Origin: Owenweeksia hongkongensis DSM 17368
Lineage (GTDB): Bacteria > Bacteroidota > Bacteroidia > Flavobacteriales > Schleiferiaceae
Reading direction: 5' to 3'
Length of the DNA stretch: 64,000 nucleotides
Assembly (NCBI RefSeq): GCF_000236705.1
Contig: NC_016599.1
Location: 496,001 to 560,000, forward strand
Positions within the stretch are counted from its first letter, which is position 1. Each line of letters starts with the position of its first letter. The notes under the pieces are model-generated. The model did no database searches. It saw nothing but the letters and a program-made list of their open reading frames with translations, and had not been told where the DNA came from. Below are positions 1-64,000 of this stretch, piece after piece. A program made the position numbers and the translations under genes.

Positions 1-1388
1 TAACTGTAGCCAAAGGAAAAAATAAGGGCAAAGACAAGAGAAGCTAGAATAATCGCACCACGATTTTTTTTCCAGGCACTCGTTCCAAAAGGTGCATTTT
101 TCGCATGTTTAGAATTTAACATTTGGCTTAGTACAAGGGCCGTAAATAGTACACAAAAGTGGATAAGAAAAATAGGGCTAGCGCTATAATTAAAAAACAT
201 GGCAATACCCACTAAACTGCTTTGGTAGAGGTAGAAAGAAGAAGTGGAATGCTGGGCAATGGTAAGTATACTTATAAGACCCAGTAAAAGTATACCAAGG
301 GCTCTCCCTATAGTTTTTTTGTGGAGATTCATTATTCTAATGGACTCCCATATTATGGTGGGGTTCTTTTGAATTTTGGTAAAAGAAAATCTTGAAAATT
401 GAATAGGGTGGAGGTAAGCCTTAAATGTCAATTGCCATTCTTGTTGCTGTGCCACCTTGCGCGGGTACCACACAAAATAGAGCAGTACAAATGAAAATGT
501 GATAAGTATAGAAAACAGACGAATGCTCCAGTGCATTTCAGTGTATCTAGTTACAAATGCTTCTACCGCTCCAGAGTATACAAGTAGTGGCATCAAGCCA
601 AGCATTATCACCAAACTTTTTCTACCTGCAATTCTGAAGGCGTCTAAACGAGAAAGTGTGCCCGGAAATAGGGTGCCTTTAGCGAGCACCAACCCCGCTG
701 TGCCCGCAAGCACAATACATGAAATTTCAATAACACCATGCTGCCAAATAGTTAAAAAGGACTCAAAGAAAAGCCCCCGTTCAATAAAAAAATATTGAAA
801 CACCCCGAGCATAACACCGTTGTAGATAATCACCAGCAATGTGCCTGCTCCGGCAAAAAGACTTAAAAGAAAGGTTCGTACCGAAACCAGAATATTATTT
901 ATAGTAATACCTAAAAACATGTTGGCTCTGGCTTCATCCTTATATATAGCCATTGGATCACCTTTTTCGATGTTGGCGAGCGTTGTTTTTACATACGAAT
1001 CTCCTAATATGTAATTGGCAAAGCTAGAGTCATGCATACTAGAAAAAATACCAATAGCTATGGAGACAGCAAGAATTATGAAGGAAAGTAAAAATTGATT
1101 ACGTGCTTCAAACATCATCAAAGGGAGATCTCTTTGCCAGAATTGCACAAAATTTCTGAAATAATTTTTTTGACTTTTTTGAACTCTAAGAGAAAGAGAT
1201 TCAGCCAAACCGTTTAAGTAAGATCTAACCAATCGGTTGGGGTAATGTGTGCGAGCAAAGGAAAGATCATCAATAGTTTCTACATAAAAATGAGAAACTC
1301 GGTGAGGCTTTGGCTCACTTTGCGCTAGTTCTTTTTCAAACTCTAGCCATTTAGCTTTATTTTGGTCAACAAATTGGGTTTCCTTCAT
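1..1388 (-). CDS. SpoIIM-like (stage II sporulation protein M family) integral membrane protein, partial
   Basis: The frame is open on the minus strand from an ATG at 1388 to the window edge, at least 462 codons. The first 100 or so residues are soluble and charged (start MKETQFVDQNKAKWLEFEK). Several hydrophobic helices follow, with the family-like stretch GVMLGVFQYFFIERGLF and then IWQHGVIEISCIVLAGTAGL. In non-sporulating Bacteroidota this family sits beside RDD proteins in a membrane-protein cluster of unknown role, and here it is divergent from an RDD gene 49 bases away. Family members are, from memory, usually near 320-330 residues. This frame continues without a stop into a further hydrophobic section (from about residue 353, MNLHKKTIGRALGILLLG) with at least three more helices. 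The extension is either a real second domain or a fused neighbour; the end lies outside the window. Confidence 0.75.
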   Translation of the reverse strand, partial: MKETQFVDQNKAKWLEFEKELAQSEPKPHRVSHFYVETIDDLSFARTHYPNRLVRSYLNGLAESLSLRVQKSQKNYFRNFVQFWQRDLPLMMFEARNQFLLSFIILAVSIAIGIFSSMHDSSFANYILGDSYVKTTLANIEKGDPMAIYKDEARANMFLGITINNILVSVRTFLLSLFAGAGTLLVIIYNGVMLGVFQYFFIERGLFFESFLTIWQHGVIEISCIVLAGTAGLVLAKGTLFPGTLSRLDAFRIAGRKSLVIMLGLMPLLVYSGAVEAFVTRYTEMHWSIRLFSILITFSFVLLYFVWYPRKVAQQQEWQLTFKAYLHPIQFSRFSFTKIQKNPTIIWESIRIMNLHKKTIGRALGILLLGLISILTIAQHSTSSFYLYQSSLVGIAMFFNYSASPIFLIHFCVLFTALVLSQMLNSKHAKNAPFGTSAWKKNRGAIILASLVFALIFSFGYS

Positions 1389-1437
1389 ATCAGGCAATCA
1401 GATGGTAAAAAAAGGCTTTTACTTTTAATATTACAAA

Positions 1438-2145
1438 ATGAATATTCTTGAGTTTGAAAATACACAGGGCATTACTTTACGTTATAGTACGGCTTCAGTT
1501 TTTGATCGCAGTATTGCATATTTAATAGATCTGGCAATTGTTGGTTTTGTAGTAGGAGTTTTAGCTATTGCTTTAGGATCCAGTTCTTCGGCACTTTTAA
1601 TATTGGTTATCGCCATTCCAATCCTTTTTTATAGTCTGTTAATGGAAATTTTCAACGATGGAAAATCATTAGGTAAGATGGCTTTAGGCCTCAAGGTAGT
1701 TCGTGTAGATGGACAGTATCCTACGGGCTATGATTATTTCATGAGATGGATTTTTAGATGGGTAGATATTTACATGACTTCGGGTGCTCTTGCCGCTCTT
1801 GTGATTTCATCAAGTCCTCGCAACCAGAGGGTAGGAGACATGCTGGGAGACACCACCGTAATAAGAACTCGTAAATTGAGAGTTCCTTTACAGCGAATAC
1901 TTAATTTGAATAAGTTATCTAAGTATACCCCCCAGTATCCACAGGTAATTCAACTTAAAGAGTCACAGGTAGTGCTTATCAAAGAAAGTTTAGATCAGGC
2001 TGTAAAGTATACTAATGATAGCTATACCAAATTACTCGATGATTTAGCTATTCGTGTTGCTAAAAATCTAAATGTTGAAACCTCAGATACTTCAAGAGTT
2101 TTTCTTCAAACTATCATTAAAGATTACATTAGTCTTACCCGTTAA
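1438..2145 (+). CDS. RDD family membrane protein
   Basis: This 235-residue protein has an RDD domain in its N-terminal 150 residues. Helix 1 (about residues 26-45) carries the Arg-Asp pair in FDRSIAYLIDL, helix 2 is about 50-70, and the conserved GKSLGKMALGLKVVRVDG loop follows. A third segment with RWIFRWVDIY comes next, then SPRNQRVGDMLGDTTVIR. The C-terminal 80 residues are polar and probably cytoplasmic. The family is of unknown function; roles in ion or osmolyte handling have been proposed for some members. It is divergent from the SpoIIM-like gene, a usual Bacteroidota pairing. It converges on the next RDD gene with only 3 bases between stops and no terminator between them. Confidence 0.85.
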   Translation: MNILEFENTQGITLRYSTASVFDRSIAYLIDLAIVGFVVGVLAIALGSSSSALLILVIAIPILFYSLLMEIFNDGKSLGKMALGLKVVRVDGQYPTGYDYFMRWIFRWVDIYMTSGALAALVISSSPRNQRVGDMLGDTTVIRTRKLRVPLQRILNLNKLSKYTPQYPQVIQLKESQVVLIKESLDQAVKYTNDSYTKLLDDLAIRVAKNLNVETSDTSRVFLQTIIKDYISLTR

Positions 2146-2148
2146 AAA

Positions 2149-2592
2149 TCAAGCTTTTACTAAGTAGGTTTTAGAAAGGCTATCATGCCACATTTTACCG
2201 CTTGAGCTTAATACAGAAAAAGGTTCAAAAGGTATTATTCTACAAAGTGTTCTAATGATGATTTTTCCAATACTAGGTTTTTCACCTTCTTCATTTACCA
2301 CTCTTGTTCTAGTGACCATTTTTCCAATTGTCTTTCCGCCAATACCTTCAGCTATAACGTAGTATGTAAGGTGCGTAAGTAAAAACAAAACATTGTATAA
2401 AATACCTCCTTCACCAGGATCTCCCTGAGTGCTTATTAAAACAGCCGATATGCCGATTGCAATGATGTAAATAAAAATGAGGTCAATAACATAATTTGCT
2501 AATCGCTGTCCGGTACTAGCTAAGTTTGAGTTAGTTGGTTTTAAAGGACTTCCATCAAGACCTTCTTCTAATACGATGTTTTCAGTGTTCAT
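2149..2592 (-). CDS. RDD family membrane protein (short)
   Basis: The protein has 147 residues. After a polar N-terminus of about 25 residues comes an RDD domain: STGQRLANYVIDLIFIYII (helix 1 with the Arg and Asp), a second helix around residues 70-90, and the signature GIGGKTIGKMVTRTRVVNEEG. The end, IRTLCRIIPFEPFSVLSS, matches the third RDD segment. It is about 90 residues shorter than its neighbour because it lacks a cytoplasmic tail. Function is unknown. It is the last chromosomal gene before the island border. Confidence 0.85.
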   Translation of the reverse strand: MNTENIVLEEGLDGSPLKPTNSNLASTGQRLANYVIDLIFIYIIAIGISAVLISTQGDPGEGGILYNVLFLLTHLTYYVIAEGIGGKTIGKMVTRTRVVNEEGEKPSIGKIIIRTLCRIIPFEPFSVLSSSGKMWHDSLSKTYLVKA

Positions 2593-2666
2593 AAAGTTAA
2601 GTTTAATATTATGGCAATATATGTGAAGAAAAATAATGACGCAAGATTGCGGTTATTTTGAGGCAT

Positions 2667-2713
2667 AAAAAAACCGACCTATTTGCGATTGAATATGCAG
2701 AACTAGGTCGGTT
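2667..2713 (-). terminator. Rho-independent terminator, probably the displaced tRNA-Leu terminator
   Basis: A perfect 10-bp stem, AACCGACCTA (2672-2681) against TAGGTCGGTT (2704-2713), is followed on the minus strand by a T run (2667-2673). It lies directly outside the left att repeat and reads in the same direction as tRNA-Leu. The inference is that it terminated tRNA-Leu before the island inserted and was carried about 31 kb away from it. Confidence 0.8.
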
Positions 2714-2720
2714 AATAAAA

Positions 2721-2742
2721 TGTGCCCAGAACAGGACTTGAA
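2721..2742. repeat. attL: 22-bp direct repeat of the tRNA-Leu 3' end
   Basis: Twenty-two bases (starting TGTGCCCAGAACAGG) are identical to 33695-33716, which is the 3' end (acceptor and T-arm side) of tRNA-Leu(GAG). No tRNA body follows here, so this is a fragment. The arrangement of intact tRNA, then integrase, then cargo, then repeated tRNA 3' end is the classical signature of tyrosine-recombinase integration into a tRNA gene. Confidence 0.85.
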
Positions 2743-2814
2743 TCCTTACGTGTTTTTCCTATCATTGATAATCAATTGTTTATATAATAATATTTTCTTT
2801 TTTGAGAGAGTTTG

Positions 2815-2831
2815 TTCCCCACTTATTCCCC
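2815..2831. promoter_or_regulatory. Candidate integrase arm-type site, left end
   Basis: The sequence TTCCCCACTTATTCCCC is two TTCCCC hexamers 11 bases apart. It matches 16 of 17 bases of 33616-33632 near the other island end, in the same orientation. It lies 72 bases inside the attL core. Paired sites near both att cores are typical of arm-type binding sites of tyrosine integrases; the assignment is inferred. Confidence 0.45.
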
Positions 2832-2903
2832 GAATTGAGTGTGCTAAAATTATGAAAATAAGTGAATTAAGATGGGTTTGTTATTACTTTTTGACAAGGC
2901 GAC

Positions 2904-3161
2904 TTATTTTGAATCATCTTTTACCAAATCAAATTTACGTCTCACTGTTGAGTGCCCCAAAAATTCATCTACATAACCCTCGTGACCATTGGGGCAGCAT
3001 CTACCAGGAGCATAAGAAGGAGATACTCCATCTGGGGTACGAGAATGACACTTCACATAGAGTCTCCCGCAATAAGAGCAAAACCAAGGGAGTTTGCACA
3101 GGAGTCTTTTCACCAGAGAAAGTGGTGGTATCGGTTTTGGAGTAATTTGAGATGAGTCCAT
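2904..3161 (-). CDS. Small Cys-rich (zinc-ribbon-like) protein of unknown function
   Basis: The 85-residue product starts at ATG 3161 (MDSSQITPKPIPPLSLVK); longer in-frame starts reach back into the previous gene's end. The central part has CSYCGRLYVKC and then GRCCPNGHEGYVDEFLGHST, giving Cys-x2-Cys, Cys-x4-Cys and Cys-Cys-x3-His spacings suited to binding zinc. No named family is recognised. It is the first possible gene inside the left att site and follows the outer-membrane barrel gene by 11 bases in the same direction. Small size and location make it uncertain, but the Cys pattern argues against chance. Confidence 0.45.
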   Translation of the reverse strand: MDSSQITPKPIPPLSLVKRLLCKLPWFCSYCGRLYVKCHSRTPDGVSPSYAPGRCCPNGHEGYVDEFLGHSTVRRKFDLVKDDSK

Positions 3162-3172
3162 TGTAAGTGGTA

Positions 3173-5578
3173 TTAAAATTTGTAGCTGTAGCCAAAGCAA
3201 ATTACTTGTGTTTCGTAGTAATTGGCAGAGGTGTAGCTAAAGCCATCACTTTCTATAGTCTTATTGATTATCATAGTATTTAATAGATCAGTAGCGTTTA
3301 CGAAGATTTCTCCTCGACCATTTTGAATGGTTTTTTTAATTCCTAAATCCAATGAAAAGCGGCTATCAATTTTACCTTGAGGAATTATATCAGGTGCCAG
3401 ATAAGTGGCGGTAAGTTGAGCTTCAAAATTGCTTGGCAATCGAAAGAGACCATTAGCCTTGGCGGTACCAGAAATTATCTCCTGCTTACCTGCACTAAAA
3501 GTGTGTGGAGTTGGATAGAGGTTTTCTACGGTGTAAGCGTCAATCTGGTTGTGATAGGCGTTCAAGTTGATGTTGTACGAAAACCACCCATCTCCCTTTT
3601 CGGAATAAACTAATTCTACTCCTGAATTGTAGCTGCGGTTTACATTTTGAAAGATGGCATAAATCAAGGTACTGCCGGGGATGATTGTGGAAATACGCGT
3701 AATCGTACCATCTACAATACGGTGATAAGCTGCGGAATATAGAGAGCTGTTTTTCCAAGTGGTTTTATATCCAAGTTCAAATGAATTTGTAAACTGAGGT
3801 TTAAGGGCCGGATTTCCCACTTTTACAATTTCAGCATCATCATATTTTGGAAAGATGCGAATGTCTACTTCAGCAGGCCTGTCTACACGCCTGTTGTAAA
3901 AAAATGAAAGTTTATTATTGGTATTAAGCTTGTATGCTAAGCGTAGGTTGGGGAAGGGTTGAAAGTAATTATAACCATCCGTTTTGTAGGTATTATGTTG
4001 TGCATTTACTTGATAGTTCAAGTCAACATATTCTACACGCAAGCCAATTTCAGCTTCATACTTAGGGCTTTCAAAAACATAGTTACCATATAGTGCAGGG
4101 ATATTTTCTGAATAGGTGGCTTTGCCTCCTGCGTTGCTATCCAGAGGTGAATTTTGCCCGGGAAAGAATTGCATATTGGTGGGGATATCCCGTTTCCGAT
4201 ATTTAACTCCAGCTTCGACTCTACCATTTTTAATAGGCTTTATGTAGTTGATGTTTAGGTCAGCAACTTTTTCATCGCTCAGCAATTTGAAATGATCATT
4301 ACCAGTAAATGTGGGGTTGATATTTTCAAAAAAGTATTGCTCATCTTCTCTATGAAAAGTGTAGTTAAAATTTACATCCAGGGTATGTCCGGGTTCTGCA
4401 AATTTGTGACGGTACATAGCCGTAGCCATAGCTGTGGTTTTTAATTCATCCTCAAGAAATCGCCACAGTCTCAGCCTGTCAGAATAATCGGAATTAAAGA
4501 AAGGTTCATCCCCATTGTCAATAATCTTTTCCCGCCCATACATTCCTGAAATAGTAAAGGTGTTACTCTCATTAATATTCCAATCAAAGCCTCCGGTGGT
4601 AGTGAGGAAACCTGTGTTTCTGTTGCGCACGGTTTGTTGGTGTATGATTGTGCCATCATCATAGGTACGCGTTACAAATTCGTTTTTGTTTAAAGTTTCG
4701 GTGTATAAATAATCAGCTTGCAGAAAAGCATTGATTTTTCCTTTGCGGTAATTTAGGGATAGGGAAGGGTTAACCTTTGGAGTTTGCCCATACTGCGGCC
4801 TTATGGTTGGCAGATTTTCCTTTTTAACCCATAGAGCTCCCAGTCCTCCAGCTATTCCCACTTTACCGGTAAGGCCGTCTTTTTGCTCTTTTTTGTAAAT
4901 AATATTGATAATACCAGCGCTGCCGTTGGCATCAAATTTTGACGAAGGATTATTGATGATTTCGATACGCTCAATGGCCGATGCGGGAATATTATCTAAA
5001 CCCGATTGATTGCCAAACCCCGTCAGAGCTGTTTGTTTACCATCTATCAGCACTGTTATTTTATCGCTGCCGCGGAGTTCCAGTTTTCCTTCCTGTACAC
5101 TTACTCCTGGTAGATTTTGCATTGCTTGCAAAACGGAGCCGCCACTCTGACTTATGTTATCGGAAACTGCATAGGTTTTTTTATCCATCATTGAACTCAC
5201 CTCTGCTTGTGTTGCAGTGACTTGCACCTCACTCAATGTGGAAGTTTCCTCGGTTAGGAAAATGGTTTTTGCCTCCAAATACTTACTGAGGCTACCTACA
5301 AAAATCGCTGTCTTTTGATTTTTATATCCGATAAAGGAAGCTTCCAAATAGTAGTTTCCAGGAGGTACGTCCGAAATGGAATACCGACCGCTTTCCGTGC
5401 TTATCGTTCCTCCTACAAAGGAACTGTCATCGGTCTTTTTCAAAACTACATTCACAAAAGGAAGTGGTGTTTTGGAACTGGCATCTTCTATCATACCAGA
5501 CACGCTAGCTGTGAATTCTTGTGCACACACTATGGATGCCATTAATAAGGCAAACAGGCTTAAACTAAATTTCAACAT
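3173..5578 (-). CDS. Outer-membrane beta-barrel protein with carboxypeptidase-regulatory and TonB-plug domains
   Basis: The product is 801 residues from ATG 5578, chosen because the signal peptide MLKFSLSLFALLMASIVCAQ begins there; an upstream in-frame ATG adds a tail that does not look like a signal. A carboxypeptidase-regulatory-like domain spans about residues 22-95 (SGMIEDASSKTPLPFVNVVL). A TonB plug follows at about 145-230 (LQAMQNLPGVSVQEGKLELRG, IERIEIINNPSSKFDANGSAGIINI). The rest is aromatic-rich beta-barrel of the OMP_b-brl_3 type (LRLAYKLNTNNKLSFFYNRR, ELGYKTTWKNSSLY). Such proteins sit in the outer membrane and probably move a ligand; the substrate cannot be read from the sequence. 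It lies 94 bases after the PepSY-like gene and is probably cotranscribed with it. Confidence 0.85.
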   Translation of the reverse strand: MLKFSLSLFALLMASIVCAQEFTASVSGMIEDASSKTPLPFVNVVLKKTDDSSFVGGTISTESGRYSISDVPPGNYYLEASFIGYKNQKTAIFVGSLSKYLEAKTIFLTEETSTLSEVQVTATQAEVSSMMDKKTYAVSDNISQSGGSVLQAMQNLPGVSVQEGKLELRGSDKITVLIDGKQTALTGFGNQSGLDNIPASAIERIEIINNPSSKFDANGSAGIINIIYKKEQKDGLTGKVGIAGGLGALWVKKENLPTIRPQYGQTPKVNPSLSLNYRKGKINAFLQADYLYTETLNKNEFVTRTYDDGTIIHQQTVRNRNTGFLTTTGGFDWNINESNTFTISGMYGREKIIDNGDEPFFNSDYSDRLRLWRFLEDELKTTAMATAMYRHKFAEPGHTLDVNFNYTFHREDEQYFFENINPTFTGNDHFKLLSDEKVADLNINYIKPIKNGRVEAGVKYRKRDIPTNMQFFPGQNSPLDSNAGGKATYSENIPALYGNYVFESPKYEAEIGLRVEYVDLNYQVNAQHNTYKTDGYNYFQPFPNLRLAYKLNTNNKLSFFYNRRVDRPAEVDIRIFPKYDDAEIVKVGNPALKPQFTNSFELGYKTTWKNSSLYSAAYHRIVDGTITRISTIIPGSTLIYAIFQNVNRSYNSGVELVYSEKGDGWFSYNINLNAYHNQIDAYTVENLYPTPHTFSAGKQEIISGTAKANGLFRLPSNFEAQLTATYLAPDIIPQGKIDSRFSLDLGIKKTIQNGRGEIFVNATDLLNTMIINKTIESDGFSYTSANYYETQVICFGYSYKF

Positions 5579-5672
5579 GAATTTTTTTGTGGAATAATAA
5601 AATGGGGAAGGGGTAAAACAGCCCCACCCTTGAAACCAAGCGAGGCTGTCTTTCAATCTAAACTAACCTCAA

Positions 5673-6125
5673 TCAATCTTCATTATCATCTTGTAACTGT
5701 TTTTTACTTTTTAGGGAGCCGTCCGTTGCAAAAACTACTTCCCACTCTTCTTTTCCTTTTTCAAGTTCAACTTCATAAGCTACTTCACCATTGGCCATTT
5801 CCAGCATTTCGGGTTCCTCTACTTTATAGCCTGAAAATTGAGTTTTGATGGCATTGGTAATCGCATCAGGCAGTTCAGCTACTTTAATCTCGGTCTCGGT
5901 TTGTTGCCAATTTCCTTGTAGGTCAAAACCTGCCGATTTTTCTTTGCCATTCATTTTAAACTCAGCTTCCCATTCTGAGGCATTTTCCATTTCCCACTTT
6001 ACGGACTTGGCCTTGGGAAATTTTTCGTTGAATGATTTTTGAACTTCGGCAGGAACTTTTTGCTGGGCGCAAGCCACTGTAATTCCAAATAATGCGAGTA
6101 TGATACCTAGACTTAATTTCTTCAT
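5673..6125 (-). CDS. PepSY-like domain periplasmic protein
   Basis: The product has 150 residues with an N-terminal signal peptide (MKKLSLGIILALFGITVACAQ). Two beta-lactamase-inhibitor-like PepSY repeats follow: VQKSFNEKFPKAKSVKWEME ... WEAEFKMNGKEKSAGFDLQGNW, then AITNAIKTQFSGYKVEEPE ... YEVELEKGKEEWEVVFATDG. The tail is acidic. The family is secreted, acts in the periplasm or at the surface, and has no defined biochemical role. In Bacteroidota it often accompanies small two-component systems and TonB-type barrels, as here (barrel downstream, OmpR-type system at 7907-9831). Confidence 0.85.
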   Translation of the reverse strand: MKKLSLGIILALFGITVACAQQKVPAEVQKSFNEKFPKAKSVKWEMENASEWEAEFKMNGKEKSAGFDLQGNWQQTETEIKVAELPDAITNAIKTQFSGYKVEEPEMLEMANGEVAYEVELEKGKEEWEVVFATDGSLKSKKQLQDDNED

Positions 6126-6445
6126 GATGTTTGAATTTTAGGCTAAAGTAAATGGCGATTCTAAAGACAATCTGAAGGGGAAGAAAATGTAGTGTTGTAA
6201 AACTCAGTCAGAGTTTTGAAGAAAACGGATTGGCTTGTATTCGCAAAATAATCTAGCTTTACAAGCAAGGCCCTGGAAGAGGTTCGGGGCTAATCACATA
6301 AAAGATATAAAGAACATGTCAGTATAAGCTAGAGGTACTGACAAGCTGAAGACTAACCGTTCATTACTTGACACATTAGTTTTTTTCGAAAGGCATCCAA
6401 CGCTATAAAAAACCAAAAGGGCTAAAATTCCCTATGGCTTCATAT
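6126..6445. other. Intergenic region between divergent PepSY and ArsR genes
   Basis: No gene is visible here. It contains two perfect hairpins: AAAACTC-AGTCA-GAGTTTT (6199-6217), and TGTCAGTA (6317-6324) against TACTGACA (6336-6343). Neither is followed by a clear T run. The stretch must hold the promoters of both divergent genes; the ArsR operator is listed separately. Confidence 0.4.
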
Positions 6446-6474
6446 TTATTTAAGTATTTGCTTAAATAAGCAAA
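6446..6474. promoter_or_regulatory. ArsR/SmtB-type operator of the MerTP operon
   Basis: Two perfect dyads overlap: TTATTTAAG (6446-6454) with CTTAAATAA (6461-6469), and TTTGCTT (6457-6463) with AAGCAAA (6468-6474). They lie 18-46 bases before the ArsR start. AT-rich imperfect dyads of this size just upstream of the gene are the usual autoregulatory sites of ArsR/SmtB repressors. The repressor identity is inferred from adjacency. Confidence 0.65.
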
Positions 6475-6491
6475 AAGTGTAAATTTGCTTT

Positions 6492-6866
6492 ATGGAAAAT
6501 AATTCTTGCATAAGACAACAAGCGGATATAGAGCAAGTAAACCGTTGCAAAGACACCGTTTCGGAATTAGGCGAGTCATTCGACTATTTGGCAAATGGAC
6601 TTTCATTGGTGGGGAACAGCGTTCGACTTAAAATCCTATACCTAATCTTTAAGGAAAAAAGACTTTGCGTTTGCGATTTGAGCGACATTCTCGGAATGAA
6701 TATTTCTGCTATTTCTCAACATTTAAGGAAAATGAAAGATCGAAGTCTATTAGAAACAGAAAGAGATGCTCAAACCATTTTTTACTCACTCACAACTGAA
6801 TACGAAAACATGCTAAATCCGTTTTTTGAGATACTTGATGAAAACAAAATTTTAGAAACGATATGA
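6492..6866 (+). CDS. ArsR/SmtB-family metal-sensing repressor
   Basis: The product has 124 residues with a winged helix-turn-helix. The recognition helix lies around NISAISQHLRKMKDRSLLE and the wing around AQTIFYSLT. The metal-sensing motif of ArsR/CadC proteins is visible at the start of the HTH: RLCVCDLSDIL, with the Cys-Val-Cys pair, plus an N-terminal Cys6 and Cys18 that could add ligands. It would repress its own operon from the adjacent dyad and release it on binding a thiophilic metal, probably Hg(II) given the downstream genes. The stop overlaps the MerTP start by 4 bases (ATGA), so the two are translationally coupled. Confidence 0.88.
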   Translation: MENNSCIRQQADIEQVNRCKDTVSELGESFDYLANGLSLVGNSVRLKILYLIFKEKRLCVCDLSDILGMNISAISQHLRKMKDRSLLETERDAQTIFYSLTTEYENMLNPFFEILDENKILETI

Positions 6867-7462
6867 AAAGTGGCAATAAATTAATCGGAGCAGGTTTGTT
6901 AACTGCAATTACAGCTTCATTATGCTGCATTACACCTGTTTTGGCTCTAATAGCAGGAACAAGCGGAATTGCTTCAACATTTTCCTGGATTGAACCTTTT
7001 AGACCTTATTTAATTGGACTGACAATGTTAGTTCTTGGCTTTGCTTGGTATCAAAAACTTAAACCTAAAAAAGAAATAGACTGTGATTGTGAGACGGACG
7101 AAAAACCAAAGTTTATTCAATCAAAAAAATTTTTAGGAATCGTAACTCTGTTTGCAATTGTAATGTTGGCTTTCCCATATTATTCTGGAATTTTTTACCC
7201 AAACTCGGAAAAGCAAATAATCGTAGTTGACAAATCGGACATTAAAACAACCGAATTTACAATTAGTGGAATGACCTGCGCGAGTTGTGAAGAACACGTA
7301 AATCACGAAGTAAATAAACTCAACGGAATTGTAAACTCAAAAGCGTCTTATGAAAATGGAAATGCAATCGTTGAATTTGACAAAACAAAAACCAACGAAA
7401 CAGAAATCGAGAAAGCAATTAACTCAACAGGCTATAAAGTAACCGACAAAAAAGAAAACTAA
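6863..7462 (+). CDS. merTP: Mercuric transport fusion protein MerTP
   Basis: The product has 199 residues. An N-terminal MerT part has three hydrophobic helices; the first carries the vicinal Cys pair (Cys21-Cys22 in TASLCCITPVLALIAG) used to move Hg(II) through the inner membrane. The cytoplasmic loop has DCDCET. The C-terminal 70 residues are a heavy-metal-associated MerP domain with the motif GMTCASC. The fusion is known from Bacteroidota mer operons. Its start overlaps the ArsR stop and its stop codon overlaps the next start (TAATG). Mercuric reductase (merA) is absent from this operon and from the window, so either reduction is encoded elsewhere or the operon serves another metal. Confidence 0.85.
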   Translation: MKSGNKLIGAGLLTAITASLCCITPVLALIAGTSGIASTFSWIEPFRPYLIGLTMLVLGFAWYQKLKPKKEIDCDCETDEKPKFIQSKKFLGIVTLFAIVMLAFPYYSGIFYPNSEKQIIVVDKSDIKTTEFTISGMTCASCEEHVNHEVNKLNGIVNSKASYENGNAIVEFDKTKTNETEIEKAINSTGYKVTDKKEN

Positions 7463-7668
7463 TGGAAGTCCAATTAAAATCAGAAATCACTTGTCCTAAT
7501 TGCGGACATAAAAAAGTAGAAGATATGCCAACAAACGCTTGTCAATTTTTCTACGAATGCGAGAATTGTAAAACGGTTTTGAAACCAAAAGAAGGAGATT
7601 GCTGTGTTTATTGCTCATACGGAACAGTTGCTTGTCCACCAATTCAAGAAAGTAAAAGTTGTTGTTAA
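7462..7668 (+). CDS. GDCCVxC-domain small Cys-rich protein
   Basis: The product has 68 residues, 12 of them Cys in zinc-ribbon-like pairs: CPNCGH, CENC, then the family signature GDCCVYCSYGTVACPPIQ and a C-terminal SCC. The family is known from mercury-resistance operons, and some homologues are annotated as selenoproteins at this motif. Here all positions are ordinary codons. The likely role is thiol-based mercury binding or transfer, which is not proven. It shares one base with the MerTP stop, forming a three-gene operon. Confidence 0.85.
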   Translation: MEVQLKSEITCPNCGHKKVEDMPTNACQFFYECENCKTVLKPKEGDCCVYCSYGTVACPPIQESKSCC

Positions 7669-7906
7669 AAAGCCCTCGCTAAAAGCCATACATGTTTGTA
7701 ACTGGGACAAGCCAATTCTACACCAAAAATTGTAAAGGAGTATGTCTTTGCCAAGGCTCAAAACCAAGCTGATCGGAATAAATGCAGTGGGTAATCATGC
7801 ATATAAAATATAGTTGTTGAAGTGCTAAACGCAATGAATGACATAAATTTTAAGGTCTGTCATTAACCTAAAGGTTCGTGATTTAATCCGCTTTATAGAT
7901 TAACCA

Positions 7907-9157
7907 TTATTTAAACCCCACCACAAAACAATGCTTCCCTTCCGTGTAACTATAGATGATTTCCCAGCCGTAGAGTTCACAAATTTGCTTTACAATGGCA
8001 AGCCCTAAACCCTGAGAGCTTTCTGTAGTGGAGCTTTTATAAAATCGCTCAAAGAGCTTTTCGGGATCTATGTTCAACGGGTTTCCTGTGTTTGAAAAAA
8101 CTAAACGATTAGTTTTTGAAGTTACATTTACCTGCGCTCTGTTTTCGCTGTGGCGGTAAGCGTTGGCCAAAAGGTTTCCAATCAAAATATCGAGCAAAGC
8201 AGGGTCGGCCTTTACGCTAAGGGTTTCTTCAATTTCTATTGTTGGAAGGATTTTTTTGGTGGCAAAAAGGTCTTCCATCATTTCCAAATGGCTCCGTAAT
8301 ACCTTTTTCAGGTTCAGTGTTTCTGCAGTAGAAAATTGTCGGTTTTCAATCTTAGTAAGTAAAAGCAAATTGCGGTTCAGCTTACTCAGCCGCGTTGCCG
8401 CTCCTTTTATCGTTTCAATTCGTGCAGCAGCGGCCTCATCCAAGGTTGGGCTTTGCCCTAACTGGTCCAAACCGGATAGGATAACCGCTAATGGAGTTTG
8501 AATTTCATGCGAAGCATTTTCTGTAAAATCTTTTAATGCGCCATAGTCCTGCTGTACTTTGGATGTCATTCTTTCCAGTACTTCATTGAGCTCGGTAAAT
8601 TCCTGTACGCTGCTTTCCTCAAATTGAATCGCCTCCTTGCTTTGCAATGAAAAGGACTGAACCCTCTTTAGATTGGTAAAGAAAGGTGTCCATATTTTTC
8701 GCGTCAAACGCTGATTGATTATTTGCATAACAATGAGCAGTAATGCCGAAATTCCAAGAAAAACAGCGAATATGATTCCCAAAAATTCCTCCCATTCCAC
8801 ACGCGAGGTAGCCGTTTTTATGCGATACAGGCGACCATCCACATTGCGGACAGTTTCCAGCATTCGGTAATCTTCATACTCGTTTTGAGTATCATCATAA
8901 ATCAAGGTATCCGAAAACACATCTTCACCAAGGGATACATCTTCACCGCTTAATTCCTGAATGCTAGTGAAGGGGTCGTAAAACTCATGTCCGGGGGAAA
9001 TAGCTGATTCAATACGCTGAGCTTTTAAGGTAAGCTGTTCATGCAATTCTTCAAGTACCACAAAGCGCAAACTGATGAACAAAATAGAGGCCGAGGCAAT
9101 CAGCACTGCCACAATTCCAATAAGGTTAGCCCTTGCTGTTACGGATAGAAGTTTCAT
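7907..9157 (-). CDS. Two-component sensor histidine kinase (OmpR-partner type)
   Basis: I chose ATG 9157 because it overlaps the regulator stop as ATGA; a TTG at 9166 is possible. Helix 1 (about residues 9-30) and helix 2 (about 126-147) flank an acidic periplasmic sensor of about 95 residues. A HAMP-like linker and the dimerisation/phosphorylation box FTENASHEIQTPLAVI (His217) follow. The ATPase domain has N box LLANAYRHS, and SSQGLGLAIVKQICELYG as G box. The architecture resembles small CusS/QseC-like sensors. Acidic stretches in the sensor (GEDVSLGEDVFSDT, YDDTQNEYEDY) could bind cations; the signal is unknown. It may control the PepSY/barrel genes or the metal genes of the island. Confidence 0.88.
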   Translation of the reverse strand: MKLLSVTARANLIGIVAVLIASASILFISLRFVVLEELHEQLTLKAQRIESAISPGHEFYDPFTSIQELSGEDVSLGEDVFSDTLIYDDTQNEYEDYRMLETVRNVDGRLYRIKTATSRVEWEEFLGIIFAVFLGISALLLIVMQIINQRLTRKIWTPFFTNLKRVQSFSLQSKEAIQFEESSVQEFTELNEVLERMTSKVQQDYGALKDFTENASHEIQTPLAVILSGLDQLGQSPTLDEAAAARIETIKGAATRLSKLNRNLLLLTKIENRQFSTAETLNLKKVLRSHLEMMEDLFATKKILPTIEIEETLSVKADPALLDILIGNLLANAYRHSENRAQVNVTSKTNRLVFSNTGNPLNIDPEKLFERFYKSSTTESSQGLGLAIVKQICELYGWEIIYSYTEGKHCFVVGFK

Positions 9158-9831
9158 GGCGTGCAAAGTTTATATCCTAATCCATAAATAGTGGCGATGT
9201 ATTCAGTTTCTGTGGCAGCTTTAATTTTCCTTCTAAGGTTTTTCATGTGTACATAAAGGAAGTCAAAATTATCAATCAGATCGGCATTTTCGCCCAATAG
9301 GTGTTCGGCTAAATCCTGTTTGCTTAGAACCCGATTGGGATTAATCAGAAAGTACTCTAAAAGTTGATATTCTTTATTGGTGAGATCCAAAGGTGTATGG
9401 CCAGCCACAACCTGATGTGAGATGGTATTCAAGCTTATTTCTTCAAACTGTATCACGGGAGAACCTTTTCCGAGGTTTCTTCGCACTAAGGCATGAATAC
9501 GAGCGTTGAGCTCTGCCATGTGAAAAGGTTTGGTGAGGTAGTCGTCCGCGCCTATTTGCAGTCCAACCAGTTTATCATCTAATGAATCTTTGGCAGAAAG
9601 AATAAGTATGGAGGTTTGGCTATTTTTTGCCTTGAGTTGTTTTAGCAAATCTAAGCCACTGCCTCCAGGGAGACCAATATCCAGAATCACAGCTTCATAT
9701 TCATAGAGGGCAATTTTGTCTTCACCTTCGTTAAATGTTGAAGCTATTTCACATTGATATCCTTGCCCTTTCAGGAAAGTGGAGATATCGGCCAAAAGCT
9801 CAAATTGATCCTCTATAATCAGCACTTTCAT
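9154..9831 (-). CDS. OmpR/PhoB-family response regulator
   Basis: The product has 225 residues. The receiver domain (1-115) has the acidic pair E7-D8, phosphoacceptor D51 (VILDIGLPGGSG), Ser at LILSAKD and Lys in YLTKPF. A C-terminal winged helix (about 127-223) has LTNKEYQLLEYFLINPNRVLS and the wing end ATIYGLGYKL. It forms an operon with the sensor kinase, regulator first, with a 4-base overlap. It should bind DNA after phosphorylation by that kinase; the targets are not visible. Confidence 0.92.
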   Translation of the reverse strand: MKVLIIEDQFELLADISTFLKGQGYQCEIASTFNEGEDKIALYEYEAVILDIGLPGGSGLDLLKQLKAKNSQTSILILSAKDSLDDKLVGLQIGADDYLTKPFHMAELNARIHALVRRNLGKGSPVIQFEEISLNTISHQVVAGHTPLDLTNKEYQLLEYFLINPNRVLSKQDLAEHLLGENADLIDNFDFLYVHMKNLRRKIKAATETEYIATIYGLGYKLCTP

Positions 9832-9970
9832 GTAGACATCATTTTTTTAGCAGAGATATGAAACCTTAAGATGGTTCGTAAATGCAAAGTAGCCGATAAA
9901 ATCTAAAGGAATTCTGAATAAAAGAAAAGTAAGAGATTAAGGTTGGGAAGGAAAAATGAATAATCTGATG

Positions 9971-10828
9971 TTAAATCTCAATGGCGTCAGTCAATACCTT
10001 GTTAGTATATTGAACCAGTTTTTTTTCTTCAATTAATTTATGTGGGGCATTAGTGTGTTGTAGAATGCTGGTAGCACTTTTATAAACACCGATTAAATCT
10101 CGATTAGAAGGTTTGCTGAGTAGTAGGTCAACACGTTGCTGATTATCTTGTAAGACAGAGCTTAGAACCTCAAGCTTTTTAGCCAATGCTAAAGCTTTGG
10201 TTTCAATCCCATCTTCTGATTGTAGATCAAAAGACACTGCTTTTACCAGGTTTTGGGTGCCGTTTTGCCAGTAGGAATCAGAGGTGAAGCTAATAAGCTC
10301 GTTTTTTACTTCTATCTTTTCTTCTTTCACAAAGGCGTTTAATTGACGGCCACCGCTATTGTCGGCTAAAAGTTGCTTGTACTTGTTCAGGATGTATGAC
10401 TCCGAATGAACCGTGACCTTGCTTTCCGTTAGGGATTTACCATATCCGGCAAGATATTTAGTGGTGAAGTAATTTATAGTTTCAGTCTCATTTTTCCAGA
10501 TAGGAGCCTGGCGAAAACCATCAAAATAAACAGAGGATCCATTGGGCGTTAGAAACCATTCAGAGATAAGACTATCATAATCATTCAGGTAACTAATAGC
10601 CTTCTCGCTAAGTTTTTGAGCCTGACTATTAAAAGATTTTAGCAACGCATTGACACTTTGAATTGGAGCATCTGGAAAAGCATGTGACAATCTTTTGATA
10701 TGTGGAGGCGCCACAAAGACAACTTTTGGTGAATCAGCAAAGAAAAAAAGCACACCAATATTCAGACTTTCCTCAACCACATGGTTGTGTCTGTATTTTA
10801 AAATGCTGTATGAAAATTGCTTATTCAT
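9971..10828 (-). CDS. DUF3037-family protein, partner of the HipA-like kinase
   Basis: The product has 285 residues, starting FSYSILKYRHNHVVEESLNIGVLFF, the typical opening of DUF3037 proteins. No signal peptide or membrane segment is seen. The family is unassigned biochemically but occurs next to small HipA-like kinases, as here: its ATG overlaps the kinase stop by 4 bases. It is the last gene of the four-gene operon headed by a type IIG RM enzyme. A role as antitoxin or substrate of the kinase is an inference from the pairing. Confidence 0.75.
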   Translation of the reverse strand: MNKQFSYSILKYRHNHVVEESLNIGVLFFFADSPKVVFVAPPHIKRLSHAFPDAPIQSVNALLKSFNSQAQKLSEKAISYLNDYDSLISEWFLTPNGSSVYFDGFRQAPIWKNETETINYFTTKYLAGYGKSLTESKVTVHSESYILNKYKQLLADNSGGRQLNAFVKEEKIEVKNELISFTSDSYWQNGTQNLVKAVSFDLQSEDGIETKALALAKKLEVLSSVLQDNQQRVDLLLSKPSNRDLIGVYKSATSILQHTNAPHKLIEEKKLVQYTNKVLTDAIEI

Positions 10829-11598
10829 TGTAAAAGCTCCTTGAGCAAATTTATAAACTTTGACGGCTCCTTACTCACTTTGGAAATATATTCCACCCAA
10901 TCCTGCTCTTTGACGCCCGAAAGACCTAAACTTTTTAGCTGACTTAAAGCGGCAGTTAGATTATTGAAACGAAGTCCTTCTAAATAAAATAGGAAGGAGT
11001 CGAAACAGTCATCATTTCTACGCAGTAAAGATTTGCTTTTGTTATATAGTAGATGGTTTTTAAGTATAAAGCTAATTTGGTTTCTATCTGGATGAGCATG
11101 AGCAAAAGCACCTTCATGATCAATAACATAAAACTTCTTTTCGCAAAATAACAAATTTGGTTTACGCTTAGTTCTGTCGATGTTATAAATCAACATATCA
11201 AACGCGAGGATGGTCGGAATATCATCTTTTGTAAGATAACGCAACTGTAGCGTTTGAGAGTATTCGGTAGCGAGGGTATATTTGGTGGCAAAAAACAATT
11301 TACCACTGCACTGCTGTAAATCTGGCAGTTGTTCAGTAGGGATAGTAGCTTTAAAGGACTCGGAGAGTTTAATTAAAGCGATATCTGGGGTGGGCAAGTC
11401 CATTTCTTTTGCCAAGATGGAACCCATTACCTCGTGCGCAATAAAATTTTGTTGCTGCAAAAATTTATCAGGGAAAAGCTTCATCACGTATAATTCAGGG
11501 TTTGCTTTACCAGTATCTACCTCAATGAGCCAAGGCCTTGTGGTGCCACCGCCTAAGGTGTTGATGAAACGGAAAGCTGTGTACGAGGGAATCTTCAT
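10825..11598 (-). CDS. HipA-like (HipA_2) protein kinase
   Basis: The 257-residue product is short compared with E. coli HipA (about 440). A Gly-rich loop appears at the start (FINTLGGGTTRPWLIEVDTG), then YVMKLFP with a probable ATP-anchoring Lys. Kinase-like catalytic features follow: FDMLIYNIDRTKRKPNLLF (DRT...N, catalytic Asp and Asn) and the metal-binding YVIDHEGAF. It lacks the N-terminal HipA subdomain and no HipB-like antitoxin precedes it. Canonical HipA phosphorylates a tRNA synthetase and causes dormancy; the target of this class is not established. Tight coupling to DUF3037 (4-base overlap) and to the RM-linked genes upstream suggests an abortive or dormancy arm of a defence locus. 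Confidence 0.78.
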   Translation of the reverse strand: MKIPSYTAFRFINTLGGGTTRPWLIEVDTGKANPELYVMKLFPDKFLQQQNFIAHEVMGSILAKEMDLPTPDIALIKLSESFKATIPTEQLPDLQQCSGKLFFATKYTLATEYSQTLQLRYLTKDDIPTILAFDMLIYNIDRTKRKPNLLFCEKKFYVIDHEGAFAHAHPDRNQISFILKNHLLYNKSKSLLRRNDDCFDSFLFYLEGLRFNNLTAALSQLKSLGLSGVKEQDWVEYISKVSKEPSKFINLLKELLQ

Positions 11599-11607
11599 TA
11601 GGCCAAT

Positions 11608-12249
11608 TTACTTTTTATCTACAAAATCTGTTGAAAACCATAATTGCTGGGTAGAACCCTTCTTTCTGAATATTCCAGTACCTAGCCCATCAGTTTCAAT
11701 AAGATAAAGCTCAGTTTCTTCTCTAATCAATACCAATTCACCTTGAATCATGAGTAAACTCAGTGCTTCATTGTCATTATCTAAGGCATATTGAAACATA
11801 TCATTATAGGCTGCTTTGCTAGTGGCAGCATACGTTGTTCTATTTGCATAGTATGTAACTCTGCTGCTTTCGGAGTCTGAAAAGAGGAATACAGCTAATA
11901 GGAATACGATAATGAGGCCTGAAAAAAAAGCACATCCAACAGGAAGCTTCTTTTGATTTGGATTTTCAATTTTGGTGTACTTAGTCTCAGCCTTTTTTTT
12001 CTCCGTTCTGCCTCTATGGGATAAGGGTATAAACCACTGCCTTGGTTTCTCGGTTGTTTGGTAGGCATGAGGTATTTCTCCATTTTCCAATAACCGCTTC
12101 AATTCACCGTTGCTTCTTTCAACTTTGGTCATCATAGAGTGACGGATTAGAAGAGTATTAGCCTGGGCGAGGCTTAAGCAATCCTTTTCAGATTGAATTA
12201 ATTCCGTGTCTATTGCCTTAATTATGTTTACTGCTGATTCCATTCTCAA
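11608..12249 (-). CDS. Unknown protein with HTH-like N-terminus and one transmembrane helix
   Basis: The product has 213 residues and its family is not recognised. Residues 25-78 look like an excisionase/HTH_17-type DNA-binding segment (SLAQANTLLIRHSMM ... LKRLLENGEIPHAYQTTEKP, then RQWFIPLS). A Lys/Glu-rich linker and one strong helix follow (about 103-124, VGCAFFSGLIIVFLLAVFLFS). The last 85 residues include a beta-rich tail (LVLIREETELYLIETDG). Its ATG overlaps the RM stop by 4 bases and the kinase starts 9 bases after its stop, so it is firmly inside the operon. A protein with a DNA-binding-like head and a membrane anchor would be unusual in a restriction locus. Confidence 0.65.
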   Translation of the reverse strand: MRMESAVNIIKAIDTELIQSEKDCLSLAQANTLLIRHSMMTKVERSNGELKRLLENGEIPHAYQTTEKPRQWFIPLSHRGRTEKKKAETKYTKIENPNQKKLPVGCAFFSGLIIVFLLAVFLFSDSESSRVTYYANRTTYAATSKAAYNDMFQYALDNDNEALSLLMIQGELVLIREETELYLIETDGLGTGIFRKKGSTQQLWFSTDFVDKK

Positions 12250-15200
12250 CTATTCTCCACAACTTCAATTTCCTCCTCAGTAAGGCCGTACAGCGCATAC
12301 ACCATTTGGTCTATTTCTTTATCCAGTGTATCAATTTGGGCTTGCAGAGCTTGCACCTGTTGTTTTTGCTGGTTGAAGTAAGGCATCCACTCGGCTTCTT
12401 CGGCCAGGCTTAGTTTTACCTTGGCTTTTTGTAGTTCTTTCAAAAAGCCCTTGAAATCTAATGAGGGCCAGTTTTGGAGCTTACCAGAAAGTTTTTCCAT
12501 TGGATAGCGATTAGTAAGCACTTGCAATAAACTCTGTTGCGTTTGCTGAATAGTTTCTGTGTTGACAATTATCTGATCGCAACGTTCCTCAAACTGAGCT
12601 TCATTAGCTAAAGGAGGGATTGGTATTTGCTCAAAGTATTGTGGCTTAACCTCTATGTAACCACCGCTTCTTACCACACAAATTGACTTGAGAAATTCCC
12701 AAATTAGTTTCGAGTTTATGATGCATAGAAGTGCTTTACTGTCAGAAGGCAGAATTACGGATGGAGCATTAATGTAGTATCCGCTTAAATCCAAAGAAAA
12801 TTTACTCCTGTTTTGAAGGTTTGGCCAAGTTATCTTCCCCGCTTCAAATTTTTTATAATAGTCAACAGAGTCTTGAATCTCAAACCATTTGTACGGGCCT
12901 GCTTTTCGTCCAACTTTTATTTCTGGACTATTCCGTGGAGTAAGTCTCTCTTTGAATTGTTCTAAGTATGTTTTTATAGCGGGAAAGTCCTCTATAATTG
13001 TGCCTCTTCTGGTGAAGATTAAGAACTTATCAATTTCAGCGGAGTGCCATTTCGTAAGATCTTTTCCTTCAAAAAATGGTTTAATCAATTCTGAAGAACT
13101 GGAATGCTCTTCTTCCAGTTTCTTCTTAGTTACAAGGTCAATAATAAAGGCTTCATTGAATCCAGTCTTTATTCCATAAAAACATTTACTAATGGTCGAG
13201 CGGATTGTAGAATGTAATTTTAATTTATCAATAATGGTAGCAAGAGCTACAGAATTAAAACTCCAACTATCTTCAGTTAGAGAAAATTGGTCAACTTCAA
13301 TAGCATGGTTACTAACAATTTCTGAAACCTGGGCTTTTTTGATTTTACGATAAGTAAAGACCTGTTTCTTGGGTGCAGAATTTTGGGCTATCAAAATTAT
13401 TGGGTAGGTCGTAGCTCCTTCAAAGATTTGCACCTCAGTAAAATCTATGTATGAATTAAAAGTAACCTGTGACTGCAAGTAACTTCTCAGTTTTACCGCA
13501 GCTTTAGTTTTATCAAATGTATTAGAGATAAAACCAAACTGACCACTTGGTTTTAAAATAGCAAAGCCCTTTTCATAGAAATAGGCAAAAAGATCGGATG
13601 TTCCTTCAAAGACCTTGTAAGTTTTCTCGAAGTACTCTTTGAAGTCACCCAACAACTCTTGTCTCACATAAGGCGGATTCCCGATCACCACATCAAAACC
13701 ACCTTTGGCAAATACCTGCGGAAATTCTTTTTCCCATTTAAAGGCTTTGTCGCCTGCTACCTTTACGGCATCTATCAGTGAGTTTCCACATTTTATATTA
13801 CTGCTCAGCGAAGTAAGTTTGCGGCCACGCTGTGCAGTGCGTAGCCATAGCGAGAGCTTGGCTATTTCTACACTTTCCTGGTTTAAATCTACTCCGTACA
13901 GGTTGTTTTCCAAAATGGAGTTTTCAATATCACTCAGTACCAAAGCATCCTTATTGTAGGTGGCGCTTAGTTCGTCAAGGTAGCGGTGCTCGGCTATCAA
14001 AAATTCCAATGCCTGGTTTAGGAAGGCCCCGGAGCCACAGGCGGGGTCGCAAATGGTGAGTTGCAGCAACCAATCACGGTACAGCTGCAAATTATTCAGG
14101 CGCTTTTTGCTACGCTGCTTGGCATTTTCATACACTTCAGCGGTTATTTCCAGTTCCTTTTTCTTTTCGTCACACAGCTTGCCCAGCGTATTATCTACAA
14201 TGTATTTGGTGATGTATTTTGGCGTGTAAAAAACACCGTCCTTTTTGCGTCTGGCTTTTTGCTTGTCAAAGTCCACACCCTCAATTTCGGCAGCTACGCT
14301 TTCAATTTCGTTGAGGCTGTTTTCAAAAATGTGCCCGAGGATGTTTACGTCTACTTCGCTTTCAAAATCATAAGCCGTAAGTGTAGTGGTATGCTTAAAG
14401 AGAAGGTCGTCATCTATCTCAATAGTGTCGAGTACGGGGTCGGGCAAAAACAAGCCACCGTTGTAGGCAAATATGTCGTGTTTAGGGTTTCCCTTGTCCA
14501 GGTTGGTAAAGTAAATCTTGTAGCGCTCATACAGCGATTGATCTACCTGCATATTCTGTAGCTGTTTCCATTCCTCGTTGATCTTTACCACCATGTTTCG
14601 CGGTATGAGGCCGCGGTCTTCGGCAAAAAAGATAAAGAGGAAACGGTCGAGCAGTTTTTGGGCTTTCTTGAAAAGGGTAAACTTTATTGACTTTTCTGAA
14701 AGTTCCTTGAGCTGTGGATTTCTGCGGTTGCGCTTCACCAGGTCGCGATATAGTTCCATCCTAAAGAGGGAGTAATCTTTATACAGCTGCTTGGTGATTT
14801 TTTCTTCCTGTACCAGTGAGTCGTCTTTCACCTTTTGAGGCACATCGTTCAGCAAATTGTTTTTGTGCAAACACAGGTAGAGCGTAGCAAAGTCTGCCGG
14901 GCTAAGATGAAATAGGTCAAACTCGAGCCACTCAACCGCATCATTGATGTAAAATCGCAACTTTTCAAAGTTGGAGGTGATAACATAGCGGCAATCGGTA
15001 TGGTTGGCTTTGTAGTCAAAGGCTTGTTTGCGTATGCTTTCAAGGTCTTTGGTTTTGGTAGACTTGAGTTCGATTACGGCTACCGCCTTTCCTCCTCCGC
15101 CTTTAGCTCCAGCCAAAATAGCACCATCAGCTTTTTGGGCACCGGTTTCATTTTTATGCTCGGTGGTGAGGTTATACTTAGGGTCAGGAAAAAGTGTGTA

Positions 15201-15389
15201 GCCCAAAGCATCTACAAACAGCTTCGACAAAAAGGTAGCTTGAAACTGTTCTTCTTTGCTCGACCTTATATTTCGTTGTACTTCAGAATTTTGAAAATAG
15301 GCAGTAAAGGTTCGGTAAGCTTTATCAATAGCTTTAGAATCCTGCTTGTCGAGATAATCTTTTAGAACCTTAGTTTGAAATAGAGCCAT
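12246..15389 (-). CDS. Type IIG restriction-modification enzyme (Eco57I/N6-adenine methylase fusion), island copy
   Basis: The product has 1047 residues. A PD-(D/E)xK nuclease forms the N-terminus: Asp88 in KADGAI and Glu107-x-Lys109 in VIELKST. The central N6-adenine methyltransferase has motif X-like GVFYTPKYIT (386-395), motif I DPACGSGAF (448-456) and motif IV NPPY (571-574). The target-recognition part (about 620-930) follows, with a coiled-coil end (LQAQIDTLDKEIDQMVYALYG). One polypeptide would methylate and cut the same asymmetric site. It is the first gene of a four-gene operon. It aligns over its N-terminal 580 and C-terminal 120 residues with the enzyme at 56019-59261, while the recognition parts differ, so the specificities should differ. 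Confidence 0.9.
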   Translation of the reverse strand: MALFQTKVLKDYLDKQDSKAIDKAYRTFTAYFQNSEVQRNIRSSKEEQFQATFLSKLFVDALGYTLFPDPKYNLTTEHKNETGAQKADGAILAGAKGGGGKAVAVIELKSTKTKDLESIRKQAFDYKANHTDCRYVITSNFEKLRFYINDAVEWLEFDLFHLSPADFATLYLCLHKNNLLNDVPQKVKDDSLVQEEKITKQLYKDYSLFRMELYRDLVKRNRRNPQLKELSEKSIKFTLFKKAQKLLDRFLFIFFAEDRGLIPRNMVVKINEEWKQLQNMQVDQSLYERYKIYFTNLDKGNPKHDIFAYNGGLFLPDPVLDTIEIDDDLLFKHTTTLTAYDFESEVDVNILGHIFENSLNEIESVAAEIEGVDFDKQKARRKKDGVFYTPKYITKYIVDNTLGKLCDEKKKELEITAEVYENAKQRSKKRLNNLQLYRDWLLQLTICDPACGSGAFLNQALEFLIAEHRYLDELSATYNKDALVLSDIENSILENNLYGVDLNQESVEIAKLSLWLRTAQRGRKLTSLSSNIKCGNSLIDAVKVAGDKAFKWEKEFPQVFAKGGFDVVIGNPPYVRQELLGDFKEYFEKTYKVFEGTSDLFAYFYEKGFAILKPSGQFGFISNTFDKTKAAVKLRSYLQSQVTFNSYIDFTEVQIFEGATTYPIILIAQNSAPKKQVFTYRKIKKAQVSEIVSNHAIEVDQFSLTEDSWSFNSVALATIIDKLKLHSTIRSTISKCFYGIKTGFNEAFIIDLVTKKKLEEEHSSSSELIKPFFEGKDLTKWHSAEIDKFLIFTRRGTIIEDFPAIKTYLEQFKERLTPRNSPEIKVGRKAGPYKWFEIQDSVDYYKKFEAGKITWPNLQNRSKFSLDLSGYYINAPSVILPSDSKALLCIINSKLIWEFLKSICVVRSGGYIEVKPQYFEQIPIPPLANEAQFEERCDQIIVNTETIQQTQQSLLQVLTNRYPMEKLSGKLQNWPSLDFKGFLKELQKAKVKLSLAEEAEWMPYFNQQKQQVQALQAQIDTLDKEIDQMVYALYGLTEEEIEVVENS

Positions 15390-15544
15390 GTAAGGGGTGA
15401 ATGATATTGAGTTGAGGCGCTATATTACGATAATGAAGGGAAAAAATCAGATACTAAAAAGTTGGATATAACAATAATCAAGAATTGTGTAAAGTAGAAG
15501 CAAATAGCGGATAATACCTTTGGTAGAAAGAAAAATTAAAAACT

Positions 15545-15754
15545 ATGAAGGAGCTAAGATTAAAGACAAACATAAAGTGCGCTGGATGCGAGGAAAAGGT
15601 AAAGCCATATTTGGATAATATGGATGGTGTGAAGGGGTGGAGTGTGGATTTAGCCAGCCCAGATAAAGTACTCATCGTGCAACTTGATGGGGCGAGAGAG
15701 GATGAGGTGATAGAAAATTTAAAGAAAGCGGGATATACTGGAAAACCTGATTAG
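15545..15754 (+). CDS. Heavy-metal-associated (HMA) domain protein, copper-chaperone-like
   Basis: The product has 69 residues, a single ferredoxin-like HMA domain with the metal motif IKCAGCEEKV (Cys-x2-Cys) and the end VIENLKKAGYTGKP. There is no signal peptide, so it should be cytoplasmic. It stands first in the long plus-strand copper block (15545-30083), which suggests it hands Cu(I) to the CopB-type ATPase or buffers it. It diverges from the RM operon, whose start lies 155 bases away. Confidence 0.88.
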   Translation: MKELRLKTNIKCAGCEEKVKPYLDNMDGVKGWSVDLASPDKVLIVQLDGAREDEVIENLKKAGYTGKPD

Positions 15755-15856
15755 TAAAGGGTTTTGTTGCTGAAGAACCTCTTGGGTGAAGGTATGAATG
15801 TGAGGTGATTTTAAGCTAAATGATGGACTAAATGAAAAAATCCTAATTTAGAGGCC

Positions 15857-16285
15857 GTGAGATTTATTCTTTCCATAGCAGTTATTTTCAATTTGCTTTT
15901 CAGCACTATGAACTTCCATTTTGGGGTGCATTTTTGTGGAGGCGAGTTAAAGAGCATGGCCTTATTTGGCAAAGCACAACCTTGTGCACATGCTGCTCAT
16001 GATGGTGAAGATGTTCCAGCTTGTCATTCCTCCAAATCGGAAGAGAGTGATTCAAAAGGCTGCTGCGATGACCGTGAATATTTAATGGAAGCATTGGATA
16101 TTACTACAACAGTAGATCAATACTGGAACGGGTTTAACACACAGCTTCAAATTATAGTTCCCCCTCTTGTGGAGCTTGGAAGCTGGGCTCAGGTTGAGCC
16201 TAAGGTAGATCCTGCTTATCTCAATTACAAACCGCCCTTGATAAGGCGGAACATCCCTGTACTTATTCAGTCCTTTTTGATTTAG
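15857..16285 (+). CDS. HYC_CC_PP family protein (copy 1)
   Basis: The product has 142 residues from a GTG start. The GTG is supported because the resulting N-terminus (RFILSIAVIFNLLFSTMNFHFG) matches the hydrophobic start of the second copy at 19610. The signature is visible in order: GVHFCGGELKS, CAHAAHDG, GCCDD, and the C-terminal YLNYKPPLIRRNIPVLIQSFL. The family is found in Bacteroidota near copper-efflux and TonB-receptor genes and is thought to bind metal through its His/Cys residues; this is not proven. It is probably membrane-anchored or periplasmic. Confidence 0.8.
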   Translation: MRFILSIAVIFNLLFSTMNFHFGVHFCGGELKSMALFGKAQPCAHAAHDGEDVPACHSSKSEESDSKGCCDDREYLMEALDITTTVDQYWNGFNTQLQIIVPPLVELGSWAQVEPKVDPAYLNYKPPLIRRNIPVLIQSFLI

Positions 16286-16395
16286 ACTTTCTCGTCTATT
16301 CTGTATACCCGCAACGCGAAGTGATTCGTCAGTTGAACGGGTAATCTGTGTTTTTACACATTTCTCATTTTTATTAAACCTATAATTTTTTCAAG

Positions 16396-17352
16396 ATGAA
16401 AAGACTATTTACCCTTTTTATAATGCTGGGGCTTGGAAGCCTGGCTATTGGTCAAACCAATGTTTATTTTAAAATTAATCAAATGCTTGCCGGAAGTGCT
16501 TTTGCTTACAGCAGCCCAACTGCTAATAATCTGAATGATGCATTTGAGTTCACCCGATTGGAGTATTATATATCTGAAATAAAACTAACCTACGATGGCG
16601 GGCAGGATACTACACTTGCTGATACCTATATTTTGGTAAGAGGCGATCAAGCTGTAAATGAGCTGTTAGGTAGTTTCAATTTTACCACTCTTGAGTCCGT
16701 AACTTTTGGGATTGGTGTCGATGGATCTAAAAATCACTCTGACCCATCAACCTATGTGGGTGGTCATCCACTTAGCTTTCAGATGCCATCTATGCACTGG
16801 GGCTGGGCTGCGGGCTATCGTTTTGCAGCACTTGAAGGAAACTCTGGTACAGGTATGAGTCAAACGTGGCAGTTGCATGCTTTGGGTGATAAAAATTACG
16901 ATTATACAACGGTAAGTACTGCAGGTACCATGGTAGGTAGCGATCTTATCATTGCTCTTGACGCAAACTATGAGAAAATATTCAAGGATATTACGGTAAA
17001 CTCTACACTTAATTATCATGGAGAAGATCAGCAAGCTCCCATGGCTTTAGGTAATTTTCAAACCGAAGTGTTTTCTGAAGGGTCAGCTACCGTTGGTTTG
17101 GAAGAGAAGGTTGCAGCTACATTTAACATGTCGCCAAACCCATCAAATGGGCAGGTAAATGTGATTATGGAGAATAGTAACACCAGTTCGAGTTCCATCA
17201 TCGTGAGCGACATCACTGGCCGTAAAGTACTGGAGCAATCCTTGAATAGTTCTGGCCACAATGAGCTAAACATCAAGCATACCGGAATTTATATTGTAAG
17301 CCTTACTGAAAATGGGCAGGTGGTTTATACCCAAAAACTAATTGTGAAATAG
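16396..17352 (+). CDS. MbnP-family copper-binding protein with T9SS sorting domain
   Basis: The product has 318 residues with signal peptide MKRLFTLFIMLGLGSLAIGQ. An MbnP domain spans residues 22-225: FEFTRLEYYISEIKL, GIGVDGSKNH, and the Trp-rich signature MHWGWAAGYRFAALEG. The C-terminal 75 residues are a T9SS type A sorting domain (MSPNPSNGQVNV ... GIYIVSLTENGQVV), so it should be exported through T9SS. In characterised MbnP proteins the partner MbnH oxidises a Trp to kynurenine, creating a copper site; Trp residues of the WGW motif are candidates. The diheme gene follows 10 bases later. A surface-sorted MbnP contrasts with the lipoprotein version at 46710. Confidence 0.85.
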   Translation: MKRLFTLFIMLGLGSLAIGQTNVYFKINQMLAGSAFAYSSPTANNLNDAFEFTRLEYYISEIKLTYDGGQDTTLADTYILVRGDQAVNELLGSFNFTTLESVTFGIGVDGSKNHSDPSTYVGGHPLSFQMPSMHWGWAAGYRFAALEGNSGTGMSQTWQLHALGDKNYDYTTVSTAGTMVGSDLIIALDANYEKIFKDITVNSTLNYHGEDQQAPMALGNFQTEVFSEGSATVGLEEKVAATFNMSPNPSNGQVNVIMENSNTSSSSIIVSDITGRKVLEQSLNSSGHNELNIKHTGIYIVSLTENGQVVYTQKLIVK

Positions 17353-17362
17353 GAGTATGAGT

Positions 17363-18457
17363 ATGAAGAAAATTGTAATCCTAACACTTGTGGCTGGGCT
17401 GGCTATTGTGAGTGCACAATCATGCAAAAAAGAACCAACAAGTGACAGCAGCGTGGAGTATGATACCACACCCTATAGGCTGGCCATTGGCGATTTTGAA
17501 GAGCCAAGTATAGCACCGGATAATGAACTTACCAAGCAGGGCGTACTGCTTGGTAGAATGTTGTTTTACGAAAAGAAGCTTTCTAAAGACGGGAGTATGT
17601 CTTGCGCCAGCTGCCATCGACAGGAACATGCTTTTACAGATACGGCTAGGCTCTCTATTGGAGTAGAAAAACTTCCAGGAAAGAGGCAGGCCATGGCTGT
17701 GTTTAACATGGCGTGGCATAACAATGAATTCTTTTGGGATGGTAGATCACATTTGTTACGTGATCAATCCTTAATGCCCATTCAGGATCCTTTGGAAATG
17801 AATGAAACCTTAGAAAATAATGTGGCTAAGCTCAAGGCTGAAAAGCAATATCGTGATCAGTTTATGCGTGCTTTTGGAAGTGAGGAAATCACTTCTGAGA
17901 AAATGTCTTTGGCGCTTGAGCAGTTTATGAATTCCATAGTTTCAGTAGAGAGTAAGTATGACCGTTTTCTGCGAGGAGAAGCTACTTTGACTGCAAGTGA
18001 AGAACGTGGCCGAGCTTTGTTTTTTGATGAGTTTAACCCAGGTTTTCCTAGCCTTTCGGGAGCAGATTGTGCTCATTGCCATACCACACGAACTTTTGAG
18101 AATGACTTATATATGAACAATGGTTTGGATAGCGATGCAAATATGCAGGATATAGGTCGAGAGGAAGTAACTGGTAATGCCTCAGATCGTGGGAAATTTA
18201 AAGTTACGTCTTTGCGCAATGTAGAGGTTACAGCTCCATATATGCATGATGGTAGGTTCAAGGCTTTGGAAGAAGTGGTAGAACACTACAATAGTGGAAT
18301 CAAGGCTTCATCTACAGTTGATCCTGCACTGGATTATACAAGAGTATCAGGCGGGCTGCAATTGACTGCCCAAGACAAAGCCGATTTAGTTGCTTTTCTA
18401 AAAACCTTGACGGATGAGGTTTTACTTACTAACCCTGAGTATAGCGATCCCTTTTAA
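17363..18457 (+). CDS. Diheme cytochrome c peroxidase-like protein, MbnH/MauG family
   Basis: I chose ATG 17363 because AGGAG (17351-17355) lies 7 bases upstream; ATG 17357 is also in frame. About 364 residues, with an N-terminal signal ending in SAQSC (possible lipoprotein). Two c-type heme sites are present: CASCH near residue 81 and CAHCH near residue 236. Family landmarks are GVLLGRMLFYEKKLSKDGSM, FFWDGRSHLLRDQ and SLRNVEVTAPYMHDGRFKAL. It should act in the periplasm. Given the MbnP gene directly before it, the likely reaction is Trp-to-kynurenine oxidation in that partner. Confidence 0.85.
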   Translation: MKKIVILTLVAGLAIVSAQSCKKEPTSDSSVEYDTTPYRLAIGDFEEPSIAPDNELTKQGVLLGRMLFYEKKLSKDGSMSCASCHRQEHAFTDTARLSIGVEKLPGKRQAMAVFNMAWHNNEFFWDGRSHLLRDQSLMPIQDPLEMNETLENNVAKLKAEKQYRDQFMRAFGSEEITSEKMSLALEQFMNSIVSVESKYDRFLRGEATLTASEERGRALFFDEFNPGFPSLSGADCAHCHTTRTFENDLYMNNGLDSDANMQDIGREEVTGNASDRGKFKVTSLRNVEVTAPYMHDGRFKALEEVVEHYNSGIKASSTVDPALDYTRVSGGLQLTAQDKADLVAFLKTLTDEVLLTNPEYSDPF

Positions 18458-18463
18458 TAGCCA

Positions 18464-19504
18464 ATGAAAACTGATTTTACAGGAAATAGGAGAATATTGG
18501 TGGCAGCAATTTTGTTGCCATCCATATTCTTTTTGGCTTGTAAGAAGGAAGCCATACCGCAGCTACAGGGTAGAGGTATAATGGTTATTCCAGAAGGCTT
18601 TCCTGAAATGCCATTTCCCGAGGATAATCAGTTTAGTAGGGAGAGATGGGAACTGGGCAAAAAGCTCTTTTACGATCCTATTTTATCCGTGGATAACTCC
18701 ATTAGCTGTGCCAGTTGTCACAAGGCAAATTTGGCATTTGCCGATGATAGGGATTTTAGCCCTGGCGTAGAAAACCGGCCCGGGGTAAGAAATGCCCCTT
18801 CACTTGCCAATGTGGGCTATCACCCATATTATTTGCGAGAGGGAAATGTGCCTACTTTAGAAATGCAGGTGCCAGTGCCCGTGCAGGAAGAGAATGAGTT
18901 TGCACATAATATGGTGCTCATCGCTGAGTTGTTATCTGCTAATGCGGAATATCAAAAAATGGCGACTGAGGCTTATAATCGCGAAGTAGATCCTTTTGTG
19001 ATTACTCGTGCCCTTGCTACTTTTCAGCGTAGCCTTATTAGTGGAAACAGTAGATACGATAAGTATCATTTTCAAGGTGATAAAACCGTTTTAAGCGAAA
19101 GCGAAAAAAGAGGGATGCAACTTTTTTTTAGTGAAAGAGCCAAATGTGGAAGCTGTCATGGCGGGTTTAATTTCACGGATTATTCTTTTCAAAATAATGG
19201 CTTGGATACGGTGTATAGCGATCCCGGTAGAATGCGGTTGACTGGGTTACCGGGAGATGAGTCACTTTTTAAAGTGCCATCCTTACGCAATGTGGAAGTT
19301 ACTGCGCCATATATGCACAATGGTAAGTTTCAAACTTTGATGGATGTAGTGGAGCATTATAATTCGGGTGGAAAAAATCATCCGAACAAGAGCTCCCGTG
19401 TGCAAGAACTGAACTTATCGCAACAGGAAAAAATTGATTTGGCGGCTTTTTTAGAGAGTCTTACTGATGATGAATTTATCAGTAATACATTGTTCAAAGA
19501 ATAG
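18464..19504 (+). CDS. Second diheme cytochrome c peroxidase-like protein (MbnH/MauG family)
   Basis: The product has 346 residues. The N-terminus has a lipoprotein signal (LLPSIFFLAC, then KKEA). The heme sites are CASCH (SISCASCHKANLAFADD) and CGSCH (ERAKCGSCHGGFNFTDYS). The end repeats the family pattern SLRNVEVTAPYMHNGKFQTL and VVEHYNSG. It begins 6 bases after the previous diheme gene's stop, so the MbnP is followed by two peroxidase-like enzymes. It is clearly homologous to the preceding gene and to 45648-46709. Whether it also modifies MbnP or is an ordinary peroxidase is unknown. Confidence 0.85.
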   Translation: MKTDFTGNRRILVAAILLPSIFFLACKKEAIPQLQGRGIMVIPEGFPEMPFPEDNQFSRERWELGKKLFYDPILSVDNSISCASCHKANLAFADDRDFSPGVENRPGVRNAPSLANVGYHPYYLREGNVPTLEMQVPVPVQEENEFAHNMVLIAELLSANAEYQKMATEAYNREVDPFVITRALATFQRSLISGNSRYDKYHFQGDKTVLSESEKRGMQLFFSERAKCGSCHGGFNFTDYSFQNNGLDTVYSDPGRMRLTGLPGDESLFKVPSLRNVEVTAPYMHNGKFQTLMDVVEHYNSGGKNHPNKSSRVQELNLSQQEKIDLAAFLESLTDDEFISNTLFKE

Positions 19505-19609
19505 AGTTAATCGTTTGATAGATATGCAAAATCAACTGAAATTATATAAAGTAAATCCTGAAAAGTATAAACCCAACTTATCTAAAAATGTCTTAATTTG
19601 CTATTTACA

Positions 19610-20035
19610 ATGAAAGAGATTGTTTCCATATTTCTAGCCTTCCAGGTATTGCTAAGTTCAATGAGCTTCAATATAGGTATGCACTTTTGTGGAGATAAAT
19701 TACAAAGCTTCTCTTTGTTTGATAAAGCCACGCCTTGTGAGCATGCTGTGAATAAAGAAGCATCTTCATGTCCTTTTCATGCTAATATGAGCCCTTCAAA
19801 AAAGAAGGGATGTTGTGATGACAAAGAAGTAAAAATTGAAGGACAGGAGCATGAGACAACTTTATCTTCTTCTGTTTTGGACTTTAGTCCTGATTTCAAG
19901 TTTATCGCAGCCTTTGTGATAAGTTATAGCCAGCTTTATTCTGTGGATGCTGGTCTTTCTTCAAAATTCCACAATTATAAGCCTCCATTGATACGGGTAG
20001 ATATTCCTGTATTTATTCAAACTTTCTTGATTTAG
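19610..20035 (+). CDS. HYC_CC_PP family protein (copy 2)
   Basis: The product has 141 residues from ATG 19610; an in-frame ATG at 19598 adds four residues before the hydrophobic start MKEIVSIFLAFQVLLSSMSF. The family signature is present: GMHFCGDKLQS, CEHAV, a Cys/His segment SCPFHANMS, GCCDD and HNYKPPLIRVDIPVFIQTFLI. It has the same layout as the copy at 15857 but differs in the loop residues. Each copy stands at one side of the MbnP/diheme genes, the second directly before cusA. Confidence 0.82.
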   Translation: MKEIVSIFLAFQVLLSSMSFNIGMHFCGDKLQSFSLFDKATPCEHAVNKEASSCPFHANMSPSKKKGCCDDKEVKIEGQEHETTLSSSVLDFSPDFKFIAAFVISYSQLYSVDAGLSSKFHNYKPPLIRVDIPVFIQTFLI

Positions 20036-20124
20036 AATTCTGTTTTGCTAATCTGCGCCTTTCTTGTTGTAGGTGCCGGATTGTTATGTGTTTTTTAAAA
20101 CCATTCACGCATTACAGATGAATC

Positions 20125-23100
20125 ATGTTAAATAATGTAATTAAGTTTTTTCTCGAGAATAAGCTGGTAACAGCACTCTTGGCGGTATTAATTATTGGCT
20201 GGGGAATAATGACGGCTCCATTTGATTGGGAGTTAACGGGTTTACCTCGCGACCCAGTACCGGTAGATGCAATTCCTGATTTAGGTGAAAACCAGCAAAT
20301 AGTTTTTACCAACTGGCCTGGTCGTTCACCTCAGGATATTGAAGATCAAATCACCTATCCGCTTACAACTTCGCTTTTGGGGATTCCGGGAGTGAAATCT
20401 ATTCGTAGCTCATCCATGTTTGGGTTTTCCAGCATATACATCATTTTTGATGAGGGCATTGAGTTTTACTGGAGTCGATCAAGGATACTTGAAAAGCTCA
20501 ACTCGCTGCCATCGGGCTTATTGCCTGATGATGCACGGCCTGCTTTAGGGCCTGATGCTACCGCACTGGGACAGGTGTTTTGGTACACGCTAGAAGGTAG
20601 AGATACGGCAGGAAATCCAACAGGAGGTTGGGGCCTTGATGAACTAAGAACCATCCAGGATTTTTACGTAAAGTATGGATTGTCTTCAGCATCGGGAGTA
20701 TCTGAAGTGGCCTCTATTGGTGGCTACGTAAAAGAGTATCAGGTGGACGTACGCCCTGACGCTATGCGTGCTTACAATGTAGGTCTCCAGGATGTGATGC
20801 TTGCGGTGAAAAATTCCAATAGAGACGTAGGTGCCAAAACCATAGAAATAAATAAAGCCGAGTATTTGGTTCGTGGCCTGGGTTATATCAAAACGGTAAA
20901 GGATTTAGAAGATGCCGTTATCAGATCCGTTGACAATACTCCAATACGAATTAAGGATGTGGCGGTGGTAACACTCGGGCCAGCTACTCGCAGAGGTGCT
21001 TTGGACAAAGGAGGAGCTGAGGTAGCAGGAGGGGTAGTTGTAGCCAGATACGGAGCCAATCCTTTACAAGTAATTAAAAATGTAAAAGGCCAAATTGCCG
21101 AAATGCAGGCGGGCTTGCCGAGCAAGGTTTTAGAAGATGGAACCGTTTCTAAAGTAACCATCGTTCCGTTTTACGATCGTACTCAATTGATTTATGAAAC
21201 CTTAGGGACACTTGAGGAGGCTCTTACTTTAGAAATCTTAATTACCATTATTGTAATAATTGTGATGGTAATAAATCTCCGTGCTTCCATTGCTATTGCC
21301 AGCCTGACTCCATTGGCCATTTTGATGGTATTTATAGCCATGCGGTACACTGGCGTGGATGCCAATATTGTGGCCTTGAGCGGAATTGCCATTGCTATTG
21401 GTACTATGGTCGACTTGGGTATTATACTCACGGAAAACGTGATTAAATACATTGATGAAGAAATAGGAGACACGCTGTTGGAGAGGGTGTATCGAGCTTC
21501 TGCAGAAGTGAGTGGAGCAATTGTGACAGCTGTTAGCACCACCATTGTAAGTTTCATTCCGGTGTTCACCCTCCAAGCTGCAGAAGGGAGGTTATTTCAT
21601 CCCTTGGCTTTCACCAAATCCTATGCTCTGGTTGGGGCGGTAATTGTGGCGTTGTTTATCATGCCAGCTTTGCTGCATTGGCTTTTTGGTCTTGGTATTA
21701 AGCGCAAATCCGCAAGGCAGTGGCTCAGCTATCTACTTATTCCATTAGGCATTATTATCCTCTTTTGGTCAGTTTTGGGAGGGGTTGTAACGTTGCTTTT
21801 AGCTCTTGCCGGAATCCTTCAAGAACATAAGCCTTCTGAGCGTTGGTATATAAAACACAGCACGGCCATCGTAGTGCTTATCGCCATTGTATGGGTGCTA
21901 GCAGAGTATTGGATGCCTCTTGGTGTTGGTGCAGGTCTTGTTGTAAACATCATTTTTGTAGCCATCCTTTCAGGTTTGGTACTCGGCTTTTTCAGCATCA
22001 TCATCTACTACTACAAATCCATCCTTAGTTGGTGTCTTTACCATAAGAAGACTTTTTTGAGCATACCCTTAGTGATTGTGGTACTGGGTGTGATGACTTG
22101 GTTAGGATTTAATAAGGTATTTGGTTTTATAGCCAATGGTGCAGAAAGTATTGGGTGGAACTTACGCGAAACCAGACCATGGGTGGCGATGAATGAAACA
22201 TTTCCGGGAGCGGGTAAAGAGTTTATGCCCGCACTTAATGAAGGTTCATTTTTGCTAATGCCTACTTCTATGCCCCATTCCGGGATGGAAGAAAATCTAA
22301 AAACCCTACGGGAAATTGACATGCGGGTAAATACCATTCCTGAGGTGGAAATGGTGGTTGGTAAAATGGGGCGTGCTGAAAGTGCATTAGACCCAGCACC
22401 CATTTCGATGTATGAAAATATCATCAATTACAAACCTGAATATGCCGTAGGTAAGGATGGGCAAAGGTTGAGATTTGCGGTAGACGAAGATGGTAAATAC
22501 CTCCTGCGTTCGGGTGAGTCAATTTCAAGGGAAGAGATTATGGCCATGGATCTAGATTTTGAAAAGCTACAGCAGGATAAGGACGGAGAGTATTTTAGAA
22601 ACTGGCGTGAGCACATTCAGTCTCCAGATGATATTTGGAATGAAATTGTTAACGTGACGAACCTTCCGGGAGTAACCTCTGCGCCCAAATTACAGCCCAT
22701 AGAAACGCGATTGGTAATGCTGCAAACAGGTATGCGCGCACCCATGGGAATCAAAATAAAGGGGCCGGATTTAAAAACTCTTGAAGACTTTGGATTCCAG
22801 CTGGAATCTATCCTTAAAACGGTTCCTTCTGTGAAAAAAGAGGCCGTGTTTGCGGATCGAGTAGTGGGTAAGCCTTATTTGGAAATAGACATAGATCGAA
22901 ATGCAATTTCTCGCTACGGCCTTTCGGTAGAGGATGTTCAAAAGAGTATAGAAACCGGAATTGGAGGAATGCAGATTGGAGTAACGGTAGAAGGCCGTGA
23001 GCGTTTCCCGATAAGGGTAAGATACCCACGTGAGCTGCGCGATGATCCTGAAAAAATCAAAGAGATTTTGGTGACCAATAAGCAGGGGGTGCAAATTCCG

Positions 23101-23937
23101 CTGGGGCAATTGGCCAGTATGGAGTTTGTAAAAGGGCCACAGGTTATCAAAAGTGAAGAAACCTTTTTGACCAGTTATGTACTGTTTGATAAAACGGGTG
23201 ACTACTCTGAAGTAACGGTGGTAAATGATGCTCAAGATGCGATACAAATGGCCATTGATAATGGCGAACTGGAGGTGCCTTCCGGAGTGAGTTATCGTTT
23301 TTCTGGAAACTATGAGAATCAGATTCGTGCGGAAAAGCGCTTGAGCATTGTGGTGCCGGTGGTGCTTCTTATCATTTTCCTCATCCTGTATTTTCAGTTT
23401 AGATCTGTTACCACATCCATGATGGTTTTTAGCGGGATTGCCGTAGCCTTTGCAGGCGGTTTCATCATGCTGTGGCTTTATGGCCAAGATTGGTTTATGA
23501 ACTTCCAGCTTTTTGGAACTGACCTTAGAAACTTATTTCAGGTAAAAACCATAAACCTGAGCGTGGCCGTTTGGGTTGGGTTTATAGCTCTGTTTGGCAT
23601 TGCTACCGATGATGGTGTACTGATGGCCACTTATTTAGATCAACGTTTTGCAAAAGAGGTGGACAAAACGAGAGAGGGTATCAGAGCAGCGGTGATTGAG
23701 GCTGGTCAGCGCAGAGTACGTCCGGCATTAATGACCACAGCTACCACGCTTATTGCGCTTGTGCCTATTCTTACTTCCAGCGGAAAAGGATCGGATATAA
23801 TGATACCTATGGCCATTCCTGCTTTTGGAGGGATGACGATTGCTACCATCACCATTTTTGTGGTACCCGTGATTTACTCCATGTGGGTGGAAAGGAAATT
23901 ATTGAATAAGCAAAGCGAGGAAAGTAGTGCTCTGTAA
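20125..23937 (+). CDS. cusA: CusA/CzcA-family heavy-metal efflux RND transporter
   Basis: The 1270-residue product is longer than E. coli CusA (about 1050), through extra hydrophobic helices at about 525-660 and inserted loops. The inner-membrane pump starts LPRDPVPVDAIPDLGENQ and has WPGRSPQDIEDQITYPLTT. The TM4 motif is AIAIGTMVDLGIILTENV; the late TM has GIATDDGVLMATYLDQRF. The CusA-like porter segment is MPTSMPHSGMEENL and GRAESALDPAPISMYENI, favouring Cu(I)/Ag(I) over Zn/Co. It should assemble with the CusB-type adaptor (27707) and the TolC-type channel (23957) to move copper from the periplasm to outside. Confidence 0.93.
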   Translation: MLNNVIKFFLENKLVTALLAVLIIGWGIMTAPFDWELTGLPRDPVPVDAIPDLGENQQIVFTNWPGRSPQDIEDQITYPLTTSLLGIPGVKSIRSSSMFGFSSIYIIFDEGIEFYWSRSRILEKLNSLPSGLLPDDARPALGPDATALGQVFWYTLEGRDTAGNPTGGWGLDELRTIQDFYVKYGLSSASGVSEVASIGGYVKEYQVDVRPDAMRAYNVGLQDVMLAVKNSNRDVGAKTIEINKAEYLVRGLGYIKTVKDLEDAVIRSVDNTPIRIKDVAVVTLGPATRRGALDKGGAEVAGGVVVARYGANPLQVIKNVKGQIAEMQAGLPSKVLEDGTVSKVTIVPFYDRTQLIYETLGTLEEALTLEILITIIVIIVMVINLRASIAIASLTPLAILMVFIAMRYTGVDANIVALSGIAIAIGTMVDLGIILTENVIKYIDEEIGDTLLERVYRASAEVSGAIVTAVSTTIVSFIPVFTLQAAEGRLFHPLAFTKSYALVGAVIVALFIMPALLHWLFGLGIKRKSARQWLSYLLIPLGIIILFWSVLGGVVTLLLALAGILQEHKPSERWYIKHSTAIVVLIAIVWVLAEYWMPLGVGAGLVVNIIFVAILSGLVLGFFSIIIYYYKSILSWCLYHKKTFLSIPLVIVVLGVMTWLGFNKVFGFIANGAESIGWNLRETRPWVAMNETFPGAGKEFMPALNEGSFLLMPTSMPHSGMEENLKTLREIDMRVNTIPEVEMVVGKMGRAESALDPAPISMYENIINYKPEYAVGKDGQRLRFAVDEDGKYLLRSGESISREEIMAMDLDFEKLQQDKDGEYFRNWREHIQSPDDIWNEIVNVTNLPGVTSAPKLQPIETRLVMLQTGMRAPMGIKIKGPDLKTLEDFGFQLESILKTVPSVKKEAVFADRVVGKPYLEIDIDRNAISRYGLSVEDVQKSIETGIGGMQIGVTVEGRERFPIRVRYPRELRDDPEKIKEILVTNKQGVQIPLGQLASMEFVKGPQVIKSEETFLTSYVLFDKTGDYSEVTVVNDAQDAIQMAIDNGELEVPSGVSYRFSGNYENQIRAEKRLSIVVPVVLLIIFLILYFQFRSVTTSMMVFSGIAVAFAGGFIMLWLYGQDWFMNFQLFGTDLRNLFQVKTINLSVAVWVGFIALFGIATDDGVLMATYLDQRFAKEVDKTREGIRAAVIEAGQRRVRPALMTTATTLIALVPILTSSGKGSDIMIPMAIPAFGGMTIATITIFVVPVIYSMWVERKLLNKQSEESSAL

Positions 23938-23956
23938 GGACTTTAAAAATTAGAAA

Positions 23957-25183
23957 ATGAAAAAGACTTGGTTCATAGCATTTTGGTTTTTGACACTTCA
24001 AGCAGGTGCTCAAGACCCTTTACAGGAATATTTATCGCAAGCGGCAGAAAATAACCTTGGCCTTCAGGCAAAATATACCGCTTTTGAAGCCAGCCTTGAG
24101 CGTGTGGCTCAGGCCAGTGGTTTGCCCGATCCCACATTGTCATTTGGTTATTTTATAAAACCTGTAGAAACGAGAGTTGGCCCGCAGCGCATGAAGTTTT
24201 CGCTTTCGCAAATGTTTCCGTGGTTTGGTAGCCTTTCGGCACAAGGAGATGCTGCCGCAGCCGTTGCTCAGGCCAACTATCTCCAGTTTATTGATGCTCG
24301 TGAGAAATTGATGAGTGAGCTGAAATCGGATTACTATAAGCTGTGGGAACTACAGAAACTCATCAAATTGGAAAGTGAGAATCTTGAAATACTTAAAAGC
24401 TATCAAGAGCTTACCACTTCAAGAATAAGTAGTGGCACAGCAAAATTATCTGATGCCTATAGGGTACAAATTCAAATGGAAGAATCGGCTACTAGGCTGA
24501 AAATTCTATATGATCAAATGGCTCCCCTGCAGCGAGTTTTTAACAGGCAGATCAATCGAGAAGTGGATGCGATGGTAACATTAATTGACACTATAGAGGT
24601 GTCAGAACAGGCCTTGGTTTCTACCGATAGTCTTTCACACCCCAGTGTGGCCAAATATACAGAGCTACAAAAGGGAGCCGAGTTTCAAAGCAAAGCGGCA
24701 AAAAAGAGTGGCTTACCTAAAATAGGATTGGGTGTAGATTATGTGGTGGTAGATGAACGCACGGATATGGTGGTGCCGGATAATGGAAATGATGTGGTAA
24801 TGCCGATGGTTTCTATCAGTCTCCCCATTTGGCGAAAGCAATATTCAGGAGCCATAAAATCGGCTGAGTTTATGAAAAAACAATATCAGCTGGATGCACA
24901 AAATGAATGGGATCTATTGGAATCAAAGCGTGATATGCAGTTTTATGAACTGCAACAGGCCAATGATGAAATGAAACTGTATAGCGAGGAAATTACTTTG
25001 GTAAATAAAACCTTGGAGTTGGTGATAACGGACTATACTAATGATAGGGTGGAATTTGAAGAGGTGTTACGACTTCAGCAAAAACTTATTCAGTATAAAA
25101 AACTGAAGTTGATGGCCTACCGAAAATATTTGGATAAACAGGCTATTATGGAATATCTGAACTACAATGTAAACGAGCAATAA
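23957..25183 (+). CDS. TolC-family outer-membrane efflux protein (CusC-like)
   Basis: The product has 408 residues with signal peptide MKKTWFIAFWFLTLQAGAQ. Two outer-membrane-efflux repeats are rich in long helices: LSQAAENNLGLQAKYTAFEA ... LPDPTLSFGYFI, and LSHPSVAKYTELQKGAEFQS ... GLPKIGLGVDYVVVD with SISLPIW. It forms the outer-membrane exit duct for the CusA pump, whose gene ends 19 bases earlier. It lacks the long C-terminal extension of some TolC proteins and is of normal length for Bacteroidota metal systems. Confidence 0.9.
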   Translation: MKKTWFIAFWFLTLQAGAQDPLQEYLSQAAENNLGLQAKYTAFEASLERVAQASGLPDPTLSFGYFIKPVETRVGPQRMKFSLSQMFPWFGSLSAQGDAAAAVAQANYLQFIDAREKLMSELKSDYYKLWELQKLIKLESENLEILKSYQELTTSRISSGTAKLSDAYRVQIQMEESATRLKILYDQMAPLQRVFNRQINREVDAMVTLIDTIEVSEQALVSTDSLSHPSVAKYTELQKGAEFQSKAAKKSGLPKIGLGVDYVVVDERTDMVVPDNGNDVVMPMVSISLPIWRKQYSGAIKSAEFMKKQYQLDAQNEWDLLESKRDMQFYELQQANDEMKLYSEEITLVNKTLELVITDYTNDRVEFEEVLRLQQKLIQYKKLKLMAYRKYLDKQAIMEYLNYNVNEQ

Positions 25184-25204
25184 TTTAATTAAATCAATAT
25201 CACA

Positions 25205-25663
25205 ATGGACAAATCAATGTACAGCAAGTTCTTATTAATGATGGGATGTTCCTTCATTTTGATGTATTCAACGATGTTTTTGAATGTGGTAGAAATGAAC
25301 CACATATACATCAGTCAAACACGAATATTTATGACTTTTTTGATGGTGGCACCGATGGCCATTGTTATGCTCTTATTTATGCTTTCGATGTATAAGAATA
25401 AAACGAAAAATGCCATGATAATTGGGGGAGCCATTTTGGTGTTTTGTGTGAGCCTTTTTCTACTACGAAGCCAAAGCACGGTTAAGGATATACAATATAT
25501 GAAGGCAATGATTCCGCATCATTCCTCGGCCATTTTAGTTAGTGAAAATGCACAATTAAAAGATCCTGAAACCAAAAAGCTGGCAAAGGATATCATTGAA
25601 GCTCAGAAGCGCGAGATCGCTCAAATGGAAGCAATTATTAAGAGACTTGAAGCTACAAAATAA
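25205..25663 (+). CDS. DUF305-type membrane protein
   Basis: The product has 152 residues with three N-terminal hydrophobic helices (about 7-25, 37-60, 67-85). A short C-terminal DUF305-like segment follows: YMKAMIPHHSSAILVSENA, with the conserved Met-x2-His-His, and EIAQMEAIIKRLE. The family occurs widely in copper-resistance clusters and probably binds copper through the Met/His motif in the periplasm. Its last base is the first base of the ATPase start (TAATG), so the two are translationally coupled. Confidence 0.85.
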   Translation: MDKSMYSKFLLMMGCSFILMYSTMFLNVVEMNHIYISQTRIFMTFLMVAPMAIVMLLFMLSMYKNKTKNAMIIGGAILVFCVSLFLLRSQSTVKDIQYMKAMIPHHSSAILVSENAQLKDPETKKLAKDIIEAQKREIAQMEAIIKRLEATK

Positions 25664-27699
25664 TGAAGGATGACAAGGTAAAAATAGAGGAGCATGGCCA
25701 CCATAAGCATCATGATATGGAGCATGACCACAGCGATCATCACCATGAGGGACATGATCATAACGCTATGATAAATGATTTCAAAAAGCGCTTATGGATA
25801 TGTCTGGTGTTAACCGTACCAGTGCTTTTGTTTTCGCCCATGCTTCAGGATTTACTGGGCTTTAGCATCAGCTTTATGGGGATGACCTATGTTTCGGTGG
25901 CATTGGCAACGATTATTTACGTGTACGGTGGTTGGCCATTTCTCAAAGGACTGGTTAGCGACCTGAAGGCTGGTGGCCCTGGGATGATGACGCTGATTGC
26001 CATCGCTATCTCTGTGGCTTGGGTATATAGCACGGCTGTTTCTTTTGGCCTTAGCGGAAAAGTCTTTTACTGGGAGTTGGTAACACTTATTGACATCATG
26101 CTGCTTGGTCATTGGCTGGAAATGAAATCGGTGATGGGGGCTTCCAAGGCTTTGGAGAAATTAGCTCAGCTTATGCCCGCTTCTGCCCACTTGATGGAAG
26201 GCAATGAAACCAAAGAGGTTAAAATTAATGATCTTAAAAAGGGAGATTTAATTCTGATAAAGCCAGGCGAGAAAATTCCCGCAGATGGGCGGATAAAAGA
26301 AGGACACACTGAGCTGAACGAAAGTGCCCTGACGGGCGAAAGTAAGGCCGTGGAAAAAACTACTGGTGACAAAGTGATTGGTGGTTCTATTAATGGTGAT
26401 GGTGCGCTGAAGGTAGAGGTGACTACTGCTGGAGAAGACAGTTATCTGAAAAAGGTAATAAAGCTGGTGGAGGAAGCACAGAAGACAAAGTCTAAAACAC
26501 AAAATCTTGCGGATAAAGCAGCCGGTTGGTTGGCCTACATCGCTTTGGCATCAGGGGTAATGACACTTGTAGCATGGCTCACGCTTAGCAATCTTGGATT
26601 TGATTTTGCCTTAGAGCGGATGGTAACGGTAATGATTATTACCTGCCCGCATGCTTTGGGATTGGCTGTACCGTTGGTGGTGGCAATTTCCACTGCCTTG
26701 TCGGCAAAAAATGGTTTGTTGATTAGAAATAGAACGGCTTTCGAAAATTCGAGGAAGATTGATGCTATAGTATTTGACAAAACAGGAACGCTCACCGAAG
26801 GGAATTTTGGTGTAAACCGTGTGGAGGTATTGAAGGATGGAATGAGCGAGAGTGATTTTCTGAAAATAGTAGCCGCAATAGAAGGTAGTTCAGAGCATCC
26901 TATAGCCAAGGGGATAGTGAAGGAGGCAAAGGCCCGGGAACTGGAATTACCATCGGTGTCTGATTTTAAAGCTGAAAAGGGAAAGGGTGTAATGGCTAGA
27001 GTAAATGGAGGCTCTTATGCAATAGTAAGTCCGGGATATTTAGAAGGTGAGAATATTGATATTCCTAAAAATGCTTTTAATGAAGATGTAGAAACGGTGG
27101 TGTTTGTACTAAAAGACAAAGAGTTAATTGGCTTTGTTTCTCTGGCAGATCAAATACGTGAAGAGAGTAGAGCAGCCATAGAGCAGTTAAAAGAGGTAGG
27201 TATAAAAGTGTATATGGCAACGGGCGACAATGAGCAAACAGCCAAAGCTGTGGCCGGGAAACTCTCATTGGATGGCTATTATAGTGAGGTGTTGCCACAT
27301 GAAAAATCAGAAATTATTGAGAAGCTTCAGAGCGAAGGTCATTTTGTGGCCATGACTGGGGATGGAGTGAATGATGCTCCGGCATTGGCAAAAGCAGAGG
27401 TGGGTATTGCAGTAGGATCGGGTACCGATGTAGCGGCTGAAACTGCTGATATTATTTTAACCGAAAGTAGTCCAAAAGATATTTCGAGGCTCATACTTTT
27501 TGGGAGAGCCACTTATAAAAAAATGGTTCAAAACCTGGTTTGGGCCACAGGCTATAATGTAGTTGCCATTCCACTGGCTGCAGGAGTTCTGTATCAGCAA
27601 GGCATAATGATAAGTCCCGCTATAGGAGCAGCATTGATGAGTTTAAGTACAATTATTTGTGCTGTCAATGCTCAATTATTACGAAGAAGTTTAAAGTAA
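25663..27699 (+). CDS. copB: Copper-transporting P1B-type ATPase, CopB class (CPH motif)
   Basis: The product has 678 residues. The cytoplasmic N-terminus is very His-rich (HGHHKHHDMEHDHSDHHHEG) in place of an HMA domain. The membrane metal motif is CPH (MIITCPHALGLAVPLV), the mark of the P1B-3/CopB class, usually Cu(II)/Cu(I)/Ag export from cytoplasm to periplasm. The catalytic landmarks are LTGES, phosphorylation site DKTGTLTEG, HP motif SSEHPIAKGI and GDGVNDAPAL. It lies between DUF305 (1-base overlap) and the CusB-type adaptor (7-base gap), so cytoplasmic and periplasmic export steps are in one operon. Confidence 0.93.
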   Translation: MKDDKVKIEEHGHHKHHDMEHDHSDHHHEGHDHNAMINDFKKRLWICLVLTVPVLLFSPMLQDLLGFSISFMGMTYVSVALATIIYVYGGWPFLKGLVSDLKAGGPGMMTLIAIAISVAWVYSTAVSFGLSGKVFYWELVTLIDIMLLGHWLEMKSVMGASKALEKLAQLMPASAHLMEGNETKEVKINDLKKGDLILIKPGEKIPADGRIKEGHTELNESALTGESKAVEKTTGDKVIGGSINGDGALKVEVTTAGEDSYLKKVIKLVEEAQKTKSKTQNLADKAAGWLAYIALASGVMTLVAWLTLSNLGFDFALERMVTVMIITCPHALGLAVPLVVAISTALSAKNGLLIRNRTAFENSRKIDAIVFDKTGTLTEGNFGVNRVEVLKDGMSESDFLKIVAAIEGSSEHPIAKGIVKEAKARELELPSVSDFKAEKGKGVMARVNGGSYAIVSPGYLEGENIDIPKNAFNEDVETVVFVLKDKELIGFVSLADQIREESRAAIEQLKEVGIKVYMATGDNEQTAKAVAGKLSLDGYYSEVLPHEKSEIIEKLQSEGHFVAMTGDGVNDAPALAKAEVGIAVGSGTDVAAETADIILTESSPKDISRLILFGRATYKKMVQNLVWATGYNVVAIPLAAGVLYQQGIMISPAIGAALMSLSTIICAVNAQLLRRSLK

Positions 27700-27706
27700 G
27701 GAGAGT

Positions 27707-29476
27707 ATGAAAAATGTAAGTTCAAAAGTTTGGATAGCTCTAGCCTTGGTGGCTGGTGTGTTTATTGGCGCTTTATTTTTTGGTGGCTCAAAGGAGAATC
27801 CTAAAGCCAAAGAAGCCGAGCATGAGCATGAGTCCACAACCTGGACATGCTCAATGCATCCACAAATCCGATCACAGGAACCAGGGCAATGTCCTATTTG
27901 TGGGATGGATCTCATTCCCTTAGCAAAGGGAGCTGACCACAAGGATAACCCAATGGCGGTAAAGATGAGTGCAACGGCTGCTAAATTGGCTAACATTCAA
28001 ACCATAGTGGTGGGCAAGGAAAATGCGATAAAAAGCATTCGACTGAATGGAAAGGTGATGCCAAATGAAAGACTGGTGAAAACGCAACCATCTCATGTAG
28101 ATGGCCGGATAGAAGAGTTGCTGGTGAACACTACCGGAGAAGACGTAAAAGCCGGACAAAAGTTGGCGAGCATATATTCTCCCGAATTAATTGCTGCCCA
28201 ACAGGAATTGCTGCAAGCCGTTCAAATAAAAGATAAGCAGCCAGCACTGTATCAGGCCTCTTTAGAAAAGCTCAAATCTTTACGAGTGGCCGAAAGCCAG
28301 ATTAAGGAATTGGAGTCAAGTGGAAAGGTGATGGAAAACATTGGGATTTACGCGGATAGATCAGGCATAGTGCTGGATAAAAAAGTGAATGTGGGTGATT
28401 ACCTCAAAAAAGGTGAAGCTCTTTTTACTATTGCCGATTTAAGCAAGGTATGGGTGGTTTTTGATGCTTATGAAGGCGACCTGAATTTTGTTGATGTGGA
28501 TGATGAACTGAGTTTCACCGTTGCTTCCCTTCCGGGCAAGAATTTTTCTGGGAAAATAACTTTTGTAAACCCTACGGTAAATGCACAAACGCGAGTAACG
28601 AGTGTGCGTGTGGAGGTGAAAAATACAGATGGAAAATTAAGACCTGAAATGTTTGCTGTAGCTAATGTTCAATCGGATTTGAGTAATACAAACGAATTGA
28701 TATTGCCTAAAACTGCCGTTATGTGGACAGGTGAAAGGTCGGTAGTATATGTTCAGGATGGAGATAATGAGGAGCCATCTTATGAACTGCGCGAAGTGTT
28801 GTTGGGGCCATCTTTAGGAAATGGCTATTCTATAGCCAGCGGTTTGGAAGTAGGTGAGCGAGTGGTAATAAATGGAACTTTTACGGTGGATGCAGCGGCT
28901 CAATTGGCCGGAAAGCCAAGCATGATGAATCCGAAGGGTGGAGCTGTAATGACAGGCCATAATCATGGTAATATGGAAATGTCTTCTGCTGAAGGAAAGT
29001 CTGAGGCGAAGGAGATGAACATGGACATCTCTGAGGCAACGAAAAAGGAAATATCTGCGGTGCTGCAATCCTATTTTGAGCTAAAAGATGCATTGGTGAC
29101 TTCTGATAAAAACGTGGCTGTAAAAGCCGCTGCTAAAATGGAAGCTGCATTGGACAAAGTGAAGATGGGCGAAATGAACGAGATGGCTCATGCTAAATGG
29201 ATGGAGGCTTTGCCTGTGCTACGTTCATTAATGACCAAGTTTAATAGCGAGGCCAACATTGATGTGCAGCGCAAGGCTTTTTTGCGTGTATCAGAAGAAA
29301 TGGTGCAAATAGCCGAAACATTTGGCCCCTTTGATAAACCTATTTATGTGCTAAACTGCCCTATGGCTGATAATAACCAAGGGGGTGATTGGCTAAGTGA
29401 CTCAGAAGAAGTTATGAATCCTTACTACGGTGATATGATGCTGAAGTGCGGGGACGTGAAAAGGAAGATTCAATAA
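27707..29476 (+). CDS. CusB-type efflux adaptor with N-terminal heavy-metal-binding and C-terminal DUF3347 domains
   Basis: The product has 589 residues and starts with a hydrophobic anchor (VWIALALVAGVFIGALFFGG). The heavy-metal-binding domain is TWTCSMHPQIRSQEPGQCPI and CGMDL (about 44-72). The membrane-fusion core has RIEELLVNTTGEDVKAGQKL, IYADRSGIVLDKKVNVGDYL and VFDAYEGDLNFV. The last 150 residues are a DUF3347 domain (YFELKDALVTSDKNVAVKAA, YVLNCPMADNNQGGDWLS, MMLKCGDVKRKI). It links CusA to the outer-membrane channel and may pass copper via its Met/Cys/His residues. The DUF3347 end is repeated as a free protein in the next gene. Confidence 0.92.
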   Translation: MKNVSSKVWIALALVAGVFIGALFFGGSKENPKAKEAEHEHESTTWTCSMHPQIRSQEPGQCPICGMDLIPLAKGADHKDNPMAVKMSATAAKLANIQTIVVGKENAIKSIRLNGKVMPNERLVKTQPSHVDGRIEELLVNTTGEDVKAGQKLASIYSPELIAAQQELLQAVQIKDKQPALYQASLEKLKSLRVAESQIKELESSGKVMENIGIYADRSGIVLDKKVNVGDYLKKGEALFTIADLSKVWVVFDAYEGDLNFVDVDDELSFTVASLPGKNFSGKITFVNPTVNAQTRVTSVRVEVKNTDGKLRPEMFAVANVQSDLSNTNELILPKTAVMWTGERSVVYVQDGDNEEPSYELREVLLGPSLGNGYSIASGLEVGERVVINGTFTVDAAAQLAGKPSMMNPKGGAVMTGHNHGNMEMSSAEGKSEAKEMNMDISEATKKEISAVLQSYFELKDALVTSDKNVAVKAAAKMEAALDKVKMGEMNEMAHAKWMEALPVLRSLMTKFNSEANIDVQRKAFLRVSEEMVQIAETFGPFDKPIYVLNCPMADNNQGGDWLSDSEEVMNPYYGDMMLKCGDVKRKIQ

Positions 29477-29498
29477 TTGTTAATTTAAATTCAGAAAA

Positions 29499-30083
29499 AT
29501 GAAAAAGATCAATGTGTCAGTACTGGTGATAGCCTTGGCAATGGCCACCACTGCTTGTAATAATGCAGCAGAAGGCACGCACAATGAAGCCGGCCATGAG
29601 ATGCATGAGCATGAAGGGCATGAGCATTCAGGTGATATGGAACATCATGAAGCCGATACCGAAACAACTATGGCCAAAACTAGTCTTGATGCGGCAATGG
29701 TGACATCCATCACTACAGACTACTTGGCTGTAAAAGATGCTTTGGTAAATGATGATGCAGAGGGAGCGAAGGCTGCTGCTGCAAAAATGCAAAGTGTATT
29801 GACAGGCACGGAAGATGAACTGTGTAAGAAATTGCTTTTTGATGCTGAGCACATTAGCGGTACCACCGAAATTGGACATCAGAGAGATCATTTTGAAGTA
29901 TTGACTAAAAATGTAGTTGCTCTAAATACTCAAGTGAAAACGGGCCAGGATTTGTATATCCAACATTGCCCAATGGCCTTTGATGGCAAAGGAGCTGACT
30001 GGGTAAGCAATAGCAAAGATGTGTTTAACCCTTACTTTGGAGAAAAGATGCTGAAATGCGGCAGAGTGCAGAAGAAGATTTAA
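29499..30083 (+). CDS. DUF3347-domain lipoprotein, His-rich
   Basis: The product has 194 residues. A lipoprotein signal ends in MATTAC, followed by a His-rich stretch (HEMHEHEGHEHSGDMEHHEA) and a DUF3347 domain (YLAVKDALVNDDAEGAKAAA, YIQHCPMAFDGKGADWVSNS, MLKCGRVQKKI). It is homologous to the C-terminal domain of the preceding adaptor and lies 22 bases after it. It is the last gene of the copper block. The likely role is a periplasmic copper-binding partner of the efflux complex, inferred from the His clusters and position. Confidence 0.87.
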   Translation: MKKINVSVLVIALAMATTACNNAAEGTHNEAGHEMHEHEGHEHSGDMEHHEADTETTMAKTSLDAAMVTSITTDYLAVKDALVNDDAEGAKAAAAKMQSVLTGTEDELCKKLLFDAEHISGTTEIGHQRDHFEVLTKNVVALNTQVKTGQDLYIQHCPMAFDGKGADWVSNSKDVFNPYFGEKMLKCGRVQKKI

Positions 30084-30633
30084 AAATGTTTAGAGTAAAG
30101 TGTACTTCTTGGAGCTAACCGGAGCACAAGGGAAAAGTGTTTTAGCATAAAATTCCTAAGTTTAAATTAATGAGTCCATCGATCCTATAATAAATGGCAC
30201 GCAGGTAGAGCGCCAGGCAATATCGGTTCAACCGGGGATCTTTGGATACCTCCATTTCTACTTTTATTTGGTTCAAATTACCCTCGTTTCTAGCCGTTGA
30301 TTACTGTTGCTATAAATTCATGCATCCCTTATTAATACCCGTTGTTGCCGTTGCATTATAATAATGCTTAACAACTACATTGGGTGTGACTTTATAAAGG
30401 GGCCTGGATAGTAACATTAAATTATTAAAAGGTTTATAGTTCTGTGAGGAATGTTGGAAGTTTATGGCACAGCTAAAAATAGGGAAGAGGTAGCTGCGGT
30501 CAGTCCGCCCAATGGTAGTCAGTAACTTCTTTATTTATCCCCTAGGAAAGGCTCCAAAAAACTACTAGGAGAAAGAAAATTTTTGGGTGTATATTGATCA
30601 AGTTAATTGGCATTTGAAGTTCCAATAAGATAG

Positions 30634-30663
30634 CCGTTGCGTGCCGTTGCGATATGGCAACGG
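30634..30663. repeat. CCGTTGC motif cluster with perfect dyad
   Basis: CCGTTGC occurs at 30634-30640 and 30644-30650, and its complement GCAACGG at 30657-30663. The last two form a perfect 7-bp inverted repeat with a 6-base centre (GATATG). Further copies lie at 30294 (CCGTTGA), 30348, 30769 and 30778 (GCAACGG) and 31152 (CCGTTGA). This is too regular for an AT-rich intergenic region, but the function is unknown. Confidence 0.5.
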
Positions 30664-31189
30664 TAGATTGCATGTTTCATAGGTTTTTAGGAGTTGTTAA
30701 TTATAATACCTTGATCATTAGGTGGATTCCAGGTTAGTGGATGAGCCAAATAATGTGTTTGTACCATTGCAACGGCTGCAACGGTGCCTTTTCAGGTTAG
30801 CCTGTTATTCTCCACAGTGACTGTCACATTATCGAAGACTGAAATTTTTGGATTTGACTGAAGCATATTCCATAATAAGAAGAACGACATGCTTAATAAA
30901 TAGGGTGACAAATAATGCTTGCAACAGTTTGTAACGCAGTACATGACTCTTAGATATTCAATGGGAACAAAGAAGGAATAAGGTGGGAAATGGATGGTAT
31001 TGATGTGATTTCTAAGCTTGACTTTGCTGGGTATATTCCAACTAAATGTAACATTATAAGATATTTCAATCCAATTGGGGAGTACGTGAAAGTGGGCTAA
31101 TAGAGGAATGAATTAGTGGTTGAGATTGCAGTTTATGAGGAGACAAAGTAGCCGTTGACTTTCACTTTCCCACCATTGAAATTCTGCAA

Positions 31190-31372
31190 ATGGCCAAATT
31201 GCCATATAAACCAGATCCACGATATGGAGAGGAGGGGCAGTCTAAGGAAAGGAAATCTGTAAATAATGACCTTAACCCTTGGATACCTCAGAGAGCACCT
31301 CATCCATCTAAAAAGGAAGTGTTAAAGGTATATTATAATAGGAAAAAATATTGTGTTAAAAATAATCATTAA
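31190..31372 (+). CDS. Possible small protein of unknown function
   Basis: A 60-codon frame encodes a hydrophilic, Lys- and Pro-rich peptide (PYKPDPRYGEEGQSKERK, then NPWIPQRAPHPSKKEVL). It has no signal peptide, membrane helix or family resemblance. The composition is less random than neighbouring frames (few Cys/Leu, many charged residues), which is the only argument for it. It lies alone in the long non-coding stretch. Confidence 0.2.
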   Translation: MAKLPYKPDPRYGEEGQSKERKSVNNDLNPWIPQRAPHPSKKEVLKVYYNRKKYCVKNNH

Positions 31373-31514
31373 AGTATACATAAACTTCAAACATATATCC
31401 GATAGGATAATTTCACTAACATCCTTTGTTTGTTGCTAAGTGTTTATTATATTTGTCATAACGAGAGGTTGGTTTTAGGGAGGCATTTGAGCCGGTGCTC
31501 CTCTATATAAATTG

Positions 31515-31916
31515 AAAGGCTTTACTTACCTCCTCACTCGAGGTGGTTGATTTCTGGGAATTTATTTATGAAAGATTTTTTATCCAAAGTCACTGGGTCG
31601 ATTTCTCTTTGGGTGGTCATAATTATTGAACGGTAGAATGCGGTTTTGACACCCCGAGCTGGGAAAGTTTTTCCTCTAAAGAGAAAGAAAGGGAACATAT
31701 TAGCACTTCAATAAAGGCTTTGCTTGCTTGCTCGGTAGAGGTGGGTTGTTTCTGGGAGTTCAATTTGAAGGAAGGCTTTTATTACCCGAATTAATGGACT
31801 GATTTCCCCTTTGGGTGGTCAAACTTATTGGACGGTAGAATGCGGTTTTGACACCTCAAGCTAGGAAAGTTTTTCCTCTAAAGAGAAAGAAAAGGAACAT
31901 ATTAGTACTTCAATAA
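31515..31916. repeat. Two imperfect tandem copies of an approximately 200-bp unit
   Basis: The best-matching halves are 31611-31714 and 31813-31916, 104 bases each, with 8 mismatches and no gaps, 202 bases apart. Both contain ACGGTAGAATGCGGTTTTGA and the purine/pyrimidine dyad TTTTTCCTCTAAAGAGAAAG. The upstream halves are more diverged but share AAAGGCTTT, GAGGTGG and TTTCTGGGA. No frame is conserved through both copies, so it looks non-coding. Confidence 0.75.
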
Positions 31917-32374
31917 TAGTTGTTCATATCTTGAATTTGGTAAAATGTGAACTATGGAAAAGGATCTTTGAAAAGGAACACAAGAGGTTAGTTCAATCAG
32001 TTCAGTCATTGAAGCAGTAGTGTGTATGGATAAATAAAATTTTGAAGTGTTTTAAGCACCTTTGTTGCCTTTAAATTTTAAAAATGACCAAGGGTGCCGG
32101 AAAAAATACCAACGCCCTTAGGTGGGGTTTAAATAGCTTTTATGGTCGTTTTGTTTATACGGGTTTGGGTGGGGTGTTTTTCTCTGGGCGACTTCTTAGG
32201 CTCAAATTTGCGATCCACAAACTTTCTATAAGTAAGATTCAGCGTGCAAGTAACTTGCCCACAAGTTTCAAGTTCTTAAAATTCCAGCTACACATCAAAA
32301 AAATTATCACTAAAAAAATGTGATTTATACTGCTTTTTTTATCGAATTTTTCTCTAACATATTCTGTGGTAAAA

Positions 32375-33613
32375 TCAATATTCAATCGTGTACTTATCAC
32401 TCCAGTCTTCTGCTAGTTCTAAACTGTAATCTCTGATGTATTTTCTGAGTGCATCAACAGTTTTGTGTCGGGTTATAGTCATTAATATAAACTCAGATTC
32501 GGCTTTTGTGTGGGTTTTCCTTAGTTCATAATAGATGTCCTGAATAAATGTGTGTCGAAGTGCATACAGCGTGTGGTTAGCTGTCATTAATTTTCCCTGC
32601 TTGGTAAGAAATTCTTTAGCTTTTATAAACTGTTCACTAAAAAAGTCGCTCCTTCTAACTTTCTTTCGGCCAGGGGTGCCTTGTTGAGTAAATAGATAGT
32701 GATCTGGGTTTTCTGATCCTGAAAGCATTTCATTTAATACATCCTTCAATTTCTCAACGATAGGGATTTTTGCAGCTCCTACTTTGGAGTTCTCCTTTTG
32801 AAGGTAGATGACACCTTCAGTCAAATCAATATCGCGTACTTTTAGATGTATTATTTCATTTGGTCTTAAAAATGCATAGGTGACAAAGTGAGTATACTTC
32901 TTTAAATAGGGATTGTGCTTATCCATCCAATCACCAAGCATTTTTATTTCGTTTGCACTAAAAGGTGTATGTCTTGAGCTTTGTTCTTTCAGTTTTGGAA
33001 TTCCTTTACAAGGGTTTCTGCTGATCATTTCTTCTTCCACCATCTTCTCAAAAATAGAGCTCAAGTCCCCGAGGTAATTATTGCGGGTCTTATTTGATGC
33101 CTTGCCACCTCCTTTACCCTTTGTTTCAAGAATTACTCGTAGGTACTCCAAAATGATCTTGCGATTAATTTGATTTGGAGACTTGTCGTGCAGGCTTTTG
33201 TCTTTTAGAAAAGAAAGGAAATGCAAAAGATTGCGCTCTAAAGCATAATGACTGCGGGCCTTAATTTCACCTTTTTTGATTCTTAAAGTCTCATTAATTG
33301 CTGTCTCAATAGTATATTGAGTAGTCGAAATATGAGATTCTTGCTCTAACTTGGAGGTCGGAAAATCGTCCTTGGGGTTCCAGCCAAGGGAAAGTAGTTT
33401 TTCAAGAGCGTTTCTAATAATTCGTAGTTGATAATATCTCTCTTGCGGATCTGAGCTACGATTTGGATATAGATGATTTTTAATCTTGGACTTACGGGCT
33501 TTGACAAGTTTTTTCTTGTCTTTATCCCAATATCGATAGTATACGTGCCATTGCTTGGAGAGATCGCCTCCATGGTCAACTATTCTAGGTTTGCCAAAGG
33601 GTATTTGTTCCAT
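32375..33613 (-). CDS. Tyrosine recombinase (island integrase)
   Basis: About 412 residues from ATG 33613 (MEQIPFGKPRIVDHGG). The frame is open further upstream, but only by reading through the att core and tRNA-Leu, so that extension is rejected. An SAM-like N-terminal core-binding region spans about residues 120-220 and the catalytic domain about 235-405. Visible residues are Arg in FLRPNEIIHLKVRDID, Lys in AAKIPIVEKL, Arg-His in LYALRHTFIQDI, His in ITRHKTVDALRKYI, and the final Tyr in that segment (KYIRDY). The usual first His of HxxR is Tyr here. It lies next to the tRNA-Leu target with reading direction away from it. It should integrate and, with a directionality factor not visible here, excise the 2721-33716 element. 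Confidence 0.88.
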   Translation of the reverse strand: MEQIPFGKPRIVDHGGDLSKQWHVYYRYWDKDKKKLVKARKSKIKNHLYPNRSSDPQERYYQLRIIRNALEKLLSLGWNPKDDFPTSKLEQESHISTTQYTIETAINETLRIKKGEIKARSHYALERNLLHFLSFLKDKSLHDKSPNQINRKIILEYLRVILETKGKGGGKASNKTRNNYLGDLSSIFEKMVEEEMISRNPCKGIPKLKEQSSRHTPFSANEIKMLGDWMDKHNPYLKKYTHFVTYAFLRPNEIIHLKVRDIDLTEGVIYLQKENSKVGAAKIPIVEKLKDVLNEMLSGSENPDHYLFTQQGTPGRKKVRRSDFFSEQFIKAKEFLTKQGKLMTANHTLYALRHTFIQDIYYELRKTHTKAESEFILMTITRHKTVDALRKYIRDYSLELAEDWSDKYTIEY

Positions 33614-33615
33614 AA

Positions 33616-33632
33616 TTCCCCAATTATTCCCC
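33616..33632. promoter_or_regulatory. Candidate integrase arm-type site, right end
   Basis: TTCCCCAATTATTCCCC is two TTCCCC hexamers 11 bases apart, 16 of 17 bases identical to 2815-2831. It sits 62 bases inside the attR core and 2 bases before the integrase start codon, so integrase binding here could also repress its own translation or transcription. Confidence 0.45.
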
Positions 33633-33694
33633 ACTATAGCTAATTCGACTGCTTGTTGAGGAGATAAAGAGCTGTAATTTAGCTCTTTATCATT

Positions 33695-33716
33695 TGTGCC
33701 CAGAACAGGACTTGAA
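33695..33716. repeat. attR: 22-bp repeat within the tRNA-Leu 3' end
   Basis: This stretch is identical to 2721-2742 and overlaps the acceptor and T-arm 3' part of the intact tRNA-Leu gene. Integration at this point keeps the tRNA functional because the element supplies an identical 3' end. It marks the right border of the island. Confidence 0.85.
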
Positions 33717-33782
33717 CCTGCACGGCCTAAAACGGCCACCAGCCCCTCAAGCTGGCGTGTCTACCAATTCCACCACCTGGGC
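33697..33782 (-). tRNA. tRNA-Leu (anticodon GAG)
   Basis: The 86-base gene starts GCCCAGGTGGTGGAATTGG and ends TTCAAGTCCTGTTCTGGGCA. The acceptor stem is GCCCAGG/TCTGGGC (last pair G-U). The anticodon stem CCAGC/GCTGG encloses loop TTGAGGG with anticodon GAG, reading CUC/CUU. It has a long variable arm, as expected for Leu. CCA is not encoded. Its 3' end is the island attachment site. Confidence 0.95.
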
Positions 33783-33840
33783 ATTATAGTTTAAGAGTTG
33801 TTTTGCTAAATAGGCAAAAGTAAAGGTATGTCTTAAACTA

Positions 33841-33871
33841 AAAATAGTCCCGATATTATCGGGACTATTTT
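33841..33871 (-). terminator. Terminator between tRNA-Lys and tRNA-Leu
   Basis: A 15-bp near-perfect palindrome runs from AAAATAGTCCCGATA (33841-33855) to its complement ending at 33871, with T runs at both ends. It starts 2 bases after the 3' end of tRNA-Lys, so the two tRNA genes are probably separate transcription units. Confidence 0.8.
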
Positions 33872-33872
33872 G

Positions 33873-33945
33873 TGATTCAGCAGGGGCTCGAACCCTGGAC
33901 CCTCTCCTTAAAAGGGAGATGCTCTACCAACTGAGCTACTGAATC
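33873..33945 (-). tRNA. tRNA-Lys (anticodon TTT)
   Basis: The 73-base gene starts GATTCAGTAGCTCAGTTGG and ends GGGTTCGAGCCCCTGCTGAA plus TCA. The acceptor stem GATTCAG/CTGAATC is fully paired. The anticodon loop CTTTTAA is enclosed by TCTCC/GGAGA, giving anticodon TTT (Lys). CCA is not encoded. Confidence 0.95.
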
Positions 33946-34084
33946 ATGCTTTTTCAAAAGCGGCTGCAAATATAAGGGACTTTATGCTGGAATGACAAGC
34001 CTAAAAATGAATTTTTGTTTAATTATTTTTCAAGAGACTAAAAGTCAGTTTGGTAAATGAAAAATACTGTTCTACTTTGGCCTC

Positions 34085-34597
34085 ATGAAGATTTCACTCA
34101 TTGGATATATGGGCTCTGGTAAGTCTACCATTGGCCCTGAATTGGCAGTTCTTTCAGGATTAGATTATTATGACCTGGATGCAGAGATAGAGAAGCATAC
34201 GGGCTACACTATTACAGAAACAATTTTTAATAAAGGTGAGCTTTATTTTAGGAAACTAGAACGTGAGAAACTGCATGAAATATTGGCCAAAGACAACTTT
34301 GTGCTAAGCACAGGCGGTGGTACACCATGCTATTATGATAACATAGATGTGATAAACAAAAACTCACTAAGTATATACTTGCAGTACAACGTAAAAGAAT
34401 TGTTTGAAAGACTAAAAGGCAACACTGCTGAAAGGCCATTGATAGCCCACTTGGAAGGTGAACCTTTGCAGGAGTACATTGGTAAGCACCTTTTTGAAAG
34501 AAGTACTTATTACGACAAGGCAACCGTGGTGATAAAAGCAGGGAAGCTGAGTAACCTTGAGATACTAAAAGAGATAAAAAATTATACTCATGAATGA
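34085..34597 (+). CDS. aroK: Shikimate kinase
   Basis: The product has 170 residues, normal for AroK/AroL. The Walker A loop is GYMGSGKSTIG (7-17), the shikimate-binding region is YDLDAEIEKHTG, and FRKLEREKL and STGGGTPC supply the Arg and Gly-rich substrate residues. The lid is NTAERPLI. It phosphorylates shikimate in aromatic amino-acid synthesis, in the cytoplasm. Its end overlaps the nitroreductase start by 8 bases. Confidence 0.95.
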   Translation: MKISLIGYMGSGKSTIGPELAVLSGLDYYDLDAEIEKHTGYTITETIFNKGELYFRKLEREKLHEILAKDNFVLSTGGGTPCYYDNIDVINKNSLSIYLQYNVKELFERLKGNTAERPLIAHLEGEPLQEYIGKHLFERSTYYDKATVVIKAGKLSNLEILKEIKNYTHE

Positions 34598-35180
34598 GCA
34601 TTTAAAATTTTTAAAGGAAATAATTGCAGAGAGGCGAACTATAAAGCCGGATCAGTTTACTGGCGAAAGGGTAGATGATTTAATTATTCAGCAAGTGCTG
34701 GATGCCGCAAACTGGGCGCCTACACACGGCTATACCGAGCCTTGGCGTTTCACAGTTTTTACTGAAGATGGCTTGGCTACGCTTGGAGATTTTCTGGCTA
34801 ATTATGATCAGCCAAACCGTGATGTAGAAGACTTTAACCAGGTGCGGTATGATAGGTTGCGAAATAGCCCGCTAAAGTGTTCGCATGTAATTGGCATTGG
34901 CATGAAGCGAGGGGACAATCCTAAGATACCTGAGATAGAGGAGATTTGTGCTACAGCTATGGCCGTGCAAAATATGTGGCTGACTGCCCATGCCTTGGGT
35001 CTTGGGTCTTATTGGAGCACAGGAGCAAAAGCATTCACTCCTGAAATGAGAGACCTGTTTGGCTTGGGTGAAAACGATCTTTCTTTAGGGCTATTCTTTA
35101 TAGGAAAACCTGCTATTCCAAATCCAAAAGGAAGGAGAATTTCTAAAGTGGAAGACAAAACTACCTGGGTACGTAGGTAG
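34590..35180 (+). CDS. Nitroreductase-family FMN protein
   Basis: The product has 196 residues. Nitroreductase landmarks are ERRTIKPDQF (FMN-binding Arg), VLDAANWAPTHGYTEPWRF, AMAVQNMWLTAHALGLGSYW (FMN phosphate side) and the C-terminal GRRISKVEDKTTWVRR. It resembles the short YdjA-type members, which use NAD(P)H and reduce nitro or quinone compounds. The physiological substrate is unknown. It overlaps aroK by 8 bases and is cotranscribed. Confidence 0.88.
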   Translation: MNEHLKFLKEIIAERRTIKPDQFTGERVDDLIIQQVLDAANWAPTHGYTEPWRFTVFTEDGLATLGDFLANYDQPNRDVEDFNQVRYDRLRNSPLKCSHVIGIGMKRGDNPKIPEIEEICATAMAVQNMWLTAHALGLGSYWSTGAKAFTPEMRDLFGLGENDLSLGLFFIGKPAIPNPKGRRISKVEDKTTWVRR

Positions 35181-35181
35181 C

Positions 35182-36597
35182 CTAAAAGAAGTAGGGGATA
35201 AACCAGTAGCAGTAAATCGAAATAATGATTATGCTGGCTATGTTTAGCAAAATTCCTGTTTTGGCCATGTCACCCATTTTTAGGTAACCACTACTAAATA
35301 CAATTGCATTTGGTGGTGTAGATATAGGAAACATAAAAGCGCAGCTTGCAGCTATCGTAAGAGGTATTGCAAGCTGCATTTCGTTTAGGCCAAAGCTTTG
35401 GGCTATTACAAATGACACAGGAATAAATACAGAGACAAGAGCTACATTACTCATTACTTCTGTAAGGAAAAGGGCAAGCGCACAGATTATAAGTACCAAA
35501 ACAAAAACGTGTGGTGTACTATTTTGACTAATCCAGTTTCCTAGCAGTTCCACAATATTGGTAACCTCCATTCCTTTGGCTACAGAAATTCCTCCTCCAA
35601 AAAGCAAAAGAATTCCCCATGGAAGTTTTTCCGTGTCCTGCCACTTTAAAAGCGGCTCCTTACTTCTAGTATCCGGAACCACAAACAAAACCACTGATGC
35701 CAGTATAGCGATGGTTGTGTCTGAGAGTGTCGACAACCATTCAATCTTATTAAGTTGAGCCCTGAAAATCCATAGCAGTGCCGTGGAAACCATAATTATA
35801 AGAACACGTTTTTCGCCAGATTCTAATTTGCCAAGTTCTTTTAGCTCTTGCTTAATGAGCGTTCCGATGCCTTCAATTTTATCTAGCCTTATTGGAAAAA
35901 TCACTTTGGTGGAGATGAGATAGGTAGAGGTAAATAAAACAATTACTAAAGGGAGGGCGAAGATTAACCAAGTGGAGAAATCAATTGGGGGCAAACCACT
36001 GTCTGAAACAATACTTGCCAAAACTAAGTTTGGAGGGGTACCGATGAGCGTGGTAATTCCACCAATATTTGCTGAATAAGCAATTCCTAGCATTAAAGTA
36101 ATTCCAAAGTTTCTGCCCGCCTTGCCATCTTTTATTTTGTCACCCAAAAGGGAAACTACGGACATACCAATAGGAAGCATCATTACAGCTGTAGCAGTAT
36201 TACTAATCCACATAGAAAGCAAGGCTGTGGCGAGCATACTCCCCAATATTATCCGGTTTGGCTTTTCTCCACTTAGGTTTATAATGTTGAGAGCTATTCG
36301 CTTGTGAAGATTCCATTTTTCGATGGCCAAACCCAGTATAAAGCCTCCAAGAAACAAGTAAATAACAGGATTTGCATAGTTAGCTGTAGTGGCCTTCAAA
36401 TCTAGTATTCCGAGCATGGGAAACAGAATGATGGGCAGCAGGGCGGTAACCCCAACAGGAATTGCTCCACCTATCCACCAGGCCAGCATCCATAGCACAG
36501 ATGCAATCATGCGCACTTGCATATTATCACCCCCAAGGGCTAAACAAATAAGAAATAATAAAGGCCCAATGGCGAGGGAAATCCAACGATTTTTCAT
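35182..36597 (-). CDS. SLC13/DASS-family anion:sodium symporter
   Basis: The product has 471 residues and about 11 hydrophobic segments. Family signatures are SMWISNTATAVMMLPIGMSV (first SNT motif), NIGGITTLIGTPPNLVLASI, LTEVMSNVALVSVFIPVSFV and the end ASCAFMFPISTPPNAIVFSS. These two SNT-like hairpins bind Na+ and dicarboxylate or sulfate in known members; which substrate applies is not decidable here. It converges on the nitroreductase gene with one base between stops. Confidence 0.9.
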   Translation of the reverse strand: MKNRWISLAIGPLLFLICLALGGDNMQVRMIASVLWMLAWWIGGAIPVGVTALLPIILFPMLGILDLKATTANYANPVIYLFLGGFILGLAIEKWNLHKRIALNIINLSGEKPNRIILGSMLATALLSMWISNTATAVMMLPIGMSVVSLLGDKIKDGKAGRNFGITLMLGIAYSANIGGITTLIGTPPNLVLASIVSDSGLPPIDFSTWLIFALPLVIVLFTSTYLISTKVIFPIRLDKIEGIGTLIKQELKELGKLESGEKRVLIIMVSTALLWIFRAQLNKIEWLSTLSDTTIAILASVVLFVVPDTRSKEPLLKWQDTEKLPWGILLLFGGGISVAKGMEVTNIVELLGNWISQNSTPHVFVLVLIICALALFLTEVMSNVALVSVFIPVSFVIAQSFGLNEMQLAIPLTIAASCAFMFPISTPPNAIVFSSGYLKMGDMAKTGILLNIASIIIISIYCYWFIPYFF

Positions 36598-36619
36598 TAG
36601 GGCTAAAATAGAAATGCTA

Positions 36620-38539
36620 TCATTCTTTTAGGAATGAATGATTGTAATATTCATCGTCAACATATATTTTCAGAATATATGCCCCTGTCGGAAGGCTCTC
36701 CAATAACAGATTTTTGCTAAAATCCATAGTTTGAACGACCTGTCCCTTAGCGTTGATAATTTCCACTTTGCTAGGCTTAATATCCTGATTGGAGTAATCC
36801 AGGCGAAGTATGTCTTCCACAGGATTAGGATAGATGTGAAACGGAGAAGCTGAACCAAATTCATTTAGACTTACCACTTGAGCATCGCCACATATCAACT
36901 CCAAATTATGATTGAACACTAGTTTGCTTACATGCCAAGGTACATCAACATTGAAAACCTGACCATTGCTAGTATTCTCTAGCCTTATAATAGTATCTCT
37001 GCCCAAACCTTCGAGGCGTATAGGTAGTGGCATTTCATAAAAACTCACTGATGGATGGGATTGTGTTTGGTTTACAGTAATAGTTACATTATTTCCGCTC
37101 TGACCCCAACTTATTTGATAGGTAGGGTAACCTTGCCCATATATCCATTGATTAAAAAATGTGGTTAGATTTTGACCACTTGAGGCTTCTAAGTGTTTTT
37201 GAAGGTCGGCAGTTTTGGCGTATCCACCAGCCAAATTAGGGTCAGAAAGATAGTTAGTCAGCCCAGTGAAAAAGGCAGAATCGCCAATTTGATAGCGTAG
37301 CATATTAATAACCATTGCACCTTTGTCATAGGATAAACGGCCACTAAAAATCCTCGGAATACTTGTGGTGTCGTCCACATAAACAGAACCATCAGGGGCT
37401 GACGTAATATGCTGGATTTTTAAGGATTTCCAATAATTCCAAAGACCAATAGATTGGTATCGTTCTACGGTAAGTCCTTCAAAGTAAGTGGCAAAGCCCT
37501 CGTTCAACCAGATGTCATGCCAGCTGCCACAGGTCACATGGTCACCAAACCATTGATGTGCCGCTTCATGAGCAATTAGGGAATAAGGAAATCCACCCAT
37601 AAAACTCATGGTCTGATGCTCCATTCCGCCTCCCCAGCCAAACTGTGCATGGCCATATTTTTCATTTGAAAATGGATAGGGAATAGTCAGACTGTCAAAA
37701 AGCTCCAAGATTTCTATAGTTGCCGGAGTTTCAGTTTGGGCTTTAGTCAAGTTTTCAGGATATACATAATTCAAAATTTCCAGGGGGCCGTTCCTAAGGT
37801 TGGCATATTCAGAGTATGCGGAATAGTTGGTTACTGCAAAAGCTACCAAATATGCGGCTATAGGGTTTCTGCTTTTCCAATGAGTGGTTACATTGCTACC
37901 GATGGTTATTTCGCTAACAAGTTTTCCGTTTCCAGCAACTTTGTTTCCCGCAGTAGCGGTAACAAATACATCGAGCGAATCAATTTTATCATTCAAGCTT
38001 TGCTTGGTGGGCCACCATTCCATGGCTCCATAAGGTTCTGAAAGTGTCCAAATAATAGGGGTGTTGTTGTGCGAGTTTTGCTCAAAAGACCCAAAGCCAT
38101 TGCTCACGGGTTTGCCTTGGTAGTATATCGTTAACGAATCATTTGAGTTTGAGGCCAAAGGAGCGGGGAGCTGAACCTCTAGAATATTATTTTGCGTTCG
38201 GCTAAACGTAAGTGACGTATTATGATATATGATTGAATCAACAGTAAGGCTATCATGCATATCAAACTCAAGTTGAGAAAGGTTGCCTTGGTGGGGTTTA
38301 AATCGAAAATGAACAGATCCTTGTATATATTTTATAGCAGGATCAATTTCCCATTTAGCTATGGCGTAGTACAAGTCATAAGTATCAGAAGCGCCTTGTG
38401 CAGCATGTTTTTGATGACTAACTTGTGCAGCCTTTTGCTCAGATTGAATGATCAGCTGCTGCGTATTTTCCTGTGGTTGCCATTGAGCATTGGCACAGGC
38501 ATATAACACAATCAGGAGGAATAATAGTGGATTTTTCAT
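36620..38539 (-). CDS. M1-family zinc aminopeptidase with T9SS sorting domain
   Basis: The product has 639 residues with signal peptide MKNPLLFLLIVLYACANA. The N-terminal beta domain spans about 50-240. The catalytic domain has the substrate motif GWGGGMEHQTMSF and zinc site HEAAHQWFGDH ... WLNEGFATYFEG (two His and Glu). A C-terminal T9SS type A domain covers the last 75 residues (FHIYPNPVEDILRLDY ... LPTGAYILKIYVDDEY). It should be secreted and cleave N-terminal residues from extracellular peptides. The usual M1 C-terminal helical domain is shortened. Confidence 0.92.
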   Translation of the reverse strand: MKNPLLFLLIVLYACANAQWQPQENTQQLIIQSEQKAAQVSHQKHAAQGASDTYDLYYAIAKWEIDPAIKYIQGSVHFRFKPHQGNLSQLEFDMHDSLTVDSIIYHNTSLTFSRTQNNILEVQLPAPLASNSNDSLTIYYQGKPVSNGFGSFEQNSHNNTPIIWTLSEPYGAMEWWPTKQSLNDKIDSLDVFVTATAGNKVAGNGKLVSEITIGSNVTTHWKSRNPIAAYLVAFAVTNYSAYSEYANLRNGPLEILNYVYPENLTKAQTETPATIEILELFDSLTIPYPFSNEKYGHAQFGWGGGMEHQTMSFMGGFPYSLIAHEAAHQWFGDHVTCGSWHDIWLNEGFATYFEGLTVERYQSIGLWNYWKSLKIQHITSAPDGSVYVDDTTSIPRIFSGRLSYDKGAMVINMLRYQIGDSAFFTGLTNYLSDPNLAGGYAKTADLQKHLEASSGQNLTTFFNQWIYGQGYPTYQISWGQSGNNVTITVNQTQSHPSVSFYEMPLPIRLEGLGRDTIIRLENTSNGQVFNVDVPWHVSKLVFNHNLELICGDAQVVSLNEFGSASPFHIYPNPVEDILRLDYSNQDIKPSKVEIINAKGQVVQTMDFSKNLLLESLPTGAYILKIYVDDEYYNHSFLKE

Positions 38540-38643
38540 CTATAGGGTTTATGACCCCTAAATGTAGAATTATTCGCGCAAATAGATTTTTACCAATCAT
38601 TGTTATAATTGATTATGATATGTAGCCTTTTAACTCTACACAA

Positions 38644-41007
38644 TTGAAACGAAAGACTCCAAATTCAGAGCATGATTTGCAACATGCCCACGGCAGGGAT
38701 ATGATTTATAAACTGGACGGCAATGGTCGTTTTACGTTTGTGAATAATGCAATGGCCAAATTTTTTGATGCTACAACCGAAAGCTTGCTGGGGTTATACT
38801 TTACGGATGTTATTCGTGAAGATTATCGCAAAAAGGTCTTTGACTTTTATGTAGATCAATTTGAACGTAAGTTACCCTCTACTTATTTTGAATTTCCTGT
38901 AATATCTCCTTCGGGAAAAGACCGTTGGGTAGGGCAGAGTGTGGAGGCAGTTACCAATGAAGATCAAATTGTGGAGTTTTTGGCAGTAAGCTCAGATATT
39001 ACTGATCGTGTTTTAGCCTCGCTTTCATTACGTTATACCGAAGAAAGATATAGACACGTCATTGAAAATATAAACTTGGGTACTTTAGAAGTGACTCAGG
39101 ACGACACCATAATCAGCGCCAATCGTTCCTTTTGTAATCTTAGTGAATATGAAGTAGACGAGTTAATTACCAAAAAAGCCGTTGACCTTTTGAAGGAAAG
39201 GAAAGACAGCGTTTTGGTAAAAAGAATGGCGGATCTAGCTAACGGATCAGCTATAGAGATAGAGCTCGAAAGTAAATCCGGGAATTCCGTTTGGGTAATG
39301 CTTTCTGTGGTACCAATAAAGAACAAGCATAATGAGGAAATTGGTCACTTATGTGTATTTCACAATGTGAGCAAAATGAAACTTCAGGAGAGAAGTTTGC
39401 AAGAGTTATTGGAAGAGGTAGAAAGCAGAAACGAGGACTTAAAGAACAAACAAGATTTTTTGACTTCGATCAACGATTTTGCAGCTAAGCTAATAGGTTC
39501 ATCATCTTTAGGACAGGTATTGGACGAAATGACCATGACCGTTGTTCAGAAGTTTGGATTCATTGATTGCCGCATTTATTTATTTGGAGATGATGGCAAG
39601 CTGAGGCAAGTGGCATTTTTTCCTAATGAAATTTTGGCCTATGAGGCGGATAGTGAGAGCCTTCAAAAGGTAGTGAGCGAAGGTGTAGCTGTGGTTAATT
39701 CCTCTCAAGATGGTTCGGTTATAAATGTGCCTTTGATTGCAGATGGAGAAACCCTGGGGGCAATTCGCTCCAAAACGGTAAATAAGCAATGGGAGGATTT
39801 GCAAACCCTGACCACATTGTCCAACCTTTCGGGAAACCGGATAAAAAGTGCCATTGTAAAGCTGAAAAGATTGGAAGCAGAGAGAGCCTTAAAGGAAAGT
39901 GAAACGCGCCTTCGCTCTATTCTTGATTCTGCACTTGACGCTATGATTACTATAGATGAAAACGGAATAGTAACGGAGTGGAACCTAAGAGCTGAAGAGA
40001 TTTTTGGCTATTCTATTGACGAAACTTTAGGTAAGGATTTGAGTAATCTCATTGTTCCGGAGAAATACAGAGAGGCTCACAATGCAGGAATGAAACATTT
40101 TTTGAATACAGGAAATGGCCCCATTTTGAACCAAAGGATTGAAATACATGCGGAACATAAAAATGGCGATTATTTTCCTGTAGAGCTTAGTATTGTGCCC
40201 ATCCAGCTAAATGAAGGATATTTATTTAGTGCCTTTATAAGAGACATCACACTAAAGAAAAAAGCCGAAGATGATATGTCTACTGCTTTGCAAAAGCAAA
40301 AAGAGCTGGCAGAATTAAAATCCAGGCTTATTAGTATGACTTCTCATGAGTATAGAACTCCACTTACTACTATAAAAAGTAGTCTGGACTTGCTGAGCTT
40401 TATTTTGGAAAACCAGAACTTATTAAATCGCGATAAGATTGAAAAAAACATTAACCGTATTAATTTTGAAATAGACAGACTTAATACCTTGGTAAATGAT
40501 ATTTTGACTGTTGGAAAACTAGAAGCTGGTTCATTGCCCTTTAGGTCTGAGCCGACTGATGTCGTTGAATTATGTAGTTCTTTAATAGAGAACACTTTTG
40601 GGCATCAGAAAGATGGCCGGGTGGTAAATCTTGAAGTATTAGGTAATCCAGTAACACTTCAATTAGACGAAAGTCTTTACTCGCATATACTTTCAAATTT
40701 GTTGCAGAATGCTTTTAAATATTCACCCCTAGGTAAAAATCCGCAGTTACATCTCAGGTTTGGAGAGGAGCATTTAGAAATACGTGTAAAAGATAGCGGA
40801 ATTGGTATACCTCTGGAAGAGCAAGAGCTCTTGTTTGACTCTTTCTATAGAGGTAGCAATGTAAAAAACATACAGGGGCATGGTATGGGCTTGGCAATTG
40901 TAAAGCAATTTGTAGAATTGCACGGAGGTTCAATAGAAGTGATTAGTGAAGAAGGAGAAGGAACCGAATTTATATTGAAACAACCTTATAAACAAAACTC
41001 TCAATAA
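38644..41007 (+). CDS. Cytoplasmic multi-PAS/GAF sensor histidine kinase
   Basis: The product has 787 residues from TTG 38644; ATG 38701 is a shorter alternative that would cut into the first PAS domain (MIYKLDGNGRFTFVNNAMAK). Domain order is PAS (about 18-120), PAS (135-245), coiled coil, GAF-like (about 270-410), PAS (415-535; DSALDAMITIDENGIVTEWN), HisKA with SMTSHEYRTPLTTIKSSLDL (phosphoacceptor His) and ATPase with LLQNAFKYSP, GIGIPLEEQE and GHGMGLAIVKQFVELHGG. No membrane helix is seen, so the signal is cytoplasmic. It forms an operon with the LytTR regulator 11 bases downstream. Confidence 0.9.
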   Translation: MKRKTPNSEHDLQHAHGRDMIYKLDGNGRFTFVNNAMAKFFDATTESLLGLYFTDVIREDYRKKVFDFYVDQFERKLPSTYFEFPVISPSGKDRWVGQSVEAVTNEDQIVEFLAVSSDITDRVLASLSLRYTEERYRHVIENINLGTLEVTQDDTIISANRSFCNLSEYEVDELITKKAVDLLKERKDSVLVKRMADLANGSAIEIELESKSGNSVWVMLSVVPIKNKHNEEIGHLCVFHNVSKMKLQERSLQELLEEVESRNEDLKNKQDFLTSINDFAAKLIGSSSLGQVLDEMTMTVVQKFGFIDCRIYLFGDDGKLRQVAFFPNEILAYEADSESLQKVVSEGVAVVNSSQDGSVINVPLIADGETLGAIRSKTVNKQWEDLQTLTTLSNLSGNRIKSAIVKLKRLEAERALKESETRLRSILDSALDAMITIDENGIVTEWNLRAEEIFGYSIDETLGKDLSNLIVPEKYREAHNAGMKHFLNTGNGPILNQRIEIHAEHKNGDYFPVELSIVPIQLNEGYLFSAFIRDITLKKKAEDDMSTALQKQKELAELKSRLISMTSHEYRTPLTTIKSSLDLLSFILENQNLLNRDKIEKNINRINFEIDRLNTLVNDILTVGKLEAGSLPFRSEPTDVVELCSSLIENTFGHQKDGRVVNLEVLGNPVTLQLDESLYSHILSNLLQNAFKYSPLGKNPQLHLRFGEEHLEIRVKDSGIGIPLEEQELLFDSFYRGSNVKNIQGHGMGLAIVKQFVELHGGSIEVISEEGEGTEFILKQPYKQNSQ

Positions 41008-41018
41008 ACTAACTACCC

Positions 41019-41750
41019 ATGAGTAATTACAAAATTCTTATTGTAGAAGATGATCCAAATATTGCGGATACACTAAAAGATATGCTCGAAACCATGGAGC
41101 ATGATGTAATAGGTGTTTTCGATAATGGCCCGGAGGCAATACTTTTTTTAACAAGAAATAAGGTTGATTTGGTATTGTTGGATATACAACTACGTGGCAG
41201 GATGAATGGTATTGAGGTAGCCGGGGAAATACAGGAGACAAATTCTATCCCTTTTATATTTACCACTGCTTATGCAGATAGCAAAACAATTGCTAAAGCC
41301 AAGGAGAAGGGACCGTACGGCTACATTGTAAAGCCTTATGGGATGAAGGATATTTATGCCGCCATAGAGATCGCAATTAATAATTATAAGCTTTTGGATG
41401 AGCTCCAGGTGCCTCAATTAGAAGCTGCGGATTTGCGTAGCAATCATCTCTACCTAAAAGTAGATACCAAGTTGGTGAAAGTTGATGAAGATGATATTCT
41501 ATATGTTGAGGCTAAAGGCGATTATGTGCTGTTCAAGACTTTAGAGAAAGGCTTTGTAGTAAATGCCACAATGAAAAAAGTGGAGGAAAAGCTCAATTCC
41601 ACTAAGTTTTTAAAGGTACATCGGTCCTATATAATCAATCTCGATAAGATAGTAGATATTGAGAATACTACGCTTGTGATTAATGATAAAGTGATCCCAA
41701 TCAGCCGCTCTCACAAGGATTCGTTACTATCAAGGCTTAATACACTTTGA
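41019..41750 (+). CDS. LytTR-family response regulator
   Basis: The product has 243 residues. The receiver domain (1-125) has acidic residues in IVEDDPN, phosphoacceptor Asp in VLLDIQLRGRMNG, Thr in FTTAYAD and Lys in YIVKPYG. The LytTR DNA-binding domain occupies about 145-243 (KVDEDDILYVEAKGDYVLFK, FLKVHRSYIINLDKI, IPISRSHKDSLLSRL). The partner is the preceding kinase. The pairing of a PAS/GAF kinase with a LytTR regulator is common in Bacteroidota; targets are unknown. Confidence 0.92.
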   Translation: MSNYKILIVEDDPNIADTLKDMLETMEHDVIGVFDNGPEAILFLTRNKVDLVLLDIQLRGRMNGIEVAGEIQETNSIPFIFTTAYADSKTIAKAKEKGPYGYIVKPYGMKDIYAAIEIAINNYKLLDELQVPQLEAADLRSNHLYLKVDTKLVKVDEDDILYVEAKGDYVLFKTLEKGFVVNATMKKVEEKLNSTKFLKVHRSYIINLDKIVDIENTTLVINDKVIPISRSHKDSLLSRLNTL

Positions 41751-41811
41751 TGTCAAACATCGGGAAATAATGTTTAACCATCAGAATTTTTGTGTTATCG
41801 GTCGAATTGGC

Positions 41812-41842
41812 TTTGTCATGTTATGCAAGCATTATATCTTTG
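41812..41842 (+). promoter_or_regulatory. Bacteroidota-type promoter of a candidate small RNA
   Basis: TTTG (41812-41815) is followed after 19 bases by TATCTTTG (41835-41842), matching the Bacteroidota sigma consensus TTTG-N19-TANNTTTG exactly. Transcription should begin near 41846. No start codon with a plausible frame follows before the terminator at 42021. Confidence 0.75.
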
Positions 41843-41844
41843 TA

Positions 41845-42056
41845 GTGTTAGTTTAAGAGTTGGTAATGTTTTTGAGAGGGCATTACCAGATTACTTGGTT
41901 CATACAAGTAGTTGCAGTTAGTTTAGTTGAAGTACGATAAGCTCCTAACATGGTTTTAAGTAATGATGATTAGTTAAGGGGTTAACAATTATTAGAGCAC
42001 ACATTTAGAGCTTATCGCGGAATCCCCGAGCTAGTTACTCGGGGATTTTTGTTTTT
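41845..42056 (+). ncRNA. Candidate structured non-coding RNA, about 210 nt
   Basis: The stretch between a perfect-consensus promoter and a strong terminator has no open frame of note. Predicted pairings read by eye are hairpin GGTAATG (41862-41868) with CATTACC (41881-41887), and a long-range 10-bp helix CGATAAGCTC (41935-41944) with GAGCTTATCG (42008-42017), followed at once by the terminator. Size, isolation and own signals suggest a stand-alone RNA. I do not recognise it as tmRNA, RNase P, SRP or a clear 6S RNA; a 6S-like role cannot be excluded. Confidence 0.6.
42021..42056 (+). terminator. Rho-independent terminator of the candidate RNA
   Basis: A perfect 10-bp stem, AATCCCCGAG (42021-42030) with CTCGGGGATT (42038-42047), has a 7-base loop and is followed by TTTTTGTTTTTT. 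It is 280 bases after the LytTR stop and 75 bases before lplA. Confidence 0.92.
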
Positions 42057-42131
42057 TATATATCTCTTCATCAAGTGTGATCATCGTAGTGTAAAGCCTA
42101 AATCATACTTTAGCATACCAAAATTTAAGGT

Positions 42132-43121
42132 ATGTTGTGCATTGACAATCCATATATAGAGCCGTATTTCAATCAAGCGGTAGAAGAGTATTTACTCAAA
42201 AATTCTGACGAAAACATTTTTATGCTGTGGCGGAATGACAATGCCATCATAGTAGGAAAACACCAGAACACTTTGGCGGAAATAAATGTGGATAATGTAA
42301 AAGAACGCGACATAAAAGTGGTGCGAAGACTTACTGGTGGAGGTGCAGTATTCCATGATTTGGGAAATCTGAATTATACCTTTATAATGGGGTATGGAGA
42401 GGAAGGAGCCAAGGTGGATTTTAAAAAATATAACCAGCCTATAATTGACGTTTTGGCTGGCTTAGGCGTAAAGGCTCACTTTTCTGGGCGCAACGACATT
42501 TTGATTGATGAGCAGAAGTTTTCCGGCAATGCGGAGCATATTTACCATCAAAAGCAAAGAGTGCTGCATCATGGTACTTTGCTTTATGCTTCCAATGTTA
42601 AAGACATTTCGGATGCTCTAAAAGTAAACCCACTGAAATTTGAGGGTAAAGCCCGAAAATCTGTGGTAAGCCGGGTTACTAATATCTCTTCTCACCTAAA
42701 GGATGATATTGGGGTGGAAGCTTTTCGACAGGAAGTGATGATGCACATTACTAAACTATACCCGGATGCTGAACCATATACTCTTACGGAAACCGATAAG
42801 AGAGAAATACAAGAGCTAGCTGATGAAAAGTATAGCCAGTGGCATTGGAACTTTGGTTATTCACCCAAGTATGGTCTTAAAAAAGGTGTGAAAACTCTGG
42901 GTGGTCACGTTGAGGTTCATCTTAATGTAGATAAAGGACTGATTACCGATCTTGACATTTTTGGCGATTTCTTTGTAAATAAAGACATTGAGCCATTAGT
43001 AGAAGGATTGAAAGGAGTGGAGCACCGCGAAGATGCTGTTTTACAAAAGCTTAAAGACCTGCGAAGTAGTGCTTACTTCAATAATATTTCTGAAGAAGAA
43101 TTGATGGAGGCGTTTTTTTGA
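42132..43121 (+). CDS. lplA: Lipoate-protein ligase A
   Basis: The product has 329 residues. The ligase core has FMLWRNDNAIIVGKHQNTLA, the lipoyl-AMP loop RRLTGGGAVFHDLGNLNYTF, and FSGRNDILIDEQKFSGNAEH with its Lys. The C-terminal accessory domain (about 245-329) is of LplA type. It attaches free lipoate to the E2/GcvH proteins in the cytoplasm using ATP. A hairpin CACGAA-GGGA-TTCGTG (43146-43161) followed by T residues probably ends the transcript. Confidence 0.93.
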   Translation: MLCIDNPYIEPYFNQAVEEYLLKNSDENIFMLWRNDNAIIVGKHQNTLAEINVDNVKERDIKVVRRLTGGGAVFHDLGNLNYTFIMGYGEEGAKVDFKKYNQPIIDVLAGLGVKAHFSGRNDILIDEQKFSGNAEHIYHQKQRVLHHGTLLYASNVKDISDALKVNPLKFEGKARKSVVSRVTNISSHLKDDIGVEAFRQEVMMHITKLYPDAEPYTLTETDKREIQELADEKYSQWHWNFGYSPKYGLKKGVKTLGGHVEVHLNVDKGLITDLDIFGDFFVNKDIEPLVEGLKGVEHREDAVLQKLKDLRSSAYFNNISEEELMEAFF

Positions 43122-43356
43122 GACAGGCTATGAGTTGTAGAAACCACACGAAGGGATTCGTGCGGTAGCAGGGCATTTTTTTGATGAAGTATAGTGCTTT
43201 TGCAAACCTATTAGCGCAGGAAATTTGAACTATAATCTAATTGGGGCTAAACATTTCTTACCAATTGTTATACTCAAATTAAAAATGCAGAATATGCCTA
43301 TTGTAGTGCACACTTATTTTTAATTATCTTCAATATTCCAACCAAATCTAAACATT

Positions 43357-44343
43357 ATGAAAACCTTACATCACATTTACTGGTGGAACCTTGAAAACCT
43401 ATTTGATGAAGATAGTTCATCTGAAAGGCCGGCATGGCTGCAAAGCCGATTGCGCAGCGAACTGAAAGGGTGGACTAAAACCGTATTAGACAAAAAACTG
43501 ACCAATTTGACTAATATCATTTGCCAGCTTAATGGTGGCAATGGCCCGGATATACTAGGTGTTTGCGAAGTAGAAAATAAGGCTGTACTGGAAAAGTTGA
43601 TGATAAAGCTCCACGCTCAGTTACCCAGAACTTATAAAGTGATGCATCAAGATACCAGCGATGGACGTGGAATTGATGTAGCCATCATTTATGATACTCA
43701 AAAATATAGCGATGACGGTCGTCAGTTTTCACTGGAAATAATGAAGCGCAATGCTACACGTAATTTGTTTCAGGTGCAGCTTACCACCAGTGCAGGTAAT
43801 GAATTGGTGCTAATAGGCAATCACTGGCCTGCACGCTCAGCTGGGAAATATGAAAGTGAGCCTTATAGAATGATGGTGGGGGAAACGTTAAGCTATTGGA
43901 TTGAACGGGTACATGATATAAAAATGGAAGAAAGAGGGGAGAAGCACCCTGCTATAATTCTCATGGGAGATTTTAATGATAACCCTTATGATCGCTCACT
44001 TACTGAGTATTTGCGTAGCAGCGGTACTCTAGAAAAAGTAAAAAACTCTACTAGCCATATTATGTTTAATATGATGTACAGCTTTGTGGGGGGTGACATC
44101 GGCACATATGTATATGGTAATGATATCAATGTGTTGGATCAATTCATTGTGTCCCGTTCCTTGGTGGTTGATTATTATAAGTATCCTTTTCAAGTGGAAT
44201 CTATACAAATAGTGTATTACCCCAATATGGTAAAAGGTGACTATAATACTCCGATACGTTTTTCACGACCCTCTGAGTCCAGTTATAATCCTAGCGGGTA
44301 TAGCGACCATTTACCTATTGAATTGGTGATTGAGGAAAATTAA
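43357..44343 (+). CDS. Endonuclease/exonuclease/phosphatase-family protein
   Basis: The product has 328 residues of the Mg-dependent EEP fold. Landmarks in order are WWNLENLFDEDSS (Asn), GVCEVENKAVLEKL (catalytic Glu), SDGRGIDVAIIYD, LIGNHWPARSAGKYES (His), LMGDFNDNPYDRS (Asp-x-Asn) and GYSDHLPIELVI (final Asp-His). It has no signal peptide, so it is cytoplasmic. The substrate (DNA, RNA or phospho-ester) is not evident; it resembles the Bacteroidota endonuclease-like branch. Confidence 0.88.
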   Translation: MKTLHHIYWWNLENLFDEDSSSERPAWLQSRLRSELKGWTKTVLDKKLTNLTNIICQLNGGNGPDILGVCEVENKAVLEKLMIKLHAQLPRTYKVMHQDTSDGRGIDVAIIYDTQKYSDDGRQFSLEIMKRNATRNLFQVQLTTSAGNELVLIGNHWPARSAGKYESEPYRMMVGETLSYWIERVHDIKMEERGEKHPAIILMGDFNDNPYDRSLTEYLRSSGTLEKVKNSTSHIMFNMMYSFVGGDIGTYVYGNDINVLDQFIVSRSLVVDYYKYPFQVESIQIVYYPNMVKGDYNTPIRFSRPSESSYNPSGYSDHLPIELVIEEN

Positions 44344-44361
44344 TAATAGAGCATTAAATTA

Positions 44362-44712
44362 ATGTCGAGACAGGAAATTGATAATTTCTACCTAAATCTT
44401 TCGGAGCCAAATAGAGGGTGCATGCTCAGCTTACGAAGCATTCTCTCTAATTGCCACCCGGACATTACACAGGAGTGGAAGTATCGTCTTCCCTTCTTTT
44501 ACCTCAAGGGTAAAATGTTTTGCTATTTATGGATGGATAAAAAAACAACACATCCTTATATCGGTTTTACTGATGGCGGCCAAATGGAACATCCATCGCT
44601 TATTCAAGGAGATAGAAAAAGAATGAAAATATTACTGATTGACCCAAATAATGATATTCCGCTAAACCTTTTGAAGAAAGTTTTGAATGAGGCTTTGGCC
44701 CTTCGTAGTTAA
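44362..44712 (+). CDS. DUF1801-family small protein
   Basis: The product has 116 residues with the DUF1801 (YdhG/Iron-chaperone-like fold) pattern LRSILSNCHPDITQEWKYRL, PFFYLKGKMFCYL, YIGFTDG and the C-terminal helix LNLLKKVLNEAL. Molecular function is unknown. It follows the EEP gene by 18 bases and is probably cotranscribed. It converges with the CDICGC barrel gene, with adjoining stop codons. Confidence 0.8.
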   Translation: MSRQEIDNFYLNLSEPNRGCMLSLRSILSNCHPDITQEWKYRLPFFYLKGKMFCYLWMDKKTTHPYIGFTDGGQMEHPSLIQGDRKRMKILLIDPNNDIPLNLLKKVLNEALALRS

Positions 44713-45642
44713 CTATTCTTCTTTCCCAAAAAAGTAAGCGACACCTATACCCATATTTGCCCTACCTGCAGGTTGTGCTGACGGTATTTCTTGCGAAAGT
44801 GGTATCTGTGCAAAAGTGTTGATGAGTAACCTTTTGATATATAAATCTACACCTATGGTAAGATTAACAAAGGTGCCACCACTGTATTCTTTTAGTTGGT
44901 CATACTGGTAATCTTGGTCAAAATGTTCCAAGCCAATTCCTACACTTGGTAAGTATGCAAACTTCTTGGTTTCTCCCCAGTAGAACAATGCCATTGCAGC
45001 GCTCAACTGGTTTCCATAATCATAGGTCAATTCGTTTTCACCATTAAAGGTGTAACGCAAATTAGTGTTAAGTCCCCAAGTACGATAACGCAAGGTGTGG
45101 ATAAGGTGAAGGTTATAACTAAATGCACCACTTCCCACTTGAAACCCTGCTGGCAGCATAAGTTTGGTGTCATCACGCTGCTGATATTTTCCACTTGGTA
45201 GAGTAGCACCACCACCTATTAGTAATAGATTTTTCCAGTCAGAGGTAATGCTATCCCCATAATCCACTAAGGTGTAGTTTATGTTGGCACTAATGTCTCC
45301 CACACCTTGAATTTCAGTAGTGCGCTGGGTTTCTAATCTTTGGTTTACAGAGTAGGGCACGGTAAGAAACAGTTGCCAGCGATCGGCTGGATAGTATCTC
45401 ATCCAAGCTTCGGTACGAAAGAAACGGTCTTCAAGCACTTGGCTACTGGCGTCATTTGAATTAATGTTATTGGATGGGTGCAAAAAGTTGCTGTACTGAA
45501 ATCGTACTCCGGCAATGTTTTGGTTGAATTGAGGTAATACACCTAAATATCCCATTCCGGCTCCGCAGCCACAAATGTCGCAGGCTAATGAATTTATTGA
45601 ATAAAGAGAGATTGCAATTACAAGGATTACTGACCTTTTCAT
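44713..45642 (-). CDS. Outer-membrane barrel protein with N-terminal CDICGCG motif, copper-locus associated
   Basis: The product has 309 residues with signal peptide MKRSVILVIAISLYSINSLA. The mature N-terminus is Cys-rich (CDICGCGAGMGYLG) and precedes a transporter-type beta-barrel of alternating strands (WMRYYPADRWQLFLTVPYSV, GVGDISANINYTLVDYG, ending GIGVAYFFG). It lies 5 bases after the diheme MbnH-like gene. The Cys-x2-Cys-x-Cys start could hold copper or be lipidated (first Cys follows the signal). The role as outer-membrane partner of MbnP/MbnH copper handling is inferred from position. Confidence 0.75.
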   Translation of the reverse strand: MKRSVILVIAISLYSINSLACDICGCGAGMGYLGVLPQFNQNIAGVRFQYSNFLHPSNNINSNDASSQVLEDRFFRTEAWMRYYPADRWQLFLTVPYSVNQRLETQRTTEIQGVGDISANINYTLVDYGDSITSDWKNLLLIGGGATLPSGKYQQRDDTKLMLPAGFQVGSGAFSYNLHLIHTLRYRTWGLNTNLRYTFNGENELTYDYGNQLSAAMALFYWGETKKFAYLPSVGIGLEHFDQDYQYDQLKEYSGGTFVNLTIGVDLYIKRLLINTFAQIPLSQEIPSAQPAGRANMGIGVAYFFGKEE

Positions 45643-45647
45643 TATTG

Positions 45648-46709
45648 CTATAAGTTTTGCTTGCTCTTGGCAAGCGATGGTTTTGTAATATAATTATAGT
45701 CCGTAAAGGTGGTAAGAAATTTCACTAAATCCTGCTTCTCATTATTTGTAAGAATGATGGGCTCCTGAAGCTCTTCCGCTAAATTAGGAGTTGGCTGTAT
45801 ACTGGTGGTGTAGTGGTCAATAACCGCATCCAAAGTTTTAAAACGTCCATCGTGCATATATGGATAGCTCAGTTCTACATTACGTAAACTGGGAACTTTA
45901 AACTTTCCTCTATCATTTTCGTCTTGAGTAATCCGAGCTCTTCCCAAGTCGGCAGAAGTAATATCCAAGCCGTTATTTTTAAAACTAAAATCAGTGGTCA
46001 GTGCACCGCTGTGGCATGAAACGCAATGCTGTTGAAAAATCTTATAGCCGCGCTTCTCACTTTCGTTAAACACATTTTTGCCTTGTAGGTGCTCATCAAA
46101 CTTACTTTCAGAAGAAATCATCATACTCATAAACTGAGCTAAAGCGAAAAGCAGTTTCTGATCTGAAATGCTATCTACATCAAAAGCTTGCTTAAAGAGT
46201 TTGCGATAAGTAGGGCTGGCATTAAGTGTAAGCATAGTTTTTGCAAGACTGCTGCCCATTTCGGCAGAATCGGTAATTGGTGCAATAGGCATCACTTCAA
46301 TGTGATTTATTCCACCATCTGCCATAAATGAGGGAAACCAAGCCAAATTAGCCAGGGCGGGGGAGTTCCGTTTTCCAAGAAGTCCATCAATTCCTTCACT
46401 TTTGGCCTTACCAGGATCAGCAAAACCGGCTTCAGGAAGATGACATGACCCACAGGAAATTGAACCAGATGCCGATAAGATAGGATCGTAAAAAAGTTTG
46501 CGACCTAACTCAAAGCCATCTTTGGTTACAGGATTGTTTTTAAAATTATAATGAGGAGCAGGAAAGTGCCCAGGTCTTTCAAACCCTACAAAACTGACTG
46601 GTTGTAACTCAGTTTTGTCTGGTCTACAGGATGAGATAAGAAAAAGGACACCCACCACCCATAGCAGGCGTCCTTTAGTAATAAGCGATATTTTTCTACT
46701 GCCAAGCAA
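45648..46709 (-). CDS. MbnH-like diheme cytochrome c peroxidase family protein
   Basis: The product has 353 residues. A lipoprotein signal ends in LFLISSC. The two heme sites are CGSCH (SISCGSCHLPEAGFADP) and CVSCH (QQHCVSCHSGALTTDFS). Family landmarks are GFELGRKLFYDPILSASGSI and SLRNVELSYPYMHDGRFKTL. Its stop-start junction with the upstream MbnP gene has no gap, so the pair is cotranscribed. It should oxidise a Trp of MbnP to kynurenine. It is homologous to 17363-18457 and 18464-19504 in the island. Confidence 0.88.
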   Translation of the reverse strand: MLGSRKISLITKGRLLWVVGVLFLISSCRPDKTELQPVSFVGFERPGHFPAPHYNFKNNPVTKDGFELGRKLFYDPILSASGSISCGSCHLPEAGFADPGKAKSEGIDGLLGKRNSPALANLAWFPSFMADGGINHIEVMPIAPITDSAEMGSSLAKTMLTLNASPTYRKLFKQAFDVDSISDQKLLFALAQFMSMMISSESKFDEHLQGKNVFNESEKRGYKIFQQHCVSCHSGALTTDFSFKNNGLDITSADLGRARITQDENDRGKFKVPSLRNVELSYPYMHDGRFKTLDAVIDHYTTSIQPTPNLAEELQEPIILTNNEKQDLVKFLTTFTDYNYITKPSLAKSKQNL

Positions 46710-47492
46710 TTAGTCGTGGATATGATCCAAGATAAATGCCTCAGCCAAATTGTGAGATACCATTTTAGCATCATCACCCGGCATACGAACACGGCTAAGA
46801 TTAGCGATGCTTATGGTATGGTGATCACCATCAAACAGCTTCTTTACATCGGTTATGATGTGCATTTGAGGTGATGCATTTGGGCTTATGTTCAACATAT
46901 GATTGTGCATGTGATGAGAGTTGGTAACCTGAGCGGCATCAGGCCCCCCAAAACCACCTACATGGTAGCTAAAAGTGCTATCTGAAGATGCCAACGAATT
47001 ACCCTCAGCTTTGATAAATATGTAACCTGTGTTCCAGCTCCAAAACATATTATTTGATGTACTAAGAGCGCCTTCTTGTGCGCCAGCTACATTGCGAGCG
47101 CTATCTACGCCTATCATGTAGCTTATTTTGTGGTATTCACCAGTTGGCACATCTTCAATCAAAAACATGGAAGAGGAAGGTACTGCGTGGTCAATTAAGT
47201 GATAGCTTTCTTCTTCACTCCACACGGTTCCGTCCACTTTTTCCAGCTTAATGTTGCTAATGTAATAGCGTAGGTTGTTAAATTCCAATTTTTCGCCACT
47301 ACCATTGGTATACTCTGTATTGTAGGCAAAAGCGTTACCGTCAAATGTGTGCTCTATCTCAAAGGTAAAGTCACCATAAGTAACATTGTCGGATGGATCT
47401 TGAGTGTCGTCTTTGCTATCATCATCACATGATGTAAATAGTGCAACAGAGGAAAGAAGGGCTATAAAGCCAAGGTTTTTTAAACTTTTCAT
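46710..47492 (-). CDS. MbnP-family copper-binding lipoprotein
   Basis: About 260 residues from ATG 47492, chosen because the lipoprotein signal begins there (MKSLKNLGFIALLSSVALFT, then SC); an in-frame ATG at 47552 adds 20 non-signal residues. The MbnP domain is FEFNNLRYYISNIKLEK... style (here LEFNNLRYYISNIKLEKVDG), GVDSARNVAG and the Trp signature MFWSWNTGYIFIKAEG. A His-rich loop NSHHMHNHMLN follows. It is anchored in a membrane by lipid, unlike the T9SS-tagged homologue at 16396. MbnH follows directly. Confidence 0.87.
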   Translation of the reverse strand: MKSLKNLGFIALLSSVALFTSCDDDSKDDTQDPSDNVTYGDFTFEIEHTFDGNAFAYNTEYTNGSGEKLEFNNLRYYISNIKLEKVDGTVWSEEESYHLIDHAVPSSSMFLIEDVPTGEYHKISYMIGVDSARNVAGAQEGALSTSNNMFWSWNTGYIFIKAEGNSLASSDSTFSYHVGGFGGPDAAQVTNSHHMHNHMLNISPNASPQMHIITDVKKLFDGDHHTISIANLSRVRMPGDDAKMVSHNLAEAFILDHIHD

Positions 47493-47626
47493 AATTGTAA
47501 GTCTTGAAATAATTTTTTTGAATAAAACTGCCTGATAGGTGCAGACATACACGTGTAGATGTAAACCATAGCATACAACTACAAACCAATTACCCGAAAG
47601 GGCAATACAATAAATTTAGGATATAC

Positions 47627-48010
47627 CTAAGCTTGACGGGGTGGGTGAAAAATATCATGGGTATACATGCTCTCTACGCGATTGGTAGGTGCAGGTAGAT
47701 TTTCAGAAGAATCTGCTTGAAGAGATTCAATAGGCTGAAAGGTGAAATCATTTACTACAAAGGAAAAACATTCCATTTGTGTGATTTGTGGCAATTGCTG
47801 AGGTTCGTCTTGCTCATTTTCTGTAAGTTTCAACTTTTGCATTAGCACACATTTACCACCACATTCCATTTCTGGTTTGTCACGGTTTTCACAAAGGTTT
47901 TTAGCAATGTAATCCTGATGGATAACAAAGTCAGCCGTGATGGCCACTTTTGAAACCCAAGGGAATGCCAGTACGGCACAAAGGATAAATGCTATGAAAC
48001 CTCTTAACAT
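47627..48010 (-). CDS. Small secreted/membrane protein with NLCENRDKPEMECGGKC motif
   Basis: The product has 127 residues with an N-terminal hydrophobic signal (FIAFILCAVLAFPWVSKVAI). The Cys motif is YIAKNLCENRDKPEMECGG, then KCVLMQKL, with three Cys. The C-terminal half is polar with a His-Pro-Pro end. Similar small proteins recur beside copper or zinc TonB receptors in Bacteroidota, but the function is unknown. It is divergent from the TonB receptor and shares the intergenic region that contains the CGCAAC palindrome, so joint regulation is likely. Confidence 0.7.
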   Translation of the reverse strand: MLRGFIAFILCAVLAFPWVSKVAITADFVIHQDYIAKNLCENRDKPEMECGGKCVLMQKLKLTENEQDEPQQLPQITQMECFSFVVNDFTFQPIESLQADSSENLPAPTNRVESMYTHDIFHPPRQA

Positions 48011-48149
48011 GGCGACAAAACTAAATCAAAAAGTAATAATAGCTAAAGATATTCCTGCAATTCTGGTTTATCATTTATTTTACGGTGGCTTTATCAATGT
48101 TATCAAAATCTTAAAAGTTCATCTAGTGAGGTATGATAAAATTCTTTTT

Positions 48150-48164
48150 CGCAACTTTGTTGCG
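48150..48164. promoter_or_regulatory. Palindromic operator upstream of the TonB receptor, Fur/Zur-type
   Basis: CGCAAC-TTT-GTTGCG is a perfect palindrome 14 bases before the receptor start and within the divergent promoter region. With flanks it reads TTCGCAACTTTGTTGCGTT, very close to the site at 50506-50520 before the DUF4625 gene. A Fur-family regulator is encoded at 51356, making it the natural candidate to bind. Confidence 0.6.
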
Positions 48165-48178
48165 TTAAATAAAATGTC

Positions 48179-50503
48179 TTGCGTCTACCACTATTTGCAC
48201 TCTGCTTTTTTAGCTCTATTAGTTTTGTCTTTGCTCAGCATAATCTGGAAGTAGCGCTTCGTGATAATGAAACCCGTGAGGCCATTCCCTATGCTATGAT
48301 GGAAATTCACGAAAGTGGCCAGCGCATTAATACAGATGTGTTTGGTACTTCCTTAGTGAAGTTAACCAAAGGAAGTTATCACCTTCACTTTTCGGCTACA
48401 GGTTTTGAAGCCAGCGATCTTGATATTACATTAAAAAGAGACACTTCTTTTACAGTATTTCTAAAACCAACTTTTGTAGAATTGCGAGAGGTTCTGATTG
48501 AGGAAGGTATTTCTAAAACCACAAATCGGAAGCTTACACAAGACATTGAGCGAATCAATATTTCGGAGAATAGCAAAACTGATGGAGCAACTTTAGCAGA
48601 AGCTTTAAGTAATGTAGCCGGTGTTGCATCATACAACACGGGGGTAGGTATAGCAAAACCAATTATTCGCGGATTTACCGCCACACGAATTTCAGTTTAT
48701 GATCAAGGGATAAAGCAGGAGGGCCAGCAATGGGGCATGGATCATGGTTTGGAAATTGACCCTTTTAGTGCTAATCGTATGGAAATTCTTAAAGGTGCTG
48801 GGGCCTTGCAATATGGCTCTGATGCTTTGGGGGGAGTTGTGAAACTACTGCCAGACCCCGTTCCAGATAACGGTTTTTCAGGAGGGTATACAGGAATGTA
48901 TAAGTCAAATAACGGAACCATTGGAAACTCTGTCCACCTTAATATCAAAAAAGATAAGCACTTTGTGAGTGGACGTATCAGCTATCAGGATTATGATGAT
49001 TATAGAATTCCAGCTGATGAATTTACATACAATGGATTTGTGCTTCCGGTGGTAGACAATAGGCTAAAAAACACAGCAGGTAACCTTTTGAGCGGCAGGC
49101 TCACGTATGGCTATTTGGGTGAAAAGTACAATTTGAGATTAATGGCCAGTCAGTACAAGCAAAATGTAGGCTTGTACCCAGGTGCTACAGGAATTCCCAG
49201 AGCTTATGATGTGGCTAATATTGGAGATGTAAGTGATATCGATTTGCCCAACCAGGAGGTGATTCACAGTAAGCTTTATGCAAAACTCAATGTGAAAATT
49301 AAGGACAATTGGCTTATCACCGATGTTGGATTTCAGCAGAATGATAGAGTAGAAAATTCAAATCCTCATTCACATGGTTTTATCGAAATTGATGAGGACG
49401 ATACTGAAGCACTAGGTCTTGACTTAAAAACCTTGAGTTTAAACAGCAGTTATAGCTGGAGCAAAAAAAAGATAAAATATGTTTTGGGTACTAACCAGCA
49501 ATACCAAAAAAATGTGCGAAGTGGCTGGGAATATTTGTTGCCCGACTTTGAAACGTATAATGGTGGAATTTTCACTTTGCTTAACGGTGATTTTAGCGAA
49601 AAGCTAAGTTGGAGTGGAGGTGTGAGATTGGATTATGGATACGTCAATTCCAAGCAATATCTGCAACCTTGGTATAATGACTTGGACTCATTAGTAGAGC
49701 GATCACCGGATTTGGATAGACATTTTTTCAATTATGCGGCTTCGGCTGGAGTGAGTTATTTCCCGAATGATACCTGGAATTTTAAGGTAAACCTTGCTAA
49801 AAGTTTTAGGGTGCCTGTGCCTGCTGAATTGGCAAGCAATGGTGTGCATCATGGTACATTTAGACATGAAATAGGAAGTTCGGATTTGGATGCTGAAGAA
49901 GGCTACCAACTAGATTTGACAGCTATTTTTCAGAAAAAAGCCTTCTATATAAAATTAACACCGTTTCTAAATTGTTTTACAAACTATCTATACTTAAGGC
50001 CTTCGGGTATGTTTAGTCCTTTGCCGGATGCGGGGCAGATGTATATTTACTCGCAGACACAGGCTTTACATACTGGTGGTGAATTATTTGCTGAGGTTCA
50101 CCCAATTGAGCATTTGCACATTTCCACAGCTTTGGAATATGTTTTTAATCTGAATTTAGAAACAAATCTGCCCTTACCATTTACCCCACCGCTCTCTAAC
50201 TTATTCTCCGTGGAATATGATTTGATTAAAAATTCAAAAGTAAAATGGACCATTGTTGGGGAATATCGCGCTACATCTGCGCAGAATAGAGTTGATAGAA
50301 ACGAAAAGATAACACCTGGCTACAATCTTTTTAATGCAAAAACAACATTACAATTTCCGGTTTGGAAAACAGATTGGGTTTTAGGATTGTCTTGCAGAAA
50401 TATTGGGAACACCGCTTACTTAAGTCATTTGTCACGATACAGGATTTTAAACCTACCAGAGCAGGGCCGAAATATTATTCTATCGTTAAATGTTGGTTTT
50501 TAA
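48179..50503 (+). CDS. TonB-dependent outer-membrane receptor, metal-uptake type
   Basis: The product has 774 residues from TTG 48179, the only start between an upstream stop and the signal peptide (RLPLFALCFFSSISFVFAQ). Domains in order: carboxypeptidase-regulatory-like (about 20-95, REAIPYAMMEIHESGQRINT), TonB plug (about 100-220, GATLAEALSNVAGVASYNTG, IIRGFTATRISVYDQGIKQE, MEILKGAGALQYGSDALGGV) and a full barrel ending FNAKTTLQFP ... NIGNTAYLSH ... ILSLNVGF. A His-containing loop (NSNPHSHGFIE) is compatible with metal binding. With DUF4625 and a Fur-like regulator downstream it probably imports zinc or copper. Confidence 0.9.
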   Translation: MRLPLFALCFFSSISFVFAQHNLEVALRDNETREAIPYAMMEIHESGQRINTDVFGTSLVKLTKGSYHLHFSATGFEASDLDITLKRDTSFTVFLKPTFVELREVLIEEGISKTTNRKLTQDIERINISENSKTDGATLAEALSNVAGVASYNTGVGIAKPIIRGFTATRISVYDQGIKQEGQQWGMDHGLEIDPFSANRMEILKGAGALQYGSDALGGVVKLLPDPVPDNGFSGGYTGMYKSNNGTIGNSVHLNIKKDKHFVSGRISYQDYDDYRIPADEFTYNGFVLPVVDNRLKNTAGNLLSGRLTYGYLGEKYNLRLMASQYKQNVGLYPGATGIPRAYDVANIGDVSDIDLPNQEVIHSKLYAKLNVKIKDNWLITDVGFQQNDRVENSNPHSHGFIEIDEDDTEALGLDLKTLSLNSSYSWSKKKIKYVLGTNQQYQKNVRSGWEYLLPDFETYNGGIFTLLNGDFSEKLSWSGGVRLDYGYVNSKQYLQPWYNDLDSLVERSPDLDRHFFNYAASAGVSYFPNDTWNFKVNLAKSFRVPVPAELASNGVHHGTFRHEIGSSDLDAEEGYQLDLTAIFQKKAFYIKLTPFLNCFTNYLYLRPSGMFSPLPDAGQMYIYSQTQALHTGGELFAEVHPIEHLHISTALEYVFNLNLETNLPLPFTPPLSNLFSVEYDLIKNSKVKWTIVGEYRATSAQNRVDRNEKITPGYNLFNAKTTLQFPVWKTDWVLGLSCRNIGNTAYLSHLSRYRILNLPEQGRNIILSLNVGF

Positions 50504-50534
50504 TTTGCAACAATGTTGCATTTGTGTAAGTTTG
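50504..50534 (+). promoter_or_regulatory. Promoter of the DUF4625-Fur operon with overlapping palindromic operator
   Basis: TTTG (50504-50507) and TAAGTTTG (50527-50534) are 19 bases apart, an exact Bacteroidota promoter match. The perfect 15-base palindrome TGCAACAATGTTGCA (50506-50520) overlaps the upstream element, so a bound repressor would block sigma contact. Confidence 0.7.
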
Positions 50535-50555
50535 CATTATTAATAAAATTAAGAA

Positions 50556-51356
50556 ATGAAAACAGTATTTAAAGTATTACTGCCAATTGTAGGTTCGGCC
50601 TTTTTGATGGCTTCATGCGATAAGGATGACGACAATGACACCACAGCACCAATTATTAAATCAGCTACTATTGATGGTAAAGTGGAGGATATTGAAGTTA
50701 CAGCAGGAACGGCTATGACCTTTGTGGTAGAAGTAAGTGATAACGAAGATTTGGGACAGCTAAAGCTGGATGTACATGACAATTTTGACGGACACACTCA
50801 CAAAAGTACTGCAAGTGTTAGCTGGGCTGAAGTGAAAATCGTAGAGCTTTCGGGTACAGATAAAACTGTAACGCAGGAGATGAATGTGCCGGCAGAAGCT
50901 ACAGCTGGTCCTTATCACGCAGATATTTTGCTTATCGATGCTGAAGGTAATGAAGGCGAATTTGTGGAAAGAAGTATTATGATCAGAAATGGAAGTGAGC
51001 CAGGCATTAACGTTACTAACCCTGACCTAAGTGGAGAAGTACATGCAACTAAAGGTTCTACACTTACTATAGAAGGAACTGTATCTGACGATGTTGATCT
51101 TGCTGAAATTTATATTGTGCTGGAAGAAGAGCATGATGACGATCACGATCATAAATCAACTCAGGAAGAGGCGCTGTACGAAATGGATTTTGACCTTACG
51201 GGTTCGGCAGATGTAAGTTGGGATTTTCAAACCGATGGAAATGTTAATATTGCAATACCTGCAAACGCAGAAACAGGCCACTATGAACTAACTATAAGAG
51301 CTGAAGATGCTGAAGGAAATATCAATATCTTAAGTGGCGAAATACATATTATGTAA
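50556..51356 (+). CDS. DUF4625-family lipoprotein
   Basis: The product has 266 residues. The lipoprotein signal ends in AFLMASC, followed by an Asp-rich linker (DKDDDNDTTAP). Two immunoglobulin-like repeats follow: IEVTAGTAMTFVVEVSDNED ... GPYHADILLIDAEGNEGEF, and TKGSTLTIEGTVSDDVDLAE ... GHYELTIRAEDAEGNINILS. Each has an acidic/His insert (DNFDGHTHKST; EEEHDDDHDHKSTQEE) suited to binding zinc or copper. Its stop overlaps the Fur-family start by one base. The role is probably surface or periplasmic metal capture for the TonB receptor. Confidence 0.85.
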   Translation: MKTVFKVLLPIVGSAFLMASCDKDDDNDTTAPIIKSATIDGKVEDIEVTAGTAMTFVVEVSDNEDLGQLKLDVHDNFDGHTHKSTASVSWAEVKIVELSGTDKTVTQEMNVPAEATAGPYHADILLIDAEGNEGEFVERSIMIRNGSEPGINVTNPDLSGEVHATKGSTLTIEGTVSDDVDLAEIYIVLEEEHDDDHDHKSTQEEALYEMDFDLTGSADVSWDFQTDGNVNIAIPANAETGHYELTIRAEDAEGNINILSGEIHIM

Positions 51357-51769
51357 TGAATGCTGAGGCACTTTTAAAATCACATGGATTACGCAAAACC
51401 GCTGGGAGACTGGCGGTTTTGGCGTTATTTTCAAAAGAAGGAAAAGCACTTTCGCACAGTGAACTTCAGGATGGAGTAACTGAAAATGTGGATCGTGTAA
51501 CCTTATATCGGATTTTAGAATCCTTTGAGCAAAAAGGAATTCTGCATAAAGTGCCGGATGATCAGGTCTCAGTAAAATATGCGCTCTGTGATCATGAGCA
51601 TGAAGTGGGAGAGGCCCACTCTGATAATCATGCTCATTTTAAATGTCGTGTTTGTGGTGATACCGTTTGCCTTGATGACTCTGAAATTCCACAAATCCAA
51701 GTGCCGAAAGGTTATGTTGTAGAGGGAAGTCTTCTGCTTATAAGTGGGCTTTGCGCAAAATGTGCTTAG
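51356..51769 (+). CDS. Fur-family metalloregulator (Zur-like)
   Basis: The product has 137 residues. The winged helix is at LRKTAGRLAVLALFSKEGK ... DRVTLYRILESFEQKGILH. A His-rich hinge (CDHEHEVGEAHSDNHAHFKC) carries the sensing ligands, and two Cys pairs (CRVCG and CAKCA at the end) form the structural zinc site. Two GCAAC-N3-GTTGC palindromes near by are its likely targets, including one in its own operon promoter, giving autoregulation. Zinc is the most probable effector (Zur) because of the associated DUF4625; iron or another metal is possible. Confidence 0.85.
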   Translation: MNAEALLKSHGLRKTAGRLAVLALFSKEGKALSHSELQDGVTENVDRVTLYRILESFEQKGILHKVPDDQVSVKYALCDHEHEVGEAHSDNHAHFKCRVCGDTVCLDDSEIPQIQVPKGYVVEGSLLLISGLCAKCA

Positions 51770-51776
51770 ATTTTTT

Positions 51777-51824
51777 TTAAGCCAGACAGGTTTATCAGCA
51801 AAGCGAATAAGAAGCTGTCTGGCT
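51777..51824. terminator. Bidirectional terminator between convergent genes
   Basis: AGCCAGACAG (51780-51789) and CTGTCTGGCT (51815-51824) form a 10-bp stem with flanking T-rich and A-rich ends (T run 51771-51778). It serves the Fur gene and the convergent T9SS protein gene. Confidence 0.75.
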
Positions 51825-51833
51825 TTAACAGTG

Positions 51834-54800
51834 CTAAGGGCTTATAACCACTGGTTTATTCACAATACCAGAAAGAGTTTGAATCTTTAAAACGTAGTTT
51901 CCTTTTGGGATTTGTGATACATCTATATTGATAATACCATTTTGTTCTTTATTGATTTCTTGTCTATATAGTGGGTTTCCGGAAATATCTATTAATTGAA
52001 TGGATTTAATGAGTACCTCATTAGAAGTCCAGGTCAAAGTAAACTTGCCGTTAGATGGATTTGGAAATAAATCAAGTAAGGATTCAAGTTTTAATTCCGG
52101 AAGTCCGATTTCGCTCAGTTTTCCGCTCTTCAGGTTTTGTTGATCGCACCTGTTTTTTACGGTAAGAATCACTTTATAGTGTAAGCCAGGGGTAACATAA
52201 GTGTGTAGAGGCATGGCACCAATAGCAGTGTCACCATCCCCAAAACTCCAATGGTAGATTACCGCATTTTTAGAGTTTGTTCCATCAAACTGAACCTTCA
52301 TGCCAGATGAAGTTGTACTTACAATGTGATAGCTCCAAAGAGCTTCCGGAGGAAGACACAGTCTAACGACTTTAAACAATGAGACGCTATCACCACAAAT
52401 ATTTACCACGGTCAATCCTACTTTTACCGAATCATGATTTTGGTAGGAGTACTTTATCTCGGAGCCCACAGTGTCTTTGCCATTTCCAAGATCCCAGTAA
52501 TAGATAGTTTGACCAGGGGTTGGGTTTGCGGTAAATATTACAGTATCTCCCACCTGAGTTATATTGAAGTCGGCCCAAAGGCTATCACATACAGTTATAG
52601 TTTTTATGGTCGAGTCTACGTTTCCACAATTATTATACGCTAAGAGTTTAACGGTATAAGTTCCTGCGGTATCATATACATGTGAAGAGTTTACAATGGA
52701 AGTGTCGGTTCCATCGCCAAAATCCCAATACAGAGAATCGTTAGAATTAGTAGAATCTAAAACAAAATTGGCTTGCAAAAAGTGAATACTATCGGTAAAT
52801 GAAGTGGATACTAAGGGGCAATGTTTTGCCGTCACTAAAAAATCATCGATAGCAACATCACCATTAAATCCGCTAAAATTTCCTTTAAATTTAACTTGAA
52901 TTGTATCTCCACTAAATTGAGCCAAACTCACTAAATGATATTTCCATGGGGCAGTCGATGAGGTTTGCTGAGCACCGGTAAAAGTATGAACATTTGTAAA
53001 GCCATTCTCATTTCCTACTTCCACTTCGAGAGATGTAATATCAGAGCCATACATATGGTAGCCAAAGCGAAGTCTTGGATTTACTCTCAACGGGTTGATA
53101 TAAATTTGGGGGGAGGTAATTTCACCTGTGGTTGGATAGTTTGTGCCTGATGCCTCAGTATAAATATACTTCCCAGTTCCCCCGCTACCATTAGCCGGGC
53201 CCGTGGATGTAGATGTTGTAGCCCCGGTCATGACACCAAAATGAGGTGCTAAGCTATCGGGCCGATTCCAGCATGGGCTAATCTCATTTCCTATGTTACT
53301 TAAACTCACTCCTGGTACCCATGCTGTGCTATCAAAGTTTTCATAAAATGGTATGTTATAAAGTGGACAATCTGTTGTAATAACAAGGGGACCTACCCAT
53401 TGGCTGGTATTTGGAGCTATGCAACTATCTCGTACGTAGAACTCATACTCTGTCCTTGGGCTTAAACCATTAATTGTAGTGGGATTGTTAGCTGTAGAAA
53501 TAAAAGTGAAAGCTCCTGAGCTTGCGGTTGGTCGGTACTTAAGCTGCCAGGAACTTGGAGTCGCTGCACTCCAACCAAGGGTTACACTGGTTCCTGTGAT
53601 TTTCTCTGCATGAAGTACGTAGGGTTTTGGGCAAATAGGCGCTTCTTCTATTGCAATATCGTCTATGGCAACATTGGTTTTGGTACCGGTAAGCGCATAT
53701 TTGTAGGATGTAAAAGCTACTTCGATAGTGTCGTCTTTAAAACCGGATAAGTCAATCTCCATTTCTTTCCAGGCATCGGTATTGGAAAACTGTTGCTGAC
53801 CAATTAAGGAAAGTACTTTCTTACTCACGTCTTTACTTTCAACAAATACAGCCATAGAATCAATGTCAGCACCATACATGTGATACCAAAAACTGAGACT
53901 TGGTTTTGTGAGATTACTCAAATCTAGCAGGGGAGTTTTAAAACTAGCTGCTCCGTAAACGGGCGATCCCGAACCACCACTTCTCACTGAAAATACATAT
54001 CTTCCGTTACCGGTAGTATGATCACCAGAAGGGCCGGTTGAAGGGTGGAATGTTGGACCTTGCCGAGCTAAAAAGTAAAAATCGCCCCCAGTCGTTTTTC
54101 GTTTCCAACAAGGAGGAAAGGAATTATACACAGAAAAGTTAGCGCTGTCAAAATTTTCAATAAACGGAGCTAAAACAGGGGAGCAATCTGTTATGAAACT
54201 TATGGGACCAAACCAGCTCGAAACTTGCCCCGGTGCGCAGCTATCACGCACATATACGTCATAAGATGAGGAGGGAGTAAGGCCAGACAATATCACATGT
54301 GGAGTTGCTGTATTTATTAAAATTCCATTCTGAGCAGAGGTACCTGTTGGACCATAGCTTACATTCCAATTGTTTGCCCCACCGCTTATCCATTTAATAC
54401 CAGCTTTTACATCGGTTTCAAAACTTATTGTAAGATTTTGGGGAGTTTCACATGCAGTATCATTAGAGATTCTAAAGTCATCAATTGACATATCTGTTTC
54501 AGCCCAAGGGCCAGGGGCATAGGGCACCTTTTCTCCTGTAAATCTTACCTGGATGGTATCTCCCAAGTAGCTACTTAGGTTTATCGTTACTTTATCCCAG
54601 GCATCAGCCCTGCTACTTTGCTGAGGACCGGTTATGGAGTACTCAAGATTCCAGCCAGAGCCATTGTTTATATGCACTTTAAATGATGCTATAGACAGGC
54701 CGAACAAGTGGGTGAAAAAGGTTAGTTTAGGATTATTTAAGGTATCTAGATCTATTAATGGGGACTTAAGCTCTGTTGTGATAGGATAATAATTTATACC

Positions 54801-55091
54801 ATTTATTTCGGTAAACATGTATTTGCCATTACCCGTGGTATGATCATTCTGAGGACCTGTATTTGGAGTTCTGCTGCTAGCAGGACCAACCCTCCAATAA
54901 TAGGTGTTTGCAGAGCTGCGTTGCCAGCAACTATCTATAGATCCTCCATTCTGTGCTGTGCCAGAGCTAAAAGTAATTTTATCAAAATTCTCAAAAAATG
55001 GAGCCTTTTTTATTTGGCAATTTTGGCTAAGTGCAATAAAATTAAGAGTACAGAAAACGAGAAAGGTGAACAGTAGTTTTGTGCTTTTCAT
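51834..55091 (-). CDS. Large T9SS-secreted protein with MAM-like, fibronectin III and PKD domains
   Basis: The product has 1085 residues with signal peptide MKSTKLLFTFLVFCTLNFIA. Three MAM-like jelly-roll units are each introduced by PFxENFD (about 27-210, 305-485, 578-760), and two fibronectin III units lie between them. Three PKD repeats follow (LYWDFGDGTDTSIVNSSHVY; YYWDLGNGKDT; YHWSFGDGDTAIG), and a C-terminal T9SS type A domain (LDLFPNPSNGKFTLTWTS ... IPKGNYVLKIQTL). It is a typical surface adhesin or matrix protein; no catalytic residues are seen. MAM units carry repeated GPxxDHTTGNGKY segments, probably a calcium-binding loop. Confidence 0.9.
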   Translation of the reverse strand: MKSTKLLFTFLVFCTLNFIALSQNCQIKKAPFFENFDKITFSSGTAQNGGSIDSCWQRSSANTYYWRVGPASSRTPNTGPQNDHTTGNGKYMFTEINGINYYPITTELKSPLIDLDTLNNPKLTFFTHLFGLSIASFKVHINNGSGWNLEYSITGPQQSSRADAWDKVTINLSSYLGDTIQVRFTGEKVPYAPGPWAETDMSIDDFRISNDTACETPQNLTISFETDVKAGIKWISGGANNWNVSYGPTGTSAQNGILINTATPHVILSGLTPSSSYDVYVRDSCAPGQVSSWFGPISFITDCSPVLAPFIENFDSANFSVYNSFPPCWKRKTTGGDFYFLARQGPTFHPSTGPSGDHTTGNGRYVFSVRSGGSGSPVYGAASFKTPLLDLSNLTKPSLSFWYHMYGADIDSMAVFVESKDVSKKVLSLIGQQQFSNTDAWKEMEIDLSGFKDDTIEVAFTSYKYALTGTKTNVAIDDIAIEEAPICPKPYVLHAEKITGTSVTLGWSAATPSSWQLKYRPTASSGAFTFISTANNPTTINGLSPRTEYEFYVRDSCIAPNTSQWVGPLVITTDCPLYNIPFYENFDSTAWVPGVSLSNIGNEISPCWNRPDSLAPHFGVMTGATTSTSTGPANGSGGTGKYIYTEASGTNYPTTGEITSPQIYINPLRVNPRLRFGYHMYGSDITSLEVEVGNENGFTNVHTFTGAQQTSSTAPWKYHLVSLAQFSGDTIQVKFKGNFSGFNGDVAIDDFLVTAKHCPLVSTSFTDSIHFLQANFVLDSTNSNDSLYWDFGDGTDTSIVNSSHVYDTAGTYTVKLLAYNNCGNVDSTIKTITVCDSLWADFNITQVGDTVIFTANPTPGQTIYYWDLGNGKDTVGSEIKYSYQNHDSVKVGLTVVNICGDSVSLFKVVRLCLPPEALWSYHIVSTTSSGMKVQFDGTNSKNAVIYHWSFGDGDTAIGAMPLHTYVTPGLHYKVILTVKNRCDQQNLKSGKLSEIGLPELKLESLLDLFPNPSNGKFTLTWTSNEVLIKSIQLIDISGNPLYRQEINKEQNGIINIDVSQIPKGNYVLKIQTLSGIVNKPVVISP

Positions 55092-55374
55092 CTTACAATT
55101 TTTATTAAAAATATATTTTAAACATTGATATACCGCCTTGTGCAGTATGCAACTTATTGTGCGCTAATTTTTGCTGATTGAGCGAAATAGAACAGAACCA
55201 TTTTTTTCGGTTCCATCTCATTAATACTCATTGCCATAGAATTGAGCTAGCCAAAGAAACATAAGGGGTGTCTCTTATAGATTTGATAAATGGAGTAAGA
55301 CAGTGCTCTTGCCATTCTTTCTTTTTTTGGGAACAGTAAAATTTATCTAAATTCAAACCCTTAATTAAATCACC

Positions 55375-55809
55375 ATGCTCCAGCGCCTATTCACGGTTAT
55401 TCTATTGCTTATCGCTTTTTCGGCAATGGCCGAACCGGCCAGTTATATCTTTTGTATAGAGGCAGAGGGCTTCGAAAGTTTTAAAGCTGTTGTAACCTTT
55501 CGTGCCGTAGACTTTGGAGAAGGCACCGCTCGCCAAATGGTGATGAACAAAGTGAGGCCCGCCTTGGGTGATACCACAAAAATTGACATTATCCTGACGG
55601 GCACTTGCCCCTGCGGAACGGATTGCCAGACCCTAAAAGTAGTTCCCAAAAACTGGAGCGGCAACCTTAGCGAAAATTATGATAAAGGTGGTGCCAAAAC
55701 CCTTCCTAGTTCTTGCGCTGCCGTGATAGATAAATTGGCTTATGAAGCTGAATCACTCTTCAGTGACCCTGGTGGTTTTTTGAAACGAAACCTTTTTGGG
55801 CAGAAATAA
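55375..55809 (+). CDS. Secreted hypothetical protein with CPCGTDC motif
   Basis: The product has 144 residues with signal peptide MLQRLFTVILLLIAFSAMA. The mature part is mixed alpha/beta with five Cys residues, including TGTCPCGTDCQTLKVVPKNW, and an end rich in polar residues. No family is recognised. It stands alone, 210 bases before the second RM operon, and may be unrelated to it. Confidence 0.65.
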   Translation: MLQRLFTVILLLIAFSAMAEPASYIFCIEAEGFESFKAVVTFRAVDFGEGTARQMVMNKVRPALGDTTKIDIILTGTCPCGTDCQTLKVVPKNWSGNLSENYDKGGAKTLPSSCAAVIDKLAYEAESLFSDPGGFLKRNLFGQK

Positions 55810-56018
55810 AGATTCATACAAAGAGCGTTTATCTCATAAATCTCCATGAGCTTTTATAATATTATCAAAAATCCGTTTTGATATTACAGGTTTTTTTGAG
55901 CTTGGAATATAAACTTCCCAAGGCTTCAAGGTTTCATTTACAGAAATTCGTTATTTAGTGGTTTGTAAGAAAAGGCCGATGCTTTTTCTAGTTTCAACTA
56001 AAAACTGCCAACCCCTTA

Positions 56019-59000
56019 ATGAGCCTTTTTCAAAACTCAGTACTCAAAAAATACCTCTCAGCGCAAGACAAAACCCACGTAAAGGAAGCTTACGCAAAAT
56101 TTACCACCTACTTTCATAATCCTGAAATACAGGAAAACATACGCAACTCCAAAGAGGAGCAGTTTCAGGAAGGATTTCTGCGAGAGCTTTTTGTAAATGT
56201 ACTTGGCTATACCATCAACCCCAATCCGGGGTATAACCTTACCACCGAACTCAAAAACATAAAAGACGCCAAGAAAACCGATGGCGCCATCCTGTCCCCC
56301 TCTGGGGGGGGTGCCACAGGCGGGGGAGGAAATTCGAACTCTTCTAAGGAAAGCGGACAAACTGCCCTAGCCGTAATAGAACTTAAAGGCACCGATACCA
56401 AAGACCTGGACAAGGTAAATGACCAGGCCTTTAATTATAAAAACAATCAGCCCGACTGCGTATATGTAATTACCAGCAACTTTGAAAAGTTGCGGTTTTA
56501 CATCCACAATGCAGTGGAGCATGAGGAGTTCAACTTGTTTGCGCTTAGCGCAGAAAGATTTTCTCTGCTTTGGCTTTTCCTGCAAAAAGACAACCTGCTT
56601 AGTGGGATTCCCGCCAAGGTGAAAGAGGAAAGCCTGCTGGCCGAAGAAAAAATTACGAAACAGCTTTATGCTGATTATTCCGCCTTTAAGCAAGAGCTGT
56701 GGCAGGATATGGTAAAGCAAAATCCACAACATGACGAGCTTTTGCTGTATAAGAAAAGCCAAAAGCTGTTGGACCGCTTTCTGTTTATATTTTTTGCTGA
56801 AGACAAGGGCCTACTGCCGCCAAACAGTATTAGCCAGATAATTGGCCAATGGGAAAAGCTCACCGAACTGGATGAATACCGCCCGCTGTATGACAGGCTA
56901 AAGAAGTATTTCGGCTACATGAACAGCGGCCACAAGGGCAAAGCTTTTGAAATACACGCTTACAATGGAGGTTTGTTTGCCGATGATGAATTGCTGGACG
57001 GCCTTATTATAAATGATGAACTGCTAAAAAAGCACTGCCGAAAGCTAACGGAGTACGACTTTGAAAGCGAGGTAGACACCAACATACTGGGGCACATATT
57101 TGAGCATAGCCTCAACGAGATTGAAAATGTACGCGCCCAGCTGGAAGGCACCGAAATAGATAAAAGCAAAAGCAAGCGCAAAAAGGACGGGGTATTTTAC
57201 ACCCCCAAGTACATTACCAAATACATAGTGGACAACACGGTAGGCAAGCTGTGCGAAGAAAAGAAACAGAGCATTGGTATTGATGATGAAGAGTTTGCCA
57301 AAGACCGTAAAGGCCGAAAAAAGACAACCCTTAAAAAACTGGATGCCCAGTTAAAGGAATACCGCGAATGGCTGCTGCAGCTTACCATTTGCGACCCCGC
57401 CTGTGGTAGTGGCGCTTTTTTAAACCAAGCCCTGGAGTTTTTGATGGCCGAACACCGCTATGTAGATGAACTGGAAGCACAGCTATTGGGCTATGCCTTT
57501 GAGTTTCCGGGAGTGGAAAACCACATACTGGAAAAGAACATATATGGTGTAGATATAAATGAGGAGAGTGTGGAGATAGCCCGCCTCTCGCTATGGCTGC
57601 GCACTGCCAAAAAAGGCCGAAAGCTCAATAACCTGAGCAGCAATATAAAAGTGGGCAACAGCCTGATAGATGACTCCGCTGTGGCGGGAGACCTGGCCTT
57701 TAACTGGCAAAACGAATTTCCACAGGTATTTGAAAGGGGAGGGTTTGATGTGGTGATTGGAAATCCGCCTTATTTAAGAGTACAGGGTTTGAGAACCAAT
57801 TTTGAAGTTGAGTCAGTTTTTTATGAAAAGAATTTTGATAGTGCCACAGGAAGATTTGACATTTATGTTCTCTTCATTGAAAAGGCTTATGGATTAATAA
57901 AGGATACAGGGAAGGTGAGCTTTATTCTCCCTCACAAATTTTTAGTTAGTGATTTTGGAGTTGGTATTCGTGGATTTCTTACCGTAAATAAAGCGGTTGA
58001 AAAAATTATTCATTTTGGCTCTGAAATGGTCTTTGCTGATGCTTCTACTTACACCTGCATTTTAAGTCTTTCTAATCAAAATGAAGTAGTTGAATTTAAA
58101 GAGATAGAGCCAATGCTGCTTTTCAATCCTTTTAGTTTTAATCAAATGCGAGTATCAGACCTATCCTCTGATAAATGGGATTTACAAGGGAAAGATATTT
58201 TCAATATTATTTTAAAATTGAAAAAACAGAAGCATACGGTGAAAGACCTATTTGACTGGATTAGTCAAGGTATTGTTTCTGTTGGTGATGATATCTTTCT
58301 GATGAGAGGAACCATTCAGGGAAATAGTTTTATTGGATATTCAGATAGGTTAGAAGCTAACATCGAATTAGAAGCAGGGGCGATGAAGCCCTTATTGAAA
58401 GGAGAGGATGTCAAAAAATATTCGGCATTATCCCCAAGCTACTATGTACTATACCCTCATTATGAAAAAGCAAATAAGACAGTGCCTTTGGAAGAGGAAG
58501 ATTTTCAACAAAAATATCCTTTGGCCTATAAATATATGCTTCCATTCAAAGAAGAATTGATTGAAAAGAAAGTAAGGTATAAAACCAATCCCAGATGCTG
58601 GTACAGCCTTCATAGGTCTAGAGATATTTCCCTTTTCCAAAAAACTAAAATAGTTACCCCTGAGACCTCCTTTGGAGGTAATATGACCATAGATGAAGAA
58701 GGCTTACTTCACAATACCCAGGTCTATTTATTAGTCGATAAGAACGAGTTAGAACAAGATAAAAAGTATTTGATGGCAATCTTAAATTCCTCCTTGCTTT
58801 GGTTTTATCTCCAAAATACAGGAGCCGTGCTCAGAGGGGGATACTTTAGATTTAAAACAAAATATTTGGAACCATTCCCCATGCCCTTGAGTAACCTTGA
58901 GGCTCAGCAGTCGTTTATATCGAAAGTAGATTTGATAATGGACAAAACCAGAGATTTGCAAACTATTCAGCATACTGTTCTTGGTTTTCTCCAATCTAAA

Positions 59001-59261
59001 TTCTCCATCGAAAAACCCTCCAAGAAACTCCAAAACTGGCCCTCCTTAGATTTTGAGGGATTTTTGACGGAGCTTAAAAAAGCCAAGGTAAAGCTAAGCC
59101 TGGCCGAGGAGGCCGAGTGGATGAGCTACTTTAATGCCCAAAAAGACAAAGCCAACACCCTGCAAGCCGAAATAAACCGCATTGACAAAGAGATAGACCA
59201 AATGGTGTATGAACTTTATGGGCTTACTGAGGAGGAGATAAAGATTGTGGAGAACTCGTAA
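56019..59261 (+). CDS. Type IIG restriction-modification enzyme (Eco57I-like), chromosomal copy
   Basis: The product has 1080 residues. The N-terminal nuclease has Asp88 (KTDGAI) and Glu121-x-Lys123 (VIELKGT). A Gly-rich insert between them is encoded by C5-TCT-G8 (56296-56311). The N6-adenine methylase follows with GVFYTPKYIT, DPACGSGAF and NPPY (GNPPYLRVQGL). The target-recognition half differs from the homologue at 12246, while the last 120 residues match again (LQNWPSLDFEGFLTELKKAK ... IDQMVYELYG). Bases in the conserved parts look GC-richer than in the recognition part. It should cut and methylate one asymmetric site. Three co-directional genes follow closely. Confidence 0.9.
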   Translation: MSLFQNSVLKKYLSAQDKTHVKEAYAKFTTYFHNPEIQENIRNSKEEQFQEGFLRELFVNVLGYTINPNPGYNLTTELKNIKDAKKTDGAILSPSGGGATGGGGNSNSSKESGQTALAVIELKGTDTKDLDKVNDQAFNYKNNQPDCVYVITSNFEKLRFYIHNAVEHEEFNLFALSAERFSLLWLFLQKDNLLSGIPAKVKEESLLAEEKITKQLYADYSAFKQELWQDMVKQNPQHDELLLYKKSQKLLDRFLFIFFAEDKGLLPPNSISQIIGQWEKLTELDEYRPLYDRLKKYFGYMNSGHKGKAFEIHAYNGGLFADDELLDGLIINDELLKKHCRKLTEYDFESEVDTNILGHIFEHSLNEIENVRAQLEGTEIDKSKSKRKKDGVFYTPKYITKYIVDNTVGKLCEEKKQSIGIDDEEFAKDRKGRKKTTLKKLDAQLKEYREWLLQLTICDPACGSGAFLNQALEFLMAEHRYVDELEAQLLGYAFEFPGVENHILEKNIYGVDINEESVEIARLSLWLRTAKKGRKLNNLSSNIKVGNSLIDDSAVAGDLAFNWQNEFPQVFERGGFDVVIGNPPYLRVQGLRTNFEVESVFYEKNFDSATGRFDIYVLFIEKAYGLIKDTGKVSFILPHKFLVSDFGVGIRGFLTVNKAVEKIIHFGSEMVFADASTYTCILSLSNQNEVVEFKEIEPMLLFNPFSFNQMRVSDLSSDKWDLQGKDIFNIILKLKKQKHTVKDLFDWISQGIVSVGDDIFLMRGTIQGNSFIGYSDRLEANIELEAGAMKPLLKGEDVKKYSALSPSYYVLYPHYEKANKTVPLEEEDFQQKYPLAYKYMLPFKEELIEKKVRYKTNPRCWYSLHRSRDISLFQKTKIVTPETSFGGNMTIDEEGLLHNTQVYLLVDKNELEQDKKYLMAILNSSLLWFYLQNTGAVLRGGYFRFKTKYLEPFPMPLSNLEAQQSFISKVDLIMDKTRDLQTIQHTVLGFLQSKFSIEKPSKKLQNWPSLDFEGFLTELKKAKVKLSLAEEAEWMSYFNAQKDKANTLQAEINRIDKEIDQMVYELYGLTEEEIKIVENS
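56296..56311. repeat. C5-TCT-G8 homopolymer tract in the RM gene
   Basis: CCCCC, TCT and eight G residues lie inside codons 93-98 of the second RM gene, between the two nuclease catalytic segments, with another G5 at 56322-56326. A change of one G would shift the frame and remove the methylase too. Confidence 0.7.
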
Positions 59262-59281
59262 TTAACCAAATCATAATAACC

Positions 59282-59914
59282 ATGTATCAAACTAAATCCA
59301 ATTTCACAGAGGAGACTTTAGAATGGCCTTCGTATATTCCAGATGGTGCGACAAAACTTATTATGGGCACTTTCCCTACTGAAGCAAGTAAAAGAAGCTA
59401 TCCCTTCTTTTACCCTAATACTGATAATTCCTTTTGGCGTGTCCTAGCAGCTATTGCTACTCATGAACTAAAATATTTTGAAGGAGATGAAGCTGTTCAT
59501 GAAAGGAAAAATATACTCGATAAGCTAAACATGGGAATCACAGATATTGGAAATAAAATTTTACGAAATGGTAATAGTTCATTGGATGCCGATATTTTCC
59601 CAATGGAGTTCACGGATGTTTTCAAAATTTTAGATGAAACCCCCACGATAAATAAACTCATTTTTACAAGCAGCACAAGTAAGAATAGTGTTTTGGGATG
59701 GTTTCAAGCATATTGTCAATTGAACAGCCCTTTGAGATTATCCGCACTTGATGGATCTAATAATCCAAAGCGATGTAATATTTTAAATTACTCAAGAAAA
59801 GTCTCTGTAACTATTGTGCATTCGACTTCTGGTGCTGCTAGACGTTCTTTTGAGGAATTATTAGAGATGTACAGGTTTGAAATAACCCCAATGGATAATC
59901 TGAAAAAAAAGTAG
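59282..59914 (+). CDS. UDG-superfamily DNA glycosylase-like protein (deoxyinosine/uracil glycosylase type)
   Basis: The product has 210 residues. Motif 1 is LIMGTFPTEASKRSYPFFYP (residues 26-45; GTFP replaces the usual GxxP/GTYP water-activating loop), then NTDNSFWRVL (substrate-pocket Asn/Phe-Trp). The C-terminal motif is VHSTSGAARRSF (about 179-190), in the place of the HPSPxS or PSTSPAN motif. This pattern is that of the deoxyinosine-DNA glycosylase branch. It starts 20 bases after the RM gene. In such a locus it may remove modified or deaminated bases from invading DNA or repair RM-linked damage; both are inferences. Confidence 0.75.
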   Translation: MYQTKSNFTEETLEWPSYIPDGATKLIMGTFPTEASKRSYPFFYPNTDNSFWRVLAAIATHELKYFEGDEAVHERKNILDKLNMGITDIGNKILRNGNSSLDADIFPMEFTDVFKILDETPTINKLIFTSSTSKNSVLGWFQAYCQLNSPLRLSALDGSNNPKRCNILNYSRKVSVTIVHSTSGAARRSFEELLEMYRFEITPMDNLKKK

Positions 59915-59916
59915 TC

Positions 59917-60471
59917 ATGACGAATCTAAAGATGATGGTGGATGAATACTTAAAGAGTAATCATATTAGCTGGCGTTTTAAAGTGATAGAATTTTACAAA
60001 GGTTTACCAACTGAGGAAATATTGAAGAAGGCTTGCTTAGCAAAAACTCACATTGGCAAGATGGATTCACATCAAAGAAGGGTTGGCAAAGAAAAATGTA
60101 AAGAGGGTTTAAGAATTATGATGACCAAGGAGAGTGAAGTTTGGAAAGCTAAAACCTTTGAGGGGTTGAAGCAAGTCACTGATTCTATCGCCTCCGTCAC
60201 TCATGGCCTTGGTCCATTGTGGTCTTATGATACAGCGCTTCGTATTGGGTTTAAAATGAATGTTTTTCCAGATAGGGTGTACGTGCAGAGTGGAGTTAGC
60301 GATGGAATTAAGAATCTGTTAGGGAAAGATTTCTATAAGAATCTACCAAGAAATAGGGGTCACAAATATTGCTTGCGGGAAAACCTGCCGAAGGAGTTGC
60401 ATGGGATGGAACCAGCTCTAATTGAGAACTTTTTATGTATATATAAAACACAGTTGATTATGTATGATTAA
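59917..60471 (+). CDS. Unknown conserved-looking protein in RM operon
   Basis: The product has 184 residues and no recognised family. There is no signal or membrane helix. An N-terminal helical part is rich in Lys (EILKKACLAKTHIGKMDSHQ). A central segment reads IASVTHGLGPLWSYDTALRI and then GFKMNVFPDRVYVQSGVSDG, followed by IKNLLGKDFY, resembling a helix-hairpin-helix-like DNA-binding element. It starts 2 bases after the glycosylase-like stop and overlaps the next gene by 8 bases. Basic charge and position suggest a DNA-associated role. Confidence 0.6.
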   Translation: MTNLKMMVDEYLKSNHISWRFKVIEFYKGLPTEEILKKACLAKTHIGKMDSHQRRVGKEKCKEGLRIMMTKESEVWKAKTFEGLKQVTDSIASVTHGLGPLWSYDTALRIGFKMNVFPDRVYVQSGVSDGIKNLLGKDFYKNLPRNRGHKYCLRENLPKELHGMEPALIENFLCIYKTQLIMYD

Positions 60472-60973
60472 TAAAATCATAAAATCTCTAGAGGGCATAA
60501 ACGAAAGAGCTGCCGCTATCGAATTTAGAGGAGACGCTAATTATACCAAGGCTTGTATGGAAACCCTAACAAGCTTGGCTTATGGCAACAACTATCATGT
60601 TTATGGCCATGCCAATATTATAGAGCCTACCATGAATGAATGGCTTTATGATATGGTTTGGTGCACTCCAGAACCCCAGAGCATTTTCCATATTCAAAAA
60701 ATTCACCTTGTGGTAGAAAGTGAGTGGAAGACTGGGAAGGATGAACAAGAATATGATTTCTACAAGCTGGTACAAGCACGAGCAGAGCTAAGGCTTTTTA
60801 TTTTTCAGGCTAAAAGTGTAGAGGATAGAATGAACTACTTTAAAGATATAGTAGAACGTTCATCGATAGCACAGGAAGGTGACAACTATTTACTCGCTTG
60901 CTGGAATGATGACGGTGGCTTCACCTTTGGTTCTTTTAGCAAAGGAGGAGGGTGGGATTATTTATCCAATTGA
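60464..60973 (+). CDS. Unknown protein, possibly PD-(D/E)xK nuclease-like, in RM operon
   Basis: The product has 169 residues and no recognised family. The order EWLYDMVWC (Asp), HLVVESEWKTG (Glu-x-Glu-x-Lys) and YDFYKLVQARAELRLFIFQA recalls the core of restriction-endonuclease-like folds, where an Asp, then Glu-x-Glu/Lys, then a long helix occur. Catalytic competence is uncertain. It overlaps the preceding gene by 8 bases and ends the operon before a hairpin terminator at 61000-61042. Confidence 0.55.
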   Translation: MINKIIKSLEGINERAAAIEFRGDANYTKACMETLTSLAYGNNYHVYGHANIIEPTMNEWLYDMVWCTPEPQSIFHIQKIHLVVESEWKTGKDEQEYDFYKLVQARAELRLFIFQAKSVEDRMNYFKDIVERSSIAQEGDNYLLACWNDDGGFTFGSFSKGGGWDYLSN

Positions 60974-60999
60974 GTAAATCCAATCTTTGCTTTAGGAGT

Positions 61000-61042
61000 C
61001 TGACAGGTTTCTCTGCATCGCGTTGATAAACCAACCTGTCAG
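61000..61042. terminator. Hairpin terminator after the second RM operon
   Basis: CTGACAGGTT (61000-61009) and AACCTGTCAG (61033-61042) form a perfect 10-bp stem with a 23-base loop that itself holds GGTTTCTC / GATAAACC. It is similar in sequence to the hairpin at 51780-51824 (both GACAGGTTT-cored). The weak T run leaves its strength uncertain. Confidence 0.55.
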
Positions 61043-61153
61043 GGCTGAAAAAAGATGGTATTACAAATGCTAATAAAATCTTAAAGATCAAACCTTTTGA
61101 CGTACTTTGTGGTTTACTAATTCAAATCAATTCGTACTCAACTGTTTCCCTAT

Positions 61154-61606
61154 ATGGCAAATTCCTATTCAAGTAAAAATGCTCAAGAAGCCAGAGTAAT
61201 TATATCGGGCGTTCAAAGTGGCGATAGACAGCAATTTGAAATGCTTTATGATAATTATGCTCCATTGCTTTTGGGAGTTATCTCAAGAGTTGTAGAAGAC
61301 GAGCGTCTTGCTGCGGAAGTCCTGAAGGATACTTTCATAAAAATAAGAAAGGATATGATTGACGGGCATTGCTCTGCAGATAACTTATGTACCTGGATGT
61401 TGAGCACTGCTAGAAATCTTTCTTTAAAAGTGGTGGGAGATCGTAAACTTGATCAACAGCTTGAAGAAACTGCCGGAGCACTAGAACTTGTATTGCAAAG
61501 AGGATATACCGTGGCGCAAGCGTCTGAAAAGTTAGGAATGAGCGAAAAGGAAATTTGCCAAGCCCTTCATGCGGAATTAACTACAAAATGGTCGCAGAAA
61601 GGATGA
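61154..61606 (+). CDS. Short sigma-70-family RNA polymerase sigma factor
   Basis: The product has 150 residues. Region 2 is at about 15-85 (GDRQQFEMLYDNYAPLLLGV, LAAEVLKDTFIKIRKDM, WMLSTARNLSLKVVG). The linker is very short and region 4 is reduced to about 40 residues (LELVLQRGYTVAQASEKLGM and then SEKEICQALHAEL). Usual ECF factors have 170-200 residues. Its stop overlaps the next ATG (ATGA), and that gene encodes a cupin protein, so a sigma/anti-sigma pair is likely. Confidence 0.75.
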   Translation: MANSYSSKNAQEARVIISGVQSGDRQQFEMLYDNYAPLLLGVISRVVEDERLAAEVLKDTFIKIRKDMIDGHCSADNLCTWMLSTARNLSLKVVGDRKLDQQLEETAGALELVLQRGYTVAQASEKLGMSEKEICQALHAELTTKWSQKG

Positions 61607-62226
61607 ACAGAAAATCAACAGCACTTATAGAGTCTGGTGTATTGGAGCTTTACGTTTTTGGTATGGCTACCGATGATCAGATTAGAGATGTAGAATCTGC
61701 GCAGGAAAAATATCCAGCGGTTGCAGAGGAGTTAAATCAAATTCATCAACGCATAGAAAGCTTTGGTAAAGCTAATGCGGTTAAACCTCCATCTTTGGTA
61801 AAAACCGTGGTAATGGCTGCTGCTGATTATATGGAACGGCTCAGAAATGGGGAAAAATTTCTGGACGCACCTATACTTACCGAGAAGTCAACAATTGAAG
61901 ATTTTAGTCATTGGCTAAACCGTAAAGACATGGTGCTGGCAGAAGTGAAAGAAAGCATTTATGCCAAAATCATAAGCAGCACAGATGACCGTACAACCTC
62001 TATAGTTTGGGCGAAGGATTGTTTAGAACCCGAAATACATAGTAATGAGCGTGAGAGCTTTTTAATTGTAGAAGGAACTTGTGAAGTATCTATTGATGAT
62101 GAAACTCATTATTTAAAGCCAGGAGACTTTTTGTCAATTCCGCTTCATACCAATCATAGCGCTAAGGTGACTTCCGATATACCTTGCAAATTTATAATGC
62201 AGCGAGCGCTGCTTCATGTGGCTTAG
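61603..62226 (+). CDS. Cupin-domain anti-sigma-factor-like protein
   Basis: The product has 207 residues from ATG 61603, which overlaps the sigma stop; an in-frame ATG at 61555 lies inside the sigma gene. The N-terminal part (about 1-80) has the helical anti-sigma form (MNRKSTALIESGVLELYVFG, ENYP-like EKYPAVAEELNQIHQRIESF). The C-terminal 100 residues are a cupin (EIHSNERESFLIVEGTCEVS, DETHYLKPGDFLSIPLHTNH). It resembles ChrR-type regulators but lacks the zinc HxxxCxxC of the N-terminal domain. It should hold the sigma factor inactive until a ligand binds the cupin. Confidence 0.72.
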   Translation: MNRKSTALIESGVLELYVFGMATDDQIRDVESAQEKYPAVAEELNQIHQRIESFGKANAVKPPSLVKTVVMAAADYMERLRNGEKFLDAPILTEKSTIEDFSHWLNRKDMVLAEVKESIYAKIISSTDDRTTSIVWAKDCLEPEIHSNERESFLIVEGTCEVSIDDETHYLKPGDFLSIPLHTNHSAKVTSDIPCKFIMQRALLHVA

Positions 62227-62324
62227 AAAACTCGATATAAAGTTGACCTCTAAACGAGCCAAATTCCTAGCTGACTAAGAATTCAAAAAATAAATGAAAC
62301 GTTCAAAAGGCAAAGTTAGAACAC

Positions 62325-62353
62325 AAAAAAAAGCGACTATAAGTCGCTTTTTT
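62325..62353. terminator. Bidirectional terminator between convergent genes
   Basis: GCGACT (62333-62338), a 3-base loop and AGTCGC (62342-62347) are enclosed by eight A residues on the left and six T residues on the right. This perfect hairpin works in both directions for the cupin gene and the Kelch gene. Confidence 0.9.
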
Positions 62354-62383
62354 CGTATAAATTAAATTCTCTGAAGTGTATTC

Positions 62384-63571
62384 TTAGTTTTGAATCAACA
62401 CCTTCGAGGTTTTGATTAATTCTGAATTTGAATAAAACTGAACTAAGTACATACCACCGTCTAACTCTTTAGAGTTTAAACTTTGTGCTTCTGCAGGACT
62501 TGCCGAAACTAGTTGTCCTAATGTGTTGTACACTTTTACTTCCGTAATACTTTCATCACTTTTCCATTTTAGGATATCTGTGGCTGGATTTGGGTAAACG
62601 TAAGTGTTGGCAAGAACTTCTTCATTCATGCTTACGGTGGCCGCTGCCATATCAAATTTCCATAAATCTGTAGGAAACACATTGGTCAATCGGTTTAGTC
62701 CACCAAAAAAGTAAACATCATCACCTATTACAAAGCTTCCGGGAGCCCATCTACTTTGTCCAGGATGAGAAGGAAACTGAGTCCAAGTATCACTTTTCGG
62801 ATTGTAGCGCCACATTTCTCCATTTGGCATATAGCCATGATTATCACCATCTCCGCTTAATACAAAACCGTATCCATGCATTCCAAATTGTGTTCCTGCT
62901 ACGCGTGCTTCACCAGGAAATTTATTCATTGCTGTCCAAGTATTTGTAGCAGTATCAAGCTTAAACCAGTCATCATAAATCACATTTCCACGATGACCTA
63001 ATCCTGCAAATACTTCTCCACCGGCATTAAACATAAATGGGTGATGTCTACCTGCGCTAGGTAAGCTGGTAATCTGAGTCCAATTATCAGCCTTAATATC
63101 ATACATCCACCAGTCTCTAAGGTCACCTGATGCATCATCTCCCAAGCCTACATATATTTTATCGCCAATACCAATCATAGCTGGATGCCTTCTACCTGTA
63201 CAATCGCAACTTGCTAGTTGAGTATAAGTTCCATTGGAGTCAAGACTCCAAAAGTCTCTTAAATATTGTGAGGTGGAGAAACCAAAACCCATGTAAGCAA
63301 CACCATTAGTCACGGTACCAATACCAAAACTACGTGCAGCACCAGGAAAACTTGGCATCGTTAGCCATGTATCAGTTGTAGGATTGTACTGATAAGCATC
63401 TTTGGTAGGTTGTCCACTGGGTAATGTACCTGTAATAGCGTAGCCTTTTCCATTTAATGAAAATGAAATAGGGTGGTGTCTACCCACTATGGCATCTGCC
63501 TTTTGCTCCCACGTTTGGGCAAAAATTGAGGTGGAAAATAGGATGAGGGTGGCTAGTAATGCTTTATTCAT
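62384..63571 (-). CDS. Kelch-repeat T9SS-secreted protein
   Basis: The product has 395 residues with signal peptide MNKALLATLILFSTSIFAQ. About six Kelch blades follow (GKGYAITGTLPSGQPTKDAY, NGVAYMGFGFS, GDKIYVGLGDDASGDLRDWW, GGEVFAGLGHRGNVIYDDWF, HGYGFVLSGDGDNH, GDDVYFFGGLNRLTNVFPTD). A C-terminal T9SS domain covers about 320-395 (TYVYPNPATDILKWKSDESI). It forms a secreted beta-propeller probably used for binding; no enzyme residues are seen. Confidence 0.9.
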   Translation of the reverse strand: MNKALLATLILFSTSIFAQTWEQKADAIVGRHHPISFSLNGKGYAITGTLPSGQPTKDAYQYNPTTDTWLTMPSFPGAARSFGIGTVTNGVAYMGFGFSTSQYLRDFWSLDSNGTYTQLASCDCTGRRHPAMIGIGDKIYVGLGDDASGDLRDWWMYDIKADNWTQITSLPSAGRHHPFMFNAGGEVFAGLGHRGNVIYDDWFKLDTATNTWTAMNKFPGEARVAGTQFGMHGYGFVLSGDGDNHGYMPNGEMWRYNPKSDTWTQFPSHPGQSRWAPGSFVIGDDVYFFGGLNRLTNVFPTDLWKFDMAAATVSMNEEVLANTYVYPNPATDILKWKSDESITEVKVYNTLGQLVSASPAEAQSLNSKELDGGMYLVQFYSNSELIKTSKVLIQN

Positions 63572-63710
63572 AAAATGTGATTTTTATATTAAAAATGCTA
63601 AGTAATACAATTTTAAGAACTTAAAATGTCTCATAAAATACATTTAAGGATCTTAATATGCGAAATCTATTAGTTAGTATTGTAAGTGATGGATTACATT
63701 AAAAGCTAGT

Positions 63711-64000
63711 CTAGCATACCTTAAATATACTTCCCTCATTTAAGTATCCCAGTTTTTTATAATAGTAGTCTACGTCAGACATTACCAAAATATCCTGATC
63801 CGGGTATTCGGGTTTAAGGCATTCCATCAACTGTTTGCCAATCGATCGACCTCTGTATTCCCTTTTTACTAAAAGATCAATTACCCAAATATAAAGCCCT
63901 GAATCATTTATGGATCTTGAATACCCACATATGTTGCCATCTGCAGTAGCTACATAGGTAATAGTGTTTGCCAGTGCCTTTTGATACTTGGGCCTACCTG
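63711..64000 (-). CDS. GNAT-family N-acetyltransferase, partial
   Basis: The last 96 codons of a minus-strand gene, open at the window edge, end at TAG (63711-63713). The acetyl-CoA motif is LLVKREYRGRSIGKQLMECL, with beta strands before it (NTITYVATADGNICGYSRSI, LYIWVIDL), and the end is VDYYYKKLGYLNEGSIFKVC. It transfers an acetyl group from acetyl-CoA; the substrate is unknown. Confidence 0.85.
   Translation of the reverse strand, partial: GRPKYQKALANTITYVATADGNICGYSRSINDSGLYIWVIDLLVKREYRGRSIGKQLMECLKPEYPDQDILVMSDVDYYYKKLGYLNEGSIFKVC

Follow-up and report, generated by a model that had tools for sequence, protein, structure and literature searches.

In Owenweeksia hongkongensis, a type IIG restriction-modification (RM) gene is followed by three further genes, and the reading that we tentatively prefer, with a probability of roughly 38%, is that these three genes are a locally assembled accessory cassette of defence type. 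As the genes directly downstream of this type IIG family vary, there is good support for the more general view that the RM gene carries a variable accessory cassette. The set is local, probably recent and no conserved system, and it is plausible that its members would act jointly against phage DNA with modified bases.

Table 1. Features of the locus, in window coordinates.
Feature	Position	Strand	Basis
Gene 1: type IIG restriction-modification enzyme, 1080 aa	56019..59261	+	PADLOC, Pfam, motifs
Swapped specificity segment within gene 1, about codons 581-1000	57759..59018	+	GC, identity drop
Gene 2: UDG-superfamily-like protein, family-6-like (HDG-like) branch, 210 aa	59282..59914	+	TIGR04274, PDB matches
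Gene 3: member of an unnamed family (184 aa) with an HhH-GPD-like, all-helical predicted fold	59917..60471	+	model, ADDT/PUGT similarity
Gene 4: probable restriction-endonuclease-fold nuclease, 169 aa	60464..60973	+	model, acidic residues
Palindromic element CTGACAGGTTT...AACCTGTCAG just past gene 4	61000..61042	.	fold z -2.81

The window, i.e. the whole stretch of 64,000 nucleotides that was analysed, comes from strain DSM 17368 (GCF_000236705.1, NC_016599.1, positions 496,001-560,000, forward strand). All four reading frames are open and start with ATG, and both their placement and the gaps of 20, 2 and -8 bases between successive genes agree with the original prediction, which had rightly spoken of a second RM operon: the minus strand carries a further type IIG gene at 12246-15389, with 52% identity. 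The predicted gene identities largely hold, namely a type IIG RM enzyme, a UDG-superfamily-like protein and a probable PD-(D/E)xK-like protein. The last two genes had been regarded as belonging to no nameable family, and genes 3 and 4 indeed have no family match at E <= 1 in Pfam, NCBIfam, PADLOC or PHROGs, but the fold of gene 3 is recognisable. The pattern of the palindrome behind gene 4 occurs at three places in the genome and possibly represents a transcript-end hairpin; a promoter and terminator scan gave no excess over shuffles. In an empty-site search with one flank gene, the best match of the right-hand flanking gene in same-genus genomes had 30% identity.

Gene 1 is a type IIG RM enzyme that combines a nuclease motif, the N6-methylase motifs I and IV and a target-recognition domain in a single chain. 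It matches the PADLOC type IIG model PDLC03609 (REase_MTase_IIG) far beyond chance, with 1057 bits over residues 1-1079, and Pfam scores are 160.6 bits for Eco57I, 62.1 for TaqI_C and 56.1 for MmeI_Mtase. The methylase motifs are DPACGSG at residue 459 and NPPY at residue 582, the nuclease-type motif IELKG at residue 120 was assigned by eye, and the C-terminal part is the specificity domain. Within the swapped segment the GC content is 0.352, as compared to 0.454 and 0.450 on its two sides, and the identity to the second type IIG copy is 0.12-0.32 over residues 601-960 versus 0.48-0.77 outside.

In case of gene 2, the motifs GTFP (GTFPT) and HSTSG that had been pointed out are present, at residues 29 and 180. 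The protein could be aligned with 46 relatives, and its nearest two relatives are 41% and 37% identical. It matches TIGR04274 (family 6 UDG, HDG) with 45.7 bits (E 7e-12), which does not reach the curated cut-off of 80, and there is no match to the Pfam UDG family PF03167 in a scan at E <= 1. Weak PDB matches are 2l3f and 2c2p, with E 2.9e-5 for 2l3f when a 3-row profile was used.

The basic character that had been ascribed to the 184-residue protein is real (pI 9.4, 31 K+R versus 21 D+E). Judged by its sequence relatives, gene 3 belongs to an unnamed family from more than 50 fetched loci in several phyla, with seven invariant positions. Its structure model is confident (pLDDT 94.3), and in VIA-align it is closest to MjOgg (Z 8.1), PUGT (8z2n, Z 7.4) and AGOG (Z 7.0), with HhH-GPD glycosylases making up 42 of the 50 matches listed, as read by eye from their titles. 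PUGT (PaMx11 gp46, PDB 8z2n), whose reaction as a base transferase is given in the PDB title, superimposes with an rmsd of 3.9 over 166 aligned residues and also comes first in Foldseek, though at E 0.22. The hairpin GxG of the HhH-GPD fold is present, with G97 in 30 and G99 in 34 of 36 family rows, whereas the slot of the HhH catalytic lysine, assigned to position 101 from the EndoIII/Ogg motifs, is L in 26, V in 4, T in 4, M in 2 and K in none of the 36. Pfam HhH-GPD is not matched by gene 3, and a PDB sequence search with the family profile gave at best an unrelated protein (E 0.081). When the family was aligned with the phage ADDTs by hhalign, none of 300 column shuffles reached the real score, which is a lenient control because column shuffling breaks up the local order. 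PF18724 (ADDT/PUGT) is matched weakly by 5 of the 36 members of the gene-3 alignment A5 (best E 0.0012) and by gene 3 itself not at all at E <= 1; the gathering cut-off of 26.2 bits is not reached by any of the family members scanned, with 19.0 bits as the best of ten relatives that were scanned singly. The family has no match in NCBIfam, and in PHROGs and PADLOC there are weak matches by single members only.

Gene 4 is, judged by its predicted structure, probably a nuclease of the restriction-endonuclease fold. The protein is acidic (pI 4.9), and its model is of mediocre confidence (pLDDT 71.9). VIA-align gives BglII (7.5), OkrAI (7.0) and BamHI (6.7), with an acetyl-CoA carboxylase above them (7.8), and in Foldseek the acetyl-CoA carboxylase is first and no restriction enzyme is among the 50 matches listed. 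The acidic pattern of BamHI is D...ExE, and D63 and E85-x-E87 of gene 4 are identical in three relatives, which are the only three sequences of alignment A1. A PDB search with the gene-4 profile had an unrelated protein as best match (E 0.089), the relatives have a single weak Pfam match (E 0.11), and gene 4 has no counterpart in viral contigs and plasmids.

Do these genes belong together? The gene-neighbourhood search that the original prediction had called for found gene 3 near a methyltransferase in a few loci, but the quartet nowhere else. A conserved quartet is thus rejected, as neither all four genes nor any two of genes 2-4 occur together elsewhere in 395 genomes of the phylum and 81 loci. 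Two pairings do occur in the 81 loci: gene 3 is accompanied by an Eco57I-like methylase in a single locus that was fetched twice, and in L150 a gene-3 fragment of 73 residues is paired with a distant weak match. Behind type IIG genes there is a small excess of downstream genes: in 12 of 20 relatives a gene on the same strand follows within 50 bases, versus 30 of 87 other, non-IIG genes of the same loci under the same rule (Fisher p 0.04; three short type IIG fragments, two from L090 and one from L097, were left out before the count of 20). These 12 close downstream genes are mutually unrelated except for one pair (L081/L083, BLASTP E 1e-5).

Such observations also agree with an alternative that is nearly as probable as the preferred reading, namely that the slot behind type IIG genes gathers unrelated genes and that genes 2-4, as a repair glycosylase, an HhH protein and a nuclease, each ride along independently and have no function in common. 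Besides the missing co-occurrence and the unrelatedness of the downstream genes, relatives of gene 2 that lack an RM partner argue for this: in flanks of 7.7 and 19.5 kb the two nearest are without relatives of the other three genes, and of the 395 genomes of the phylum, 34 contain a gene-2 match, which adjoins a gene-1 relative (E <= 1e-60, with the two top candidates of each genome scored) in the window's own genome only. However, three successive proteins that handle bases or DNA, behind an RM gene and at the close spacing of this operon, are more coherent than random passengers would be, and relatives of gene 3, too, are found near methyltransferases. The latter applies to 3 of 53 loci when three genes to either side are considered (L139, L145 and L153, with no usable gene-3 ORF, were left out before this count), namely a Nitrospira, a plasmid from a cyanobacterium and a genome of Chlorobiota, which GTDB places in the phylum of the window. 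This count is biased because three of the queries came from those same neighbours, and with gene 1 as sole query the Chlorobiota locus alone is left. Among the loci listed, many gene-3 relatives adjoin genes that by eye look ordinary, and in a PADLOC scan of the neighbours PtuA, AriA and AbiLi were commonest, with 3 of 62 (best 25 of 191 families; 62 of 87 near genes were scanned, and 25 short or doubtful ones were left out by eye). A phage origin of genes 2 and 3 is rejected in view of the few traces in viral contigs and phage records: viral contigs, searched with each sequence singly, yielded no relatives of either gene, a search with the gene-3 alignment picked up one prophage-like contig, and in phage records gene 3 has no match and gene 2 seven weak ones.

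With the accessory cassette as the preferred reading, a division of labour can be envisaged. The type IIG enzyme would methylate its own site and cut unmethylated plain DNA, and the UDG-like protein would flip out and remove a non-canonical base, be it phage-modified or deaminated, and so create an abasic site. As it lacks the customary catalytic lysine, the HhH-GPD/ADDT-like protein would bind or alter a flipped base and not excise it, and the nuclease-like protein would break the DNA, so that the four proteins jointly would cover plain as well as base-modified incoming DNA. A more far-reaching version, in which gene 3 is a cellular branch of the phage hypermodification transferase superfamily that was recruited to RM and other defence operons, where it would act on modified bases or read them, and in which the operon has two layers that cut plain DNA and handle the bases of modified DNA, appears fairly unlikely.

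It had been considered that the glycosylase-like gene might be a housekeeping repair gene found mostly away from RM genes. Its two closest relatives do lie away from type IIG genes, but it is not a conserved housekeeping gene: at E <= 1e-15 the gene-2 profile matches 27 of 376 genomes of the host order, among which the own genome is the sole representative of its family. Because no other genome of the family was matched in this order sample, a purely housekeeping role is rejected as the whole story. As a counterpoint, TIGR04274 matches under the cut-off are seen in 2 of 8 gene-2 relatives searched, and one of them (G411) scores 45.8 bits, similar to gene 2 itself with 40.9 bits in the same search. 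That genes 2 and 3 carry out base-excision repair protecting the host chromosome, with the RM promoter drive being incidental, is unlikely. The likeness of gene 2 to hypoxanthine-DNA glycosylases would suit such damage control, as would a gene-2 relative (L040) one gene away from what appears to be a DNA-alkylation-repair gene, but the host already has two further genes above the Pfam UDG cut-off, and the narrow occurrence in the order sample also speaks against it. Less likely still is a self-marking system, in which gene 3 modifies host bases, the glycosylase edits or removes a wrong mark and the nuclease is directed against unmarked (or else marked) DNA, as the nearness of gene 3 to the PUGT structure and its profile link to phage ADDT are set against PF18724 scores below the cut-off and the finding that Pfam, NCBIfam, PADLOC and PHROGs name no 5-hmdU kinase, hypermodification gene or supplier of an ADDT substrate among the four operon genes.

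Glycosylase-based defence against modified phage DNA is a young subject, with Brig1 described in 2024 (PMC11078745) and Brig3 in a 2026 preprint (PMC13160076). What is new here beyond the original prediction is the family membership of gene 3 and its recognisable fold. The family is widespread, and its modelled fold is similar to that of base-excision enzymes as well as to that of a phage transferase that modifies bases. The chief interest thus lies in a candidate cellular ADDT-like family that in three other loci is near a DNA methyltransferase. If the kinship with ADDT holds, this would point to bacteria having adopted the base chemistry of phages, and with its invariant positions gene 3 is a concrete protein to test.

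In comparison with known systems, gene 1 resembles type IIG RM enzymes over its whole length and in its single-chain domain set, and differs from the other type IIG genes examined by the three accessory genes, which are absent behind those. Gene 4 may share its predicted core fold and the D...ExE pattern with restriction endonucleases of the BglII/BamHI type, but identity is below 20%, the model is mediocre, and an unrelated fold scores equally high. Gene 2 has a motif 1 of the GTFP type and a TIGR04274 match in common with HDG, but it remains below the cut-off and, together with the two close relatives that were recovered here, forms a branch of its own. PabI enzymes have a distinct fold of their own, and no PabI name came up among the four genes in the family scans (Pfam, NCBIfam, PADLOC, PHROGs). 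Base-excision restriction enzymes of the PabI type (PMC10273834, PMC12366791) are a precedent for restriction via base removal. Brig1 is an anti-phage DNA glycosylase (PMC11078745), and Brig3, given as its homologue, is a phage-defence glycosylase of the UDG superfamily with the operon partner BapA, as reported there (PMC13160076); gene 2 is like both by description, as a glycosylase-like gene beside defence genes, whereas its best family match is HDG. Gene 3, finally, differs from HhH-GPD glycosylases such as MjOgg, AGOG and EndoIII in the lysine slot and the missing Pfam match, although these are its best VIA-align matches, and from the phage ADDT/PUGT proteins (PF18724) in its length of 184 versus about 290 residues and in its score below the Pfam cut-off, but its predicted all-helical arrangement is similar to that of the latter, and the GxG and ExxxLC regions align.

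Four open reading frames on one strand make up the quartet, and the layout of the original prediction, with gaps of 20, 2 and -8 bases, was recovered together with its named motifs, which are present in the quartet proteins. The window itself covers bases 496001-560000 of a single 4.0-Mb contig. From the order, spacing and content of the genes, we favour a defence-type cassette that was assembled behind a type IIG gene. Directly 3' of the operon (window 61000-61042) lies a palindrome, CTGACAGGTTT...AACCTGTCAG; genome-wide, this pattern occurs at three sites.

Coordinates of the quartet genes (window) and of gene-3 relatives in Bacteroides prophage-like regions (own locus numbering)
Feature	Coordinates	Strand	Type
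gene 1	56019-59261	+	ORF
gene 2	59282-59914	+	ORF
gene 3	59917-60471	+	ORF
gene 4	60464-60973	+	ORF
L100	5791-6420		gene-3 relative
L147	7791-8420		gene-3 relative
L007	5893-6501		gene-3 relative

Gene 1 matches the PADLOC model PDLC03609 (type IIG) along the protein length with 1057 bits, and Pfam assigns Eco57I, TaqI_C and MmeI_Mtase. It shares 52% identity with a second type IIG gene of the window (12246-15389, minus strand), and in 60-residue blocks this identity is 0.48-0.77 on both arms and 0.12-0.32 at residues 601-960. As this divergent part of gene 1 also has a low GC content (0.352 versus about 0.45), the specificity segment has been swapped. The set of type IIG genes with 950 or more residues numbers 20, including the two copies in the window; 12 of them have a same-strand gene within 50 bases downstream, as compared to 30 of 87 other genes of those loci under the identical rule (Fisher p 0.04), and the 12 neighbours are mutually unrelated, with the exception of one pair. 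The excess is modest, and the content of the slot is variable. The second type IIG gene is followed by tightly packed same-strand genes of 213, 257 and 285 residues (9971-15389 with the type IIG gene itself, minus strand); by their look, the latter two presumably encode a kinase of HipA type and a member of DUF3037. At locus L080 (1637-6122), genes for proteins of 293, 326 and 835 residues come after a type IIG relative on the same strand, the last two presumably SIR2-like and DUF262-like by resemblance.

The new element of the quartet is the gene-3 family. Neither gene 3 nor gene 4 matches anything in Pfam, NCBIfam, PADLOC or PHROGs, and the only recurring named family over 36 gene-3 relatives is PF18724, the phage amino-acid:DNA transferase (ADDT), apart from a single Pfam model of no relation that two of the 36 match. 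PF18724 matches weakly in 5 of these 36 (alignment A5; best E 0.0012) and in 3 of ten relatives scanned singly, at about profile positions 124-227, with none of the ten exceeding the membership cut-off. Against eight phage ADDTs, the gene-3 profile scored 25.7 (stated probability low, 6.7%; P 0.0054), a score reached by 0 of 300 column shuffles (best 22.8), and control alignments gave 11.9 (gene-4 alignment A1), 14.9 (A2) and 12.5 (reversed). The gene-3 family is thus likely a remote relative of ADDT, though not an established member of it.

The predicted gene-3 model (mean pLDDT 94.3) was aligned by VIA-align to MjOgg (3knt; Z 8.1, rmsd 4.1, 159 aligned), the phage base transferase PUGT (8z2n; Z 7.4, rmsd 3.9, 166 aligned) and AGOG (1xqo; Z 7.0, rmsd 5.8, 167 aligned), and DNA glycosylases or endonuclease III fill 42 of the 50 rows listed (titles read by eye), with Z values of a size that may stem from a shared helical arrangement. 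Foldseek ranked 8z2n first in the PDB, at an E of only 0.22, and among viral structures the helical domain of a 5-hmdU kinase was the top named row and an ADDT protein the seventh, none at E <= 0.001. In every one of the 36 rows, L, V, T or M occupies the position that we take, by the HhH-GPD motifs, to be the lysine slot of bifunctional enzymes. Invariant over the 36 rows of alignment A6, where row L149 comes from a short ORF whose start is uncertain, are H52, Y104, D105, G126, E170, L173 and C174.

Counting the host itself, 3 of the 395 genomes of the phylum carry a gene-3 relative, and relatives were found on three plasmids, one viral contig and 53 genome contigs, 19 of the 53 cyanobacterial by title; some of these entries represent one locus twice. 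A cyanobacterial branch (L101-L110, L112-L119, L150) has about 200 residues, a WWGDxxLxW motif in most members, and mixed neighbours. The relative is at most three genes away from a DNA methyltransferase at L121 (Chlorobiota; identical to L044, taken from genome G268, which was searched as part of the window's phylum), at L138 (Nitrospira) and at L005 (a Geminocystis plasmid, additionally with an NgoBV-family endonuclease). Over 53 loci, this amounts to 3 of 227 near versus 0 of 358 farther genes, but the link is suggestive only, since three of the four queries were drawn from those very neighbours and gene 1 as sole query finds L121 alone. AAA, KAP or STAND-type ATPases adjoin the relatives at L123, L128, L134, L137 and L143 (Pfam scan of ten chosen neighbours); many other listed loci have ordinary-looking neighbours. 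In the Bacteroides prophage-like regions, a phage amidase gene precedes the gene-3 relatives by a few genes; L100 and L147 have identical ORF sets near an AAA ATPase, and a long protein nearby in L100 is by look presumably a subtilase. In two bacteria, gene-3 relatives follow a presumably XRE-like regulator gene by 28 and 18 bases (L141 1531-2884; L142 3762-5090).

Gene 2 matches the hypoxanthine-DNA glycosylase model TIGR04274 with 45.7 bits (E 7e-12), below the cut-off of 80, and has no match to the Pfam UDG model PF03167, whose cut-off two other host genes exceed. PDB matches are 2l3f (E 0.0036) and the G/U mismatch glycosylase 2c2p (E 0.0049); a three-row profile finds 2l3f at 2.9e-5, followed by an unrelated ATP synthase subunit at 0.013. 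Matches at E <= 1e-3 occur in 34 of the 395 phylum genomes, own included, and at E <= 1e-15 the profile finds 27 of 376 genomes of the order, the own genome being the sole one of its family. Of 8 searched relatives, 2 hold TIGR04274 matches under the cut-off, one as strong as that of gene 2. In an alignment of 47 proteins with several branches, gene 2 looks similar to its closest phylum relatives, G192 (41%) and G057 (37%), which have ordinary-looking neighbours by eye and no relatives of genes 1, 3 or 4 in the surrounding 7.7 and 19.5 kb.

A gene-4 relative is present in 3 of the 395 genomes of the phylum, the host being one of the 3, and D63, E85 and E87 are invariant in the three-row alignment. 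For the best of five models (pLDDT 71.9, rest 41-52), VIA-align lists restriction-fold proteins at Z 4.5-7.5, among them BglII, OkrAI, BamHI, EcoRV and PspGI, but they are outranked by acetyl-CoA carboxylase (Z 7.8), which also leads in Foldseek (E 2.1e-4), where the best 50 rows listed contain no restriction enzyme. Judged from this model, a restriction-endonuclease fold is likely, though not certain.

Genomes with relatives of two quartet genes (G076, G099, G154, G033, G277) carry them far apart or on separate contigs. Among 81 loci, no second one combines two of genes 2-4, and no other joins one of them to a type IIG gene, except for the L121/L044 methylase; at L150, about 6 kb separate a 73-residue gene-3 fragment from a 708-residue ORF that has a weak glycosylase-like match. 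The lack of a second quartet speaks against a conserved machine. Among known systems, Brig3 is an anti-phage UDG-superfamily glycosylase homologous to Brig1 (PMC13160076, PMC11078745), Brig2 and Dag1/Dag2 are reported to target modified thymine and guanine (PMC13216743), and PabI is a known case of base-excision restriction (PMC10273834, PMC12366791).
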